A stretch of 64,000 bases of DNA from Flavobacteriaceae bacterium (lineage in GTDB: Bacteria > Bacteroidota > Bacteroidia > Flavobacteriales > Flavobacteriaceae): positions 1-64,000 of the forward strand of contig JADHLZ010000001.1 of NCBI GenBank assembly GCA_016780345.1, given 5' to 3'. The notes beneath the pieces are model-generated. The model was not told the origin of the DNA and searched no databases. It was given only the letters and a program-made list of their open reading frames with translations. Below are positions 1-64,000 of the stretch, in pieces; within the stretch, counting starts at the first letter, position 1; each line of letters opens with the position of its first letter. The position numbers and the translations under genes were made by a program.

Positions 1-383
1 GTAATATGCCTTTTGAAGAAAATTCATTTGATTTCATTCTTTGTAATCATGTTCTTGAACATATAATAGATGATACAAAAGCTATGAAAGAATTGTTTAG
101 AGTTTTAAATTTAAATGGTACTGCAATAGTTCAAGTCCCAATAAATCAAAATTCAAAAAAAACTTTTGAAGACAATTCTATCACGTATAAAAAAGAAAGA
201 ATTATAAAATTTGGTCAATATGACCATGTAAGAATTTATGGTTTAGATTTTTTCAATGGTCTAAAATCAGTTGGATTTAATGTTAATCCAATTAAATATT
301 CTAAAACTTTTAGTGACGATGAAATAAATAAGTTTGGATTAATTAAAGAAGAAATTATTCCAGTTTGTAAAAAACTTTCCTAA
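1..383 (+). CDS. SAM-dependent methyltransferase, C-terminal part (5' end outside the window)
   Basis: The reading frame is open to the left edge of the window, so the ATG at 6 is internal and the N-terminal SAM-binding glycine loop is missing. The visible part starts at the typical class I methyltransferase segment 'MPFEENSFDFILCNHVLEHI' (acidic loop, strand 4, then the VLEH motif of the Methyltransf_11 group), followed by 'ELFRVLNLNGTAIVQVP', which is strand 5. Substrate cannot be told. Its TAA stop overlaps the TAG stop of convergent apbE by four bases (CTAA). The family is fairly clear; the function is unknown. Confidence 0.65.
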   Translation, partial: NMPFEENSFDFILCNHVLEHIIDDTKAMKELFRVLNLNGTAIVQVPINQNSKKTFEDNSITYKKERIIKFGQYDHVRIYGLDFFNGLKSVGFNVNPIKYSKTFSDDEINKFGLIKEEIIPVCKKLS

Positions 384-1372
384 AAAAGTAATTTCTCAAA
401 ACCGGGGCTATAAAATGTTTTTACCTCATTTTTTTCATCAACATAAATTATCATTGCTTCGATTTCTGGTTTTGATTGAACGACCATTTTTGATAATTCA
501 AGTGGCATTGCCATAAATGCTGTAGAATAACCATCAGCTGTCATACAATCATCAGCAATTACAGAAGTGGATAAAATATTGGTTTGATTTGCATTACCAT
601 TTTTAGGATTAATAGTGTGAACAATTTTATCTCCAGTTCTTGGGTCAATTAAAAATTTTCTATAGTTTCCTGAACTTGCAATAGCTTTGTTTTCAAGAAA
701 AATTCTATTATTTTTTTTATCTGGATTTAGTGGATCAGTAATACCTACCCTCCAATTAGTATTCTTAACGTTATTAATTTCATTTGCATACATTTCACCA
801 CCAATATCAATAAGAAAATTATTGACTCCATTTTCAATCAGGATTTCAGAAATTAAATCTACAGCATATCCTTTTGCTATTGCATTAAAGTCTAAAAACA
901 TTCCATTTTTCATTTGAATTTGGCTGTTAACTAAATTGACTTTTTCAAAACCTGTATAATTTAAAAGACTATCAATATTGATTGAATAATTTGGAATTTT
1001 ATTTGGTCCTAAACCGTATGCGTTGGTAAGTAAACCAATTGTTGGATCAAAATAACCATCACTATCTTTCCAAATTGATTTAGATTTTTTAAAAACTTTA
1101 ATAAAATAATCATCAACTATTATTGAATTTTCTCCATTATTTATTCTAGAAATATCAGAACTTTGAATGTAAGTAGATAAGGATTTATTGAATTTAGAGA
1201 AAAGAGAGTCAGTTAGTTTTTTAAAATTTTTTAATGGCTTTTCGGAGTTGTACAGAACATTAAAGTTTGTTCCAAGTGCATATCCATTAAATGAATAGGT
1301 ACTAACATTCTTTTCACATGAGTAGATAAAAAAGATTAAAAAAAATAAACTAATTGATTTCTTCAAATCCAT
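380..1372 (-). CDS. apbE: FAD:protein FMN transferase (ApbE), lipoprotein
   Basis: This enzyme transfers FMN from FAD to a threonine of target proteins, here most likely NqrB and NqrC encoded just upstream. The N-terminus is a lipoprotein signal ending at Cys19 ('FFIYSC'), placing it outside the inner membrane. Family blocks are in order: 'NAIAKGYAVD', 'IDIGGEMYA', 'ASSGNYRKF', 'HTINPKNG' and the metal/FAD-binding 'DDCMTADGYSTAFM'. At 330 residues it is full length. The ATG lies inside the end of the preceding small gene (23-base overlap), which suggests translational coupling as last gene of the nqr operon. Confidence 0.93.
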   Translation of the reverse strand: MDLKKSISLFFLIFFIYSCEKNVSTYSFNGYALGTNFNVLYNSEKPLKNFKKLTDSLFSKFNKSLSTYIQSSDISRINNGENSIIVDDYFIKVFKKSKSIWKDSDGYFDPTIGLLTNAYGLGPNKIPNYSINIDSLLNYTGFEKVNLVNSQIQMKNGMFLDFNAIAKGYAVDLISEILIENGVNNFLIDIGGEMYANEINNVKNTNWRVGITDPLNPDKKNNRIFLENKAIASSGNYRKFLIDPRTGDKIVHTINPKNGNANQTNILSTSVIADDCMTADGYSTAFMAMPLELSKMVVQSKPEIEAMIIYVDEKNEVKTFYSPGFEKLLF

Positions 1373-1745
1373 GATAATTTACAACATAACTTGAATTCTT
1401 AAACAAAGGTAATTCATAATCCTCAGAATTTGCCAAACCAACTTTAGCACTAAGCAATTTTGCATCAAATTTTTTAGAATGATCCAATATTTTTTTTAAA
1501 TTTTTAATCTGAAATGTTTTGGGGTTGTTTGGATATAAAACAACCTTAACAATAACAAAATAAAGCTGTTTGTTTTTTGTACATACGAATTGTGGATTTT
1601 TTTTCAGTGAACTGTTGACGGATAAAAACTCAAAACTATTTTTTTCAAGTTCTTTTCCAACTATATTCATAGCTAAACTATGAAGTTCAGAATCATTTAA
1701 AGGAATAGGTAATAAATTATCCTCCAAAATCGTCAAATCTGACAT
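1350..1745 (-). CDS. Small nqr-operon protein of unknown function
   Basis: About 131 residues, located between nqrF and apbE. I do not recognise a domain. It has no signal peptide or membrane segment and reads like a small soluble mixed alpha/beta protein with a hydrophobic strand '[12 protein letters not shown]' and a Lys-rich helix. I chose the ATG at 1745 ('[10 protein letters not shown]'), which overlaps the end of nqrF by 29 bases; the track's start at 1784 would overlap by 68. Its end overlaps apbE by 23 bases. Overlap on both sides implies a single transcript and a role tied to NQR assembly or flavinylation, but that is inference from position. Confidence 0.75.
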
Positions 1746-3015
1746 TTTCTGGCGGAACTCCAAAGTCATCAGCCATTTTTTCAATAGCTTGATTCATTAA
1801 AGGAGGTCCACAGAAATAAACCTCTATATCCTCTGGGCTATCGTGATGATTTAAATAATTATCTATCACTGTTTGATGAACAAAACCAACAAACCCATCT
1901 CCTTCTCCGTCTAAACCTTCTTTAACTTTCCAGTTGTCTTCTTCAAGAGGTTCTGAAAGTGCGATGTAGAATTTAAAATTCGGGAAATCTCTTTCCAAAG
2001 CTTTGAAGTGTTCTGTATAAAATAATTCTCTTTTAGATCTTCCACCATACCAAAAACTAACTTTTCTACCAGTTTTTAAGGTTCTAAACAAGTGGTATAA
2101 ATGAGATCTCATTGGAGCCATTCCTGCACCACCACCAACGTACAACATTTCAGCTTCTGATTCATTTATAAAAAACTCTCCAAAAGGACCAGAAATTGTT
2201 ACTTTATCTCCAGGTTTTTTTGAAAAAATATAGGAAGAAGCTACTCCAGGGTTAACTTTCATCCAATCGTTAGTATTTCTATCCCAGGGTGGGGTTGCAA
2301 TTCTAACATTTAGCATAATTTCTTTACCCTCTTCAGGATAAGATGCCATAGAGTAAGCTCTTTCAACAGGTTCAGAATTTTTCATTTTTAAATCCCAAAG
2401 TTTAAACTTGTCCCATTCTAACTGAAACTTATTAGGTTCTCCAGGATGTTCATCAGGATGAGATTCAATATTTATATCTTTAAAATCTATTTCACATTTA
2501 GGGATTTCAATTTGTATATAACCTCCTGCTTTGTAACCCATATCTTCAGGGATTTCAACTACAAATTCCTTAATGAAAGATGCAACATTCCAATTTCTAA
2601 CAACTGTTGCTTCAAACTTCTTAATACCAAAAACTTCCTCAGGAACTTGGATTACCATATCCTGTTTAACTTTTACTTGACAACCTAGTCTCCATCCCTC
2701 AGCAATCTCTTTTCTAGAAAAATGTGGTGCTTCAGTTGGAAGTATTTCACCTCCTCCTTCGTTTATTATACACTTACATTGAATACATGTTCCACCTCCA
2801 CCACAAGCAGAAGGTAAGAATATTTTATTATTACTTAATGTAGAAAGCAGAGTGTCTCCTGATGAAACTTCAACTTCATTTTCTCCGTTAACAAGAAGCT
2901 TTACGGGACCGGATGGAACCAATTTAGCTTTCACCCCTAAAAGCATACCTACTAAAAGAAATAATATTCCTAAAAAAACTACAATACTAAATAAAATATA
3001 AGTTGAAACTGTCAT
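1717..3015 (-). CDS. nqrF: Na+-translocating NADH:quinone reductase subunit F
   Basis: This is the electron entry subunit, taking electrons from NADH via FAD and a [2Fe-2S] cluster. Residues 5-28 form the membrane anchor. A ferredoxin domain follows with cluster cysteines at 71, 77, 80 and 112 ('[14 protein letters not shown]' and 'WRLGCQV'). The FAD domain contains 'RAYSMASYP', and the NADH domain contains '[12 protein letters not shown]' and C-terminal '[11 protein letters not shown]'. At 432 residues it is slightly longer than the Vibrio protein. It starts 7 bases after the nqrE stop. Confidence 0.97.
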
Positions 3016-3022
3016 AAAAAAT

Positions 3023-3637
3023 TTAAAGTTTAATTCCCATAAAACTCATGAAACCAATTGCCATTAGTCCAGTTATTATAAATGTTATTCCTAACCCTTT
3101 TAGAGGCGCAGGGACATTTGAATAAGCTATTTTTTCTCTTATAGCTGCAATAGCTACGATAGCTAATAACCATCCAATTCCAGAACCAAAACCATATATA
3201 CCAGATTCTACTATTCCAGAAAAGTCTTTAATTTGCATAAAAAGGGAGCCTCCTAAAATTGCACAGTTAACTGCTATTAAAGGAAGGAATATACCCAAGG
3301 CACCATACAATGCAGGTGAAAATTTTTCAACAATCATTTCTACCAATTGAACCATAGAGGCAATCACGGCAATAAACATTATAAAACTTAAAAAGCTCAA
3401 ATCTAATTCAGAATATTCTGGACCTAACCATGCAAGTGCTCCAGGTTGAAGTAAATATTTGTCAATTAAAAAATTTAAAGGTACTGTTATGGTTAAGACA
3501 AATATTACTGCAAAGCCCATACCTAAAGATGTTTTAACTGTTTTTGAAACAGCTAAATAAGAGCACATTCCCAAAAAGTAGGCGAAAACCATGTTTTCAA
3601 TAAAAATGCTTTTTATAAATAAATTGGCGTAATCCAT
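3023..3637 (-). CDS. nqrE: Na+-translocating NADH:quinone reductase subunit E
   Basis: Integral membrane subunit of 204 residues with about six helices. NqrD and NqrE form a pseudo-symmetric pair that holds an intramembrane iron-sulfur centre between them. The expected cysteines are present: Cys25 in 'FLGMCSYLA' and a second in 'AVNCAILGG'. It matches the family along its whole length and starts four bases after nqrD ends. Confidence 0.96.
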
Positions 3638-3641
3638 AATT

Positions 3642-4262
3642 TTAACCTTTTTCGATTAATTTTCTATTTCTTGACCTTTGAACCCATATAATTAATCCTA
3701 CAGTAATCAATGCCATAGGAGATAATAACATCAGTCCGTTGTTTACATAGCCCATTTCGTATAATGCATCTGGAATAACTTGAATACCTAATAAATTTCC
3801 TGAACCAAAAAGTTCTCTAAAAAAAGCAACAAGTATAAGAATAGCACCATAACCAAAAGCATTTCCAACTCCATCAAGGAACGATCTCCATACTCCATTT
3901 CCTAAAGCAAATGCTTCTAATCTTCCCATAACAATACAGTTAGTAATAATAAGTCCAATAAAAATTGAAAGTTCTTTACTAACATCATATGCATAAGCTC
4001 TTAGAACCTCATCAACTAAAACAACCATAGATGCTACTACAACGAGCTGAACAATGATTCTTATTCTGTTTGGGATTAAATTTCTTAAAATAGATACAAT
4101 TACGTTACTCGCTGCCATAACTGCAACAACTGATAAACTCATCACAATTGCAGCTTTTAATTGAACTGTTATAGCGAGGGCAGAACATATTCCTAAAACT
4201 TGAACAGTAATAGGATTGTTGTCATCAAGCGGGTCAGTTAATAGGACTTTATTTTTAGACAT
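3642..4262 (-). CDS. nqrD: Na+-translocating NADH:quinone reductase subunit D
   Basis: Integral membrane subunit of 206 residues with about six helices, paralogous to NqrE. The conserved cysteines thought to ligate the intramembrane iron centre are seen at Cys26 ('VLGICSALA') and in '[10 protein letters not shown]'. It starts one base after the nqrC stop, inside the nqr operon. Confidence 0.96.
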
Positions 4263-4263
4263 A

Positions 4264-5040
4264 TTAATTAAGTTTTATTTCATTTTTTGAAATTTCTTGG
4301 ATCGATAATGCTAGTGAGTTACTGGATTCCTTAATAGATTTAAAATAAGGCACATAATGATTAATCCTTTCTTTAATCATATCAGTAACCCCATCACAAG
4401 TAATTGTTGCGCCTGAAATGAAATCAACTTCATGATCAGATTTATCTAAGTTAGACGGATCATTATTAGTCTTGGAAACCTTGATACCCATTAAATTATA
4501 TTCAGAATCGAATAACTTTTCATCAATAAATCTTTCTTTAAACCAGTCTTGGGTGATTTCAGCTCCTAAACCAGCAGTTTCACCAACATGATCAAAAACA
4601 ACTCCCTTAATAGTATTTAAATCTTCTTTTATTGAAATATATCCAAATATTGCGTTCCATAATCCATTTCCTCTTATTGGAATTATATAATATTTTTCGT
4701 TTTCTATTTGAGCTACATATAAAGGAAAATCCTGATCCTCTGCAGGTTTTTTCAATTCTAAAGCTAGATTAACATCTTTAAAAACATTTACTGAATTGTC
4801 GATTGAACCATCACTCTGAACAGCTGATTGTTCAGTAATGTATTTATTAAATAAATTTTCTGCTCCTTCTCTATCTATATTAATTCCTACCGTAGATAAA
4901 ATATTTTGCATTTTTTCTTTTCTGATATTATCATCTTGTAAGTCTTTTAAAGAATGGGCAGTAAAGGCTAAAACTGATGCTACAACTAAAACCATTAGTG
5001 CTGCAAATGTAAATGTGTAAGAATTTGAGTCTCTATTCAT
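4264..5040 (-). CDS. nqrC: Na+-translocating NADH:quinone reductase subunit C
   Basis: Peripheral subunit of 258 residues with one N-terminal membrane segment (about 10-28). It carries a covalent FMN on a threonine. The flavinylation motif is canonical, 'ISGATIT', with Thr212 as the predicted site, the target of ApbE encoded at the operon end. The region 'GETAGLGAEI' is also typical of the FMN-binding domain. It starts one base after nqrB stops. Confidence 0.96.
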   Translation of the reverse strand: MNRDSNSYTFTFAALMVLVVASVLAFTAHSLKDLQDDNIRKEKMQNILSTVGINIDREGAENLFNKYITEQSAVQSDGSIDNSVNVFKDVNLALELKKPAEDQDFPLYVAQIENEKYYIIPIRGNGLWNAIFGYISIKEDLNTIKGVVFDHVGETAGLGAEITQDWFKERFIDEKLFDSEYNLMGIKVSKTNNDPSNLDKSDHEVDFISGATITCDGVTDMIKERINHYVPYFKSIKESSNSLALSIQEISKNEIKLN

Positions 5041-5041
5041 T

Positions 5042-6193
5042 TTAAGCTACATTTAAATTAGTTTTTCTACTTAATCTTTTTTTGATGTTTGCCTCTATAA
5101 CGTAATGATCAATAGTAGGGGCAAAAACGTTCATTAAAAGAATTGCTAACATAACACCTTCTGGATAAGCAGGGTTAAATACTCTGATTAGGATACAAAA
5201 TAATCCAACCAAAATTCCATAAATCCACTTACCTTTAGTAGTTTGAGCTGCTGAAACAGGGTCTGTTGCCATAAATACAATACCAAATGCAAACCCTCCA
5301 ACAATAAGGTGATTAAACCAATTAAAACTCATTAATTCATTAGCTCCCCATAAATTAAATAAAAGTCCTGTAACAGCTGCACCAATTACACTTCCTAACA
5401 TGATTCTCCAACTTCCGACTCCTGTATAAATAAGTAATGCAGCACCAATTAAAACCATGAGAGTAGAAGTTTCGGCGATGGATCCTGGTATTGCGCCATA
5501 AAACATTTGTGAAACATCAAAAGGAATATTAGTTTCTCCAGCAGCTAACATTCCTAAAATAGTTTCTCCTGAAACTCCGTCAACATTTGAAGCTTCTGAA
5601 ACCCAAACCTTATTTCCCGACATGTAAGTTGGATATGCAAAAAATGCAAATGCTCTTGCTGTTAGAGCTGGATTTAATATATTCATTCCAGTACCCCCAA
5701 ATGCTTCTTTACCTATCAAAACAGCAAATGCTACAGATAGACCAACCATCCAAAGTGGAATATCAACAGGCATTATCATTGGAATCAATAAACCTGTTAC
5801 TAAGTAACCTTCATTAACCTCATGACCCCTGAAGATTGCAAATGCAAACTCAATTGTAAGTCCAACTATATATGATACGGCAATCATAGGTACAATTTTA
5901 TATGATCCGTGTATGATTGCTTCCATAGTGGTAAAATCAGAATCTAACTGTGACAGATACTGAAATCCTGTGTTGTATATTCCATAAATAAGAGCAGGTA
6001 ATAATGCGATTATTACGGTAATCATAGTTCTTTTCAAATCAACAGCATCTCTTATGTGAGCACCATGTTTTGTTGTATGATTTGGAACAAATAAAAAAGT
6101 ATCAAATGCATTAACAGCAGGTGCAAATTTTTCAAATTTTTCTCCTTTTTTAAAAGGTTTTTTAATAGTATCTAAAATTTGTCTAATATTCAT
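5042..6193 (-). CDS. nqrB: Na+-translocating NADH:quinone reductase subunit B
   Basis: Main membrane subunit of 383 residues with around ten helices. It carries riboflavin and a covalent FMN and forms the sodium path. Conserved parts include 'FVPNHTTKHGAHIRD' near the N-terminus, 'GGTGMNILNPALTARAFAF' and 'MATDPVSAAQTTKGKW'. The flavinylation region reads 'VDGVSGETIL', with Thr211 as the expected site. The usual motif is (S/T)GAT, so a Glu stands where Ala is expected. The rest is normal and the gene is intact. Confidence 0.96.
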   Translation of the reverse strand: MNIRQILDTIKKPFKKGEKFEKFAPAVNAFDTFLFVPNHTTKHGAHIRDAVDLKRTMITVIIALLPALIYGIYNTGFQYLSQLDSDFTTMEAIIHGSYKIVPMIAVSYIVGLTIEFAFAIFRGHEVNEGYLVTGLLIPMIMPVDIPLWMVGLSVAFAVLIGKEAFGGTGMNILNPALTARAFAFFAYPTYMSGNKVWVSEASNVDGVSGETILGMLAAGETNIPFDVSQMFYGAIPGSIAETSTLMVLIGAALLIYTGVGSWRIMLGSVIGAAVTGLLFNLWGANELMSFNWFNHLIVGGFAFGIVFMATDPVSAAQTTKGKWIYGILVGLFCILIRVFNPAYPEGVMLAILLMNVFAPTIDHYVIEANIKKRLSRKTNLNVA

Positions 6194-6205
6194 TTAAAAT
6201 TATTT

Positions 6206-7561
6206 TTAACCAACTTCTGAAATCATTAAATCGAGTCCTTCTCTTATTATTTTTTGTGCTTCAATTTTTGATGATGATGAGTAATCAATCAAAGCAAAAT
6301 CTTCAGGTGCTACTTCATAAATACCTAAATTTTCCATTTTTTCAATATTACCAGTCATACATTCCTTAAGTAATTGCATTGGAAAAATATCCATTGGAAA
6401 AACATCTTCCATTTCTCCTGTTACCACAAATGCTCTTTCCTCTCCATTCAAATTGGTGTTTAGGTCATATTTCTTTTTGGGAAATAACCAAGAAAACGAA
6501 GTTTTATATTTACTTGGAACGCTATTATTAATAAAAGGAATCCAACCAAACATTCTGTACTGATTTCCTTCCCTCAAAACAGAAAAAGTATTGTTATAAA
6601 ACCCTAAGTAATTATCTTTTTCAACAGATCTTCCTGTTAAAACATCACCATTAATATATCTTAAATTTTGTGAAGTATCGATTCCAGCATCTTGAATAAT
6701 TTCACTTAGACTAGATCCAGCAATAGTTTTGTAATATTGAGGGTACTTTACCGGAGGACCAGAAACTGCAATGGTTCTTGTAGGGTTATATTCTCCAGTA
6801 ATAAAAAATTTACCAATTAGTGCAACATCCTCAGCACCAACGACCCAAACTCTTTCTCCAATGTTGACTGGATCAATATGATGAATTTGAACACCAACAT
6901 TTCCAGCAGGATGTAAATTATTTATATGATGAACTTTGATTCCTTCAATACTATTTATAAACGAGTTGTGATTTTTTTCAAGACATATGTGTAAATCACC
7001 CTTAGTTAATTTTTTTAATAATGATATTCCAGTTTTAAACTCTTCTTTTTGTTCATTCAAAATTATTTCTATATCAGCTGAAATTGGTGCTGTATTTAAA
7101 GTTGAAACAAAAATGGATTTAGGCACGTCATTTGGATTTGCTATGATATCATAAGGTCTTTGTTTTAAAAAAGGCCAACATCCAGATATAAGCATATTTT
7201 CTTTAATCTTGTCACTTGTGAAATTTGAAAAATTTGAAATTTTGTGCTTTAAAGCTTGTTGCTTTGCATCACAATTAATCACTATCTCTAAAATTCGTCT
7301 TTTAGCTCCACGAGCAATATCTAAAATTTTTCCAGAAACTGGAGAACAGAATTTAATTTCTGGATTATTTTTTGAGAAAAAAACAGCATCGCCTCTTTTG
7401 ACTTTATCACCAACTTTGACTAGCATTTTGGGCGTGATTAAGTGAAAATCTGAGGGATTTAAAGAAACGGATTTTGGGAAAGGAGCTTTTTTTACAATAT
7501 TTTCCGGAGCACCTTTTAAATTAATGGTTAAACCATTTTTAATTTGAATGTCATTTGACAT
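6206..7561 (-). CDS. nqrA: Na+-translocating NADH:quinone reductase subunit A
   Basis: Cytoplasmic subunit of 451 residues that interacts with NqrB near the quinone site. It opens with the typical 'IQIKNGLTINLKGAPE' and contains 'VSGPPVKYPQYYKT', 'GDVLTGRSVEKDNYLGFY' and 'FPMDIFPMQLLKECMTG', all family blocks. It is the first gene of the nqr operon. A TAAATTTG promoter element lies about 25 bases upstream and a candidate operator palindrome about 77 bases upstream. Confidence 0.97.
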   Translation of the reverse strand: MSNDIQIKNGLTINLKGAPENIVKKAPFPKSVSLNPSDFHLITPKMLVKVGDKVKRGDAVFFSKNNPEIKFCSPVSGKILDIARGAKRRILEIVINCDAKQQALKHKISNFSNFTSDKIKENMLISGCWPFLKQRPYDIIANPNDVPKSIFVSTLNTAPISADIEIILNEQKEEFKTGISLLKKLTKGDLHICLEKNHNSFINSIEGIKVHHINNLHPAGNVGVQIHHIDPVNIGERVWVVGAEDVALIGKFFITGEYNPTRTIAVSGPPVKYPQYYKTIAGSSLSEIIQDAGIDTSQNLRYINGDVLTGRSVEKDNYLGFYNNTFSVLREGNQYRMFGWIPFINNSVPSKYKTSFSWLFPKKKYDLNTNLNGEERAFVVTGEMEDVFPMDIFPMQLLKECMTGNIEKMENLGIYEVAPEDFALIDYSSSSKIEAQKIIREGLDLMISEVG

Positions 7562-7585
7562 AATTATATGCTATAAAATAGAGCG

Positions 7586-7593
7586 CAAATTTA
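7586..7593 (-). promoter_or_regulatory. -7 promoter element (TAAATTTG) of the nqr operon
   Basis: It matches the Bacteroidota -7 consensus TAnnTTTG exactly on the minus strand, 24 bases before the nqrA ATG, giving a short leader. No clear -33 TTTG is seen at the right distance. Confidence 0.5.
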
Positions 7594-7637
7594 TTAATTA
7601 AAACCTAGTTCTAAAAGTTCATTTGACATTAAATCTA

Positions 7638-7660
7638 TTATTTATAATTATTCTAAATAA
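7638..7660. promoter_or_regulatory. Candidate Fur-like operator, nqrA/plug intergenic (box D)
   Basis: A 23-bp palindrome of form TTATTTATA-N5-TCTAAATAA. It matches 17 of 18 arm positions of the symmetric consensus derived from the boxes in the iron locus at 59.6 kb. Around the central base, 10 of 11 positions pair. It lies between divergent nqrA and the T9SS plug gene, so it could act on either. The Fur assignment is inference; the sequence repetition is direct observation. Confidence 0.5.
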
Positions 7661-7713
7661 TAAGTTTTTTTTACAATAATTTCGCAAAAAAAACTAGCTT
7701 TAATTATATAATA

Positions 7714-8931
7714 ATGAAAACATTTAAGATTTATTTTTTTTGGATTTTTTTCTTGCTAAATTTTTTTATTGTTTTTAGTCAAAACAAAATTACTCCGACC
7801 AACATATACAGCGTTAACTTTAATAATGAAAAACTAAACTCCTCATATATAGTAGTAAAAAAAAATAATTCATTAACTCTAAATTTTGATGACTTAAATT
7901 TAAAAGATTCAGACTATTACTATCAAATCAATCATTTAAATCATCTTTGGGAAAAATCCAAATTAATTAAATCAGACTATATTGAAGGATATGACGATAA
8001 TCTGATTACAAATTACAGCAATTCGTTTAACACGTTAGTTGATTATAAAAACTTTAAAATTACAATACCAAATGAAAATCTAAAATTAAAAATTTCAGGA
8101 AATTATTCAATTAGTATTCATGATAGTAATGGAAAATTTTTATTTGAAAGAAAGTTTTCCGTCCTTGATGAAAAAGCATTTTTAAATATAGATTTTTTTA
8201 AAAGTAAAAATTTGGAAAATTTTGACTTTTATCAAAATCTTGATGTAACTGTAAATTGTAGTAACTGTAATAGTATGACAGGAAACTCTAGTCAACTAAA
8301 ACTCGTAGTAATTAAAAACAATCAATGGGATAATAAAATAGTATTATCTAGGCCTGATTTTTTCTTTGATAATAAATTAATCTATAAAAACATAGAATTT
8401 AAGGGTGGAGATGAATTTTATTATTTTGATACTTCAAATATTAATTCAACTAATTTAAAAGTATTTAAAACAGAATTAAGTGATATTTATAATTCTTATT
8501 TAAGAAAAGATATTGAAAAAACAAACAAAATATACGAATACAGCCCTGACATAAATGGAAAATATTTAATAAATCAGGAAATTGAAAATTATGAAACTGA
8601 AAATGACTATTCAAGAGTTTTTTTTTCATTTAAACCAGTTAAAGTTTTTGAGGAAGATAAAATTTTTGTAGTTGGTGATTTTAACAACTACGAAATCTCT
8701 GAAAAACACCAACTTCAATTAAACAATGACACTTATTTTGGAAATTTTTTGTTTAAACAAGGATTTTATAATTACAAGTACTTTAAAATAAATTCGTTAG
8801 GGGAATCTAATTTTATTGAGGCTAACTTTTGGCAAACTGAGAATAATTATACTGTTCTATTATATATAAAAAAAAATACAGACAAATATTACAGCTTGAT
8901 TGCTTATAAAGAACAAAAAATGATGTTATAA
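7714..8931 (+). CDS. Type IX secretion system plug-like protein (DUF5103)
   Basis: A 405-residue exported protein with a signal peptide (hydrophobic 10-21, probable cleavage after 'FIVFSQ'). The sequence matches my recollection of the DUF5103 family, now named T9SS plug protein, which closes the periplasmic side of the SprA translocon when it is idle. Typical features are the N-terminal beta-rich domain with 'YYQINHLNHLWEKS', a central beta-sandwich and a C-terminal 'GDFNNYEIS' / 'GFYNYKYF' carbohydrate-module-like fold. It is divergent from nqrA. Assignment is from family resemblance, not a search. Confidence 0.75.
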   Translation: MKTFKIYFFWIFFLLNFFIVFSQNKITPTNIYSVNFNNEKLNSSYIVVKKNNSLTLNFDDLNLKDSDYYYQINHLNHLWEKSKLIKSDYIEGYDDNLITNYSNSFNTLVDYKNFKITIPNENLKLKISGNYSISIHDSNGKFLFERKFSVLDEKAFLNIDFFKSKNLENFDFYQNLDVTVNCSNCNSMTGNSSQLKLVVIKNNQWDNKIVLSRPDFFFDNKLIYKNIEFKGGDEFYYFDTSNINSTNLKVFKTELSDIYNSYLRKDIEKTNKIYEYSPDINGKYLINQEIENYETENDYSRVFFSFKPVKVFEEDKIFVVGDFNNYEISEKHQLQLNNDTYFGNFLFKQGFYNYKYFKINSLGESNFIEANFWQTENNYTVLLYIKKNTDKYYSLIAYKEQKMML

Positions 8932-8982
8932 ATAATTTAAATAAACAATTATTTTTATAACTAAATATATAACTTAGCTATA

Positions 8983-9369
8983 ATGAACAGTCATATCACA
9001 AAGGGAATAAAAGTTACAGTAAACACGTCGTATGATGGATCTTACTTTAAAAATTATATTTTAAGTTATTCTTTTAGTTATACAATTACTATTTCAAATT
9101 ATGGTAAAAACACAGTACAATTAAAGTCAAGACATTGGAGAATTTTTGATTCTTTGAACAGCGATATAATTATTGATGGCGAAGGTGTTATTGGTGAAAA
9201 TCCTTTAATAAAGCCTGGAGATTCATTCGTTTACTCTTCTGGATGTCTTATTACTTCTCCTGTTGGTGCAATGAGAGGTTTTTACAATATGATTGATATA
9301 AATAACGGAAATAAATTTAGAGCTTATATTCCAACATTTAAACTAAATGCTCCTCAGGCATTAAATTAA
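8983..9369 (+). CDS. apaG: ApaG domain protein
   Basis: A 128-residue single-domain protein with the fibronectin-III-like ApaG fold. Family hallmarks are 'YSFSYTITISNYGKNTVQLKSRHW', 'GEGVIGENPLIKPGDSFVYSSGC' and 'GAMRGFYNM'. ApaG has been linked to cobalt/magnesium tolerance and nucleotide binding, but its reaction is not settled. The gene lies 51 bases after the plug gene and 14 before pruA, probably in one transcript with pruA. Confidence 0.93.
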   Translation: MNSHITKGIKVTVNTSYDGSYFKNYILSYSFSYTITISNYGKNTVQLKSRHWRIFDSLNSDIIIDGEGVIGENPLIKPGDSFVYSSGCLITSPVGAMRGFYNMIDINNGNKFRAYIPTFKLNAPQALN

Positions 9370-9383
9370 CATTACATTATCTT

Positions 9384-11009
9384 ATGAAAAATCCAAACTT
9401 TATATTACCACAACTAATTAATGAAGATGTAAAAGATTATAGAAAAGGTTCGATTGAAAGAATAGAAGTACAAGATGTATATGATAAAATGTTTAATGAA
9501 AATATTGAAATTCCATTATACATTGGAAATGAAAAGATATTGACTGAAAAAAGAATAGAAATTAATCCTCCACATGATAATAAAAAAGTTGTGGGAACTT
9601 TCTCATTTTGTAATGAAAAACATGTTCATCTTGCAATTGAAAATTTATTGAAAGTTAAGAATATCTGGACAAATACACCTTGGCAAGATAGAGCTTCTAT
9701 TTTTATGAAAGCAGCAGAACTAATAGCTGGTCCATACAGATCAAAGATTAACGCAGCTACGATGATTGGTCAATCTAAAACAATTTTTCAAGCTGAAATT
9801 GACGCTGCATGTGAACTAATTGATTTTTTAAAGCTTAACATAGTTTATATGAACGAAATATATCAAGAACAGCCTATAAATGTCGATGATGTTTCTAATA
9901 AACTTGAATACAGGCCTTTGGAAGGATTTATTTATGCTATAACTCCTTTTAATTTTACTGCAATTGGTGGCAATCTGTGTGCTAGCCCTGCACTTATGGG
10001 TAATGTTGTTTTATGGAAGCCTAGTGATTATCAAGTATATAGTGCTAAAATCATAATGGATGTCTTTAAAGAGGCTGGGTTACCTGATGGAGTTATAAAT
10101 TTAGTAACTGGAGACCCAATTATGATTACAGACATAGCTCTTAAAAATCCTAATCTATCAGGAATTCATTTTACCGGATCAACTGATGTTTTTAAAAATT
10201 TATGGTCTAAAGTTGGTTTGAACATTAACCTTTACAGAGATTATCCAAGAATTGTTGGAGAAACTGGAGGAAAAGATTTTATTTTTTCACATCCTTCAGC
10301 TGATTCCAAAGTAGTTTCAACTGCTATTATTCGGGGGGGATTTGAATATCAGGGTCAAAAATGCTCAGCAGCTTCAAGAATTTATTTACCAAGTTCAAAA
10401 TCCCATGAAATTCTTGATTATTTAAATGATCAAATAAGCACCATAACAATGGGTTCACCCAGAGATTTTCAACATTTCATGTCTGCTGTGATACATGAAA
10501 AATCATTCGATAAAATTGTAGATTATATAGAAAAAGCCAGAAAATCTAAAGATGCAAAAATTGTTATTGGTGGCGATTATGATAAATCTGTAGGATATTT
10601 TATTTCTCCAACTGTTATCGTAACTACCAATCCAAACTTTTTAACAATGAAAGAAGAAATTTTTGGTCCAGTTGTTACTATATATATTTACGAAGATGAA
10701 AATTGGAAAAATACTTTAGAAATTGTTGATAACACTTCAATTTATGCGTTAACTGGTGCGTTTATTTCCCAAGACAGAGACAGTATCACTTACGCTTTAA
10801 AAAAATTGAGATATAGTGCTGGTAATTTTTATATAAATGACAAACCTTCAGGAGCAGTTGTAGGACAACAACCATTTGGAGGTTCAAGAGGATCTGGGAC
10901 TAACGATAAAGCTGGTTCAAAATTAAACCTACTTAGATGGGTTTCTCCAAGATTAATTAAAGAAAATTTTAACCCTCCAACGAGTTATCCTTACCCATAC
11001 ATGGACTAG
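9384..11009 (+). CDS. pruA: L-glutamate gamma-semialdehyde dehydrogenase (1-pyrroline-5-carboxylate dehydrogenase)
   Basis: It oxidises glutamate semialdehyde to glutamate with NAD+, the second step of proline breakdown. At 541 residues it is of the stand-alone type. The aldehyde dehydrogenase blocks are in order: 'ITPFNFTAIGGNL', 'HFTGSTDVFKN', the general-base Glu in 'VGETGGKDF' and the catalytic Cys in 'YQGQKCSAASR', ending with 'QQPFGGSRGSGTNDKAG'. No proline dehydrogenase gene is in the window. Its 3' end overlaps convergent rsmG by 41 bases. Confidence 0.95.
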   Translation: MKNPNFILPQLINEDVKDYRKGSIERIEVQDVYDKMFNENIEIPLYIGNEKILTEKRIEINPPHDNKKVVGTFSFCNEKHVHLAIENLLKVKNIWTNTPWQDRASIFMKAAELIAGPYRSKINAATMIGQSKTIFQAEIDAACELIDFLKLNIVYMNEIYQEQPINVDDVSNKLEYRPLEGFIYAITPFNFTAIGGNLCASPALMGNVVLWKPSDYQVYSAKIIMDVFKEAGLPDGVINLVTGDPIMITDIALKNPNLSGIHFTGSTDVFKNLWSKVGLNINLYRDYPRIVGETGGKDFIFSHPSADSKVVSTAIIRGGFEYQGQKCSAASRIYLPSSKSHEILDYLNDQISTITMGSPRDFQHFMSAVIHEKSFDKIVDYIEKARKSKDAKIVIGGDYDKSVGYFISPTVIVTTNPNFLTMKEEIFGPVVTIYIYEDENWKNTLEIVDNTSIYALTGAFISQDRDSITYALKKLRYSAGNFYINDKPSGAVVGQQPFGGSRGSGTNDKAGSKLNLLRWVSPRLIKENFNPPTSYPYPYMD

Positions 11010-11622
11010 GTATATAAACTATTTTTTTTGTCTGAAAAAAAGGTTCATCAAAATGTTCATTTAGATGATATATATATGGATTATTAAAAGATTTTAATTC
11101 GTTTTCTAGATCTCCTCCTTTTAAACTAATTATTCCATTTTTAATTGAATTACGATTGTTTTTACATGAAATTTTACCACCAACTAAAGAGACTAAATTT
11201 CTCATATTTGTGACCGCTCTATTAACAATAAAATCATAATTGTTTTTTACATTTTCAGATCTTATTTGTTCAGCGTATACATTTTTTAATCCTAAATTAT
11301 TTTTTATTTCATTTACTACTTTGATTTTTTTTCCAATTGAATCTGTTAAATGAAAATTTACTTTAGGAAAGATTATTGCTAAAGGAATACCTGGAAAGCC
11401 ACCGCCAGTACCTACATCAAGAATATTTGTTTTAGGTTTAAATGAAAAAATTTTAGAAATACTTAAAGAGTGGATAAAGTGTCTAACTTCAATTTCATTA
11501 ATGTCTTTTCTTGAAATTAAATTAATCTTTGAATTCCAATAAGTATATAATTTAACTAAAGTTTCAAACTGTGATATTTGAGATGATGTTAATTCAGGAA
11601 AATAATGAATAAGCTTGTTCAA
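10969..11622 (-). CDS. rsmG: 16S rRNA (guanine-527-N7) methyltransferase RsmG
   Basis: It methylates G527 of 16S rRNA using SAM. At 217 residues it is full length. The SAM-binding loop is clear, 'DVGTGGGFPGIPLAI', preceded by 'DINEIEVRHFIHSLSI' and followed by 'LTDSIGKKIKVV' and 'VNRAVTNMRNL'. Its C-terminal 14 codons lie inside the end of pruA on the opposite strand, so the two genes constrain each other there. Confidence 0.95.
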   Translation of the reverse strand: MNKLIHYFPELTSSQISQFETLVKLYTYWNSKINLISRKDINEIEVRHFIHSLSISKIFSFKPKTNILDVGTGGGFPGIPLAIIFPKVNFHLTDSIGKKIKVVNEIKNNLGLKNVYAEQIRSENVKNNYDFIVNRAVTNMRNLVSLVGGKISCKNNRNSIKNGIISLKGGDLENELKSFNNPYIYHLNEHFDEPFFQTKKIVYIPSPCMGKDNSLEG

Positions 11623-11726
11623 AACTTTTGATTATTTGAGTAAAATTACATCAAATAATTTATCAAAATAAATATCTTTATTGAAATTTTTTTTTAAAAT
11701 ACTTTTCATAAAACCAACTGTTCATA

Positions 11727-12914
11727 ATGAGTAATAATCTGTCTAATAGAATTAATAACCTTCCTGTTTCAGCCACTTTGGCAATGGCAGCAAAAGCTAG
11801 AGAGTTAAAAGAGAATGGAGTCGACATTATAGGCTTAAGTCTTGGAGAACCTGATTTTAATACACCTGATTTTATTAAAAACGCAGCAATTGAGGCTATT
11901 AACGAAAACTATAACTCATATTCCCCTGTTGATGGTTATGTAGATTTAAAACAATCAATTTGTAATAAATTTAAAAGAGATAATGAACTTGACTATAAGA
12001 GCGATCAAATTGTAGTTTCTACAGGTGCAAAACAATCCATTGCTAATGTTGTTCAAGTTTTAGTAAATCCAGGTGAAGATGTTTTATTAGTTGCTCCCTA
12101 TTGGGTTAGTTATTCCGCTATTGTCACATTGGCTGAAGGAAATCCAATTGAAATTAGGTCAGATATAAGCACTGATTTTAAAATCACTCCTCAACAGCTT
12201 GAAAATTCAATTACAAATAAAACAAAGCTAATTATTATAAACTCTCCTAATAATCCTAGCGGATCAGTTTATTCTGAAAGTGAATATGTTGCTTTAGCTA
12301 AAGTTTTAGAGAATTATCCAGATATATATATTCTTTCTGACGAGATATATGAACATATAAATTATGGAGTTGCACATTTTAGTTTTGCAAAAATTCCATC
12401 AATGTATGATAGAACTATAACAGTTAATGGATTAGCAAAAGCATTTGCAATGACAGGTTGGAGAATTGGATATATTGGTGCACCAAGCTGGATCGCTAAA
12501 GCTTGTACCAAAATGCAAGGTCAAATTACTAGCGGAACAAATTGTATAGCACAAAGAGCAGCTATTGCAGCTCTTGATGCTTCAGTTGATAAAATACAAT
12601 ATATGATTGAGGAATTCAGATCAAGAAGAACGTTAATAATTAAAATGTTAAACGAAATCGAGGGTTTCTCTTTAAATAAACCTAAAGGCGCATTTTACGT
12701 TTTTCCTGACATTTCTTATTTTATTGGCAAAACTTTAAAAGGTAAAAAAATAAATAATTCCTCTGATTTTGCAATTTATCTTTTAGAAAATGCTCATGTA
12801 GCAACAGTAAGTGGAGATGCTTTTGGCGCACCTAATAATATTAGAATTTCTTATGCAGCATCAAAAGAAAACATCGTTAGAGCTATTCAAAGAATAAAAG
12901 AAGCTGTAAGTTGA
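11727..12914 (+). CDS. Pyridoxal phosphate-dependent aminotransferase (aspartate aminotransferase, class Ib type)
   Basis: A 395-residue class I aminotransferase. PLP-binding features are the Schiff-base lysine in 'NGLAKAFAMTGWRIGY', 'NSPNNPSGSVY' and 'LSDEIYEHI'. The N-terminal 'NNLPVSATLAMAAKARELKENG' is characteristic of the bacterial aspartate aminotransferase 1b group, which can also accept prephenate in some species. Precise substrate is therefore open. It ends two bases before convergent trkH, leaving no room for a separate terminator. Confidence 0.9.
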   Translation: MSNNLSNRINNLPVSATLAMAAKARELKENGVDIIGLSLGEPDFNTPDFIKNAAIEAINENYNSYSPVDGYVDLKQSICNKFKRDNELDYKSDQIVVSTGAKQSIANVVQVLVNPGEDVLLVAPYWVSYSAIVTLAEGNPIEIRSDISTDFKITPQQLENSITNKTKLIIINSPNNPSGSVYSESEYVALAKVLENYPDIYILSDEIYEHINYGVAHFSFAKIPSMYDRTITVNGLAKAFAMTGWRIGYIGAPSWIAKACTKMQGQITSGTNCIAQRAAIAALDASVDKIQYMIEEFRSRRTLIIKMLNEIEGFSLNKPKGAFYVFPDISYFIGKTLKGKKINNSSDFAIYLLENAHVATVSGDAFGAPNNIRISYAASKENIVRAIQRIKEAVS

Positions 12915-12916
12915 AA

Positions 12917-14410
12917 TTAACTTTTCCAAAAGTTTGGAGTAAAAAATATCAGAACTGTAAATAGCTCTAATCTTCCAACTAACATAAGAAAGGAGCACCA
13001 GAATTTTCCAATAGATGGAAGACTCTCAAAAGTACTTGTTGGACCCAAAATACCAAGGGCTGGACCAACATTTCCTAATGATGATGCAGCTCCTCCAATT
13101 GAAGATTCAAAATCCAACCCAAGTAAACTTAAAACACCTGCACCAACAATAAACAAAATCAGGTATAAAATAAAGAAAGCTAAAACATGAATAATTATGG
13201 GCTTTTCAACAACATGGTTATTGTGTCTAAGTGGAAATATAGCATTTGGATGCAATGATCTTTTAAATTCTAACAATCCATTTTTAATTAAAATAAGGTG
13301 ACGTAAAACTTTAACACCACCTGATGTTGATCCGGAAGATCCCCCCATAAACATTATTCCAAAAAACAACATTGTTAAAAAAGGAGTCCATGAGGTAAAA
13401 TCTCCAGTAACAAAACCAGTTGTAGTCACAATAGCTACAACTTGAAAAAAAGAATGTCTAAAACTACTTTCAAATTTTCCATAAATTTCTGGATGATTAA
13501 CCGTTGTAGAATTTAAGTCAACGCTAAAAAAAAGTGACAATGTTGTAATTAATACAAAAACTCCAATAAAAGAAAGGTACCATTTAAATTCAGTGTCATT
13601 AATGATTCTTTTAAACTTACCATGAAGCCCAAAATATATAAGAACAAAGTTTGTTCCAGCTAACAACATAAATAATATAATAATATATTGAATAAGAGGG
13701 TTATCGTTCCAAAATCCAATACTTTCATTTTTAGTCGAAAAACCACCGGAAGCTATATTACTCATTGAGTGATTAATAGCATCAAAAAAACTCATGCCAG
13801 CTATTTTCAATAAAATAGCTTCAAGAACAGTTAAACCAACATAAATAAACCATAATCTCTTGGCAGTATCGCTTATTCTTGGATGTATTTTATCTCCTGA
13901 CAAACCGGGGGCTTCAGCTGAAAAAAGCTGCATACCTCCAATACCAAGTAACGGTAGTATTGCAATAGCCAAAACAATAATCCCCATTCCTCCTAACCAG
14001 TGAGTCATACTTCTCCAAAAAATTATACTTTTTGGTAGTGACTCAATATTATTAATTACTGTAGAGCCTGTTGTAGTGTATCCTGACATTGTCTCAAAGA
14101 AAATATTTGGATAAGACTGAATAGAATCAGTTACGATGTAAGGAATTGTTCCTGAGAAAACCATGGTTAACCAACCTGTAAGAACAATAAAATAAGCATC
14201 TTTTTTGTTAATTTTTCTGGAATTTTCCTTTGAAAGCAACATTAAAATCGATCCAAAAATAATAACAAAAACTGCTGAAGTAATTAGTTTAATAAAAACC
14301 CCTTCATTAAACATGTAACTGATTATGGAAGCAAGACACATGGCTAGTCCATTAAACATTAATAATAGTCCTGTAATATGAAATATTAATTTCTTATTTA
14401 GTTTAGACAT
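12917..14410 (-). CDS. trkH: Trk potassium transporter membrane subunit TrkH
   Basis: A 497-residue channel-like subunit with repeated M1-P-M2 units. Selectivity-filter stretches are visible as 'SGYTTTGST', 'NIASGGFST', 'VTTTGFVTGD' and 'LGNVGPALG'. Also typical are 'HWLGGMGIIVLAIAILPLLGIGG' (part of the first filter region) and the intramembrane loop 'GGSSGSTSGGVKV'. The C-terminus closes with 'GRLELFTVLIFFTPNFW'. It starts 5 bases after trkA, so the regulator and channel are co-transcribed. Confidence 0.95.
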   Translation of the reverse strand: MSKLNKKLIFHITGLLLMFNGLAMCLASIISYMFNEGVFIKLITSAVFVIIFGSILMLLSKENSRKINKKDAYFIVLTGWLTMVFSGTIPYIVTDSIQSYPNIFFETMSGYTTTGSTVINNIESLPKSIIFWRSMTHWLGGMGIIVLAIAILPLLGIGGMQLFSAEAPGLSGDKIHPRISDTAKRLWFIYVGLTVLEAILLKIAGMSFFDAINHSMSNIASGGFSTKNESIGFWNDNPLIQYIIILFMLLAGTNFVLIYFGLHGKFKRIINDTEFKWYLSFIGVFVLITTLSLFFSVDLNSTTVNHPEIYGKFESSFRHSFFQVVAIVTTTGFVTGDFTSWTPFLTMLFFGIMFMGGSSGSTSGGVKVLRHLILIKNGLLEFKRSLHPNAIFPLRHNNHVVEKPIIIHVLAFFILYLILFIVGAGVLSLLGLDFESSIGGAASSLGNVGPALGILGPTSTFESLPSIGKFWCSFLMLVGRLELFTVLIFFTPNFWKS

Positions 14411-14415
14411 GGATT

Positions 14416-15765
14416 TTATAAAAATAAACTTTCAACTTTTTTTATACTCTCAGGCTTAGAGCATACTAAAACTCTATCCCCTAATTGTATCTCAAAGTTT
14501 CCTAGAGCTATAATACCTTTATTTTCTCTGATTATTCCTCCAATAATTGCTGTTAACGGAAAGTCAAGATCAATTATTTTTTTATTTAGAACTTTAGAAT
14601 TTTTATTTACTATAAATTCAACAATCTCAGCATCCATATCATTAAGTTTAGCAAGCTCAACAATATCTCCGTTTCTAACAAATTTAAAAATATCATTTGC
14701 AGCAAGTAATTTTTTGTTAATTAGAGTATCGATTCCTAAAGACTGCGATAAATTAAAATAATCCATATTTTCAACCAAAGCAATGGTCTTCTTTATTTTT
14801 TTGGACTTTGCCATTAAGCATGTCATTATATTTGTTTCCGAATCTCCGGTAGTGGCTATAAAAGCATCCATGCTTTCTAAATTTTCTTCTACTAATAAAT
14901 CAACATTTCTTCCGTCAACATTAATAACCATTAAGTCTTTTAGATCCTCAGCAATATCATTAGCTTTTGCTTGATTGATTTCAATTAATTTAATATTTAA
15001 ACCTTGATCAGATAAATCTTTAGACAATTTAGAACCAACTCTTCCAGCACCCAAGATCATAACGTTTTTAATATTTTTCTTTTTTTCACCCATCAAATTA
15101 TAAAGCTCTTTAAGACCTTTAGAGTTTGTAATAAAATACACAAGGTCAGATTCACAAAAAATTGTATTTCCTCTCGGGATTAAAGTTGAAACACTATTTT
15201 CTCTTTTAAATGCAATTGGCATAAAATGAACTCCAGGAAATACGGATGCAGCTTCCATTACAGTTTTACCTACAAAAGGAGCATTTTTTGTTAGTCTAAC
15301 TGCCATCATTTTTAAAATACCATTATCAAAATCGTGGGTGTTTGTAAAAGCCGAATCGCTAATTATTAATTTTATTTCTTCTGCAGCTAAATTTTCTGGT
15401 GAAATTAATTCATCAATACCAATAGAATTAAAATCTATGTCGTTACAATCTTTTATAAACTCAACGCTAGAAATTCTTGCTATAGTTCTTTTTGCTCCTA
15501 ACTGTTTTGATAAAATACAAGTTATAAAATTTGTTGTTTCAGATGTTGTTAAAGAAACAACTAAGTCGGAGTTTTGAACATTAGCTTCCTTCAATATTGA
15601 TATTGAAGCAGAATTTCCTTCAATAGTTTTTATGTCGAGTTTATTTTCAGCTGTATTTAAATTTGATTTTTGATTATCTATCAGTGTTATGTCATGAGAC
15701 TCAAAAGAAAGCAATTTAGCTAAATGATAACCAACTTCTCCGGCTCCAGCTATAATGATTTTCAT
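14416..15765 (-). CDS. trkA: Trk potassium transporter regulatory subunit TrkA
   Basis: A 449-residue cytoplasmic NAD(H)-binding gating subunit with two RCK units. The first begins 'IIIAGAGEVGYHLAKLL'; the second begins at about residue 228 with 'VMILGAGRVGSKLSKDL'. Each is followed by a TrkA-C domain, e.g. C-terminal 'LGDRVLVCSKPESIKKVE'. It is the promoter-proximal gene of trkAH, with a TATATTTG element 24 bases upstream. Confidence 0.96.
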   Translation of the reverse strand: MKIIIAGAGEVGYHLAKLLSFESHDITLIDNQKSNLNTAENKLDIKTIEGNSASISILKEANVQNSDLVVSLTTSETTNFITCILSKQLGAKRTIARISSVEFIKDCNDIDFNSIGIDELISPENLAAEEIKLIISDSAFTNTHDFDNGILKMMAVRLTKNAPFVGKTVMEAASVFPGVHFMPIAFKRENSVSTLIPRGNTIFCESDLVYFITNSKGLKELYNLMGEKKKNIKNVMILGAGRVGSKLSKDLSDQGLNIKLIEINQAKANDIAEDLKDLMVINVDGRNVDLLVEENLESMDAFIATTGDSETNIMTCLMAKSKKIKKTIALVENMDYFNLSQSLGIDTLINKKLLAANDIFKFVRNGDIVELAKLNDMDAEIVEFIVNKNSKVLNKKIIDLDFPLTAIIGGIIRENKGIIALGNFEIQLGDRVLVCSKPESIKKVESLFL

Positions 15766-15788
15766 ATGTAAACCATAGAATTACTAAA

Positions 15789-15796
15789 CAAATATA
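15789..15796 (-). promoter_or_regulatory. -7 promoter element (TATATTTG) of trkAH
   Basis: Exact TAnnTTTG match on the minus strand, 23 bases before the trkA ATG, in the divergent gap with the PorT-like gene. A matching -33 element is not obvious. Confidence 0.5.
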
Positions 15797-15830
15797 CTTG
15801 ATTTTAGAATAATAAAATTTTAATCTTTCA

Positions 15831-15838
15831 TACATTTG
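15831..15838 (+). promoter_or_regulatory. -7 promoter element (TACATTTG) of the PorT-like gene
   Basis: Exact TAnnTTTG match ending only seven bases before the ATG at 15846. If used, transcription would begin at or next to the start codon, giving an almost leaderless message. It could also be chance. Confidence 0.35.
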
Positions 15839-15845
15839 AACAAAA

Positions 15846-16535
15846 ATGAAACTATTTTTAAATATTTTATTGATTTTATTTAGTATAAATTTTACATTTT
15901 CTCAAATAGAAAATTTGCAAAATTTTGATCAACAAAAAATACATTTTGGATATTATATTGGCATAAATCAATACAATTATAAACTAGACTATAAGTCAAA
16001 TCCCAAAAGGAGAACATTAATTGATCAAAAAGCAGGTTTAAATGTAGGTTTAATAGGAGACTTAAGATTGAGAAAAAATTTAAATCTAAGATTTGAGCCA
16101 GGTCTTTACACAAATAAATCAGATGTCATATTTTATGATCGCACTAATTTTGAAAAAAATTCTGATACATTAAGAACAATCAAGTCAACCTATATTCATT
16201 TGCCTTTACTAATTAAATACAGTGCTAATCGTTATAATAACTTTAAACCTTATATTCTCGGAGGCCTTTCTACATCATATAATCTTTCAAGTAATCAAAA
16301 TAGCCCTGAGGATAATTCCAATGGTACATTTAGATTGAAGACTAACTCGTTTTATTATGAATTAGGTTTTGGAATAGATATTTATCTTCACTACTTTAAA
16401 TTTTCACCCTCAATTCGTGGCATTTTTTCTTTAAAAAATGACCTTATTGATGATAATGAGCAAAATAGCAGCTGGACTGGAAATATAGATAGTATGTCAG
16501 CAAGAGGAATATTTATAAATTTATCTTTTCACTAA
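15846..16535 (+). CDS. PorT/SprT-like outer membrane beta-barrel protein (type IX secretion)
   Basis: A 229-residue protein with a signal peptide (cleavage after about 'NFTFSQ') and alternating beta strands ending in aromatic 'FINLSFH', typical of an eight-stranded barrel. Features of the PorT family are 'FGYYIGINQYNYKLDY', 'GLNVGLIGDLRLRKNLNLRFEPGLY' and 'THLPLLIKY'-like 'IHLPLLIKYSA'. In Flavobacteriia I recall porT next to a TrmH-family methyltransferase and a BamA/TamA-family gene, as here. Small outer membrane barrels are hard to tell apart, so the PorT call leans partly on neighbours. Confidence 0.75.
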   Translation: MKLFLNILLILFSINFTFSQIENLQNFDQQKIHFGYYIGINQYNYKLDYKSNPKRRTLIDQKAGLNVGLIGDLRLRKNLNLRFEPGLYTNKSDVIFYDRTNFEKNSDTLRTIKSTYIHLPLLIKYSANRYNNFKPYILGGLSTSYNLSSNQNSPEDNSNGTFRLKTNSFYYELGFGIDIYLHYFKFSPSIRGIFSLKNDLIDDNEQNSSWTGNIDSMSARGIFINLSFH

Positions 16536-17260
16536 TAACTTTTTAACAACTCTGAGAGAACTATACTAACAGAGCTTGCTAAATTTAGACTTTCTGGATT
16601 TTTAGAATTGTTAAACCTGGGTATTGTATATTTGATATCAAGTTTTTTTTCTATTTCTGGACTAATACCATTGGCTTCATTTCCAAAAACAATAATACCT
16701 TTTGAAAAACTAATTTTATTTAGATAAATTGATTTTCCCTCTAAAAAAGTTCCTGCTTTAGTAAATGATTTTGAATTTAGATATTTATTAAAGTCTAAAT
16801 AATTAATATTTACTCTTGAAAGGGAACCCATTGAGGCTTGAACAACTTTTGAATTATAACAATCAACTGAATTTTTTGAACATATAATGTCTTTTATTCC
16901 AAACCAATCACATATTCTAATAATTGCTCCCAAATTTCCAGGATCACTTATGTTTTCCAATCCTATTATCAATTTATTTTCATCAATCATTTTTGGAACA
17001 GAAATTTTTATAATTGCTAAATGATCATCAGGATTTTTTAAATAAGAAATTTTTTTTAGTTCTAAATACGATAGTTTTACTGAATTTAATTCATATTTAT
17101 CAAAATCATTATTAACAGAAAATAATTTAACAATATGATGTTCAGAATTAAGAAAATCAATAATAGATTTTTTTCCCTCAACAATAAACATTTTATTTAA
17201 AAATCTATATTTTTTTGTTTTAAGACTCTTTATTAGTTTAATATCGTTTTTGGTAAGCAT
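16532..17260 (-). CDS. TrmH/SpoU family RNA 2'-O-methyltransferase
   Basis: A 242-residue SPOUT-fold methyltransferase. The N-terminal substrate-binding domain has 'KYRFLNKMFIVEGKKSIIDF'. The SpoU knot motifs are 'GLENISDPGNLGAIIRICDWFG', 'GNEANGIS' and 'IPRFNNSKNPESLNLASSVSIVLSE'. The modified RNA position is unknown. It is convergent with the PorT-like gene, with stop codons sharing four bases (CTAA). Confidence 0.92.
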   Translation of the reverse strand: MLTKNDIKLIKSLKTKKYRFLNKMFIVEGKKSIIDFLNSEHHIVKLFSVNNDFDKYELNSVKLSYLELKKISYLKNPDDHLAIIKISVPKMIDENKLIIGLENISDPGNLGAIIRICDWFGIKDIICSKNSVDCYNSKVVQASMGSLSRVNINYLDFNKYLNSKSFTKAGTFLEGKSIYLNKISFSKGIIVFGNEANGISPEIEKKLDIKYTIPRFNNSKNPESLNLASSVSIVLSELLKSY

Positions 17261-17271
17261 TAATATTGATG

Positions 17272-17279
17272 TATTTTTG
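17272..17279 (+). promoter_or_regulatory. -7 promoter element (TATTTTTG) of tamL
   Basis: Exact TAnnTTTG match 16 bases before the GTG start of tamL, within the 35-base divergent gap from trmH. The position fits a short leader. Confidence 0.45.
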
Positions 17280-17295
17280 AATAATTAAATCTAGG

Positions 17296-19791
17296 GTGAA
17301 AAACATTATCACAAAAATAGTATTATTTATAATTTTAACTTTACTTTCTTTTGGATGTAGTTTGACAAAAAACTTAGATTCAAGAAGTTTAATATTAAAA
17401 TCCAATAAAATTTACATTAATGACAAAAAATCTACAATTGATTCTTTACTGCCACTAATTGTTCAGAAAAAAAACAGTTATATTCTTGGATTTCCAATTT
17501 CAGCAAAACTTTACGAATCATCTGAAGAAAATAGTGATTCTATTTTTGAATTATGGTTATATAAAAGAAAAAAAAGGGAAAAAAAACTAAATTCGTTATT
17601 ATCAGCAAAACAAGTAAATCAGATAAAAAAATACAAAAACGATTTTAATAATTGGAAAAAAAGAAATGGTGAAAAATTAGAAATATTAGACTCAACTAAA
17701 ACATCTATATCAATTGAAAATTTAAAATCTTATTTTAATAACAATGGTTATTTTAATTCTCATGTAACTTCATCAATAAACATCAATCAAACAAATAATA
17801 AATACGCTGAATTAGTTTATAAAGTAACACTTGGAAATCAATATCTTTTAGATTCCATTAAAACAAACATAAAATCAAAGAAACTAGATTCTATATATAA
17901 ATTAAATAATGAAAAATCTTTTTTAAAATATAATGATCCTTTTAATACAAGAAATTTTGAGAAGGAAAGAAATAGAATAGACAAATTATTTAAAAACAAT
18001 GGTATTTATGATTTTCAAATAAATGCTATTTCTTTTAAAATAAGTTTGGATACAATATCGCTTAGCTCAAGAATTCCCGTTGAAATCAATATTGAAGAAA
18101 AAGAAAATGGAAAATATGATACTAATAGAATTAAAGAAGTTAATGTTTACATTAAAAATAATGACATTAACTTAAAGTTTAAAAAAAACATTTTTTATAA
18201 CGGAGTTAATTTTTATTCAAACGACAGTTTTTATTATAAGCCAGAAATTTTATACGATCTAATTTATATCAAAAAAAATGATCTTTATAGTGATGAGCTA
18301 AGAAATAAAACAATAAATTCGTTAAACAACTTTGATAACTTTCAGTACCCATCTATTGATTACAATTATTTAGGTGAATCAAAGAATGAATTAGAAGCTA
18401 GCATTACACTTGTTCCACAAAAAAAATATTCTTTAGGGTTTGGATTGGATTTAAAACATTCAAACATTGAAGATGTTGGAATAGCATTCGAAGCATCAAT
18501 TTTAAATAGAAATTTTTTTAAAGGAGGAGAAAAATTAGAATTTGCTACAAGAGGAACTATAGGAAAATCCGGCAATACTACAATCTCTGAATATGGTTTT
18601 GATTTTAGATTAAGATTTCCGAGATTACTTGCTCCAAAAAAATTAAGAGATATATTGGAATTAAAGAACAACCCTATTTCCTTCATAAATTTGGGAACCT
18701 CTAATCAGAACAATATTGGTCTTGATAGACAAAACTTTAGATTCAATTTTAATTACAAATGGAACGATAATAAAAACAACACAAAAAATCTTAATTTAAT
18801 AAATATTGAACTTGTCAATAATAAAAACATACATAATTACTTTAACATATATTCTAATTCATATAAATCAATAAATAAAATAGCAATTTTTAATAGTGCC
18901 CCCTCAAACTACTTTAACTCCAAAAATGAACTAATAATTCCTGAGGGTATTGACAATTATATAAATGACGTAATTTCCAATCCTAATTTAGTTTCTGAAT
19001 CTGATTTCAAAGACTTAAATTATATTAACGACAAAAGAAAAAGGTTAACAGCTAATAACTTAATAATTGGATCAAGTTACTCATTTCTAAATAGTTCAAG
19101 AAAAAATATTTTTGAAAACCAGTTTTCTGAATTTAAATTTAAAATTGAGGTTGCTGGAAATATTACCAATTTAATTTCAAATATTTTCAATGTTTCAAAA
19201 AATGAATTTGGTAAAAATAAAATCTTGGATTTAGCATATTCTCAGTTTTTTAAAACTGAACTAGGATATATTAAACATTTACAAATAGGACTTAATTCAA
19301 AAATTGCAATTAGATCTTTTTTTGGAATTGCTGTTCCATTTGGAAATTCAAACAATATTCCATTTAGTAAATCCTTTTTTGCAGGTGGATCAAATGATAA
19401 TCGAGCATGGGAAGTTTACAGACTTGGGCCAGGTATTAGTGGTGCAACAAGCGAATTTAATGAAGCTAACATGAAAATTTCTGTCAATGTTGAATATAGA
19501 TTTAAAATTCTTGGAAAATTAGATGGAGCTATTTTTAATGATTTTGGAAATATATGGAACGTGTTTGATGATAGCAATGATTCGAAAAGATCCTTTGATG
19601 GCTTTAAAGATCTTTCGGAAATTGCTATTGGAAGTGGATTTGGATTTAGATATAATCTTGGATATTTTGTTTTAAGACTGGATACTGGTTTTAAAACTTA
19701 CAATCCAGTTTTAGAAAAGAAAAAAAGATGGCTAACTGATTTTAACTTTAAAAAAGCTGTCTATAATATTGGTTTAAATTATCCTTTTTAG
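17296..19791 (+). CDS. tamL: TamL-type lipidated BamA/TamA family outer membrane protein
   Basis: An 831-residue Omp85 superfamily protein. It has a lipoprotein signal with Cys21 ('LTLLSFGC'), which distinguishes the Bacteroidota TamL from ordinary signal-peptidase-I TamA. POTRA-like repeats cover roughly 120-350 ('SYFNNNGYFNSHVTSSI', 'YDLIYIKKNDLYSDE'), and the C-terminal half is a 16-strand barrel with 'FFAGGSNDNRAWEVYRLGPG' in place of the usual VRGF-like loop and terminal 'NIGLNYPF'. TamL is thought to work with TamB in outer membrane protein or lipid delivery. It starts with GTG; no upstream ATG is available. Confidence 0.88.
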   Translation: MKNIITKIVLFIILTLLSFGCSLTKNLDSRSLILKSNKIYINDKKSTIDSLLPLIVQKKNSYILGFPISAKLYESSEENSDSIFELWLYKRKKREKKLNSLLSAKQVNQIKKYKNDFNNWKKRNGEKLEILDSTKTSISIENLKSYFNNNGYFNSHVTSSININQTNNKYAELVYKVTLGNQYLLDSIKTNIKSKKLDSIYKLNNEKSFLKYNDPFNTRNFEKERNRIDKLFKNNGIYDFQINAISFKISLDTISLSSRIPVEINIEEKENGKYDTNRIKEVNVYIKNNDINLKFKKNIFYNGVNFYSNDSFYYKPEILYDLIYIKKNDLYSDELRNKTINSLNNFDNFQYPSIDYNYLGESKNELEASITLVPQKKYSLGFGLDLKHSNIEDVGIAFEASILNRNFFKGGEKLEFATRGTIGKSGNTTISEYGFDFRLRFPRLLAPKKLRDILELKNNPISFINLGTSNQNNIGLDRQNFRFNFNYKWNDNKNNTKNLNLINIELVNNKNIHNYFNIYSNSYKSINKIAIFNSAPSNYFNSKNELIIPEGIDNYINDVISNPNLVSESDFKDLNYINDKRKRLTANNLIIGSSYSFLNSSRKNIFENQFSEFKFKIEVAGNITNLISNIFNVSKNEFGKNKILDLAYSQFFKTELGYIKHLQIGLNSKIAIRSFFGIAVPFGNSNNIPFSKSFFAGGSNDNRAWEVYRLGPGISGATSEFNEANMKISVNVEYRFKILGKLDGAIFNDFGNIWNVFDDSNDSKRSFDGFKDLSEIAIGSGFGFRYNLGYFVLRLDTGFKTYNPVLEKKKRWLTDFNFKKAVYNIGLNYPF

Positions 19792-19832
19792 GACCGATTT
19801 TTCTTATTATTTTAGCACACTAACTTTAATAA

Positions 19833-20903
19833 ATGAATCATACAATTAAGAGCGGTGTTGCTACCGGAGATGAAGTTCAAAAAATTTTTAAATTAGCAAA
19901 AGCAAAAAAATTTGCATTACCTGCTGTCAATGTAATAGGTTCTAACTCTATAAATAGTGTTTTAGAAACAGCATCGAAACTAAATGCTCCCGTTATCATT
20001 CAATTTTCTAATGGAGGAGCAATTTTCAATGCTGGTAAAAGTCTATCTAATGACAATCAAAATGCTGCTATAAAAGGAGCCATTGCTGGAGCAAAGCATG
20101 TTCATGAGCTTTCCAAAGAATATAACGTTCCAGTTATTTTACATACTGACCATGCTGCAAAAAAACTTTTACCATGGATTGATGGTTTATTGGATGCTAG
20201 CGAAAAACATTTTAAAGAACATGGCAAACCATTATTTAGTTCTCACATGATTGACCTTTCTGAAGAACCGATTGAAGAAAATATTTCAATTTGTAAGGAT
20301 TATCTAAAAAGAATGAGTAAAATCGGAATGACTCTTGAAATAGAACTCGGAATTACTGGAGGTGAGGAAGATGGTGTAGACAATTCCGATGTAGACGATT
20401 CAAAACTTTATACTCAACCTGAAGAAGTTGCATATGCATACGAAGAATTATCTAAGATTAGTGATAAATTTACTATTGCTGCAGCTTTTGGAAATGTTCA
20501 TGGTGTATACAAACCTGGAAACGTAAAACTAACACCAAAAATTTTAAAAAATTCACAAGATTTTATATCAAAAAAATATAATGTTGGACACAACACTATA
20601 AACTTTGTTTTTCATGGTGGATCAGGCTCCTCATTTGAAGAAATAAGAGAAGCCATTGAATATGGTGCAATTAAAATGAATATCGATACAGATATGCAAT
20701 ATGCGTTTATGTCCGGAATTAGAGATTACTTTAAATCGAATAAAGATTATTTAACATCTCAAATTGGAAATCCTGATGGAGATGATGCTCCAAATAAAAA
20801 ATATTATGATCCTAGAGTTTGGTTAAGAAAAGCCGAAGAAAGTTTTGTTTCAAGACTTACCAAAGCCTTTGAAGATCTAAATAACATAAATACACTAAAC
20901 TAA
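19833..20903 (+). CDS. fbaA: Class II fructose-bisphosphate aldolase
   Basis: Zinc-dependent aldolase of 356 residues, the E. coli FbaA type, interconverting fructose 1,6-bisphosphate and triose phosphates. Zinc ligands and active-site blocks are visible: 'ILHTDHAAKKLLPW' (catalytic Asp and zinc His), 'LEIELGITGGEEDGVD', 'FGNVHGVYKPGN' and 'VFHGGSGSSFEEI', followed by phosphate-binding 'KMNIDTDMQYAF'. It is transcribed alone or with accD (37-base gap). Confidence 0.97.
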   Translation: MNHTIKSGVATGDEVQKIFKLAKAKKFALPAVNVIGSNSINSVLETASKLNAPVIIQFSNGGAIFNAGKSLSNDNQNAAIKGAIAGAKHVHELSKEYNVPVILHTDHAAKKLLPWIDGLLDASEKHFKEHGKPLFSSHMIDLSEEPIEENISICKDYLKRMSKIGMTLEIELGITGGEEDGVDNSDVDDSKLYTQPEEVAYAYEELSKISDKFTIAAAFGNVHGVYKPGNVKLTPKILKNSQDFISKKYNVGHNTINFVFHGGSGSSFEEIREAIEYGAIKMNIDTDMQYAFMSGIRDYFKSNKDYLTSQIGNPDGDDAPNKKYYDPRVWLRKAEESFVSRLTKAFEDLNNINTLN

Positions 20904-20915
20904 ATTTGGTTTATA

Positions 20916-20923
20916 TATATTTG
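20916..20923 (+). promoter_or_regulatory. -7 promoter element (TATATTTG) of accD
   Basis: Exact TAnnTTTG match in the 37-base gap between fbaA and accD, 17 bases before the accD ATG. Confidence 0.45.
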
Positions 20924-20940
20924 ACTAAATATCGAATCTA

Positions 20941-21798
20941 ATGTCTTGGTTCAAAAGAAAAACAAAAGGGATACAAACTTCAACAGAAGAAAAAAAAGAT
21001 ACTCCTGAAGGTCTTTGGCATAAAACTCCAACTGGAAAAATCATTGATACTGATGAGTTAGAAAAAAATTTCTTTGTTTCCCCTGAAGATGGATTTCATC
21101 TTAGAATTGGAAGTGAAGAATATTTTAAAATTCTTTTTGATAACAAGTACAAAGAAATTGGAAAAAATGTTAAATCTAAAGATCCACTTAAATTTACAGA
21201 TACAAAGTCTTACAAACAAAGGACAAAAGATGCTCAGAAAAAATCAGGATTAAAAGATGCAATAAGAGTTGCTTATGGAAAATCCTATGAAAAAAATGTT
21301 GTAATTGCTTGCATGGATTTTCAATATATTGGAGGTTCAATGGGTTCTGTAGTTGGAGAAAAAATAAGTAGAGCAGTTGATTTAGCGATATTGAAAAAAT
21401 CTCCCCTAATAATTATTTCAAAATCTGGAGGTGCTAGAATGATGGAAGGAGCTTTATCATTAATGCAAATGGCCAAAACATCAGCTAAATTAGCCCAACT
21501 TTCAAATTGTAAACTTCCATATGTGTCTCTTTGTACAGATCCTACAACTGGTGGGACAACTGCATCATTTGCTATGCTTGGAGATATAAATATTTCAGAA
21601 CCTGGTGCTTTAATTGGATTTGCTGGTCCTAGAGTAGTAAAAGATACAACAGGAAAAGATCTTCCTGAAGGATTTCAAACCTCTGAATTTTTGTTAGAAC
21701 ATGGATTCTTAGATTTTATAATCTCTAGAACTGAACTAAAAAAGAAAATAAATTTATATTTTGATCTAGTTTTAAATAGACCATTAAGATCTATTTAA
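20941..21798 (+). CDS. accD: Acetyl-CoA carboxylase carboxyltransferase beta subunit, zinc-less form
   Basis: It transfers CO2 from carboxybiotin to acetyl-CoA together with AccA, the first step of fatty acid synthesis. At 285 residues it matches the family through the crotonase-like core: '[12 protein letters not shown]', '[20 protein letters not shown]', '[16 protein letters not shown]' and 'GFAGPRVV'. The N-terminal zinc ribbon region is present in outline ('[20 protein letters not shown]') but has none of the four cysteines found in E. coli AccD. I recall this being normal for Flavobacteriia. Confidence 0.96.
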
Positions 21799-21823
21799 TA
21801 TTACATTTTAGAAAAAATAATCC

Positions 21824-21831
21824 TATATTTG
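21824..21831 (+). promoter_or_regulatory. -7 promoter element (TATATTTG) of the rpsO operon
   Basis: Exact TAnnTTTG match followed by a GC-rich CCGCG, 45 bases before the rpsO ATG. The spacing leaves a leader of about 40 bases, where S15 autoregulation could act, although no pseudoknot was worked out. Confidence 0.55.
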
Positions 21832-21876
21832 CCGCGATAATGTAAGTTACATAAGAATCATTTTAATAATATTGGC

Positions 21877-22146
21877 ATGTATTTAACAAAAGAAAACAAA
21901 AAAGAAATTTTCAAAGAACACGGTAAATCTGAATCTGATACCGGGTCAGCTGAAGGACAAATTGCTCTTTTCACCAAAAGAATCAATCATTTAACTGAAC
22001 ATCTTAAAAATAACAGAAAAGATTTTAACACTGAAAGATCTCTTGTTATGATGGTTGGTAAAAGAAAAAGCCTTTTAAGCTATCTAAAAAATAAAGACAT
22101 TAATAGATATCGAGCTATAATCAAAAAACTTAATTTAAGAAAATAA
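21877..22146 (+). CDS. rpsO: 30S ribosomal protein S15
   Basis: An 89-residue ribosomal protein binding the central domain of 16S rRNA. It contains the signature '[28 protein letters not shown]' and '[15 protein letters not shown]'. It precedes pnp, the order found in many bacteria. Confidence 0.98.
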
Positions 22147-22208
22147 ATAATTATATAGTTTTTCATTGGTATTCTACATTAAGACACAACAAAACTTAAT
22201 TTTATTTA

Positions 22209-24395
22209 ATGAAAAACATGAAAATTAAAACTTATAATGAGACCATTGACTTAGGTGATGGTAGAACAATAACACTTGAAACTGGTAAGCTTGCAAAACA
22301 GGCTCATGGATCAGTAGTTGTACAAATGGGAAAGGCTATGCTACTGTGTACTGTCGTTTCAAATTACGAATCAGGCAATGTAGATTTTCTTCCATTAACT
22401 GTTGACTATAGAGAAAAATTCGCTGCTGCTGGAAGATATCCTGGAGGTTTTTTTAAAAGAGAAGCAAGACCTAGTGATGGAGAAATTCTAACTATGAGGC
22501 TAGTGGATAGAGTGTTACGCCCATTGTTTCCAAAAGATTATCATTCGGAGGTTCAGGTTATGATTCAGTTGATGTCAAATGATGTAGAAGTAATGCCTGA
22601 TGCTCTTGCTGGACTAGCAGCATCTACAGCGATTCAATTAAGTGATTTTCCCTTTGAATGTCCAATATCAGAAGCTAGAGTAGCTAGAATTGATGGTGAA
22701 TTTATTATAAATCCTAGCAGAGCTCAATTAGAAAAATCAGATTTAGACATAATGGTTGGTGCTTCAGCTGATTCTGTAATGATGGTTGAAGGTGAAATGG
22801 ACGAATGCAGTGAAGAAGAAATGGCTGATGCAATAAAATTTGCTCACGAATCAATAAAAATTCAGATTGAAGCCCAATTAAGACTTGCTAAGGCAGTCGG
22901 AAGAAAACAAGTGAGAGATTACGAAAAAGCTTTAGAGGATGAAGAACTTTATAAAAAAATAAATGAAGCAACTTATCAAAAAGCATACGAAATTGCCAAA
23001 AAGGGTACCTCAAAGACTGAGAGAAGCTTGGCTTTTTCAAATTTAAGGAATGAAGTAAAATCTTTATTTTCAAAAGAAGATCTTGAAAAAAATGATAATC
23101 TGATCGATAAATATTACGATAAATCTCAAAAAGAAGCTGTGAGAGAACTTACTCTTAGTGAAGGAATAAGACTTGATGGTAGAAGAACAACCGACATTAG
23201 ACCAATATGGTGTGAAGTTGATTATTTACCTTCTACTCATGGTTCTTCAATCTTTACAAGAGGAGAAACTCAAGCATTAGCAACTGTAACCCTAGGAACT
23301 TCTAGAGAAGCAAATAAAATAGATATGCCTTCATATGAGAGTGAAGAAACATTTTATTTACATTATAATTTCCCTCCATTTTGTACTGGTGAAGCAAGAC
23401 CATTGAGAGGAACATCTAGAAGAGAAGTTGGACATGGAAACTTAGCCCAAAGAGGTTTGAAGGGAATGATTCCTAAGGATTGTCCATATACTGTTAGAGT
23501 AGTTAGTGAAGTTTTAGAATCTAATGGTTCTTCTTCAATGGCGACTGTTTGTTCTGGAACAATGGCTTTGATGGATGCTGGAGTACAAATTACTAGACCT
23601 GTTTCAGGTATAGCAATGGGATTAATTTCAGATGGTAAGCGTTATGCTATACTAAGCGATATTTTAGGAGATGAAGATCATTTGGGTGATATGGACTTTA
23701 AAGTAACAGGAACATCAAAAGGAATTACTGCATGTCAAATGGATATTAAAATTAAAGGTCTTTCATACGAAATATTAGTAAAAGCTTTGAAACAAGCCAG
23801 AGATGGTAGATTACATATCTTAAGTGAGATGAACAAGACTATAGATAAACCAAATGCTGAAGTCAAATCTCATTCTCCTAAAATGATAACAAAAAGAATT
23901 CCTAATGAATTTATTGGACCATTTATTGGACCTGGTGGTAAAGTTATTCAAGAACTTCAAAAAGTAACTGGATGTACAATTGTAATAAATGAAGATCCTG
24001 AAACTGAAGAGGGTATTGTTGAGATTTTAGGTACAGATAAGCAAGGAATTGAAGCTGTGATTTCTAAAATAGAATCTCTTTTATTTAAACCAGAAAAAGG
24101 AAACAATTATAAAGTAAAAGTTATTAAAATACTTGATTTTGGTGCTGTTGTTGAATATTTAAATGCTCCTGGAAATGAAGTTTTATTGCATGTAAGTGAA
24201 ATAGCTTGGGAAAGAACTAATAACGTTAATGATGTTCTTAAATTAGGTGATGAATTTGAGGTAAAATACTTTGGTGTTGATCCGAGAACTAGAAAAGAAA
24301 AAGTTTCTAGAAAAGCTTTATTGGAAAAACCTGAAGGATTTAATGAAAGACCACCAAGACCTCAAAATAAAGATAACAGTAAAAAAGATAAATGA
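22209..24395 (+). CDS. pnp: Polynucleotide phosphorylase
   Basis: A 728-residue 3'-5' phosphorolytic exoribonuclease of the RNA degradosome. Two RNase PH domains are separated by a helical domain; the second holds '[16 protein letters not shown]', '[13 protein letters not shown]' and '[19 protein letters not shown]'. The KH domain shows '[17 protein letters not shown]' and the S1 domain '[21 protein letters not shown]'. The tail is short and basic. A second ATG three codons in (22218) is an equally possible start. Confidence 0.98.
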
Positions 24396-24466
24396 AATAA
24401 AAAATAGTTTCTACTAATTGTAACTTTTTTACTATTTCATACGTATAATAAGTTTAAAATTCAAAA

Positions 24467-25330
24467 ATGAGACAACTTAAAATTACTAAACAGGTAACTA
24501 ATAGAGAAACAGCTTCATTAGATAAATACTTACAAGAAATTGGAAAGGTAGATCTAATCACTGCTGAAGAAGAAGTAGAATTAGCTCAAAAAATTAGAGA
24601 CGGAGATGAAAATGCTCTTGATAAGTTAACCAAAGCAAATTTAAGGTTTGTAGTTTCTGTAGCTAAACAATATCAAAATCAAGGTTTAACGCTTCCAGAT
24701 TTAATTAATGAAGGAAATCTCGGTTTAATTAAGGCTGCAAGAAGATTTGATGAAACAAGAGGTTTTAAATTTATCTCATATGCTGTTTGGTGGATTAGAC
24801 AATCTATTTTACAAGCTCTCGCTGAACAATCAAGAATTGTCAGACTTCCTCTTAACAAAATTGGTTCTATCAATAAGATTAACAAAATGTATGCTTTTTT
24901 AGAACAAGCAAATGAGAGGGTTCCTTCAGCTGAAGAAATTGCGAAAGAGCTTGACATGACCGTTTCTGATGTTAAAGAATCTATGAAAAATTCTGGACGA
25001 CATGTTTCAATGGATGCTCCATTAGTTGAGGGTGAGGATTCAAATTTATATGATGTTTTAAGAAGTGGTGAGTCACCTAATCCAGACAAAAATTTGTTAC
25101 ACGAATCTCTTAGGACAGAAATAGAAAGAGCTCTTGAAACTTTAACTCCTAGAGAAGCTGATGTAATTAGATTATATTTTGGCCTCGCGGAAAAACATGC
25201 TATGACACTTGAAGAAATTGGTGAAACATTTGATTTAACAAGAGAAAGAGTTAGGCAGATTAAAGAAAAGGCCATTAGAAGATTAAAGCATACATCTAGA
25301 AGCAGAATTTTAAAAACATACTTAGGATAA
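24467..25330 (+). CDS. rpoD: Primary RNA polymerase sigma factor RpoD (Bacteroidota type)
   Basis: A 287-residue sigma-70 lacking region 1.1 and the non-conserved insert, as in the Bacteroidota housekeeping sigma factor. Region 1.2 is '[20 protein letters not shown]', region 2 has '[19 protein letters not shown]' and '[15 protein letters not shown]', and region 4.2 has '[20 protein letters not shown]'. This sigma reads the TTTG/TAnnTTTG promoters seen across the window. It ends one base before rpe, so both are co-transcribed. Confidence 0.97.
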
Positions 25331-25331
25331 A

Positions 25332-25985
25332 ATGAACATAATAGCACCATCTATACTTGCATGCGATTTCGGAAACCTTAAAAGTGAGATTTCCATGGTC
25401 AATAAAAGTAAAGCTCATTGGTTTCACATAGATATCATGGATGGCATATTTGTTCCTAATATTTCTTTTGGAACACCAATTATGCAAATTTTAAAAGAAA
25501 ATGCTGAAAAAATATTAGACGTACACTTAATGATCATCAACCCTGATAATTATTTAGAAAAATTTTCTAGTTTAGGAGCTAATATTTTAACTGTTCATTA
25601 TGAGGCTTGTACTCACCTTCATAGAACAGTTCAAAAAATAAAAAAATTAAAAATGAAAGCTGGTGTAGCAATTAATCCACATACACCAATATCTTGTTTG
25701 AAATCTATTATTAAAGATTTAGATCTAGTTTGTTTAATGAGTGTAAATCCAGGTTTTGGAGGTCAATCTTTCATCGAAAACACATATGAAAAAGTTAAAG
25801 AACTTAAGTCATTGATAAATGAATCTAATTCAGATGCTCTAATTGAAATTGATGGAGGGGTAAATTCCAATAATGCAAAAAAATTAATTGAATGTGGTGC
25901 TAATGCCTTGGTGGCCGGGAGTTTCGTTTTTAAATCTAAGAATCCATCGAACACTATTTCAGAATTATCTTCAATAATTAATTAG
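25332..25985 (+). CDS. rpe: Ribulose-phosphate 3-epimerase
   Basis: TIM-barrel enzyme of 217 residues that interconverts ribulose 5-phosphate and xylulose 5-phosphate. Signature blocks are 'IAPSILACDFGNL', 'WFHIDIMDGIFVPNISFG' (metal and catalytic Asp), 'DVHLMIINPD', 'LMSVNPGFGGQSF' and 'IEIDGGVN'. It starts one base after rpoD. Confidence 0.97.
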   Translation: MNIIAPSILACDFGNLKSEISMVNKSKAHWFHIDIMDGIFVPNISFGTPIMQILKENAEKILDVHLMIINPDNYLEKFSSLGANILTVHYEACTHLHRTVQKIKKLKMKAGVAINPHTPISCLKSIIKDLDLVCLMSVNPGFGGQSFIENTYEKVKELKSLINESNSDALIEIDGGVNSNNAKKLIECGANALVAGSFVFKSKNPSNTISELSSIIN

Positions 25986-26024
25986 TTTTTAAGAAATATT
26001 AATAATTTTAGTACATATAATTTT

Positions 26025-27089
26025 ATGTGTTCAAATTACTTATATGTTATTGGAATAATGAGTGGAACTTCAATTGATGGATTAGACCTATGTTTAGTAA
26101 AATTTGATAAGAACATTCACTCAAATTATAAAATAATAAATACTTACACTTATAAATACTCTGAAAGTTGGATCACAAAACTTAGAAACTCAATTTATTT
26201 TAATAAAAAAGAGTTAAAAAAATTAGATATTGAATTTGGAAATTATATAGGAGATAAGGTTAATATATTTGTCAAAAAATGTGGAAATGTAAAAATTGAT
26301 TTAATTTCATCTCACGGGCATACGATTTATCATAAGCCTAACCAAGGAATTACACTGCAAATTGGAAATGGTGAATCAATTTTAAAAAAAACGAAAAGCA
26401 ATGTTGTATGTGATTTTAGAACTCAAGATATCAAACTAGGTGGTCAGGGTGCACCTCTAGTACCTATTGGAGATTTAAATTTATTTGGTGATTATAAATA
26501 TTGTTTAAATATTGGTGGTTTCTGTAATATCTCAATTAAAAAAAATAAAACTATTAATGCTTTTGATATTAGTCCAGCTAATACTGTTTTAAACTATTAC
26601 TCAAATAAATTGGGATATGATTACGATATAGATGGAAAGCTTTCAAAACAGGGAAAAGTTAATTATAAATTATTAAATGATTTAAATAAAATGGATTACT
26701 ATAAAATTTCAGGACCTAAATCTTTAGGAATTGAATACGTAAACGAAAAAGTTATACCATTAATTAAATCTTATTCTATAAATAATTCCGATATACTAAA
26801 AACATATATTGAACATATTTCATATCAAATAAAAAAAACAATAAAGGAAAAAAAAGACGATAAAATTTTAATTACGGGTGGTGGTGTTTTTAACAAAACA
26901 TTAATTCAAAAAATCAAAGACAAAGTTAATTGCAAAATTATCATTCCTAAAAAGGAAATCATAGAACACAAAGAGTCATTAGTTTTTGCTTATTTAGGTC
27001 TTTTGAGATATTTAAATAAAATTAACTGTTTGAGTGATGTAACTGGAGCAAATAAAGACCACTCCTCTGGTTTTATTTATAAATTTTGA
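26025..27089 (+). CDS. anmK: Anhydro-N-acetylmuramic acid kinase
   Basis: It phosphorylates 1,6-anhydro-MurNAc from recycled peptidoglycan, opening the ring to give MurNAc-6-phosphate. At 354 residues it shows the ATPase-fold start 'IGIMSGTSIDGLDLC', 'DLISSHGHTIYHKP', 'VCDFRTQDIKLGGQGAPLVPIGD', 'LNIGGFCNIS' and 'ILITGGGVFN'. Its end overlaps the convergent DUF1080 gene by 13 bases. Confidence 0.95.
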   Translation: MCSNYLYVIGIMSGTSIDGLDLCLVKFDKNIHSNYKIINTYTYKYSESWITKLRNSIYFNKKELKKLDIEFGNYIGDKVNIFVKKCGNVKIDLISSHGHTIYHKPNQGITLQIGNGESILKKTKSNVVCDFRTQDIKLGGQGAPLVPIGDLNLFGDYKYCLNIGGFCNISIKKNKTINAFDISPANTVLNYYSNKLGYDYDIDGKLSKQGKVNYKLLNDLNKMDYYKISGPKSLGIEYVNEKVIPLIKSYSINNSDILKTYIEHISYQIKKTIKEKKDDKILITGGGVFNKTLIQKIKDKVNCKIIIPKKEIIEHKESLVFAYLGLLRYLNKINCLSDVTGANKDHSSGFIYKF

Positions 27090-27760
27090 ATTTTAATATT
27101 TCTCCATTTAACTTTAATACCTCCGCCATCATGTATCTGTAAAGCAATTCTTCCATTAGCATTTCCAATTTTTTCATCTGAGTAAGAAACCATTTTTTTT
27201 CCATTAAGCCATGTAGTTACATTACTATCCTCAACTTTAACAGTGAGCTTGTTCCAGTCTCCCATAATTAGAGAAGAATCTTTTCCATGGCTTGGTTTAA
27301 TTAACCAACCTCTACCATAGGATTCATAAATTCCTCCAGTAAACAATCCTGGTGGAGCTACTTCAACTTGCCATCCATTCACTTTTGTTCCTTCAATGTT
27401 AGATCTAAAAAAAACTCCACTATTTCCATTTGCTTCTTGCATAAATTCTAAATTTAAAACAAAATTCTTGTAGTAATCTTCAGTTCCTAAATATCCATAT
27501 TGAGCATCAGGACCACTTTCGCAAACTAAAACTCCATCTTCAACATACCATTTTTCAGTTCCATACACTATCCAACCATTTAAGTCTTTTCCATTAAATA
27601 AATTAATTGTATTTGCTTGATTAACTATAGGTTCATTATTGTTTGAAGTTTCATTATTTGTTGTATAATGATTGTGTGTTTCTGGCGAAAACAAAGAAAG
27701 AGAAGCACACGAATAATTAGAAACTATAAGAAACAAAATAAAAAGATATATATACTTCAT
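27077..27760 (-). CDS. DUF1080 (3-keto-disaccharide hydrolase domain) lipoprotein
   Basis: A 227-residue exported protein with a lipoprotein signal, Cys18 in 'IVSNYSCAS'. After a low-complexity Asn/Thr linker it carries the concanavalin-like DUF1080 domain: 'INLFNGKDLNGWIVYGTEKWYVEDGVLV', 'NSGVFFRSN', 'YGRGWLIKPS' and 'IALQIHDGGGIKVKWRNIKI'. Some family members cleave 3-keto-glycosides; here the substrate is unknown and there is no neighbouring oxidoreductase. It probably acts at the outer membrane. Confidence 0.88.
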   Translation of the reverse strand: MKYIYLFILFLIVSNYSCASLSLFSPETHNHYTTNNETSNNNEPIVNQANTINLFNGKDLNGWIVYGTEKWYVEDGVLVCESGPDAQYGYLGTEDYYKNFVLNLEFMQEANGNSGVFFRSNIEGTKVNGWQVEVAPPGLFTGGIYESYGRGWLIKPSHGKDSSLIMGDWNKLTVKVEDSNVTTWLNGKKMVSYSDEKIGNANGRIALQIHDGGGIKVKWRNIKIQNL

Positions 27761-27917
27761 ATTGATAGTAATTAAAATTGTAAATTTAAGATGTCATAAA
27801 TATAAGAAAATGATTAAAGAGAATTAAAAAATTATTTATCGACTACTCCAATTATTCCCGTTAAATAAAAGAATGTCAATAAAATAATTAATAAATCAAT
27901 TAACTGAACATAATATT

Positions 27918-29045
27918 ATGAAAAAGCATACATGGACTATAATACTAATACTAGCAGTGTTAAATATTAACGCACAAAAAAGAAAAGAATTTTTTAAAAG
28001 TCCTGAGGGAGTATTTTATGTTTCATCGGATTTACATATTCATAGTGTATTTTCAGATGGAGTTGTATGGCCAACTGTTAGGGTAGATGAAGCTTTGAGA
28101 GATAGTATAGATTTAATATCACTGACAGAACATTTAGAATATCAATCTCATTTGTATGATATACCTCACAATAACAGAAATAGATCATTTCAAATTGCTG
28201 ATGAATATGTACAGAAACGTCCATTATCCATAGTTCATGGAACAGAAATTACAAAACCAATGCCACCAGGTCACTTTAACGCTATTTTTATTAAAGACGC
28301 CAATAAATTTTTTGGTAATGATAAAGAGCCATTGAATTTTATTGACGCAATTAATGAGGCAAATAATCAAGGAGCTTTTGTTTTTTGGAATCACCCGATG
28401 TGGGAAGCTAATAGAAGCGATGGAATAGCAAAACTTGATCCTATTCACATTGATGTTATTAATAATAAATTATTGCATGGTATTGAAGTTGTAAACTTTG
28501 ATACATTCTCAGAAGAAGCAATGCAAATTGCAATTGAAAATGAATTAACAATGATGGGAACTAGTGATGTTCATGTATTAATAGAATGGGATTTTAATAT
28601 TGAAAAAGAAAGTTTTCACAGACCAATAACATTTATAATGTCAAAAAACAGAACAATGAAATCTGTAAGAGATGCTTTATTTAATGGAGATACATTTATT
28701 TGGTATAGAGATTTAATTATTGGTAAGTCAAAAAACTTAAAGCAAGTAATAGAAAATAATTTGGAGGTTATTTCTAAAGGATATGAATATAATAATAGAA
28801 AAGTTGAAATTTTACAATTAGAGTTCATAAATAAATCAGTAGCTCCAATTAGTCTAAACTATATTGGAGATTATACATTTCATAATGACTACAAATACAT
28901 TGAGCTTGAACCAAAATCTAGTAAAAATATATTTGTCAAAACAAAAAAAATTGAAAATAAAATTGAATTAGAGTTTGAAGTTTTAAATTACGTGGTAGCA
29001 CCCAAAACAAATCTAAAAACAATAAAAACAATAAACATTCAATAA
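27918..29045 (+). CDS. Secreted PHP-domain phosphodiesterase (Sb-PDE-like)
   Basis: A 375-residue exported protein with a signal peptide ending near 'NINAQ'. The PHP metal motifs are intact: 'SDLHIHSVFSDG', 'SLTEHLEYQSH', 'FWNHPMWEAN' and 'GTSDVHVLIEWDF'. After about residue 270 there is a beta-rich C-terminal domain. The family is annotated after a phosphodiesterase from Sphingobium that acts on organophosphate diesters. A role in periplasmic phosphate scavenging is plausible but inferred. The gene stands alone, with a 157-base divergent gap before it in which I see no clear promoter. Confidence 0.82.
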   Translation: MKKHTWTIILILAVLNINAQKRKEFFKSPEGVFYVSSDLHIHSVFSDGVVWPTVRVDEALRDSIDLISLTEHLEYQSHLYDIPHNNRNRSFQIADEYVQKRPLSIVHGTEITKPMPPGHFNAIFIKDANKFFGNDKEPLNFIDAINEANNQGAFVFWNHPMWEANRSDGIAKLDPIHIDVINNKLLHGIEVVNFDTFSEEAMQIAIENELTMMGTSDVHVLIEWDFNIEKESFHRPITFIMSKNRTMKSVRDALFNGDTFIWYRDLIIGKSKNLKQVIENNLEVISKGYEYNNRKVEILQLEFINKSVAPISLNYIGDYTFHNDYKYIELEPKSSKNIFVKTKKIENKIELEFEVLNYVVAPKTNLKTIKTINIQ

Positions 29046-29091
29046 AAAGATTTTATTTTGATAAAATTTTAGAGTAAATATTAAAATTAGA

Positions 29092-29538
29092 TTACTGTAA
29101 TTCAATATCCAAAACCATTTTTTTATAAAATTTAAAAGAACCTTCACTAAAATTTGGTTTTCTAAATCTTATTTTTTTTTTTGTAGAAAAACCATATTGT
29201 TCAATAGGCATACCAATAAAGTTTTTGTCTAAAATATTATTTGAGTTTTGATCCAATAAAATTGAAATAAAATAAACACCTTTGGGGAGATTAATTGTTT
29301 TAGAAAACTTTTTTTTTTCTACCCATTCTTTAAAGCCATAATCAAAACCCTCTTTTTGACCTAAACTATTAGTAACGTTGCCATTCCAATAAGAAGGATT
29401 TGACCAAACTGCAATCACTAAATTTCCTTCAGATTCTATATTGGATATATTTAATTGTAACTCAAATAATTCTGGATTGTTTTGAGAAAATAATTTGAAA
29501 TATATTGTTAAAATAATGAAAACAAAAATTTTATACAT
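29092..29538 (-). CDS. DUF2141 exported protein
   Basis: A 148-residue protein with a signal peptide (cleavage after 'FKLFSQ'). It matches the DUF2141 pattern: 'LQLNISNIESEGNLVIAVWSNPSYW', 'INLPKGVYFISILLDQNSNNILDKNFIGMPIEQYGFS'. This is a beta-sandwich family of unknown function found in periplasm or outer membrane fractions. It starts 13 bases downstream of tRNA-Arg on the same strand. Confidence 0.85.
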   Translation of the reverse strand: MYKIFVFIILTIYFKLFSQNNPELFELQLNISNIESEGNLVIAVWSNPSYWNGNVTNSLGQKEGFDYGFKEWVEKKKFSKTINLPKGVYFISILLDQNSNNILDKNFIGMPIEQYGFSTKKKIRFRKPNFSEGSFKFYKKMVLDIELQ

Positions 29539-29551
29539 AAATCATTTTAAG

Positions 29552-29625
29552 TGACCCAGGGAGGATTCGAACCTCCAACCGTCAGAGCCGAAATCTGATA
29601 TTCTATCCAGTTGAACTACTGGGCC
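29552..29625 (-). tRNA. tRNA-Arg, anticodon UCG
   Basis: A 74-base cloverleaf on the minus strand. Acceptor stem GGCCCAG/CTGGGTC with discriminator A; D stem GTTC/GAAT; anticodon stem TCAGA/TCTGA with loop TTTCGGC giving anticodon TCG (reads CGA and probably other CGN); five-base variable loop; T stem GGAGG/CCTCC with loop TTCGAAT. CCA is not encoded. Its 5' end is five bases after the yqeY stop, so it may be processed from the transcript that carries yqeY. Confidence 0.97.
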
Positions 29626-29630
29626 AAAAA

Positions 29631-30080
29631 TTAAGACAACTTTGAACGAACTATATTAGAAATAGTTTTTCCATCGGCTTTTCCAGAAAGCTGGTTAGAT
29701 GCAATTCCCATTACTTTACCCATATCTTTCATTCCATGAGCACCACATTGATCTATTATTTTAGAAATAATTTTTTCAATTTCATCATGATCTAATTGTT
29801 TAGGTAAAAAACTCTCAATTACTTTAGACTGATTGAGTTCTAAATCAGCAAGCTCTAACCTGTTTTGATTAGAATATATTTCAGCACTTTCTTTTCTTTG
29901 TTTAACTAATTTTTTTAATATTTTAATTTCATCAGATTCACTAATTTCTCCACCAGAATTTTTTTGTGTTTTTGCTAGTAAAAGAGCTGATTTAATAGCC
30001 CTTAAAGACTCTAACTCGTCTTTATTCTTATTTTTCATAGCCTTAATAATTGAGCTTGAAATATTTTCTAGTAATCCCAT
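29631..30080 (-). CDS. GatB/YqeY domain protein
   Basis: A 149-residue helical protein of the YqeY family, which resembles the tRNA-binding tail of the GatB amidotransferase subunit. Typical parts are 'IIKAMKNKNKDELESLRAIKSALLLA', 'LKKLVKQRKESAEIYSNQNR' and 'GMKDMGKVMGIASNQLSGKADGKTIS'. Function is not established; it may act in tRNA-dependent amidation or RNA binding. It lies 15 bases downstream of ftsZ and 5 bases before tRNA-Arg. Confidence 0.92.
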   Translation of the reverse strand: MGLLENISSSIIKAMKNKNKDELESLRAIKSALLLAKTQKNSGGEISESDEIKILKKLVKQRKESAEIYSNQNRLELADLELNQSKVIESFLPKQLDHDEIEKIISKIIDQCGAHGMKDMGKVMGIASNQLSGKADGKTISNIVRSKLS

Positions 30081-30095
30081 AGTTATTAATTAGAG

Positions 30096-31898
30096 TTAAT
30101 CAACATTATCATGTAAAAATGAATTGTTAGTTCTCAATGTAACTTCACCATTTGAATCCTCAGTTAATGAAGTACGAGAAACATTAACTTTTTCAACATC
30201 ATCTAAAGTTATTCCTGCGCGTTTGAAAGCAGGTTCATTTTCCAACGACTTTAGGTTTTTTAATTTTGAAAAGTTATAATTATATTCTTTTAATTTAATT
30301 TTTCTTTCCTCAATTCTTTTTGCTAATCCATCTGCAATAGAACTGTTCAATGGATTCAGAATTAATTCAGATTCTTTTTTATCTTCATCAACTGTTGAAT
30401 TAAAGGGTTTGGAGTAATCATCACAGCTATATTTATTAAATTTTGATCCATTAAATTCAGTTACAGGAATAATATGAATTGGATTATTGACTTCTATTTC
30501 ATTAATATCCTCTGTAAGTTCATGAATAATTTTATCTGAATCTAAATCCTGTTTTTTAATTGGCATATCAAAATCTAAAGATACTTGATCTTTTGGTCTC
30601 ACTTCTTCAGCAGATAAAACTTCTATTTGATTTATTTTATTAGTGATATCATTAATTTCAATTTGATCTTCATTTATTTCCAAATTTGGATGAACTTCTT
30701 CATATTTAACATCAAAATCATTAATTTGAATTTTAGCTTCATCATCATCAAGGTCTAAATTAGAATTTTTAAAATCAATTGTATCATATTCAAACTTAAA
30801 TTCTAAAGAATTACCCAATGATTGTTTTGAAGATAAATTCTGAATATACCCACCATTTTCATCAAGACTATGAATTATTTTTTTTGGTTCAGAATGAATA
30901 ATTTCTTCCTGTTGATTTGGATCAAATCCAGTTGCTATAACTGTGACTGAAATTGAATTTTCCAAATTCAAATCTTCCCCGACACCCATTATAATATTAG
31001 CACTGTGACCAGCTTTTTCTTGAATGTAATCATTAATTATTCCAATTTCATCAATAGTAATTTCATCTTGTCCTGAAACAATTAATAACAAAACATTTTT
31101 TGCACCTTTAATTCTGTTATCGTTTAGTAATGGAGAATCTAAAGCTGATGAAATGGCTTCAATTGACCTCTTTGATCCTGAAGATTTTGCTGAACCCATT
31201 ATAGCATTTCCACTATTAGATAACACAGTTTTAGCATCTTTTAAATCAATATTTTGAGTATAGTGGTGGGTAATTACTTCAGCAATTCCTTTAGAGGCTG
31301 TTGCAAGAACTTCATCTGCCTTAGCAAAACCTTCTTTAAACCCCAAATTTCCATAAATATCTCTTAATTTATTATTATTAATTACTATTAAAGCATCAAC
31401 TTCATTCTTTAACTTATCTATTCCTTTTTTAGCTTGTTCCTCTCTAATTTTCCCTTCAAATTGAAATGGCATAGTTACAATTCCAACTGTTAAAATATCC
31501 ATCTCTTTTGCTAATTTGGAAATTACTGGTGCTGCTCCTGTTCCAGTTCCTCCACCCATACCTGCTGTTATAAAAACCATTTTAGTATTGGTTTCTAACA
31601 TTTTTTTTAAGTCATCAAAACTTTCAACAGCAGCTTTTTCTCCTATCTCTGGATTAGCACCTGCACCAAGACCTTCGGTTAGAGATATCCCTAATTGAAT
31701 TTTATTTTCTACTCTACTATTTTCTAAAGCTTGTGAGTCAGTGTTACAAACTACAAAATCTACTCCTTTGATTCCTTTAGAGTGCATATAGTTGATAGCG
31801 TTGCTTCCACCACCTCCTACACCAATCACTTTAATTACATTACTCTTATTTTTGGGTAAATCGAAAGGTAAATTGTTAATTTCTGGATTTAGTTGCAT
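30096..31898 (-). CDS. ftsZ: Cell division protein FtsZ
   Basis: Tubulin-like GTPase forming the Z ring. The GTPase core is normal: 'KVIGVGGGGSNAINYM', the tubulin signature 'GGGTGTGAAPVISKLA' and T7-loop 'NDNRI'-region residues. At 600 residues it is much longer than E. coli FtsZ (383) because of an acidic disordered linker of about 200 residues after residue 330, a common trait in Bacteroidota. Near the end is 'FKRAGITLDDVEKVNVSRTSL'. It is the last dcw gene and starts 8 bases after ftsA. Confidence 0.97.
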   Translation of the reverse strand: MQLNPEINNLPFDLPKNKSNVIKVIGVGGGGSNAINYMHSKGIKGVDFVVCNTDSQALENSRVENKIQLGISLTEGLGAGANPEIGEKAAVESFDDLKKMLETNTKMVFITAGMGGGTGTGAAPVISKLAKEMDILTVGIVTMPFQFEGKIREEQAKKGIDKLKNEVDALIVINNNKLRDIYGNLGFKEGFAKADEVLATASKGIAEVITHHYTQNIDLKDAKTVLSNSGNAIMGSAKSSGSKRSIEAISSALDSPLLNDNRIKGAKNVLLLIVSGQDEITIDEIGIINDYIQEKAGHSANIIMGVGEDLNLENSISVTVIATGFDPNQQEEIIHSEPKKIIHSLDENGGYIQNLSSKQSLGNSLEFKFEYDTIDFKNSNLDLDDDEAKIQINDFDVKYEEVHPNLEINEDQIEINDITNKINQIEVLSAEEVRPKDQVSLDFDMPIKKQDLDSDKIIHELTEDINEIEVNNPIHIIPVTEFNGSKFNKYSCDDYSKPFNSTVDEDKKESELILNPLNSSIADGLAKRIEERKIKLKEYNYNFSKLKNLKSLENEPAFKRAGITLDDVEKVNVSRTSLTEDSNGEVTLRTNNSFLHDNVD

Positions 31899-31906
31899 AA
31901 TTATAT

Positions 31907-33208
31907 TTATTCGGCGTTATCTAAAAAGTTTTTTATTTTTTCTGTAAATTGATCAAGGATTGATTTTCTTTGCTTTTCTTTATTAACTTGTTCTTTAAAT
32001 TCTTTTTTTTCAAGAACATTAAAATCTTCTTTATATATGCTATTTTTTCTAATTTTAGTAGAGTTCATAACTAATCCAACAGCTGTTGCATACATTGGAC
32101 TTGAAATATCAATTGAATTATTTCCTGCTAGATGTTCGCTTGGATGACCTAGCCTTGTATCCATTCCAGTAATATACTCAACAAGTTGTTTTAAATGCTT
32201 CAACTGACTTCCTCCTCCTGTTAAAACGATACCAGCTATTAATTTCTTTTTTTGTTCTTCATGTCCATAATTTTTAATTTCAATATAAACTTGTTCAATA
32301 ATTTCTATAACTCTGGCATGAATAATTTTTGATAAATTTTTTAAACTAATTTCTTTAGGGTCTCTTCCTCTTAATCCTGGAATAGATACAATTTCATTCT
32401 CTTTGTTTTCACCAGGCCAAGCTGAACCAAACTTAATTTTGAGTAATTCAGCTTGTTTTTCAATAATAGAACATCCCTCTTTTATATCATCAGTGATGAC
32501 ATTTCCTCCAAAAGGAATTACTGATGTATGTCTTATTATGCCATCTTTAAATATTGCTAAATCAGTGGTTCCTCCACCAATATCTATTAATGCCACTCCA
32601 GCCTCTTTCTCTTCTTGACTTAATACTGCATCAGAGGATGCTATTGGTTCTAAAGTTATTCCTTCAAAATCTATTCCTGCACTTTTAATACATCTTGCAA
32701 TGTTTTTTATAGATGAAACTTGACCAACTACAACATGAAAATTAGCTTCAAGTCTCCCGCCAAACATTCCAATAGGTTCTTTAATCTCAGCTTGGCCATC
32801 AACCTTATAATCTTGCGGAAGAACATGAATTATTTCTTCTCCAGGAAGCATAACTAACTTATGTACCTGATTGATTAATTTATCTAAATCATCATCATTT
32901 ATAACATTGTCAGAGTTTGTTCTAGTTATATAATCACTATGTTGCAAACTTCTAATATGCTGTCCAGCAATACCAACAACTACTTTGTTAATTTTTTCAG
33001 ATGAATTGAGTTCTGCTTCATTAACAGCAGCTTGTATAGACTGTATGGTTTGAGTAATGTTATTTACCACTCCTCTGTGAACCCCTAGACTTTTAGATTT
33101 TCCAATTCCAACTATTTTTAATTTACCATACTCATTTAAGGATCCAATAAGAGCTACAATCTTAGTAGTTCCAATATCTAAACCGACATATATATTTTTA
33201 TAATTCAT
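31907..33208 (-). CDS. ftsA: Cell division protein FtsA
   Basis: Actin-like membrane tether for FtsZ, 433 residues. Nucleotide-binding blocks are 'VGLDIGTTKIVALIG', 'LIDIGGGTTDLAIF' and 'GIVLTGGGSQLKHLKQLVE'. The 1C domain lies around 85-165 ('EEIIHVLPQDYKVD'). The Lys-rich C-terminus 'SILDQFTEKIKNFLDN' fits the amphipathic membrane-targeting helix. It begins two bases after ftsQ. Confidence 0.97.
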   Translation of the reverse strand: MNYKNIYVGLDIGTTKIVALIGSLNEYGKLKIVGIGKSKSLGVHRGVVNNITQTIQSIQAAVNEAELNSSEKINKVVVGIAGQHIRSLQHSDYITRTNSDNVINDDDLDKLINQVHKLVMLPGEEIIHVLPQDYKVDGQAEIKEPIGMFGGRLEANFHVVVGQVSSIKNIARCIKSAGIDFEGITLEPIASSDAVLSQEEKEAGVALIDIGGGTTDLAIFKDGIIRHTSVIPFGGNVITDDIKEGCSIIEKQAELLKIKFGSAWPGENKENEIVSIPGLRGRDPKEISLKNLSKIIHARVIEIIEQVYIEIKNYGHEEQKKKLIAGIVLTGGGSQLKHLKQLVEYITGMDTRLGHPSEHLAGNNSIDISSPMYATAVGLVMNSTKIRKNSIYKEDFNVLEKKEFKEQVNKEKQRKSILDQFTEKIKNFLDNAE

Positions 33209-33210
33209 AT

Positions 33211-33918
33211 TTAACTTCTTTGAATTATGACCTGATTTTTAAAATTTAAATTAATTATATCAATACTATCTAAAATCCCTGAATTATAAACTTTATTAAA
33301 AAACAATTCATATTTTTTAAACTTTGATTCATAATTATCAAAATCATTAATTAATATTTTATATTTAAAAAAATTTAATCCAAAAATTAAATTATTTTTT
33401 GAAAGTTCAAGTGAGGCAATATGGTTTTTTAGAAATTTATTTTGTTCAATAAATTTACCTAAATCTCCTATTTTCAACATATCAATTGAATCTATTTGAC
33501 TCAAAATTAATGGAACAGATTTAGAAAAATTGTTAGATAAAGGCATCTTTTTTCCATCTTCATCAACATAATACTTTTTACCAAGAACTCTAAACACAGG
33601 GTTTTTCTCTTTAATATTTACTTCAATTTTACCATCAACAGAAATTGAAACATCAGCATTTTTAATGTAATTATTAGATAAAATTGCGAGTTCAATATTT
33701 TTCAAATTTAATTTACTTTTTAAGATTTTATTTGAAAATAAATTGGTTTGTTTTAACAATTTATTAACCGAATCTTTTGATGAAAACTTAAAGTTCGTTT
33801 GATCGAAAAATATGTTCTCATTTAGAACATTTATTTTATTATTTCTTTGAAAACTATAAAGTGTCAATAAAACTAATAAGAATAATAAAGCTGATATTTT
33901 AAAATTATCAAAAGTCAT
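33211..33918 (-). CDS. ftsQ: Cell division protein FtsQ/DivIB
   Basis: A 235-residue bitopic divisome protein with one membrane segment near residues 8-22 ('ISALLFLLVLLTLYSF'), then a POTRA-like domain ('NIELAILSNNYIKNADVSISVDGKIEVNIKEKNPVFRV') and a beta domain. Sequence conservation is low, as usual, but the position between murC and ftsA and the POTRA pattern support the call. It overlaps murC by four bases (ATGA-type). Confidence 0.9.
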   Translation of the reverse strand: MTFDNFKISALLFLLVLLTLYSFQRNNKINVLNENIFFDQTNFKFSSKDSVNKLLKQTNLFSNKILKSKLNLKNIELAILSNNYIKNADVSISVDGKIEVNIKEKNPVFRVLGKKYYVDEDGKKMPLSNNFSKSVPLILSQIDSIDMLKIGDLGKFIEQNKFLKNHIASLELSKNNLIFGLNFFKYKILINDFDNYESKFKKYELFFNKVYNSGILDSIDIINLNFKNQVIIQRS

Positions 33919-35255
33919 AATAATTCAATTTTTTGTTTTATTGATTGGACTTCATCAGAAATATCACCGGCTCCCATAATAACAAACACATCAGACTTAG
34001 AATTTATTAAACAACTTGAAAGATTTGATTTTTTTGAAATTAATTTGTGCTTATTTTTTATTTTTTTCAATAAAGCTTTAGAATCAATATTATCTATTGG
34101 TTGTTCTCTGGCTGGATAAATATCAGTCAGTATTATTTCGTCAAAATCCGATAAACTTTCTGCAAATTGATCCATAAAATCTCTGGTTCTTGTATATAAG
34201 TGAGGTTGAAAAACAGCAGTAATTTTTTTACCAGGATATATTTCTTTTACGGATTTTTTAACTGCATCAATTTCACTGGGGTGGTGCGCATAATCATCAA
34301 TAATTACTTTTGGAGATTTTAAAACATATGTAAATCTTCTTTTAACTCCCTCAAATGTTGATAATGATTTTTTGATATTTTCACTATCAATACCCAAATT
34401 ATTTCCAATAGCAAAAGCTACTAGAGCATTTAAAGCATTATGTCTTCCAGGCATTTTAAATTGAATACTAATTTTTGAATTTTTAAAATTAATATCAAAT
34501 AAAACTATTTGATTAACAATTCTATAATTAGAAATAAAATAGTCTGATTTTGATTTAAAGCCATAAGTCAATCCATTCATTGAAATTGTATCATTTACAA
34601 AAAGAAAACCATCTTTTTTAATATTATTTTTAAAATGATTAAATGATTTTTTCAAATCCTTTTCATTTTCATAAATATCTAAGTGATCAGGATCTATAGA
34701 TGTTATACAAGCAATATTTGGATTAAGGGTCAAAAAAGATCTGTCAAATTCATCAGCTTCAACTAAAATTATTTCACTTCCATTTTGTATTAAATTAGTA
34801 TTATAGTTTTCAGAAATACCACCTATAAACGATGTAAAATTCAAACCGTTATCAAATAGAATATGCGATAATATTGAAGAGGTTGTAGTTTTTCCGTGAG
34901 TTCCTGCTATTGCAATACAGAATTTATCTTTAGAAATTTCACCTAATAATTCTGATCTTTTTATAATTACAAAACCACGCTCTTTAAAAAAAGTAAATTG
35001 ATTATTACTATGAGGAATTGCTGGTGTATAAACAATTAAAGTATTGTCTTTATTCAAAAATGATTTAGGAATAGTTTTAAATTTATCATCAAAGTTAATT
35101 ATAGCGCCTCCTTTAATTAATGTATCAGTTATTTTAGATTTTACTTTATCATATCCCCCAACTGCTTTATTTTGATTAATTAGATACAAAGCTAGGGATG
35201 ACATTCCTATGCCACCTATTCCTAAAAAATATATGTTTTTATAATTTTCAAGCAT
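33915..35255 (-). CDS. murC: UDP-N-acetylmuramate--L-alanine ligase
   Basis: It adds the first amino acid to UDP-MurNAc. It has 446 residues. The N-terminal Rossmann motif is 'YFLGIGGIGMSSLALYL', the ATP-binding P-loop 'IAGTHGKTTTSSILSHIL', then 'VEADEFDRSFL', 'CITSIDPDHLDIY' and 'GVKRRFTYV' with 'IDDYAHHPSEI'. It overlaps murG by 8 bases and ftsQ by four. Confidence 0.97.
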   Translation of the reverse strand: MLENYKNIYFLGIGGIGMSSLALYLINQNKAVGGYDKVKSKITDTLIKGGAIINFDDKFKTIPKSFLNKDNTLIVYTPAIPHSNNQFTFFKERGFVIIKRSELLGEISKDKFCIAIAGTHGKTTTSSILSHILFDNGLNFTSFIGGISENYNTNLIQNGSEIILVEADEFDRSFLTLNPNIACITSIDPDHLDIYENEKDLKKSFNHFKNNIKKDGFLFVNDTISMNGLTYGFKSKSDYFISNYRIVNQIVLFDINFKNSKISIQFKMPGRHNALNALVAFAIGNNLGIDSENIKKSLSTFEGVKRRFTYVLKSPKVIIDDYAHHPSEIDAVKKSVKEIYPGKKITAVFQPHLYTRTRDFMDQFAESLSDFDEIILTDIYPAREQPIDNIDSKALLKKIKNKHKLISKKSNLSSCLINSKSDVFVIMGAGDISDEVQSIKQKIELL

Positions 35256-36342
35256 AGTTTATTGTTCTTAAAATATAATTAACTATTTCATTCGAAGCGT
35301 TAGGTTTAGCTAATTTTTGAATTGAACTGGCCAATTGATTTGAATATTTTTCATCTAAAAATATTCTATTAAATACTTTAAAAAACTTGCTATTTAATTC
35401 TTTTTCATAAATCATTTCAGCAGATTTTAGCTTTACTAGTGAAAGAGCATTTTTTGTTTGATGATCTTCAGCTACATTTGGTGATGGTATAAAAATTACT
35501 GGCTTTCCTACAATACACAATTCAGAAATTATACTAGCACCAGCTCTAGATATTATTATATCCGAGGCCTTATAAGCATAATCCATTTTATCAATAAAAG
35601 ATTTTACAATTACTTTTTCAGAACATAAATTGGAATACTTTTCATATTCTCTTAATCCACATTGCCAAATAATTTGTGTATCATTACTTAAAACTTTTTT
35701 TAAATTTTCCTTAATAAATTGATTAATTTTTGTAGCTCCAAGGCTTCCGCCCAAAACTAAAATTGTCTTTTTTGATAAACTTAAATTAAAATAATTTATT
35801 GCTTGTTCTTTACTCAAATCATTATTATAAATATTTTTTCTAACTGGATTGCCTGTAAAAATTAAATTTTTATTTGAAAAATACTTTTCCATGTCAGGAT
35901 AAGCCACACATATATATTTTGCATTTGAAGACAAGATTTTATTAGTTAGTCCTGGGTAAGAATTTTGTTCTTGAATAATTGTTGGGATATTTAATTTAGA
36001 TGCAATATATAACAGTGGACCGCTGGCAAAACCGCCTGTACCAATAACACAACTTGGATTAAATTTTTTAATAATAAAATATGATTTAATTAAACTAAAA
36101 ATAATTTTAAAAGGAATTAATAAATTGGAAAGATTTAGACTTCTTTTGAAACCTGATATCCATAAACCCCTTATTCGATATCCATTCTCAGGAACTTTTT
36201 TCATTTCCATTCTATTTTTAGCGCCTACAAATTCAATTTCAATATTTTTAACCCTTAGTGATAATTCATTTGCAATAGAAATTGCTGGATATATATGCCC
36301 ACCTGTTCCTCCACCTGAAAATAAAAACTTATGCTGTTTCAC
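35248..36342 (-). CDS. murG: UDP-GlcNAc:lipid I N-acetylglucosaminyltransferase MurG
   Basis: It makes lipid II by adding GlcNAc to lipid I at the inner face of the membrane. 364 residues of GT-B fold: 'FSGGGTGGHIYPAISIANEL', 'GTGGFASGPLLYIA', 'IIQEQNSYPGLTNKIL', 'VLGGSLGATKINQFI' and 'IISRAGASIISELCIVGKPVIFIPSPNVAEDHQ'. It starts with GTG, 14 bases inside the end of ftsW. Confidence 0.97.
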   Translation of the reverse strand: MKQHKFLFSGGGTGGHIYPAISIANELSLRVKNIEIEFVGAKNRMEMKKVPENGYRIRGLWISGFKRSLNLSNLLIPFKIIFSLIKSYFIIKKFNPSCVIGTGGFASGPLLYIASKLNIPTIIQEQNSYPGLTNKILSSNAKYICVAYPDMEKYFSNKNLIFTGNPVRKNIYNNDLSKEQAINYFNLSLSKKTILVLGGSLGATKINQFIKENLKKVLSNDTQIIWQCGLREYEKYSNLCSEKVIVKSFIDKMDYAYKASDIIISRAGASIISELCIVGKPVIFIPSPNVAEDHQTKNALSLVKLKSAEMIYEKELNSKFFKVFNRIFLDEKYSNQLASSIQKLAKPNASNEIVNYILRTINYA

Positions 36343-37501
36343 TTAATATATTTATAGGACTATTAGAATTTACTTCATTATTTTTCTTATTTGAACTTAC
36401 ACTTAAAACTATTCCAAGTGCCAGAAATGTCATCCATATCGATGTTCCACCCGAACTTATTAGAGGAAGTGGCTGTCCAGTTACTGGAAAAAGTTGTACT
36501 GCTACCCCCATATTAATAAAAGCTTGAAAAATTATTGGTAATCCTACACCTAAAACCAATAATTGACCAAAGATTGAATCTGCTTTATATGATACAATTA
36601 TTATTCTAAAAAATAGAAGTAAGTAAAGGAAAAGAATTGAAAATGCTCCAATCGTTCCATATTCTTCAGTTATGATGGCATATATAAAATCTGAGGTGCT
36701 TTGAGGAAGTATATTTTTCATTGTACTCTTTCCAGCACCAACTCCAAAAACCATTCCTGATGCTATAGCAGATTTTGCTCTTAATATTTGATAATTATTT
36801 TCATTATTTTCTGAAGACATAAAGTTTTCTATTCTACTTACCCATGTATCAATCCTGTTAGGAATTAAGTCTGGATAACTTTTAATTGTAAAGAAAAAAA
36901 TAGAAAAAAGTATTAATCCTGAAAAACCAATTCCAAAAAGATATTTAAATGGATATCCACCAATAAATATTAGTGTGACAATCATGAAAAAAATCATAGC
37001 TGCAGTTGAAAAATTTGAAGGCAAAATCAAAAAAACAACTAAAATTATTGGAATCCATAATGGTATTATAGTTTTAGTAAAACTGTTTTTTTTGTTATAA
37101 TTTACTGATAAATATCTAGATATATACACCATTAATACAACTGTAGCAATTGACGATGGTTGAAATGATAAGCCTATTATTGGTAATTTTATCCATCTAC
37201 TTGCGTTAGCTCCATCAATTAAATTTCCCTGTATAGATGTAAAAAACAATAATAAAATTACCAATGGTAAACAAATCATTGATAATCCTTTAAAATATTT
37301 ATATGGAATTAGATGAGTACCATACATTATTACAATTCCAATAAAAACAATGGCAACGTGTTTTATTAAATTTGATAAAATAAATCCATTTCCAAAGTTT
37401 GAACTCGCACTGTAAATGGGTAAAAAAGAAAAAACAGCAAGTATTAAGACTATTGTCCAAATTATTTTATCTCCATTAATTTTTTCAAAAAATGTCTTCA
37501 T
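36329..37501 (-). CDS. ftsW: Peptidoglycan polymerase FtsW (SEDS family)
   Basis: Septal glycosyltransferase of the SEDS family, about 390 residues with around ten membrane helices. Family motifs are 'WIKLPIIGLSFQPSSIATVVLMVYISRYL', 'YQILRAKSAIASGMVFGVGAGKS', 'SDFIYAIITEEYGTIGA' and 'FPVTGQPLPLISSGGTSI'. I chose the ATG at 37501, which overlaps the murD stop (TGATG), rather than the GTG one codon earlier. Its partner is FtsI, encoded four genes upstream. Confidence 0.96.
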   Translation of the reverse strand: MKTFFEKINGDKIIWTIVLILAVFSFLPIYSASSNFGNGFILSNLIKHVAIVFIGIVIMYGTHLIPYKYFKGLSMICLPLVILLLFFTSIQGNLIDGANASRWIKLPIIGLSFQPSSIATVVLMVYISRYLSVNYNKKNSFTKTIIPLWIPIILVVFLILPSNFSTAAMIFFMIVTLIFIGGYPFKYLFGIGFSGLILFSIFFFTIKSYPDLIPNRIDTWVSRIENFMSSENNENNYQILRAKSAIASGMVFGVGAGKSTMKNILPQSTSDFIYAIITEEYGTIGAFSILFLYLLLFFRIIIVSYKADSIFGQLLVLGVGLPIIFQAFINMGVAVQLFPVTGQPLPLISSGGTSIWMTFLALGIVLSVSSNKKNNEVNSNSPINILSETA

Positions 37502-38817
37502 CACAATTTTCTAACTGCATTTTTGAACTGAATTCCTCTGTCTTCGTAATTCTTAAATAAATCAAAACTTGAACAAGCGGGAGAAAGTAAAACACAATTT
37601 TTGGGTTTAGCAACTTTGTAAGCCATTTTTACAGCATCTAGCATATCATTACATTCAATTATTTGATCAACAAATGGACTAAAAGCTTCAATTATTTTAG
37701 TATTATCTATGCCAATACAAATAATAGCTTTAACCTTTTCTCGAACAAGCGGAATCAATTCATTATAATTATTTCCCTTGTCAACTCCACCAGCAATCCA
37801 AATAGTACTTGATTTCATAGAATCTAATGCATAGTAAACAGCATTAACATTTGTAGCTTTTGAATCATTAATATATTTAACTTTTTGAATGGTCAAAACA
37901 TGTTCTAATCTATGTTCTATAGATTTAAAGTTTCCAAGTGATTCTCTTATATTGTTATCACTAATATTTAAAATTTTTGCAACTGTCGCAGCTGCCATAC
38001 TATTTTGAATATTATGATTTCCTTTCAAGGATAAATTTTCAATTGGTATCATAAGTTTACTATTATTTACATTAATATTTATTAATTTATTTTTTACAAG
38101 ATTTTGTGAGAATGAAATTTTTTTTGAAATTATTTGTCTTTGTTCTAACTCATAATTGATAGTTTGATCATCTCCATTATAAATAAAAAAGTCATTTTTA
38201 TTTTGATTTAAAAGAATATTGAATTTTGAATTGATATAATTTTTAAAACTATAATCATATCTTTCCAAATGATCTGGAGATAAATTTGTCAAGACTGAAA
38301 TAAATGATCTAAATCGAGATATATTCTCGAGCTGAAAACTACTTAACTCTAATACTATATAGTCATATTTTTTTTTTGCTATCATAAAAGAAAAACTGTT
38401 GCCAATATTTCCTCCTAGACCAACATTTAAGCCTGAGTTTTTAAGAATATGAAAAATTAAAGAACATGTAGTAGTTTTTCCATTGGATCCAGTCACACTA
38501 ATTATGTTTGAATTAGTAAATCTAAATGCAAATTCTATTTCTGAAATTATAGGTATTTTTTTTAATTTAACTTTATTTAGTAATTCAATATTTTCAGGAA
38601 TACCAGGACTCTTAATAATTTCATTTGCATCCAAAAACTTACTTAATGTATGACCACCTTCCTCATAATCAATTTTATTTTGCTTTAGAATTTTTTTAAA
38701 TTTATTTTCAATAATATTACGTTCAGATAAAAAAACATTTATTCCTTTTTTCTTAGCTAGATAAGCAGCACCAACTCCGCTTTCTCCACCACCAATAACT
38801 ACAATTTGACTATTCAT
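37501..38817 (-). CDS. murD: UDP-N-acetylmuramoyl-L-alanine--D-glutamate ligase
   Basis: It adds D-glutamate to UDP-MurNAc-L-Ala. 438 residues: N-terminal 'IVVIGGGESGVGAAYLAKK', P-loop 'SVTGSNGKTTTCSLIFHIL', 'VLTNLSPDHLERY', 'RLEHV' and 'INDSKATNVNAVYYAL', then C-terminal 'LLSPACSSFDLFKNYEDRG'. It lies two bases after mraY and its stop overlaps the ftsW start. Confidence 0.97.
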   Translation of the reverse strand: MNSQIVVIGGGESGVGAAYLAKKKGINVFLSERNIIENKFKKILKQNKIDYEEGGHTLSKFLDANEIIKSPGIPENIELLNKVKLKKIPIISEIEFAFRFTNSNIISVTGSNGKTTTCSLIFHILKNSGLNVGLGGNIGNSFSFMIAKKKYDYIVLELSSFQLENISRFRSFISVLTNLSPDHLERYDYSFKNYINSKFNILLNQNKNDFFIYNGDDQTINYELEQRQIISKKISFSQNLVKNKLININVNNSKLMIPIENLSLKGNHNIQNSMAAATVAKILNISDNNIRESLGNFKSIEHRLEHVLTIQKVKYINDSKATNVNAVYYALDSMKSSTIWIAGGVDKGNNYNELIPLVREKVKAIICIGIDNTKIIEAFSPFVDQIIECNDMLDAVKMAYKVAKPKNCVLLSPACSSFDLFKNYEDRGIQFKNAVRKL

Positions 38818-38819
38818 TA

Positions 38820-40031
38820 TTATCTAATTTTTAAAGTTATTAATGAGAGGATTGCTAACAATATTCCAATTATCCAAAATCTTACCGTAATCTTGCTTTC
38901 GTGAATACCTAATTTTTGATAGTGATGGTGTAATGGAGACATCAAAAAGATTCTTTTACCAACTCCTAAAGTTATTTTAGTATACTTAAAATATCCGACT
39001 TGAATTATAACTGAAAGAGTTTCAACTAAAAAAACTCCACAAATTAATGGCAAAAGAAGTTCTTTTCTTACGATGATTGCTAAAACAGCAATTAATCCAC
39101 CAATAGTCAGACTTCCAGTGTCGCCCATAAAAACTTGAGCAGGATAGCTATTGTACCATAAAAATCCGATTAGTCCTCCAATGAATGCAGAAATAAAAAT
39201 TACTACTTCACCAACCCTTGGGATATACATTATATTTAGGTAATCTGAAAAGATTATATTTCCAGAAACCCAAGCAAAGACACCTAAAGTAATTGTAATT
39301 ATTACCGATGAACCAGCAGCTAAACCATCAATTCCATCTGTTAGATTTGCTCCATTAGAAACAGAAGTTACTATCAATATAACCACTAGTATGAATATAA
39401 TTAGGCTAACAGTATTAGAAAGATCAGGAAAATAGGATGATAAAAAACCGTAATCAAACTCATTATCTTTCACAAAAGGAATAGTTGTAAGAGTTGATTT
39501 ATATTCAAGATTATTTAAAACAAACTCTGATTTTTTTTGTTCAATATCTTGATCTTTAATTGTTACTTCTGGATGGAAAAACAAAGTTAAACTGACAACT
39601 AAACCTAATATAATTTGTCCAATTATTTTGAACTTACCTTTAAGACCATCTTTATTTTTTTTAAATATTTTAATGTAATCATCAATAAAACCTATTAAAC
39701 CCATCCATAGAGTTGTAAAAAGAAGAATTTTTATATAAATATTAGTATAGTTTGAAAATAATAAAACAGGAATTATGGTTGAAATTATAATAATTAAACC
39801 TCCCATTGTTGGAGTACCGACTTTTTTCTTTTGACCATCTAAACCAAGATCTCTAACAGTTTCTCCAATTTGTTTTTTGTTTAAAAAATCAATTAAATAT
39901 TTTCCATATTTAACTGAAATAAAAAGAGAAATTATGAAAGCTAAAGATGATCTAAATGAAATGTATTGAAATAGACTAGCACCTATAAATTGAAAATGAT
40001 TCTCTAAATATTCAAATAAAAAATATAACAT
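38820..40031 (-). CDS. mraY: Phospho-MurNAc-pentapeptide-transferase MraY
   Basis: Membrane enzyme forming lipid I. Motifs are '[11 protein letters not shown]', '[10 protein letters not shown]' (catalytic Asp pair), '[15 protein letters not shown]', '[14 protein letters not shown]' and '[12 protein letters not shown]'. At 403 residues it is about 40 longer than E. coli MraY; the extra sequence is a hydrophilic loop around 155-200 ('[13 protein letters not shown]...') between two membrane helices, typical of Bacteroidota as far as I recall. Confidence 0.97.
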
Positions 40032-40032
40032 A

Positions 40033-41487
40033 CTAATTAATTGATTTTAATGATTTTATTAATATTTCTTTATCATCAAACTCTTTTTTTTGATTTCCTT
40101 CAATTTGATACTTTTCATGACCCTTTCCTGCTACGAGAATTATATCACTAGAACTTAAACAGGCTTTTTGAATTGCTATTTTTCTATTTAGCTCGGTTTC
40201 AACTTTTTGCATATCATTATAACTAACTCCCTCGATCATTTGATTAATTATTTCCAATGGGTCTTCATTTCTAGGATTGTCAGAAGTAAAAATCACTTTA
40301 TCACTTAATGAAGCTGCTATTTTGCCCATAATAGGTCTTTTAGTTTTATCTCTATCTCCACCACAACCTATAACAGTTACTAAGATATTTTTTGATTTTT
40401 TTATATCATTTATAGTTTTCAAAACATTTTTAAGAGAATCTGGACTGTGAGCATAGTCAACTATTCCAATTTTATTTAAATTATTTTTAATAATTTCAAA
40501 CCTTCCATCAATACAATTTAAACTACTCAAGTTTCTCAATATCAAATTATCAGAAAAATTTAAAATTTTAGAAATTGAGTATACCGCAAGAAGATTATAT
40601 GCATTAAATTTTCCTATTAATTTTGTCCAAAACTCATTACGATTGATTAAAATTTTCATTCCATCAAAATCTTTTTCTAAGATTTTCAATGAAAAATCTG
40701 AACTTGAATTAATTGAATATGTAAATGTTTTACTTTTAGTATTTTGTATCATATATGATCCATTTTTGTCATCAACATTTGTTAATGAGTAACTTCCCTT
40801 TTCTAATGAATCAAAGAATATTTTTTTTACATCTCTATAATCCTCAAACGTATTATGGTAATCTAAGTGGTCGTGAGTTAGATTTGAAAAAACTCCTACA
40901 TTAAAATTTAGTCCATAAACTCTATTTTGTGAAATGGCATGTGATGATACTTCCATGAAGCAATATTCAACTTCAGCATCAACCATTTGTTTCATAATTT
41001 GGTTTATTGATAATGGATCTGGGGTTGTTTGTTTTGAAACAATTTTTTTATTATCGATTAAAATAACATTAGTAGAAATTAAGCCAACTTTTTTATTCAG
41101 ATTTTTAAATAATTGATATAATAAAGAAGTGATAGAGGTTTTTCCATTAGTTCCAGTAACTCCAATTAATTTTAATTTTTGAGATGGGTTATTATAATAA
41201 TTTGATGAAATTAATGCAAGGGCCTTTCTAGATTCATCAACAATAATATAAGTTAATTTTTTATCTATAATTTTTGGTAAAATGTCACAAATAATAACAG
41301 TCGCTCCATTTAAAATAGCATGACTTATATATTTATTCCCATCTTTTGAAGTCCCTCTAATAGCAACAAAAAGATCATCCTTATTTATTTTATTTGAATT
41401 AAATTGGATTTTGTTTATTCTAATATTAGTATCTCCAATAACGGATTGAATACTAACTTTATAAAGTATATCTTTTAACAATTTCAT
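40033..41487 (-). CDS. murE: UDP-MurNAc-tripeptide synthetase MurE
   Basis: It adds the third residue of the stem peptide. 484 residues: P-loop '[16 protein letters not shown]', '[21 protein letters not shown]', '[19 protein letters not shown]' and '[12 protein letters not shown]'. The 'SDNPRNEDP' motif points to meso-diaminopimelate as substrate. It overlaps ftsI by four bases and runs one base from mraY. murF does not follow it, unlike E. coli. Confidence 0.97.
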
Positions 41488-43439
41488 ATTAATTCAACTT
41501 CAATTGACTTTTTAGTTTTATTTAATTTGTAATTTTTTATAACAATACCTCCTCCACTCATTCTAACTTTATAACCTAAGTTTTCTAACATAGGCAATAT
41601 GTTTTTTAAATTCTTTCCTTTGATTTCAGAAAAATTATTATCAACAAGAATTAAGGAATCCACATTCATGATTTCGTTTAAATAATTTTTTTCAACTGAA
41701 ATTGTTTTTTTATTCTTTGGAGTTAAAGAATATATTTTATCTGCTATTTTTTTAAATACTGGAGCTGCTACTGTATTTCCATAATAACCCATTTTTTTAT
41801 TTGGCTTATGTATAACCACTATACAAGAATACATAGGCTTGTCAGCAGGAAAATATCCAACGAAACTTGATATATATTGAATATCATCAGAAGAATAATC
41901 AACCTGACCAGTTCCTGTTTTGCCTGCAATTTTATATATACTAGATTTAATATTTGAACCTGTTCCTCCATCATCATTAACAACATTTTCTAATAAAAAT
42001 TTTGCTTTATTTAAAGTCGATTTTGAAGCAATTGAAGGATTTAAAATTATTTTTTTTGATTTAAATTTATTTTTCTTAACAAAAATTGGTTTAACCATTT
42101 CACCACCATTAGCAACAGCATTATAAAATGTTAAAATTTGTAAAGGAGATAGTAAAACTCCGTATCCATAAACCATCCATGGTAATGAAAGACCGCTCCA
42201 ATCCTTATCTTTTGGATGCGGAATTTTAGGATTAGATTCTCCTAATATTGAAACTCCAAGCTTATCATTTAAACCCATATTATACAATCTGTTTGAAAAC
42301 TTTTCTGGATTATCCTTATATGCATCGTTAATAATTTTAACAATTCCTGTATTTGAAGAATACTTAAAGGCATCTTTTAGAGATATTATACCATAACCAC
42401 CCTCCTTTGAATCTCTAACCTTTGCTCCGTAAAAAGAAAGAATACCGTTTTCGGTATCAACCATTGTGTCAAGGTCCGCTTTACCATCTTCCAAAGCAGC
42501 TATTACTGACATCAGTTTAAAAGTTGATCCAGGCTCATAGTTTTCACCTACTGCATAATTTAAACGTTCGTAATACTTGCCTTCATCGGTTCTACCTAAA
42601 TTTGAAATAGCTTTAATTTCACCAGTTGATGTTTCCATAACTATAGCAGTTCCATGATCAGCTTGAAATTTTTCTAATTGTTCCAAAAGTGAATGATGGG
42701 TAATATCTTGAAAACCTACATTTAAAGTAGTATATAAGTCAGATCCTGACACTGGTTCAATTTGGTTATTTGAATAAATAGGTTTCCACTTACCATTTGA
42801 AATTTTTTGCATTAATTGCATTCCGTCTTTTCCTCTCAAAACTGAACCAAAAGCATGTTCAAGACCTACTCCATTAAATTTATTATCTTTTATTTTTCTC
42901 TCCCATCCAATAGTTCTTTCTGCTATTTTATTAAGCGGATAATCTCTTAAATTTTTCTTTTCAACTATCAAACCTCCACTTACACCACCAAGCTTAAACA
43001 AAGGCATTTTTTTAATTTTATTTAAATGCTCAACTGAAACATTTCTTTGAATTAAATAGTATCTTTTACCGTTTTCTTTAGCATATCTAAGTTTATCGTA
43101 AAAAAAATCATAATCTTTTTCTAAAAGATCTGAAAGATCTTTAGCAAGTGAACTAGAAAATTTTGCAAAGTTTGAATTTGAGACAGTTACTCCATCAAAA
43201 AAAATGTCATAACTAATCGTTGATGCAGCTAGCAAACTTCCATCGTCGGAAAAAATATTTCCCCTTTCAGGACTTATAGTTTTGTTTTGAATTGTATTGT
43301 TTTTTGCAACTAAACGATAATTATTTCCATCAATATATTGAATATGAAAAATCTTATAACCAATTCCTAAGCCTAAAACAATAAGAATACTTGCTACAAA
43401 ATAAAGCCTATATAAAAATTGTTTTTGATTTGTTTCCAT
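41484..43439 (-). CDS. ftsI: Septal penicillin-binding protein FtsI (transpeptidase) with C-terminal PASTA domain
   Basis: A 651-residue class B PBP. One membrane segment at about 10-30, then the PBP dimerisation domain ('ISPERGNIFSDDGSLLAAS'). Catalytic motifs: SxxK 'GSTFKLMSV', SxN 'YSSNTGIVKI' and KTG 'AGKTGTGQVDYS'. The last 60 residues ('GKNLKNILPMLENLGYKVRMSGGG') form a PASTA-like domain, absent from E. coli FtsI but usual in Bacteroidota. Partner of FtsW and FtsL. Confidence 0.96.
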   Translation of the reverse strand: METNQKQFLYRLYFVASILIVLGLGIGYKIFHIQYIDGNNYRLVAKNNTIQNKTISPERGNIFSDDGSLLAASTISYDIFFDGVTVSNSNFAKFSSSLAKDLSDLLEKDYDFFYDKLRYAKENGKRYYLIQRNVSVEHLNKIKKMPLFKLGGVSGGLIVEKKNLRDYPLNKIAERTIGWERKIKDNKFNGVGLEHAFGSVLRGKDGMQLMQKISNGKWKPIYSNNQIEPVSGSDLYTTLNVGFQDITHHSLLEQLEKFQADHGTAIVMETSTGEIKAISNLGRTDEGKYYERLNYAVGENYEPGSTFKLMSVIAALEDGKADLDTMVDTENGILSFYGAKVRDSKEGGYGIISLKDAFKYSSNTGIVKIINDAYKDNPEKFSNRLYNMGLNDKLGVSILGESNPKIPHPKDKDWSGLSLPWMVYGYGVLLSPLQILTFYNAVANGGEMVKPIFVKKNKFKSKKIILNPSIASKSTLNKAKFLLENVVNDDGGTGSNIKSSIYKIAGKTGTGQVDYSSDDIQYISSFVGYFPADKPMYSCIVVIHKPNKKMGYYGNTVAAPVFKKIADKIYSLTPKNKKTISVEKNYLNEIMNVDSLILVDNNFSEIKGKNLKNILPMLENLGYKVRMSGGGIVIKNYKLNKTKKSIEVELI

Positions 43440-43441
43440 AA

Positions 43442-43750
43442 TTAATCAATAATTATTTTTTGAGGTGGTATTGTTGAACTTTTAATTCCTCTTTGTTTCA
43501 TTTGTATTGCAACATTAGATTCCATTTTCAACTTCATAGCTTTTTTTCTGTTTTCAATAAAACTGCTTTGTAAAACTGAAATTTCATTTTTCAATTCACT
43601 TATCTTAATAATTTTACTGTCTACAGAATGTGAAGAATATATCATTACTAAACATATAGAAAAAAGAAAAAAAACATATTTCCATCCTTTTATAGCTCCA
43701 CTATTTATCAAAAAATTTCCAAGTAATATTTTCTTTAAATGACTTTTCAT
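43442..43750 (-). CDS. ftsL: FtsL-like cell division protein
   Basis: A 102-residue bitopic protein: basic cytoplasmic start, membrane segment at about 24-42 ('KYVFFLFSICLVMIYSSHSV'), then a coiled-coil periplasmic part ('ELKNEISVLQSSFIENRKKAMKLKMESNV'). The sequence is poorly conserved in general; identity rests on topology and on its place between rsmH and ftsI. It overlaps rsmH by four bases. Confidence 0.88.
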   Translation of the reverse strand: MKSHLKKILLGNFLINSGAIKGWKYVFFLFSICLVMIYSSHSVDSKIIKISELKNEISVLQSSFIENRKKAMKLKMESNVAIQMKQRGIKSSTIPPQKIIID

Positions 43751-44643
43751 GTTCTTACAGCTGATCTTAATTTTGCACTTCTAGCTCTTATATTTCTTTT
43801 TATTTCTTCTTTAGATGGAGTTAGAAATTTAAATAATTTCTTGAAAGGCAAATTTGACTTTCCAAATTCATTTTTTTTTGATTCATCATCAAAACATCCA
43901 TTTTGAATAAATCTCTTTACTATTCTGTCTTCAACAGAATGATAAGTAATAAAAGACATTACGCCACCCTTTTTTATCAAATTTGGAAGCTGATTTAAAA
44001 CCTCTTTGAGAGCTTCCATTTCCTGATTAACTTCTATTCTTAGAGCCTGATATATTTTAGCAAGAATCTTATTTTCATACCCCTTAGGCAAAAGAGGTTC
44101 TAATATTAAATTTAATTGACCCGTTTTAAAAATTTTGTTACTTACCCTCGAATTAACAATTAACTTTGCAATATCTTTAGAATTTCTTAAATCTGAATAA
44201 TCATAAAAAATATTTGATAATTTATCTTCGGGATATGTATTTAAAATTTCTTTTGCATTTAAAGAAGAATTAATATTCATTCTCATGTCAATTTCTGTAT
44301 CATACATAAATGAAAAACCTCTTTCTTTACTATCAAGCTGGTGTGAGGAAACTCCTAAATCAGCAAAAACTCCATCAACGAAATCAACAGAATGATATTT
44401 CAAATTTTGTTTTAAAAATTTAAAATTTTGATTGATATACAAAAATCTTGAATCGTTAATCATATTTTTAATTACGTCTTTGTCTTGATCAAATGCTATT
44501 AATCTTCCATTATTTCCTAAATTATCTAGAATTAATTTTGAATGACCACCACCTCCAAATGTCAAATCGACATAAATACCATCTTTGGAAATATTTAAAC
44601 TATTAATAGAATCAAAGAGTAGTACAGGATTATGATACATCAT
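43747..44643 (-). CDS. rsmH: 16S rRNA (cytosine-1402-N4) methyltransferase RsmH
   Basis: 298 residues. It starts 'YHNPVLLFDSINSL' and has the SAM loop 'VDLTFGGGGHSKLIL', 'DGVFADLGVSSHQLDSKERGFSF' and 'ITYHSVEDRIVKRF', ending in the basic 'NIRARSAKLRSAVR'. It is second in the dcw cluster and overlaps mraZ by 14 bases. Two ATGs in tandem open the gene. Confidence 0.97.
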   Translation of the reverse strand: MMYHNPVLLFDSINSLNISKDGIYVDLTFGGGGHSKLILDNLGNNGRLIAFDQDKDVIKNMINDSRFLYINQNFKFLKQNLKYHSVDFVDGVFADLGVSSHQLDSKERGFSFMYDTEIDMRMNINSSLNAKEILNTYPEDKLSNIFYDYSDLRNSKDIAKLIVNSRVSNKIFKTGQLNLILEPLLPKGYENKILAKIYQALRIEVNQEMEALKEVLNQLPNLIKKGGVMSFITYHSVEDRIVKRFIQNGCFDDESKKNEFGKSNLPFKKLFKFLTPSKEEIKRNIRARSAKLRSAVRT

Positions 44644-45094
44644 TTGACAGATTTCCCATTACACTTTCAGAAAGTTGAGCAAAATCTATTTCAGAATCAT
44701 TAATCACTTTTTCGTATTTAGATTTATCCCAGATTTCAATTATATTAATTGCTGATGTTAAAACAAGTTCATTACTTGAAAAGTATTGTTTAGATAATTC
44801 TTTAGGAATTAATAACCTCCCATTATTGTCAAATTCTATTATTCTAACACCTGCATTATATCTTCGAATAAAATCATTATTTTTCTTTACAAACTTGTTA
44901 AGCTTATTTATTTTCTTCATGGTCAATTTCCATTCAGAAAATGGATGCAACTCTAAGCAGTCTTGAAAAACAGATCTTTTTACTATAAAACTTTGATTGA
45001 TATAATCGCCAAACTGTCTTTTTAAATTAACAGGTAGCATTATTCTGCTTTTTATATCAATTTTACATTCGTATGTACCTATTAGGCTAATCAC
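44630..45094 (-). CDS. mraZ: Transcriptional regulator MraZ
   Basis: A 154-residue double SpoVT/AbrB-fold DNA-binding protein that forms rings and represses its own operon in E. coli. Both halves carry the expected motif: 'CKIDIKSRIMLPVNLKRQ' near the start and 'FDNNGRLLIPKEL' near residue 90. It starts with GTG. Three AAAGTGGTAA direct repeats lie 35-65 bases upstream, a strong hint of autoregulation of the whole dcw cluster. Confidence 0.96.
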   Translation of the reverse strand: MISLIGTYECKIDIKSRIMLPVNLKRQFGDYINQSFIVKRSVFQDCLELHPFSEWKLTMKKINKLNKFVKKNNDFIRRYNAGVRIIEFDNNGRLLIPKELSKQYFSSNELVLTSAINIIEIWDKSKYEKVINDSEIDFAQLSESVMGNLSNDVS

Positions 45095-45113
45095 TTTACT
45101 TTTGGTTTAATCT

Positions 45114-45121
45114 CAAATTTA
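45114..45121 (-). promoter_or_regulatory. -7 promoter element (TAAATTTG) of the dcw cluster
   Basis: Exact TAnnTTTG match 19 bases before the mraZ GTG. No -33 TTTG is visible at the usual distance; that region is occupied by the MraZ-type repeats. Confidence 0.5.
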
Positions 45122-45129
45122 ATGAAATT

Positions 45130-45159
45130 TTACCACTTTTTACCACTTTTTACCACTTT
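45130..45159 (-). promoter_or_regulatory. MraZ operator: three direct repeats AAAGTGGTAA
   Basis: Three perfect, head-to-tail 10-bp units (plus strand TTACCACTTT). The unit fits the MraZ box reported for Mollicutes (AAAGTG[G/T] with 10-bp period) and resembles the 10-bp-spaced TGGG repeats of E. coli. The array covers where the -33 element of the mraZ promoter should be, consistent with repression. Confidence 0.85.
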
Positions 45160-45255
45160 GTTAATAATTTTTATATAAAAAATAATTAATACTTTTAATT
45201 ATCTGATTTTTAGTAATTTAACTGTTTTTACATGTGTAATAATAAAAATAAAAAC

Positions 45256-45289
45256 TTTGATTTATTATTGTTTTAAATAATTATCTTTA
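45256..45289 (+). promoter_or_regulatory. Promoter of the alpha/beta hydrolase-ysxC unit
   Basis: A TTTG at 45256-45259 and TATCTTTA at 45282-45289 (TAnnTTTG with one mismatch), separated by 22 bases. Predicted transcription start is about 45295, so the coding start should lie soon after, in agreement with a CTG at 45315. Confidence 0.4.
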
Positions 45290-45314
45290 CCGAAAACAAT
45301 AACTTTAAATAAAG

Positions 45315-46082
45315 CTGAACAATTTAGAATACATAAAAACTAAAGAATTTTCATACACATTTGGCGGAAAAGGAGTCCCAATTATTGTTCTACATGGACT
45401 TATGGGGGGCTTAGGAAATTTTAAGGAATTTCTTGAAAATTTTCCAAAATACGGATACCAAGTTTTTATGCCTGAACTTCCCATTTACAACTCCAAACTT
45501 TTAGACACTAATGTTAAATATTTTGCCAAATACATTAATAAATTCATTAACTCTTTGAAATTAAATAAAGTAATTCTTGTAGGAAATTCTCTTGGTGGTC
45601 ATATAGCATTAGTCCATGCAAATATGTTTCCATCTGAAACAAAGGCTATTGTTCTTACTGGCAGCTCAGGATTATATGAAAATTCTATGGGTGATACCTA
45701 CCCTAGAAGAGGTGACTATGAATTCATTAAGAAAAAAACTCAAGATGTTTTTTATTTACCTGAAATTGCTACAAAAGAAGTAGTTGATGAAGTTTTTGAA
45801 TCAGTAAATAACAGAAAAAAAGTTTTAAAAATTCTAGCTGTTGCAAAAAGTGCAATAAGACATAATATGTCCAAAGACTTACCCAAAATAAATATTCCAA
45901 CAGCTATAATATGGGGAAAAGACGATAAAGTAACCCCACCAAATGTCGCTACAGAATTTGATAAATTATTGCCCAATTCTAAATTATTTTGGTTTGATAA
46001 ATGTGGACATGCCCCTATGATGGAACATCCAAAAAAATTTAATAAAACTGTTTATAATTGGCTCAAAGATAATAACCTTTAG
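45315..46082 (+). CDS. Alpha/beta hydrolase, probable CTG start
   Basis: An alpha/beta-fold hydrolase of about 255 residues. Oxyanion-hole 'VLHGLMGG', nucleophile Ser in 'GNSLGGHIAL', Asp in 'WGKDDKVTP' and His in 'CGHAPMMEHP' are all present. The track starts at Met 45402, inside the oxyanion motif, which cannot be right: the frame continues upstream with family-like sequence ('LNNLEYIKTKEF', 'TFGGKGVPIIVLHGL') to a TAA at 45306. No ATG, GTG or TTG exists in that stretch, so CTG at 45315 is the best start (ATA at 45309 or 45333 are alternatives). Substrate unknown. Confidence 0.85.
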   Translation: MNNLEYIKTKEFSYTFGGKGVPIIVLHGLMGGLGNFKEFLENFPKYGYQVFMPELPIYNSKLLDTNVKYFAKYINKFINSLKLNKVILVGNSLGGHIALVHANMFPSETKAIVLTGSSGLYENSMGDTYPRRGDYEFIKKKTQDVFYLPEIATKEVVDEVFESVNNRKKVLKILAVAKSAIRHNMSKDLPKINIPTAIIWGKDDKVTPPNVATEFDKLLPNSKLFWFDKCGHAPMMEHPKKFNKTVYNWLKDNNL

Positions 46083-46085
46083 GAA

Positions 46086-46679
46086 ATGAAGATATTTTCT
46101 TCAATTTTTATTAAAAGTAGCTTAAATGCATCAGAATGTCCAATTGAAAATCTTCCTGAATTTGCATTTATTGGTAGATCAAATGTTGGAAAATCGTCTT
46201 TAATTAATTGCATAACTGGATTAAAAAAATTAGCTAAAATTTCCTCAACACCTGGAAAAACATCACTTATCAATCATTTTTTAATTAATAACAAATGGTA
46301 TTTAGTTGATCTTCCAGGATTTGGATTTGCAAAAAGATCTAAAAAAGAAATTAAAGAAATTGAAAATATTATTTCTGATTACTTTTTAAACAGGAATAAT
46401 ATAACACAAACTTATTTTTTAATAGATATAAGGTTAGAACCCCAAAAAATTGATCTTGAATTTATGCAATGGCTTTCAAATAATAATATTTTTTTTAAAA
46501 TTATATTTACCAAATCTGACAAACTTACAAAAACTCAACTTGAAGATAACCCTCAACTATATTTAGAAAAACTTTTTAAATATTTAAGAATCCAACCTGA
46601 ATATTTTGTCAGTTCATCTAAATCAAAAACAGGAAAAGAATTAATCTTAAGCGATATGCTTTCCCAAGCAATAAATTAG
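46086..46679 (+). CDS. ysxC: Ribosome biogenesis GTPase YsxC/EngB
   Basis: A 197-residue TrmE-Era-EngA-like GTPase needed for 50S assembly. G1 'IGRSNVGKSSLIN', G2 'STPGKTSLIN', G3 'VDLPGFGFAKRSK', G4 'TKSD' and G5 'SSSK'. It starts 3 bases after the hydrolase stop. Its TAG stop shares four bases with the stop of convergent gldC. Confidence 0.96.
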   Translation: MKIFSSIFIKSSLNASECPIENLPEFAFIGRSNVGKSSLINCITGLKKLAKISSTPGKTSLINHFLINNKWYLVDLPGFGFAKRSKKEIKEIENIISDYFLNRNNITQTYFLIDIRLEPQKIDLEFMQWLSNNNIFFKIIFTKSDKLTKTQLEDNPQLYLEKLFKYLRIQPEYFVSSSKSKTGKELILSDMLSQAIN

Positions 46680-47005
46680 TTTTTGTTCAGATTTAGATTT
46701 TTAGCAAAATAATCACAAAATTGTTTAAATGCACCGGTCATTTTTTCATTATCAGTTGATCTTAAAAATGTATCACTCATACTCACAAGAGTTTGATGAA
46801 AAAAGACATTCATCTGATCTATTGGCATATCTTTAGTCCATAAATCAATCTTTAATGTTTCTTGTGCTTCATGATCCCAAACTGAAAGAAACACAGCTTT
46901 TGATTCTTTATTTTTAATCCCTCCATCGTTAGCCGACCAATTAATTTTTTCAGGTATCTTATTATCATCTAATTCAATGTCAAAAGAAATTTGAGTTTTT
47001 TTCAT
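46676..47005 (-). CDS. gldC: Gliding motility protein GldC
   Basis: A 109-residue soluble protein. 'ISFDIELDDNKIPEKINWSANDGG' and 'VWDHEAQETLKIDLWTKDMPIDQMNVFFHQTLVSM' are characteristic of GldC, which in Flavobacterium johnsoniae supports gliding together with GldB. The exact role is unknown. Its ATG overlaps the gldB stop by four bases. Confidence 0.93.
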   Translation of the reverse strand: MKKTQISFDIELDDNKIPEKINWSANDGGIKNKESKAVFLSVWDHEAQETLKIDLWTKDMPIDQMNVFFHQTLVSMSDTFLRSTDNEKMTGAFKQFCDYFAKNLNLNKN

Positions 47006-47940
47006 TTTTTTGATGGTTTATATTTTGAATTTTTAAAGATAGTATAATGATCAAGATTAATTAACTCCTCAAGATTTATATTATTTTTTTTTACATATGA
47101 ACTTACAATTTTATAACCTAACCAACCACCAATATTTCCAGGAGATAACATGTCAATATCTAAGTTGAATTTTGAATAAGGAGTTAATGATAAAAATCTA
47201 GACCTTAATTCAATATCAGTATTATAAAACAATTCGTTTTGAATAAAATATGTCCATATTTCTAACTCATTAAGATTTGCCCACTTAATTTTTTTTTCTG
47301 TAGAATTAAAAATTATTGTGTCATTTTCATAAGGATTAAGTATTTTATTTATATAATAAACTTTTCCTTTGTAAATCATTTCAGAAAGCAAAGTTCTATC
47401 CTCATTTTTTTTTACATAACTTTTAGATATTTCGTGAGCTATATCATTAAAAATTTGAGATTTATCCATTTTTTTAGAAATATACTTTGGTAAATAGGGG
47501 TAATAATTACTACCATAATAGTAGTTCAAAGACACCAAAACCATAGAATCAGTATATAATATTTTATCATTATAATCACCTAAAGAAATTAATGAAATTA
47601 ACTTTGGTCTTTGAAAAGAATTAAAATTTTTTTTGGCATTCTTGAAGATCAATTTAAGCTTTGGAGAATTAAATTGAAAATCGTCGAAAACCTCAAGAGA
47701 TTTTTTGTAAATATCAATCTCTGTAGAGTCATTTTTTTTTTCTAGCCAAATTGATTTTGAAAATTGGTTTGGAAAAAGAAATGGATATTTGTTTATTATA
47801 GAATCTAAGTTCTTATCATCAGATTCATAAAATTCTTTTTCAAACCTGATTACTTCAACATCTTCAGAATTATCTACTTTATCACATCTATTAAATAAAA
47901 AAACATATAAAACTAGTACTATAAATTTATTATAATCCAT
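47002..47940 (-). CDS. gldB: Gliding motility lipoprotein GldB
   Basis: A 312-residue protein with an N-terminal hydrophobic segment ending in a cysteine (Cys19, 'VFLFNRCDK'), a loose lipobox. Family blocks are 'IIFNDIAHEISKSY'-like 'FNDIAHEISKSYVKK', 'SEMIYKGKVYYINKI', 'NLNELEIWTYFIQNELFYNTD' and 'GNIGGWLGYKIVSSYVKKN'. GldB is required for gliding in F. johnsoniae and is kept in non-gliding relatives. It forms a unit with gldC. Confidence 0.92.
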   Translation of the reverse strand: MDYNKFIVLVLYVFLFNRCDKVDNSEDVEVIRFEKEFYESDDKNLDSIINKYPFLFPNQFSKSIWLEKKNDSTEIDIYKKSLEVFDDFQFNSPKLKLIFKNAKKNFNSFQRPKLISLISLGDYNDKILYTDSMVLVSLNYYYGSNYYPYLPKYISKKMDKSQIFNDIAHEISKSYVKKNEDRTLLSEMIYKGKVYYINKILNPYENDTIIFNSTEKKIKWANLNELEIWTYFIQNELFYNTDIELRSRFLSLTPYSKFNLDIDMLSPGNIGGWLGYKIVSSYVKKNNINLEELINLDHYTIFKNSKYKPSKK

Positions 47941-47965
47941 TAATTTTGAATTTGGAAATTAATCA

Positions 47966-47973
47966 CAAACTTA
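47966..47973 (-). promoter_or_regulatory. -7 promoter element (TAAGTTTG) of gldBC
   Basis: Exact TAnnTTTG match on the minus strand, 25 bases before the gldB ATG, in the 57-base divergent gap with nadE. Confidence 0.45.
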
Positions 47974-47997
47974 AAATAAAGTCTAAACATCTTATTA

Positions 47998-48783
47998 ATG
48001 AAGTATGATTTAATTATCGAGAAAATAAACTTTTGGCTGATTGAATATCTCAAAAAATCAAAATGCAATGGATTCGTTATTGGAGTATCTGGTGGAATTG
48101 ATTCTGCTTTAACCTCAACCTTGTGCGCAAGAACAGGTTATCCAACATTGTGCATCGACATGCCAATATTTCAAAGTAAAAACGAAATAAATAGAGCAAA
48201 AAGACATATTGAGTGGCTTAAAAAAAACTTTAATAATGTATCCCATATTAGTATAAATTTAAACAACACATTTGAATCCTTTAAGTCCTCCGTTGAAAAT
48301 ACAGAAAATCCAAATAACAACTTATCCTTAGCTAATTCAAGATCTAGATTAAGAATGACAACACTATATTATTTTTCTGGAATTCACAATTATTTAGTTG
48401 TTGGAACAGGAAATAAAGTTGAAGACTTTGGAGTAGGTTTTTATACCAAATATGGTGATGGTGGAGTGGACATAAGTCCAATTGCTGATTTAACCAAAAC
48501 TAATGTTTTTGAAATTGCCTCAAAACTTAACATTATTCACGAAATTTTAATAGCAAAACCTACAGACGGACTATGGGATGATGGAAGAACTGATGAAGAT
48601 CAGATTGGTGCGACTTACAGTGAACTTGAGTGGGCTATGATTCAAAAAGACGATAATAAAAAACCTGATGACTTTACAGGCAGAAACAAAAAAGTCCTAG
48701 AAATTCTTTTGAAATTTAATTCACAAAATTCTCACAAAATGGATCCAATTCCAATATTCAAAGTTCCGAAAAATTTAAAATAG
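47998..48783 (+). CDS. nadE: NH3-dependent NAD+ synthetase
   Basis: It amidates nicotinate adenine dinucleotide to NAD+. 261 residues with no glutaminase domain, so it uses ammonia. PP-loop 'IGVSGGIDSALTSTL'; further blocks are 'LANSRSRLRMTTLYYF', 'VVGTGNKVEDFGVGFYTKYGDGGVDISPIADLTKT' region and 'PTDGLWDDGRTDEDQIGATY'. It ends one base before convergent dnaG. Confidence 0.96.
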   Translation: MKYDLIIEKINFWLIEYLKKSKCNGFVIGVSGGIDSALTSTLCARTGYPTLCIDMPIFQSKNEINRAKRHIEWLKKNFNNVSHISINLNNTFESFKSSVENTENPNNNLSLANSRSRLRMTTLYYFSGIHNYLVVGTGNKVEDFGVGFYTKYGDGGVDISPIADLTKTNVFEIASKLNIIHEILIAKPTDGLWDDGRTDEDQIGATYSELEWAMIQKDDNKKPDDFTGRNKKVLEILLKFNSQNSHKMDPIPIFKVPKNLK

Positions 48784-48784
48784 A

Positions 48785-50719
48785 TTATAAAACTCTATTT
48801 AACTTTTTATAAAGCAAAGACTTTAATTTGTGATATTCGTTTATTTCCTCTAAAATTTTATCATTATTTTTATTTACTTTTATTTCATCTCTCAAATCGT
48901 TTACTTTCTTATTAATCAAATATGTTCTCAAACTAAGGATTGTTTCAGAAACTAATTGACTAACTGATTGGCTTTTATTTTTAACAAAAATATTTTTTCC
49001 AACCCAGTCATGCAATTCATATTGTTCTTCGTTCATTAAAATTCCAGTTACACTATTAGCTAGTTCATCATCTAATTTATTTAGAAAAACTTCTAAAACA
49101 AGTTTTCCATTATCTTGAAATTCTGAAATAATTTTTTCATAAATTATTTTAAATGATTCATTTGTAAATTCGATTTCATCTTCTTGTAAATCCAGAAAGA
49201 TTTTCTCATAAACTAATGATTTTACGACAGTAGGCTCAAAAATAACATTACCTTCTTTATCATTTTTAATAATTAACTCTTCGAAATGTTCGGTTTTTTC
49301 ACCATAAAGCATTAGGATTTCAATAATTTTTTTTTCAAGTTCAAATAAAAGATCTAAATCTTTATTTGAGACTATTTTATGGACTTTTGAAATTCTTTTT
49401 TTAGAAATAGAGTGAATTTCATTTTTTGTTTTTTGTGCTAAAGCATTAAAAAGAACATCTTCAGAAACGTCCATTATTGTAGAGCAATGTTTTACATATA
49501 TTTCTTGTTTAATCCTATCTGGAATTCTTGCAATTGAATTGATAATCTCATTAACTGTATTAGATTTTAATATTGGATCCTCTTTTGAGGTTTGAGCTAA
49601 AATAGAAGCTTTGTATTGAATGAAATCTTTAGAATTTTTTTCTAAATAACCAATTATTTCTTCTTGAGATTTGCCGCGACAATAACTGTCTGGGTCCTCA
49701 CCAATAGGAAAAGAACATATTTTAACATTTAAACCTGCCGAAAGTATGATATCAACTCCTCTTAAGGTTGCATCAACTCCGGCTTTATCTCCATCAAATA
49801 ACATTGTTATGTTTGAAGTCAATCTTCTAATTAATGTAATTTGATCAATGGTTAATGCCGTCCCTGAAGATGACACAACATTTTTAATTCCCTTTTGATG
49901 TAGTTGAATCACGTCTGTATATCCTTCAACTATGTAACAATTATCGTGCTTTGCTATATCTTGCTTGGCGTAATATATCCCATATAATATTTTGCTTTTG
50001 TTGTATATAAGACTTTCTGGCGAATTTAAATACTTAGAGATTTTTAATTGATTATTTAAGATTCTTGCCCCAAAACCAAGAACTCTCCCAGACATACTGT
50101 GAATCGGAAAAATAACTCTTCCTTTAAATCTATCAAACGGTTTCTCATTCTTAAAAATTGATAAACCAGATTTTTCTAAAAAAACTGGATCGTATCCATT
50201 TTTAATAGCATTTTTAGAAAAATAATCTACATCTTCGGGTAAATAACCTAGATCGTAACTAAAAATTGTTTCGTCATTAAATCCTCTTTCTTTAAAATAT
50301 GAAAGACCAATAGATTTCCCTTCACTAGAATTTATTAAAGTATCTTTAAAAAAAGTTTTTGCATATTCCGAAACTATAAATAAACTTTCTTTTTCTGATG
50401 ATTTTTCTATTTCAAAAGAACTTAATTTAGTTTCTTCAACTTCAATATTATATTTCCTAGCAAGATATTTGATTGCTTCAGGGTAAGTAAAATGCTCATG
50501 TTCCATCAAAAATGCAACAGTATTTCCTCCTTTACCACTACTAAAATCTTTCCATATTTGTTTTACTGGGGAAACTACAAAGCTAGGAGTCTTTTCATTT
50601 GAAAAAGGACTTAGTCCTTTAAAATTAGAACCTGATTTTTTTAATTGAACAAATTCTCCAATAACTTCTTCAACTCTAGACTGTTCAAATACTTTATCAA
50701 TGGTCTCTTTAGAAATCAT
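48785..50719 (-). CDS. dnaG: DNA primase DnaG, with a zinc-less CHC2 domain
   Basis: 644 residues. The N-terminal CHC2 domain is recognisable ('NFKGLSPFSNEKTPSF', 'GKGGNTVAFLMEHE') but all four zinc ligands of the E. coli enzyme are replaced: Ser37, Ser40, Asp58 and Ser61. The TOPRIM core is intact: 'RVLGFGARIL', 'YIVEGYTDVIQLHQKG' and 'TMLFDGDKAGVDATLRGVD'. A helical DnaB-interacting C-terminal part follows. I recall the same zinc loss in other Flavobacteriia. Confidence 0.96.
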   Translation of the reverse strand: MISKETIDKVFEQSRVEEVIGEFVQLKKSGSNFKGLSPFSNEKTPSFVVSPVKQIWKDFSSGKGGNTVAFLMEHEHFTYPEAIKYLARKYNIEVEETKLSSFEIEKSSEKESLFIVSEYAKTFFKDTLINSSEGKSIGLSYFKERGFNDETIFSYDLGYLPEDVDYFSKNAIKNGYDPVFLEKSGLSIFKNEKPFDRFKGRVIFPIHSMSGRVLGFGARILNNQLKISKYLNSPESLIYNKSKILYGIYYAKQDIAKHDNCYIVEGYTDVIQLHQKGIKNVVSSSGTALTIDQITLIRRLTSNITMLFDGDKAGVDATLRGVDIILSAGLNVKICSFPIGEDPDSYCRGKSQEEIIGYLEKNSKDFIQYKASILAQTSKEDPILKSNTVNEIINSIARIPDRIKQEIYVKHCSTIMDVSEDVLFNALAQKTKNEIHSISKKRISKVHKIVSNKDLDLLFELEKKIIEILMLYGEKTEHFEELIIKNDKEGNVIFEPTVVKSLVYEKIFLDLQEDEIEFTNESFKIIYEKIISEFQDNGKLVLEVFLNKLDDELANSVTGILMNEEQYELHDWVGKNIFVKNKSQSVSQLVSETILSLRTYLINKKVNDLRDEIKVNKNNDKILEEINEYHKLKSLLYKKLNRVL

Positions 50720-50757
50720 TTTTTTTATTTTTAAAATAATTAAAATTATTATTTAAA

Positions 50758-51732
50758 TCAATAATCTCTTTTAATTACATATTTAATCAATTTTTTTAAA
50801 CTCTCCTTATATTTATTATCCTTAAAACTATTTAGATCATTAAGAGCATACTTATAAAATTTTTTGATTTGATTTTTAGTGTAATCAATTCCTCCAATTT
50901 CTTTCACATACTCAATAACTCTATCCAATTCTTTTTTTTCTCCACTTTTTACAGAATTTATTAACCATTTTCTTTTAGGTTCAGATGAGTTATTTAATGC
51001 GTATATAAGCGGAAGAGTTAATTTTTTTTCTCTTAGGTCAATACCTGTTGGTTTTCCAATTTTCTTTTTCCCATAATCAAATAAATCGTCTTTTAATTGA
51101 AATGCTATTCCTATTTTTTTTCCTAATTGCTCTAACATTTGGATTTCTTTAGTTGAACCATTAGAGGAGGTAGCACCCAATGCACAACAAGAAGATATTA
51201 GAGAGGCAGTTTTTTTTGTTATTATTTCGTAATATGTCTTTTCATCAATATCCAATCTTCTCGCCTTCTCTATTTGTAACAATTCACCTTGACTCATATC
51301 CTTTACTGATTTTGAAATTATTTTCAACAAATCAAAATCATCATTATCAATACAAAGCAACATCCCTTTTGAAAGTAAAAAATCTCCAACCAATACAGCA
51401 ATTTTATTTTTCCATAAAGCATTAATAGAAAAAAAACCTCTTCGTTTACTACTTGAATCTACAATATCATCGTGTATAAGTGTAGCTGTATGAATAAGCT
51501 CAATAATTGATGCAGCTCTGTAAACTTTTTCGGAGACTTTGGTTTGATTTGAAATCATTTTAGCAGTTAAAAAAACAAGCATTGGTCTCATTTGTTTTCC
51601 TTTTCTTTGAACAACATAATGAGTAATTCTATTTAATAAAGGAACTTCAGAAATCATTAACTCTGAGAACTTTTCTTCAAAAAGATCCATTTCTTTTTTT
51701 ATAGGAGATTTTATTTGTTCTATAATCTTCAT
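50758..51732 (-). CDS. Long-chain polyprenyl diphosphate synthase
   Basis: Trans-prenyltransferase, about 325 residues, making the C35-C45 side chain precursor of menaquinone. First Asp-rich motif 'LIHDDIVDSSSKRRG', second 'FQLKDDLFDYGKKKIGKPTG'; also 'RKGKQMRPMLVFLTAKM'. The residue five before the first Asp-rich motif region is small (Ala), which fits a long product, but chain length cannot be fixed. I chose the ATG at 51732 over the track's GTG at 51741, which lies on the rlmN stop. Confidence 0.92.
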   Translation of the reverse strand: MKIIEQIKSPIKKEMDLFEEKFSELMISEVPLLNRITHYVVQRKGKQMRPMLVFLTAKMISNQTKVSEKVYRAASIIELIHTATLIHDDIVDSSSKRRGFFSINALWKNKIAVLVGDFLLSKGMLLCIDNDDFDLLKIISKSVKDMSQGELLQIEKARRLDIDEKTYYEIITKKTASLISSCCALGATSSNGSTKEIQMLEQLGKKIGIAFQLKDDLFDYGKKKIGKPTGIDLREKKLTLPLIYALNNSSEPKRKWLINSVKSGEKKELDRVIEYVKEIGGIDYTKNQIKKFYKYALNDLNSFKDNKYKESLKKLIKYVIKRDY

Positions 51733-51737
51733 CTGTA

Positions 51738-52778
51738 TCACTTAATCTTGTTAGCTAATTGCCCACATGCAGCATCAATATCTTTTCCTCTTGATTTTCT
51801 GACAGTTACAGGAATTTTATTTTTTTCCAGCTTTTTAATGTATTTGTTAATATTGTCTCTACTAGCTGAATTATATATACTATTATCAGTTTTATTATAT
51901 TCAATAATATTTACTTTTGAGGGAGAGATTTTACAAAACTTAATAAGTGCATCAAGATGTTCATCATCATCATTTATCCCTTTCCAAACAATGTACTCAT
52001 ATGTTATGATTTTTTTTGTTTTATCATACCAATAACTTACAGCATCCTTTAATTCTTGTAGTGGAAATTTTTTAGTAAAAGGCATAATTTTGTTTCTAGT
52101 ACTTTCGATAGCTGAATGAAGTGAAATCGCTAAATTAAACTTAACATTATCGTCCGCCATTTTTTTTATCATTTTAGAAATTCCTGAAGTGGATACAGTA
52201 ATTCGTTTTGGAGACATCCCAAGACCTTGATCACTTGTAATTTTTTCAATACCGTCTAAAATATTGGAATAATTTAAAAGAGGTTCACCCATTCCCATAA
52301 AAACAATATTAGATAAAGGCCTACCATGAAAATTTAAACTCTGAGAATTTATTGCAACAACTTGATCATATATTTCATCAGAATTTAAGTTTCTAATTCT
52401 ATCCATTTTAGAAGTAGCGCAAAATTCACAATCTAAACTACATCCCACTTGACTTGAAACACAAGCAGTTATTCTGTTTTCAGAGGGTATAAGAACGGAC
52501 TCTACTATTAAATTATCATATAATTTAATGGCATTTTTTATAGTTCCATCTTTACTTTTTTGAAACTTATCAACTTTAATATTGTTTATTACAAATTCAT
52601 TTTTCAATAATTCTCTTAATTCAATAGAAATATTAGTCATTTCATTGAAGGAATAACATGATTTTTTCCATAGCCATTCATAAACTTGTTTGGCTCTATA
52701 TGCTGGATATTTATTTTTTAGAAAAAAAAAAGTTAATTCATCGAGAGACAAAGACCGAATATCATTCTTTTTTCTCAT
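51738..52778 (-). CDS. rlmN: Dual-specificity RNA methyltransferase RlmN
   Basis: Radical SAM enzyme of 346 residues that makes 2-methyladenosine at A2503 of 23S rRNA and A37 of some tRNAs. Cluster motif 'GCSLDCEFCATSKM' (CxxxCxxC), 'FMGMGEPLLNYSNI', 'VTVSTSGISKMI' and the methyl-carrying cysteine near the end in 'DIDAACGQLA'. It follows queA by 8 bases. Confidence 0.96.
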   Translation of the reverse strand: MRKKNDIRSLSLDELTFFFLKNKYPAYRAKQVYEWLWKKSCYSFNEMTNISIELRELLKNEFVINNIKVDKFQKSKDGTIKNAIKLYDNLIVESVLIPSENRITACVSSQVGCSLDCEFCATSKMDRIRNLNSDEIYDQVVAINSQSLNFHGRPLSNIVFMGMGEPLLNYSNILDGIEKITSDQGLGMSPKRITVSTSGISKMIKKMADDNVKFNLAISLHSAIESTRNKIMPFTKKFPLQELKDAVSYWYDKTKKIITYEYIVWKGINDDDEHLDALIKFCKISPSKVNIIEYNKTDNSIYNSASRDNINKYIKKLEKNKIPVTVRKSRGKDIDAACGQLANKIK

Positions 52779-52786
52779 TTTTAAAA

Positions 52787-53836
52787 TTAAATAATTAACA
52801 TAGCATCTCCATATGAATTGAAATTATATTTCTCTTTAATGGCTATTTCGTACGCAGATTTTATAAAATCAGGACCAGCAAATGCTGAAGCCATCATTAA
52901 TAGAGTTGATTTTGGAGTATGAAAATTAGTAATCATGGAATTAGCTATTCTAAAATCGTAAGGAGGAAAAATGAATTTGTGTGTCCAACCATTAAAAGGA
53001 TTAAGAGTATTAAAAGACGAAACAGATGATTCTAACCCTCTCATTGAAGTTGTTCCAACAGCACATATTCTTTTTTTATTCAACTTTGCTTTGTTTATAA
53101 TATCACATGCATTCTGTTCAATAATTAATTCCTCAGAATCCATTTTATGCTTGGATAAATCTTCAACTTCTACAGGATTAAATGTACCTAATCCTACGTG
53201 CAATGTTAGTTCAGCTATATTTACTCCATTTATTTCTAATCGTTTTAAAAGATGTTTTGAAAAATGCATTCCAGCGGTTGGTGCTGCAACAGCTCCTTCG
53301 TGTTTTGCAAAAATTGTTTGATATCTCTCTCGATCAAAACTTTCTTCCTCTCTTTTAATGTATTTTGGAAGAGGAGTTTGACCTAAATCAAACAAGGCTT
53401 TTCTAAAATCATCATAAGATCCATCATATAAAAACCTAAGTGTTCTTCCTCTTGAAGTAGTATTATCAATAACCTCTGCAACCAAATTATCATCATTCCC
53501 AAAATATAATTTATTTCCTATTCTAATTTTTCTAGCTGGATCTACTAATACATCCCATAGTCTTTGATCGTCACTTAGCTCTCGAAGTAAAAAAACTTCA
53601 ATTCTTGCTCCAGTTTTTTCTTTATTTCCAATTAATCTGGCAGGAAAAACCTTAGTGTTGTTAAAAACAAAAGCATCCCCTTCATCAAAATAATTCACAA
53701 CATCTTTGAAAATTTTGTGTTCAATTAATTGATTTTTTCTGTTCAAAACCATTAATCTTGATTCGTCTCTATTTTCAGATGGATATTGAGAAATTCTGTC
53801 TTTTGGAAGTTCAAAATTAAATTGCGATAGTTTCAT
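52787..53836 (-). CDS. queA: tRNA preQ1(34) S-adenosylmethionine ribosyltransferase-isomerase
   Basis: It adds the cyclopentane ring precursor in queuosine synthesis. 349 residues. '[19 protein letters not shown]' is the canonical start, '[14 protein letters not shown]', '[17 protein letters not shown]', '[18 protein letters not shown]' and '[16 protein letters not shown]' are family blocks. The track's TTG at 53857 falls within a TATATTTG promoter element, so the ATG at 53836 is preferred. Confidence 0.97.
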
Positions 53837-53854
53837 ATAATTATTTAAAAGTCG

Positions 53855-53886
53855 CAAATATACATTTATCGATACCCCTGTGTCAA
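53855..53886 (-). promoter_or_regulatory. Promoter TTGACA-N18-TATATTTG of queA
   Basis: On the minus strand, TTGACA (53881-53886) is followed after 18 bases by TATATTTG (53855-53862), both halves of a Bacteroidota promoter. It lies 18 bases before the queA ATG and probably drives queA-rlmN-polyprenyl synthase, perhaps also dnaG. Confidence 0.6.
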
Positions 53887-53907
53887 GTTAAATATCAAAT
53901 AATTAAA

Positions 53908-55137
53908 CTATTTTCTAAAGATTTGAAAATTTAATGCGCTTAAATCAGACCAAAAGTTTTTATAGGATTTAGTAACAACTTCAGGATTTTCTATATAAAT
54001 TGGAACTAACAGTGAAAGAGGAGCAAAAGCCATTGCCATTCTGTGATCATTATAAGTTTTAATTGATATATTTTTTTTAATCTCAGAACTTGGATAAAGC
54101 TTAAGACTTTCAATTGTAATTTCAATTTTACCTCCAAGTTTCTCTAATTCATTTTTTAGAGCAAATAATCTATCTGTCTCTTTAATTTTTAGAGTATGTA
54201 AACCTTTAATATTACAGCCTATTCCTAACCCAAAACAAGTTACAGCTATTGTTTGAGCTATATCAGGATTTTCTTTTAAATCAAGATCTAAATTTATAGG
54301 TAATAAATAATCTTCATCTTTTTCTAAAATTATTATATTATCAATAAATTTTGTCTTAACCCCAAGTTTTGAATAGATATCCACAAGTTTTTTGTCTCCT
54401 TGTATTGAATTCTTGAAATAACTTCCTATTTCTAAATGACTTTTTTTTGAAAGAGCAACAATGCTATAATAATAAGAGACAGAACTCCAATCGGACTCAA
54501 CGTTTATAGAAATATCTTTGATTTTTTTACAGGGATGTACTGAAATTGAATTATTTTCAAACTTATTTTTAATTCCCAGTCTTTCTAAAATTGATAAAGT
54601 CATTAAAATATAAGGCCTAGATGTAATTTCTCCTTGTAGATTTATAATTAAACCTTTTTCCAACAATGGAGCAATTAATATCAAGGCTGTTATATACTGA
54701 CTGCTTATTTCAGCATTTAAAAAAACTTCTCCACCCAAAATTTTTTTTCCTTTAATAATTATTGGAGGAAAGCCTATTTTATCCTTGTAAATAATATTGG
54801 CTCCTAAATTTATTAAAGCGTCGACCAAAACTCCGATTGGCCTTTGTTTCATTCTTTCAGATCCAGTAATTTCAAACTTGTTGTTTTCTTTGATTGACAA
54901 TAAAGCAGTTAAAAAACGCATTGCAGTACCTGCATGATGAATATCAATATAATATGATAAATTATCTAAATGTTTTTTTAAAACAATTGAATCATCTGAG
55001 TCAGAAAGATTTTCAATATTTAAATTTTGATATATAGATTTAAGAACTAACAATCTGTTAGATTCACTTTTTGAGCCAGATATTTTAAATGACCTTGAAA
55101 AAAATGAATTATCGTGTTTTAATAACAAACTACTCAT
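53908..55137 (-). CDS. aroA: 3-phosphoshikimate 1-carboxyvinyltransferase (EPSP synthase)
   Basis: A 409-residue shikimate pathway enzyme joining PEP to shikimate 3-phosphate. Blocks: 'ISGSKSESNRLLVLKS', 'HHAGTAMRFLTALLS', 'MKQRPIGVLVDALINLGA', 'GEITSRPYILMTLSILERLG' and 'KETDRLFALKNELEKLGG' with 'YNDHRMAMAFA'. The usual 'GNAGTAMR' reads 'HHAGTAMR'. A later shikimate-linked enzyme, the DAHP synthase-chorismate mutase fusion, lies at the right edge. Confidence 0.95.
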   Translation of the reverse strand: MSSLLLKHDNSFFSRSFKISGSKSESNRLLVLKSIYQNLNIENLSDSDDSIVLKKHLDNLSYYIDIHHAGTAMRFLTALLSIKENNKFEITGSERMKQRPIGVLVDALINLGANIIYKDKIGFPPIIIKGKKILGGEVFLNAEISSQYITALILIAPLLEKGLIINLQGEITSRPYILMTLSILERLGIKNKFENNSISVHPCKKIKDISINVESDWSSVSYYYSIVALSKKSHLEIGSYFKNSIQGDKKLVDIYSKLGVKTKFIDNIIILEKDEDYLLPINLDLDLKENPDIAQTIAVTCFGLGIGCNIKGLHTLKIKETDRLFALKNELEKLGGKIEITIESLKLYPSSEIKKNISIKTYNDHRMAMAFAPLSLLVPIYIENPEVVTKSYKNFWSDLSALNFQIFRK

Positions 55138-55140
55138 TAA

Positions 55141-55467
55141 CTAGCTAAGCTTAGGATTGTTTTTATGTCTAAAACTATCTCTTTTGGATTTTAACTCGAG
55201 TTTTTTATTAAATGATTCATCTAAATCTAATCCAGTTTGATTAGCTAAACAAAAAACAACAAAAAGAACATCTGAAAGCTCTTCTCCTAAATCTGCTTTT
55301 TTGTCAGATTCTTTTTCAGATTGTTCCCCATATCTTCTCGAAATAATTCTCGCTACTTCACCAACTTCTTCTGTGAGTTGAGCCATATTGGTCATAGGAT
55401 CGAAATATCTGACTCCGTGATTATTAATCCAATCATCTACCTTACTTTGAATTTTTTTTAATTCCAT
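55141..55467 (-). CDS. MazG-like nucleotide pyrophosphohydrolase
   Basis: A 108-residue all-alpha NTP pyrophosphohydrolase. The metal-binding EExxE...ExxD pattern is visible in 'QLTEEVGEVARIISRRYGE' and 'LGEELSDVLFVVFCLANQTG'. Members clear non-canonical nucleotides. It ends three bases before aroA starts, so both are co-transcribed. Confidence 0.93.
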   Translation of the reverse strand: MELKKIQSKVDDWINNHGVRYFDPMTNMAQLTEEVGEVARIISRRYGEQSEKESDKKADLGEELSDVLFVVFCLANQTGLDLDESFNKKLELKSKRDSFRHKNNPKLS

Positions 55468-55629
55468 TTCTTTAATATTAATTAGATAATTTGTAAGAAA
55501 TTACTAAATCAAATAGTAAAATTAAGTTATTAAGATAAGAATATAAACTTAAAATTTATTAATAAATTATTGAATATCCAATTGGATTTAATCAAGATTA
55601 TTTTAAATATTAGAACATAAATTATTGAA

Positions 55630-55863
55630 TTAATAAGAAGACCAAGAGAAGCATAGCATTCCAGGAGCTGAGTGACCTGGGTTCGGACAATCAGACTTTT
55701 TGTAACTAGAACAGCTTGCACAATCTGAAAGCTTTGAAAAAGCTTTTTTAATAGAATGGTCTCTACATACATTGTTTATCTCAACTGAAAGATCATGCTT
55801 TGAACATTTTAAAGAATCAACTAAATTCTTACAAGTAAGACAACTATTTACAGATTCAATCAT
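55630..55863 (-). CDS. Small cysteine-rich protein with duplicated CxxC-C-C units
   Basis: A 77-residue protein of unknown function with eight cysteines at 8, 11, 20, 33, 48, 51, 59 and 71. These form two similar units: CxxC-x8-C-x12-C and CxxC-x7-C-x11-C. Each has the ligand number for one zinc ion or an iron-sulfur centre. There is no signal peptide. The opposite-frame ORF at 55530-55772 is a shadow. It sits just beyond the fbp ferric transporter on the same strand with a weak Fur-like box upstream, so an iron-related role is possible but inferred. Confidence 0.7.
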   Translation of the reverse strand: MIESVNSCLTCKNLVDSLKCSKHDLSVEINNVCRDHSIKKAFSKLSDCASCSSYKKSDCPNPGHSAPGMLCFSWSSY

Positions 55864-55895
55864 AATTTATATTTTACATAAATCTAAAATGATTT

Positions 55896-55918
55896 ACGTT
55901 TAGAATGAATTTAAATTA
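55896..55918. promoter_or_regulatory. Degenerate Fur-like operator (box C) upstream of the Cys-rich gene
   Basis: Contains TTTAGAATGAAT identical to box B at 59.6 kb, followed by TTAAAT. It matches 13 of 18 arm positions of TTATTTAGA-N5-TCTAAATAA. It lies 33-55 bases before the ATG of the Cys-rich gene and just past the fbpC stop. A separate TAAATC-N6-GATTTA inverted repeat lies next to it at 55879-55896. Confidence 0.3.
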
Positions 55919-55922
55919 GTTT

Positions 55923-56894
55923 TTATTGATTTAAAGTGAAAAAATTTGAGCAAGTAGAGTCAAATTCTAGTAAATCTTTATTATCAAAATTTAGATATAT
56001 TTTTTTGTTTTTTTTGATTGGATAATCATTGTAAAAGGTCCATGTTTCACCATTTACTTTAGCGCTAATTTTATATTCTTTTCCAGCAAATAAACATTTC
56101 TCAACTTCACCTTCAAAATCAGAAAAATCTGTAACCATAATTTTTTCAGGTCTTAAATAATATATCTTATTTTTAATATTAACTTGATTCAAATCCCCTA
56201 AAATCTTTGCGCAATAACAGTTAATAGGATTACAATACATACTCACTGGATTATCATATTGCTGAAGAATACCTGCCTTGAATATTAAAATTTTATCAGA
56301 AATATTAAATGTATCCCTGATATCATGAGTAACTAAAATAGTAGTAGTTTGAGTTTCTTTTACAATTTTATGAATTTCTTCCTGAATACTTAATTTAATG
56401 CTAAAATCTAAGTTACTAAATGGTTCATCAAGTAATAAAAGATCTGGCTCTCTAACTAAAGCTCTAGCCAAACAAGCTCGTTGCTGTTCACCTCCAGAAA
56501 GTTGATCCGGATACCTGTTGCTCAAATTTTGTAGATTTGTTAAGCTGAGGATGTAATCGATCTTAGATAAAAACCTTTTCTCTAGGTTGATTTTTATATT
56601 CTCTATAATGTTTAGATGAGGAAAAAGTGGGTAATCTTGAAAAACAAACCCAATTTTTCTTTCGTTTGGAGTTACAAAAGTATTTTGATCATCTAAAATT
56701 TTTCCATTTAACTCTATTGAACCAGAATTGATTTTTTCTAAACCAGCTAAACATTTTAAAAAAGTAGTTTTACCAGAACCACTTTCACCAATAAAAGAAA
56801 CAATATCACCTTCTTTAACAGAAAAATTTAAATCTCTGATTAAATGCTCATCTTGGCTGTAATATTTTTTTAAATTGTTAACTTTTAAAAACAT
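55923..56894 (-). CDS. fbpC: Ferric iron ABC transporter, ATP-binding protein (FbpC type)
   Basis: A 323-residue ATPase. Walker A 'GESGSGKTTFLKCLAGL', Q-loop 'FVFQDYPLFPHL', signature 'LSGGEQQRACLARALV', Walker B 'LLLLDEPFSNLD' and switch His 'LVTHDIRD'. The C-terminal 90 residues form a TOBE-like domain ('YLRPEKIMVTDF'). I use the ATG at 56894, one codon after the track's TTG. It overlaps the end of fbpB by 17 bases. Confidence 0.93.
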   Translation of the reverse strand: MFLKVNNLKKYYSQDEHLIRDLNFSVKEGDIVSFIGESGSGKTTFLKCLAGLEKINSGSIELNGKILDDQNTFVTPNERKIGFVFQDYPLFPHLNIIENIKINLEKRFLSKIDYILSLTNLQNLSNRYPDQLSGGEQQRACLARALVREPDLLLLDEPFSNLDFSIKLSIQEEIHKIVKETQTTTILVTHDIRDTFNISDKILIFKAGILQQYDNPVSMYCNPINCYCAKILGDLNQVNIKNKIYYLRPEKIMVTDFSDFEGEVEKCLFAGKEYKISAKVNGETWTFYNDYPIKKNKKIYLNFDNKDLLEFDSTCSNFFTLNQ

Positions 56895-58491
56895 CAATCT
56901 GATTATTTACAATTTTTTTCAAAAATATTAACAATACAACTCCCATCATAACAATAATTAAAGAATAAATTGAAGATTTAGGAATCATTTCCTCAACAGC
57001 GTATTCATAGGTTTGTACTGCAAGAGTATCAAAATTAAAAGGTCTCAATATCAATGTTATTGGTAACTCTTTTAAAATATCAACAAATGTTATTAAAAAA
57101 GCTATAGCAATAGCAGATTTATTTATTGGAAAATGTATCGATTTAAATAATTTTAATGAACCCATACCTAAATTTACTGCAGTATCGTCAAATGAGCTTG
57201 GATGTTTTTCAAAACTGGACTTTAATGGAGAAATTCCTACAGCCATATATCTTATTACATAAGCATATATCAAGACAAAAAAAGATCCAATTAAAATTTC
57301 TGATTTAAAAGGAGTTGAAGAAAATAATATTATTAAAGACAAACCAATAACTGCACCTGGCAGAGCATAGGATAATGATATAGCCTCGTTAAAAATTGTC
57401 AATATTTTATTTTTAACTATTCTTCTTAAAAATTGAAAATACACAGATATTGAAATAATTATAAATGTTGCAATTAAAGAAACTAAAATTGTATTTTTAG
57501 ATAAATTAAAGACTTCAACAAATTCTATTCTTTCGAATTCATAAATAACGTTTTCTGAAATAAATAATATTGGAATTACAAAGCCAAAAATAATTGGCAT
57601 TAAACAAAAAAAATGAATTAATAATTTATTTTTAATATTAGGAATTTCCTCTTTAAAATTTTTCGTATTTGGCTTATAACTGTAATTGTATTTTGAATTA
57701 ATAAACCTTTCTAAAACAAAAAATATCAAAACTGTAAAAAATAAAAAAACAGCGAGAAGAGATGCAGTTTCTACATCTTGCATGGAATACCATGATCTAA
57801 AAATGCCACTTGTAAATGTATTAACTCCAAAGTATTTTACGGCACCATATTCATTAAGAACTTCCATTACAACCAAAAAAAGACCAGAAAAAATTGAGAC
57901 TCTTGAAAGGGGTATAACAATTTTAAAAAATGTTTTTGATTTTGACATTCCTAAACTTTTTGACAATTCAATATAGTTTGATCCAATAAGTGAAAAAGAG
58001 AGTCTACAAGCTGTATAAATGTAAGGGTACAAAGCTAAAGCCATTATAATACCTAAAACTTCAATTTGAAGATAATCTTGATTTAGTAGTTCTGAAAAAT
58101 TTGAAAAATACTTTCTTGCATAACTTTGAATTGGTCCTGTGAAACTTAAAATATCACTGTAAGTAAATGCCATGATGTATACCGGGATAGCGAGAGGAAG
58201 ATAAAGTAGAAAATCATAGATATTTTTACCAGTAAATTTATATGAACTCACAAACCAAGCGGGTATTAATCCAAATAATAGGGAAAAAAAAGATGTTATC
58301 ATTACAAGATATACAGTATTGAATGAATAATCGTATAGTAGATTATCCCATAAATATTTAAAATTTGAACCATCAATGTTTATAGTATTAACTATTAAAG
58401 TTAGTATTGGTAAAATGATAATTATAGAAAGAAGAACTGTAAATAATATTAACTTTCTATTGTTTGAATAATATTTTTTCTTTACTTCCAA
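56878..58491 (-). CDS. fbpB: Ferric iron ABC transporter, permease (FbpB type), TTG start
   Basis: A 537-residue inner membrane protein with about twelve helices, formed of two fused permease domains. Both EAA-type loops are present: 'ELSKSLGMSKSKTFFKIVIPLSR' and 'DDTAVNLGMGSLKLFKSIHFP'. This fused form is typical of the FbpB/SfuB/thiamine group. Start must be the TTG at 58491, since a stop lies three codons upstream and no ATG follows soon; it overlaps fbpA by 10 bases. Confidence 0.93.
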   Translation of the reverse strand: MEVKKKYYSNNRKLILFTVLLSIIIILPILTLIVNTINIDGSNFKYLWDNLLYDYSFNTVYLVMITSFFSLLFGLIPAWFVSSYKFTGKNIYDFLLYLPLAIPVYIMAFTYSDILSFTGPIQSYARKYFSNFSELLNQDYLQIEVLGIIMALALYPYIYTACRLSFSLIGSNYIELSKSLGMSKSKTFFKIVIPLSRVSIFSGLFLVVMEVLNEYGAVKYFGVNTFTSGIFRSWYSMQDVETASLLAVFLFFTVLIFFVLERFINSKYNYSYKPNTKNFKEEIPNIKNKLLIHFFCLMPIIFGFVIPILFISENVIYEFERIEFVEVFNLSKNTILVSLIATFIIISISVYFQFLRRIVKNKILTIFNEAISLSYALPGAVIGLSLIILFSSTPFKSEILIGSFFVLIYAYVIRYMAVGISPLKSSFEKHPSSFDDTAVNLGMGSLKLFKSIHFPINKSAIAIAFLITFVDILKELPITLILRPFNFDTLAVQTYEYAVEEMIPKSSIYSLIIVMMGVVLLIFLKKIVNNQIDVFKS

Positions 58492-59507
58492 CCTGTTTTA
58501 TCAAAAATACGAATTGCTTCATTTCTCTTAATTCCAAGCATGTTCAAGTCTAAAGGATCTTTTTTAAACTCTCCCCATTTTTGAACAATTTCATCTGGTT
58601 TTACAGACGGATTCACAGAATATTCATAACTATTATTGACATAAGTCTTCTGTGCACTTAAACTTGTTAAATACTTTATTAATTTAATGGCATTCACTTT
58701 ATTAGGAGCATTTTTTGTGATTGCTATTCCTGAGACATTTATGTGTGCTCCTCTTTCATTTTCTCCTTGATTAGGAAAAAAAACAGAAACTGATTTGCCA
58801 GCATTAATTTCTTCTTCTTTTTCGGAAGATAAAAGCAATCCAATATAGTAGGAATTAACAATTGCTATATCCCCTTGTCCAGCTGCAATTGCTTTTACTT
58901 GGTCTCTATCGCTTCCCTTTGGATCTCTGGCAAAATTAGAAACTACTGCTTCCGACCATTTTGAGGTTTCTTCTAAACCTATATTAGCTATAAGTGAAGA
59001 CATCAAAGCCTGATTATATGCATTTGATGAGGATCTAACCAATAATCTATTTTTCCATTTTTCGTTTGCTAAATCTTCATAAGTAGATAATTCGTTTTTA
59101 TTTACTCTTTCATTACTATATACAATTACTCGAGATCTATAAGTCAATGGAACCCAATACTTATTTACGTCCAATAAATTAGGATCAATATTATTAAAAA
59201 TAGAATCATCATTTATTTTTTGAAACAAACCCAAGTCGGTACCTTGCCATAATTTACCAACATCAACAGTAATGAATAGGTCTGCAGGTGAATTTTCACC
59301 TTCATTAATCATTCTTTGAATTAATTCATCAGCATTAGCCTTTGTTACATTAACTTTTATTCCAGTTAATTCTTCAAATTTCTTGTATTGGATTTCATCA
59401 ACTTTATAATGTCTTTGACTATAAATATTAATTTCATTTAATCTTTTATTATCAGAAGAACAACTAGTTAAAAACAAAGCGACAAAAAAACAAATAAATA
59501 ATCTCAT
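58482..59507 (-). CDS. fbpA: Ferric iron ABC transporter, substrate-binding lipoprotein (FbpA type)
   Basis: A 341-residue periplasmic binding protein anchored as lipoprotein (Cys16 in 'ALFLTSCSS'). The fold matches ferric-binding proteins: 'INIYSQRHYKVDE' near the start, 'GENSPADLFITVDVGKLW', 'WVPLTYRSRVIVYSN' and the iron-binding Tyr pair in 'IAIVNSYYIGLL'. It is first in the fbpABC operon and divergent from the TonB receptor, so Fe3+ brought through the outer membrane can be passed on here. Confidence 0.93.
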   Translation of the reverse strand: MRLFICFFVALFLTSCSSDNKRLNEINIYSQRHYKVDEIQYKKFEELTGIKVNVTKANADELIQRMINEGENSPADLFITVDVGKLWQGTDLGLFQKINDDSIFNNIDPNLLDVNKYWVPLTYRSRVIVYSNERVNKNELSTYEDLANEKWKNRLLVRSSSNAYNQALMSSLIANIGLEETSKWSEAVVSNFARDPKGSDRDQVKAIAAGQGDIAIVNSYYIGLLLSSEKEEEINAGKSVSVFFPNQGENERGAHINVSGIAITKNAPNKVNAIKLIKYLTSLSAQKTYVNNSYEYSVNPSVKPDEIVQKWGEFKKDPLDLNMLGIKRNEAIRIFDKTGWK

Positions 59508-59564
59508 TTTGAAAAAATTGGATTGACGAAATTAAATCATTTTTATTTGAAAAAAAAATTATAT

Positions 59565-59587
59565 TTATTTAGACTAATTTTAAATAA
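59565..59587. promoter_or_regulatory. Candidate Fur-like operator box A
   Basis: Palindrome TTATTTAGA-N5-TTTAAATAA, matching 17 of 18 arm positions of the symmetric consensus. It lies 5 bases upstream of a TATATTTG element for the TonB receptor, so a bound protein would cover the -33 region. It is also 58 bases upstream of fbpA. The Fur identity is inference. Confidence 0.55.
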
Positions 59588-59592
59588 TATAA

Positions 59593-59600
59593 TATATTTG
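59593..59600 (+). promoter_or_regulatory. -7 promoter element (TATATTTG) of the TonB-dependent receptor
   Basis: Exact TAnnTTTG match between the two candidate operators, 39 bases before the ATG at 59640 and 24 before that at 59625. Confidence 0.5.
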
Positions 59601-59615
59601 TGATTTATTAATCTT

Positions 59616-59638
59616 TTATTTAGAATGAATCTAAATAG
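59616..59638. promoter_or_regulatory. Candidate Fur-like operator box B
   Basis: Palindrome TTATTTAGA-N5-TCTAAATAG, 17 of 18 consensus arm positions and 18 of 23 bases identical to box A, whose centre is 51 bases away. It lies just downstream of the predicted transcription start and covers the upstream candidate ATG at 59625. Confidence 0.55.
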
Positions 59639-59639
59639 C

Positions 59640-61871
59640 ATGAAAGAAATTACGTACATAATTCCTCTTTTTATTGTTTTTGTGTTGAATTCTCAAAATA
59701 AAGAGAAATCTAATTATAGTAATCGGGAAAATGAATTTATTAAAGATTCTATAACTGCTCTGGACGAAGTAATTATAAAATCTAATACAATACTTGGAAA
59801 TAAATTTGTAGCAAAAAATAGAACAGGAGCTGCCTACTATTTATCAACAGATGATCTAGCAAAATTTAATTACACCGATATTAATAGAGCATTAAATAAA
59901 ATTTCAGGAATTAATTTTTACGAGGAAGATGGTTTTGGATTACGTCCAAATATTAGCATAAGAGGAACTTCACCAGAGAGAAGTTCAAAAATAGCAATCA
60001 TGGAAGATGGTGTTTTAATTTCACCTGCACCTTACAGTGCATCATCAGCGTATTATTTCCCATCAATCTCGAGAATGCAAGCTGTTGAAGTTTTAAAAGG
60101 GAGTAGTCAAATTCAATATGGACCCTATACAACTGGTGGAGCGATAAATTTTGTTTCAACAGAGATACCAGAATCATTAACTGGAAAAATATCAACCAGT
60201 TTTGGAAGTTTTAGTACTGGTCAAGCACACCTTACATTAGGCGATAGCTTTAATAATTTTGGATACATGATTGAATATTTAAATTTTAATTCTGATGGAT
60301 TTAAATCTTTAGGAAATAATTTAAATACTGGTTTTGATATAAACGAAATAACATCGAAAATTAAATATAAAACTTCTGAAAAATTAAACACTAAACAAAG
60401 TTTAGAACTAAAATTTCATAGTTACGATGAAATATCAAATGAAACTTATTTAGGTTTAACTGAAAACGATTTTAAAATAAATCCTTTTCAAAGATATCTG
60501 GGATCTGTGAAAGATAAAATGGATGCTAAACATATACAATTTTTAATTACTCATGAATTAAATTTTAATGAAAGATTTAAAATTGCAACTAATGCATATC
60601 ACAATGGTTTTAAAAGAAATTGGTACAAATTGAATGATGTTGATTTTGAAGGAAGTTCACAAAAAATTTCAAAAATCATTTCTAATCCTGAAAATTACTC
60701 TGGACACTATTTGATATTGAAAGGACTCTCAAATTCAGAAAATGCTTTAAAAATAAAAGCCAATAATAGAGAATACATTTCAAAAGGAATTCAGACTAAA
60801 ATCGACCATCATTGGTATGGAGATAACAACTCGTTTAATGATATTGAAATTGGAATAAGAGTTCACTACGATGAAGAAGACAGGTTTGAATGGGAAGATA
60901 CTTATTCAATGACTAATGGGGAGATGTCTTTAAATACTTATGGAGAAAAAGGTTCACGTGGCAATAGAATAAGCTATGCAAATTCTTTTGCTTCATACAT
61001 AATGTATAAATACAAGATCAAAGGATTTACTGTTTCACCTGGTTTAAGGTACGAATCGATATTATTAGGTAGAGATGATTTTGGAAAAAACAATTCTGAA
61101 AGAATTTTAATTGATCGTTTTTCCAGTAAAAACAAAGTATCTATACTTATACCTGGAATTGGAATTAATTATACCTTTAATAATAAATTTTCAATATTTG
61201 GAGGCATACATAAAGGATATTCACCTCCAGGCAGCTCAGTTGGTCAAAAGGCTGAGGAGAGTGTAAATTTAGAATTGGGAGGACGATTTTCAATACACAA
61301 GTTAAATGCTGAAATTATTGCGTATCAAAATGATTATAACAACTTACTAGGAAATGATCTTGCAGCAACTGGAGGTTTTGGAGAACTTGATTCATTTAAT
61401 GCTGGAAATGCTTTGGTTAATGGATTAGAAATATTATTGACATCAGATATTGTTGAAAATAAAAAAATTTCTGTTCCATTTTCATTTTCATATACTCTAA
61501 CTAATGCAAAATTCTTAACTGATTTTGGAAGTAATCAAGAAATTTGGGGAGAAGTAAGCAATGGAGATAGAATTCCATACATTCCACAGCATCAATTGAA
61601 TTCAAATATTGGTATTAAAACAAATAAATTTGAGATTAATTTTAATGGAAATTATAACGGAGAATTCTCAACTATAGCTAATGGATCAATTAAAATTCCA
61701 TCCTATTTTATATTTGATGTTTCTTTTAAATTCAAAGCTAGACATGGTATAACATACACATCCAAAATAATCAATTTATTTGACAAAAATTACGCCGTTT
61801 CTAGAGCACCTGCTGGATTAAGACCAGGTCATCCTTTTGGAATTTATGTTGGATTTGATTTCCTGTTATAA
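59640..61871 (+). CDS. TonB-dependent receptor (FecA-like, ferric chelate uptake)
   Basis: An outer membrane receptor of about 743 residues. Signal peptide 'YIIPLFIVFVLNSQ', then a TonB box-like 'ITALDEVIIKSN', plug domain with 'GISFYEEDG'-like 'ISGINFYEEDGFGLRPNISIRG' and 'VLKGSSQIQYGPYTTGGAINFV', and a 22-strand barrel ending in 'GIYVGFDFLL'. It lacks the carboxypeptidase-like N-terminal domain of SusC proteins. The barrel resembles FecA-type ferric citrate receptors. The ATG at 59640 gives a compact signal peptide; 59625 is an alternative that lies inside operator box B. Confidence 0.9.
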   Translation: MKEITYIIPLFIVFVLNSQNKEKSNYSNRENEFIKDSITALDEVIIKSNTILGNKFVAKNRTGAAYYLSTDDLAKFNYTDINRALNKISGINFYEEDGFGLRPNISIRGTSPERSSKIAIMEDGVLISPAPYSASSAYYFPSISRMQAVEVLKGSSQIQYGPYTTGGAINFVSTEIPESLTGKISTSFGSFSTGQAHLTLGDSFNNFGYMIEYLNFNSDGFKSLGNNLNTGFDINEITSKIKYKTSEKLNTKQSLELKFHSYDEISNETYLGLTENDFKINPFQRYLGSVKDKMDAKHIQFLITHELNFNERFKIATNAYHNGFKRNWYKLNDVDFEGSSQKISKIISNPENYSGHYLILKGLSNSENALKIKANNREYISKGIQTKIDHHWYGDNNSFNDIEIGIRVHYDEEDRFEWEDTYSMTNGEMSLNTYGEKGSRGNRISYANSFASYIMYKYKIKGFTVSPGLRYESILLGRDDFGKNNSERILIDRFSSKNKVSILIPGIGINYTFNNKFSIFGGIHKGYSPPGSSVGQKAEESVNLELGGRFSIHKLNAEIIAYQNDYNNLLGNDLAATGGFGELDSFNAGNALVNGLEILLTSDIVENKKISVPFSFSYTLTNAKFLTDFGSNQEIWGEVSNGDRIPYIPQHQLNSNIGIKTNKFEINFNGNYNGEFSTIANGSIKIPSYFIFDVSFKFKARHGITYTSKIINLFDKNYAVSRAPAGLRPGHPFGIYVGFDFLL

Positions 61872-61877
61872 ATAATA

Positions 61878-61912
61878 ATGGGTTATCTTTTAAAATGAGT
61901 TAACCATATTTT
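61878..61912. terminator. Possible bidirectional terminator between the TonB receptor and dtd
   Basis: A short hairpin, GGTTA/TAACC with ATGG/CCAT extension and one bulged G, then ATTTT on the plus strand. It fills the 39-base gap between two convergent genes. The stem is weak. Confidence 0.3.
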
Positions 61913-62366
61913 AAAAAGATTTATTTTTGGAATCCATAAAAATGGTAACTGGTCCATCGTTTTCTATCTTGACTAGCATGTTAGCACCAAAAATTCCAGC
62001 AAGTGGTTTTTTATTTAATTTATTTTCCATGTGGGTTAAAAACTGATTGTAAATTTTATTAGCATAATTACTTTTAGCAGCCCTAATGTAAGAGGGTCTA
62101 TTCCCCTTTTTTATCAGCGCATGTAGTGTAAATTGACTAATTATTAATATTTGACCATCGATATCAATTAATGATTTATTCATAATCTTATCCTTATCAT
62201 CAAAAATTCTTAACTGAGAAACTTTTTTACAAATCCAATCAATATCGCTAAAATCATCACTGTCCTCAATTCCAATTAACAAAACAATTCCTTGGTTTAT
62301 TTTAGAAACTATTTTATTTTCTACTTCTACACTTCCACTTTTAACTCTTTGAATAAGCGCTCTCAT
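61911..62366 (-). CDS. dtd: D-aminoacyl-tRNA deacylase
   Basis: A 151-residue proofreading enzyme that removes D-amino acids and glycine from mischarged tRNA. 'MRALIQRVKSGSVEVE' is the canonical start; the active-site motifs 'LIISQFTLHA' and 'NDGPVTIFMDS' (Gly-Pro) are present. It follows rsgA by 9 bases. Confidence 0.97.
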   Translation of the reverse strand: MRALIQRVKSGSVEVENKIVSKINQGIVLLIGIEDSDDFSDIDWICKKVSQLRIFDDKDKIMNKSLIDIDGQILIISQFTLHALIKKGNRPSYIRAAKSNYANKIYNQFLTHMENKLNKKPLAGIFGANMLVKIENDGPVTIFMDSKNKSF

Positions 62367-62375
62367 TAATATGAC

Positions 62376-63302
62376 CTATCTAAAATTATTTTCATCATTA
62401 TTTAATATACTTAAATAATTCAAGTATCTAGATTCTGAAATTTCATTTGCTTCAAATGCAGATTTTACTGCACAATGAGGTTCATTTGAATGCAAGCAGT
62501 TATTAAACTTACAATGAGCACTTAATTTAGAAATTTCAATAAAGAATCCTCCTATCTCATTTTTTTCAATATCTATTAGTCCAAACCCTTTTATGCCAGG
62601 ACTATCAATTACTTTAGCTCCGTTATTAAAATCAAACATTTCTGCAAAGGTAGTGGTATGCTGTCCCTGTTCGTTTTGTTTTGAAATTATAGAGGTTTTC
62701 AAATTCAAGTTTGAATCTAAAGCATTCATCATACTACTTTTGCCAACACCACTATGACCTGTAAATACTGAAACATTATTTTCCATGTATTTTTTAACTT
62801 TTTCAATATTAATTTTATTTCTAACTGAAATTTTTAAACATTTATAGCCAATGGATGTATACGTATTGAACAAATTTTCAATATAATTAATATCATCTTT
62901 GTCATATGAATCGATTTTATTGAAAAGAATTATTGTATTTATTCCAAAAGATTCAGTTGAAAGAAGAACTCTGTCAATAAAAAGAGATGATGTTACTGGA
63001 TTTGAAGGAGTGACAAAAAGAAAACAGTAATCGATGTTAGATGCTAAAATATGACTCTGTTTAGAAAGATTAACAGATTTTCTAATAATATAATTCTTTC
63101 TGGGCTCAATTTTAGTGATTATCCCTTTCAGTTCTTTTTTATTTATTATTTCAAAAAAAACATAATCACCAACTGCAACAGGATTAGTGCTTTTAATTCC
63201 CAAAGAACGAAATTTTCCTTTTATACTGCATTTATAAACCTCACAAGAATCAGTATGAACTTCATACCAATTTCCTGTTGATTTATAAACTAATCCTTTC
63301 AT
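62376..63302 (-). CDS. rsgA: Ribosome small subunit-dependent GTPase A
   Basis: A 308-residue late-stage 30S maturation GTPase. OB domain at the N-terminus ('GLVYKSTGNWYEVH'), then the circularly permuted GTPase: G4 'FNKID' precedes G1 'GHSGVGKSSMMN', G2 region 'GQHTTTFAEM' and G3 'DSPGIKGFGL'. The C-terminal zinc knuckle is intact ('CKFNNCLHSNEPHCAV'), unlike the zinc sites of DnaG and AccD in this window. Confidence 0.97.
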   Translation of the reverse strand: MKGLVYKSTGNWYEVHTDSCEVYKCSIKGKFRSLGIKSTNPVAVGDYVFFEIINKKELKGIITKIEPRKNYIIRKSVNLSKQSHILASNIDYCFLFVTPSNPVTSSLFIDRVLLSTESFGINTIILFNKIDSYDKDDINYIENLFNTYTSIGYKCLKISVRNKINIEKVKKYMENNVSVFTGHSGVGKSSMMNALDSNLNLKTSIISKQNEQGQHTTTFAEMFDFNNGAKVIDSPGIKGFGLIDIEKNEIGGFFIEISKLSAHCKFNNCLHSNEPHCAVKSAFEANEISESRYLNYLSILNNDENNFR

Positions 63303-63309
63303 TTTATTG

Positions 63310-64000
63310 TTAACTGTTTATAACTTTATTTTGATTATTAATGGATTCTTGATGAATTGCTTTAAACATTTTTAAAACAAATTCTTCACTTAAACCCTTC
63401 TTTTCACCCTCTAAAATCATATTTCCTAAAATTTCATTCCATCTCTTAGTTTGAAGAACAGCAACATTTTTTTTCTTTTTTAATTCACCAATAGAAACAG
63501 CAACTTTCATTCTCTTTCCTAAAGTTTCAAGCAAACCTTGATCGATTACATCTATTTGTGTTCTTAGAGTATTTAATTGATTTTTATAATCAGCCTCCTC
63601 ACTTGTTAAAGTTCTTATTTTTAAGTCATTCATCATTTTTACAAGATCAGATGGCGTTATTTGTTGAGCAGCATCACTCCAAGCATTATCAGGATCTATA
63701 TGTGTTTCGATCATTAATCCATCAAAATTAAGATCAAGCGCTGTTTGTGAAATGTCTTGTAATATATCACGTCTTCCTGCTATATGTGAGGGATCACAAA
63801 TTAATGGTAAGTCAGGAAATTTATTTTGAAGCTCAATTGGTAATTGCCATTCTGGATTATTTCTATATTTAGATTTTTCGTAAGTTGAAAATCCTCTATG
63901 GATAGCCCCTAGCTTTTTAATATTTGCAGAATATAATCTTTCAATTCCACCTAGCCATAATGAAAGATCAGGATTTACTGGGTTTTTTACCAAAACAATT
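63310..64000 (-). CDS. Bifunctional 3-deoxy-7-phosphoheptulonate synthase / chorismate mutase, C-terminal part
   Basis: The gene runs off the right edge; the track's start is a TTG inside 'VLVKNPVNPDL', so at least 230 residues are seen and about 130 are missing. The visible N-part is the end of an AroF/KdsA-type DAHP synthase ('GIERLYSANIKKLGAIHRGFSTY', 'LPLICDPSHIAGRRDIL', 'LMIETHIDPDNAWSDAAQQI'). The last 95 residues form an AroQ-type chorismate mutase ('LNTLRTQIDVIDQGLLETLGKRMKVAVSIGELKKKKNVAV'). The fusion joins the first shikimate step to the chorismate branch point. Confidence 0.93.
   Translation of the reverse strand, partial: IVLVKNPVNPDLSLWLGGIERLYSANIKKLGAIHRGFSTYEKSKYRNNPEWQLPIELQNKFPDLPLICDPSHIAGRRDILQDISQTALDLNFDGLMIETHIDPDNAWSDAAQQITPSDLVKMMNDLKIRTLTSEEADYKNQLNTLRTQIDVIDQGLLETLGKRMKVAVSIGELKKKKNVAVLQTKRWNEILGNMILEGEKKGLSEEFVLKMFKAIHQESINNQNKVINS

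Follow-up and report, generated by a model that had tools for sequence, protein, structure and literature searches.

Between fbpA and a divergently transcribed gene for a TonB-dependent receptor, the window (the whole stretch of 64,000 nucleotides of DNA that was analysed) carries two similar palindromes with a promoter element between them (Table 1). The arrangement raises the question of which regulator would read these sites, and whether the motif is read in one way only across the order Flavobacteriales.

Table 1. Boxes, promoter elements and genes of the two loci in the window
Feature	Position	Strand	Remark
Box 1, Fur-type palindrome TTATTTAGACTAATTTTAAATAA	59565..59587	.	kept in G005, G006, G014
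Box 2, Fur-type palindrome TTATTTAGAATGAATCTAAATAG	59616..59638	.	second box also in G006
Receptor −7 promoter element TATATTTG	59593..59600	+	consensus TAnnTTTG (PMC9723704)
Likely fbpA −7 element TAATTTCG	59527..59534	-	inference; G006 has TACTTTTG at the same place
TonB-dependent receptor, FecA-like plug	59640..61871 (first listed ATG 59625)	+	sequence comparison
fbpA, periplasmic ferric-binding protein	58482..59507	-	PDB matches
fbpB, fused permease	56878..58491	-	
fbpC, ABC transporter ATPase	55923..56897	-	
Third box TTATTTATAATTATTCTAAATAA, upstream of nqrA	7638..7660	.	centre 56 bp from nqrA −7
nqrA −7 element TAAATTTG	7586..7593	-	
nqrA, subunit A of Na+-translocating NADH:quinone reductase	6206..7561	-	
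Type IX secretion plug-domain protein; third box lies between its gene and the divergent nqrA	7714..8931	+	

Two palindromes frame the receptor promoter

Boxes 1 and 2 are each 23 bp long, identical to one another at 18 of 23 bases and self-complementary at 9 of 11 pairs; their centres, at 59576 and 59627, lie 51 bp apart with the receptor −7 element between them, bearing out the description in the earlier note. Compared with the published 19-base Fur box of Riemerella anatipestifer, each agrees at 17 bases. With TAnnTTTG taken as −12 to −5, its place in F. psychrophilum promoters (PMC9723704), box 1 spans the receptor promoter from about −40 to −18, and thus the −33 region on which it had been proposed to act, and box 2 spans the receptor transcript from about +12 to +34. 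Relative to the divergent fbpA promoter, box 1 is centred at about −54. Because the first listed ATG of the receptor (59625) lies inside box 2, translation more likely begins at the next in-frame ATG, 59640, which follows the box immediately. A reading of the boxes as RNA hairpins was rejected: box 1 lies upstream of the receptor transcription start and therefore could not act within the receptor transcript.

Both flanking units appear to be ferric uptake genes, as the earlier note had held. The best PDB matches of the fbpA product are iron-binding proteins (E 1e-89 and 2e-88), and the plug region of the receptor resembles that of FecA. Among the matches listed, no NCBIfam model was above cut-off for the receptor, fbpA, fbpB or fbpC, so the ferric assignment stands on the PDB matches.

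The box before fbpA is conserved across the genus

A search for the boxes in close relatives, suggested with the first description of the site, finds one before fbpA in 12 of the 13 genus genomes with sequence upstream of this gene (window genome counted); the exception, G008, has only a half-site there. The fbpA box is kept although the neighbouring gene differs between genomes. A divergent receptor stands beside fbpA in the window genome and G006, both with paired boxes; in G005 and G014, a DUF4856 lipoprotein gene is divergent from fbpA, with one box; and in G003, G012, G017 and G018, among others, a receptor gene lies upstream of fbpA in the same direction. Two boxes, 64 to 70 bp apart, stand before the receptor gene itself in G012, G017 and G018, and a gene for a 374-residue protein (no Pfam match) has a pair 60 bp apart. 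Distances within pairs range from 49 to 70 bp in relatives and follow no helical rule; independent occupancy of the two boxes is therefore likelier than a phased loop.

As a separate observation, an extended element, TTATTTAGAATAATTAAAAATAAGCTTG, in which a Fur box adjoins a −33 TTG, is found again and again in nearly constant form before different genes: receptor, DUF4856 and 374-residue protein (L122, L125, L131, L142, L188).

The motif marks iron, haem and Fe–S genes

Excerpts of the R. anatipestifer literature give the predicted Fur box as ATTTAGAATTATTCTAAAT (PMC5609570, PMC10986502, PMC11967795). They also describe Fur binding to box-bearing promoters in gel shifts (PMC5609570; rhuB in PMC10986502), fur mutants, a derepressed Fur-box mutant (PMC11967795) and a need for Mn2+ in binding (PMC7976709, where the consensus quoted is the classical one of E. 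coli). This published consensus, built without the window genome, served as our test pattern. Summed over 22 genus genomes, it gave 125 matches versus 28 for the reversed control, and 75 of 89 distinct places among the loci fetched around matches lie just upstream of a gene. The six good matches in the window genome (at most 2 mismatches) are at nqrA, at hemA/AraC–hemH, between fbpA and the receptor gene (two), at Mrp–NifU and at the 3′ end of an aminotransferase gene (C10:88546), the last probably not regulatory. A near match, C30:5040, falls inside a gene.

The recurring targets are the receptor, fbpA, DUF4856, DUF6607, flavodoxin, hemA/AraC–hemH, Mrp–NifU, nqrA, the complex III cytochrome and a Rieske protein. 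The earlier note had looked to enrichment before iron genes and fur; the motif is indeed overrepresented upstream of iron, haem and Fe–S genes, but no such box stands directly before fur.

Across 75 sites the box is odd-centred, TTAGAAT-n-ATTCTAA, like a 7-1-7 Fur box. Its outer TT and AA are informative even though they lie outside the 19-mer used for selection, and the full motif is therefore TTATTTAGAATnATTCTAAATAA. Scanned with a matrix of the motif, the window gives three strong sites, box 1, box 2 and the third box. The matrix was trained on those sites too; the independent count is that of the published consensus. The exact 12-base core, TTTAGA-N5-TCTAAA, showed no enrichment over the reversed control and was discarded as a search pattern, being too loose alone. 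A variant, TTTAGAA-nnn-TTCTAAA, stands immediately in front of an AraC-family gene that is followed by ferrochelatase and is divergent from hemA (L088, L114, L119, L124, L137, L139).

Fur as the probable reader of the paired boxes

The two palindromes are very probably Fur boxes that repress the receptor and the ferric importer when iron is plentiful. A Fur-family regulator had been named as the simplest reading, and genus-wide enrichment, conservation and the match to a gel-shift-supported box of the same order all favour it. The window genome, like most genus relatives, has one Fur-family gene. The closest PDB entries to its product are Magnetospirillum Fur and other Fur proteins, and an alignment with Magnetospirillum Fur, from which the ligand positions were judged, indicates that the metal ligands are kept. 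The gene sits in a row between a RelA/SpoT-like gene and purA, the latter downstream as reported for F. psychrophilum, a species with a single fur in which deletion attempts failed (PMC9331221).

When iron is plentiful, metal-loaded Fur dimers would occupy both boxes: box 1 over the receptor −33 region and a short way upstream of the divergent fbpA promoter, and box 2 just downstream of the receptor transcription start. RNA polymerase would be kept off or stopped, and the receptor and the ferric ABC importer would be made only under iron scarcity. We infer that the window organism's own Fur binds the boxes, that it requires metal and that it represses. The boxes carry the Fur box of a duck pathogen over to a streamlined flavobacterial genus, and they give a usable matrix for the order. 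Good matches also stand before iron-using rather than uptake genes, namely nqrA and complex III; therefore, the motif is not read one way only.

A second class of boxes upstream of respiratory operons

Relative to the −7 element, the boxes fall into two position classes. Those in the first touch the −7, −33 or start region and belong to fbpA (in most relatives), Mrp–NifU, AraC–hemH, the receptor and the 374-residue gene. Those in the second lie upstream, with the centre 55–57 or 66–67 bp from the −7 element, and belong to nqrA and to a multihaem cytochrome gene. The third box of the window is of this kind: it agrees with the published Fur box at 18 of 19 bases, making it a better copy than box 1 or box 2, and has the complex III-type geometry before nqrA. 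The earlier note does not mention it.

The multihaem cytochrome gene encodes haem domains and opens a putative alternative complex III operon; in a Weeksellaceae genome it is followed by a gene for a large protein with a twin-arginine-like leader, and the operon name is a prediction from these two features. In the window genome, which is 78% complete, the operon was looked for and not found. Elsewhere its box is present in 48 of 48 order-wide genomes outside family f16 with the upstream region read, 54–57 or 66–67 bp from the −7 element in 47 and without a recognised −7 in one. Counted by genus, with the window genus included, 20 of 29 distances fall at 54–57 bp, 9 at 66–67 bp and none between, so that the two classes are one helical turn apart. 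None of 20,000 uniform draws over a null range of 50–70, chosen by the analyst, gave a phase concentration as high as that observed (R = 0.88), and the same held when counting by family (12 families); relatedness is handled only crudely in this test. Among Weeksellaceae, the box is present in 80 of 80 named genomes, a sample that contains no Riemerella, at 65–67 bp from the −7 element. Boxes at nqrA are rarer order-wide than those at complex III (17 of 30 loci, two of them weak). Together, complex III and nqrA boxes keep a fixed helical phase to the promoter, at 54–57 or 65–67 bp and none between. Across the complex III box lies a divergent gene for a short secreted protein (L135, L145, L147, L323, L325), in both the window genus and Weeksellaceae.

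Genomes lacking Fur offer a view of what reads these boxes. Ten order-wide genomes have no Fur-family match. Six of them form family f16, very small genomes of insect-symbiont size (0.3–0.6 Mb) that keep the complex III cytochrome, and in several cases TATTTTTG, and have no box before it. Three further Fur-less genomes, of family f9, also lack a match to the cytochrome. In G063 (L236; 95% complete), no Fur-family gene was found, yet the complex III box is present. The loss of the box in f16 fits Fur as the binder and counts as support rather than proof, these genomes being about one lineage in which regulation is reduced in general.

A phased position upstream suits a contact activator and not a blocking repressor, which suggests that the complex III and nqrA boxes may activate transcription. 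We consider it quite possible, while stopping short of favouring it, that Flavobacteriales Fur plays both parts, repressing uptake from promoter-overlapping boxes and activating respiratory operons from class-I-like upstream boxes. The position and helical phase of the one motif would then decide which of two readouts it gives. The activating box would be centred at about −66 to −69 or −77 to −79, and the operons activated would be alternative complex III, order-wide outside the Fur-less symbionts, and NQR in part of the order. If true, iron-loaded Fur would turn on iron-costly respiratory complexes, which is physiologically sensible.

Expression data from R. anatipestifer are equivocal on this point. 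In table 2 of PMC5609570, iron limitation lowers a subunit annotated as ‘cytochrome c oxidoreductase quinone-binding subunit 1’ in the wild type and lowers it more strongly in the fur mutant, and under iron limitation its level is lower in the mutant. These values indicate an iron response, but not the one that simple activation predicts.

A Fur-type box at constant helical phase before complex III in 29 genera from 12 families, absent from Fur-less relatives, points to a direct coupling of iron status to respiration, a form of regulation little studied in this bacterial group; in the literature searched, we found no paper joining ‘alternative complex III’ with ‘Fur box’ or ‘ferric uptake regulator’. 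The complex III result matters more than the extension of the known box, and it is the boxes before complex III and NQR that deserve further work.

Other readers of the motif

A further regulator, either a PerR-type second Fur-family protein or an unrelated factor, might read or share the motif. The nqrA and complex III boxes are asymmetric, their promoter-facing half reading TATAAAT, whereas the fbpA boxes are symmetric, and some genomes of the order have two to four Fur-family genes. We nevertheless think this unlikely, given the single Fur-family gene of the window genome and most of its relatives, the recovery of all target classes by the published Fur box alone, and the fact that a matrix made from 24 uptake boxes alone picks the same site at all 48 complex III loci.

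It is very unlikely that the boxes are instead operators of the DtxR/MntR-family regulator that is also encoded. A DtxR-family gene does lie beside a ZIP metal transporter in the window genome, and DtxR-type boxes share the half-sites TTTAG...CTAAA. However, DtxR genes have a conserved box of their own with four bases between hexamers, TTTAGRY-nn-RYCTAAA, versus five here; it occurs upstream of DtxR genes in most families examined (L059–L083) and was not found at uptake genes. The one-base difference makes spacing parity the feature that separates DtxR from Fur operators. Judged from the letters of the sites, DtxR is thus disfavoured as binder of the five-base boxes, although cross-binding would be compatible with the spacing argument. 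At complex III, DtxR fits worse than Fur, since seven genomes without a DtxR match keep the five-base box (G025, G041, G049, G029, G044, G054, G063). At one locus, L079, a four-base DtxR-type and a five-base Fur-type box stand side by side.

That the boxes are chance palindromes in very AT-rich DNA is scarcely credible: GC content in the fbpA/receptor intergenic stretch is 13.5% and the exact core is unenriched, but among 20,000 order-1 shuffles of this region, a single site within 2 mismatches of the published R. anatipestifer consensus turned up in 12 and a pair of sites in none, in line with the earlier note's view of so long a repeat, and the boxes are conserved in relatives and the full consensus clearly exceeds its reversed control.

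Comparison with known systems

With Fur as the preferred reader, the paired boxes are, by their sequence, Fur operators of an already known type. DtxR/MntR operators have the same half-sites, but at the DtxR genes of these genomes are even-centred and one base shorter. Class I activator sites, of which those of CRP are an example, resemble the complex III and nqrA boxes in lying upstream at distances one helical turn apart; the likeness here is of spacing alone. The classical Fur box of E. coli and B. subtilis, TGATAATnATTATCA, is a 7-1-7 site, an odd-centred inverted repeat with the same AAT-n-ATT core, but its half-site is TGATAAT and that of the window is TTAGAAT. Closest is the Fur box of R. 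anatipestifer, a member of the same order, matched at 17 of 19 bases by both window boxes. As far as the excerpts describe them, its boxes likewise lie near iron receptor gene starts, some in divergent promoters, whereas in the window two boxes frame one promoter, and in the window genus a distant box also stands before respiratory operons.
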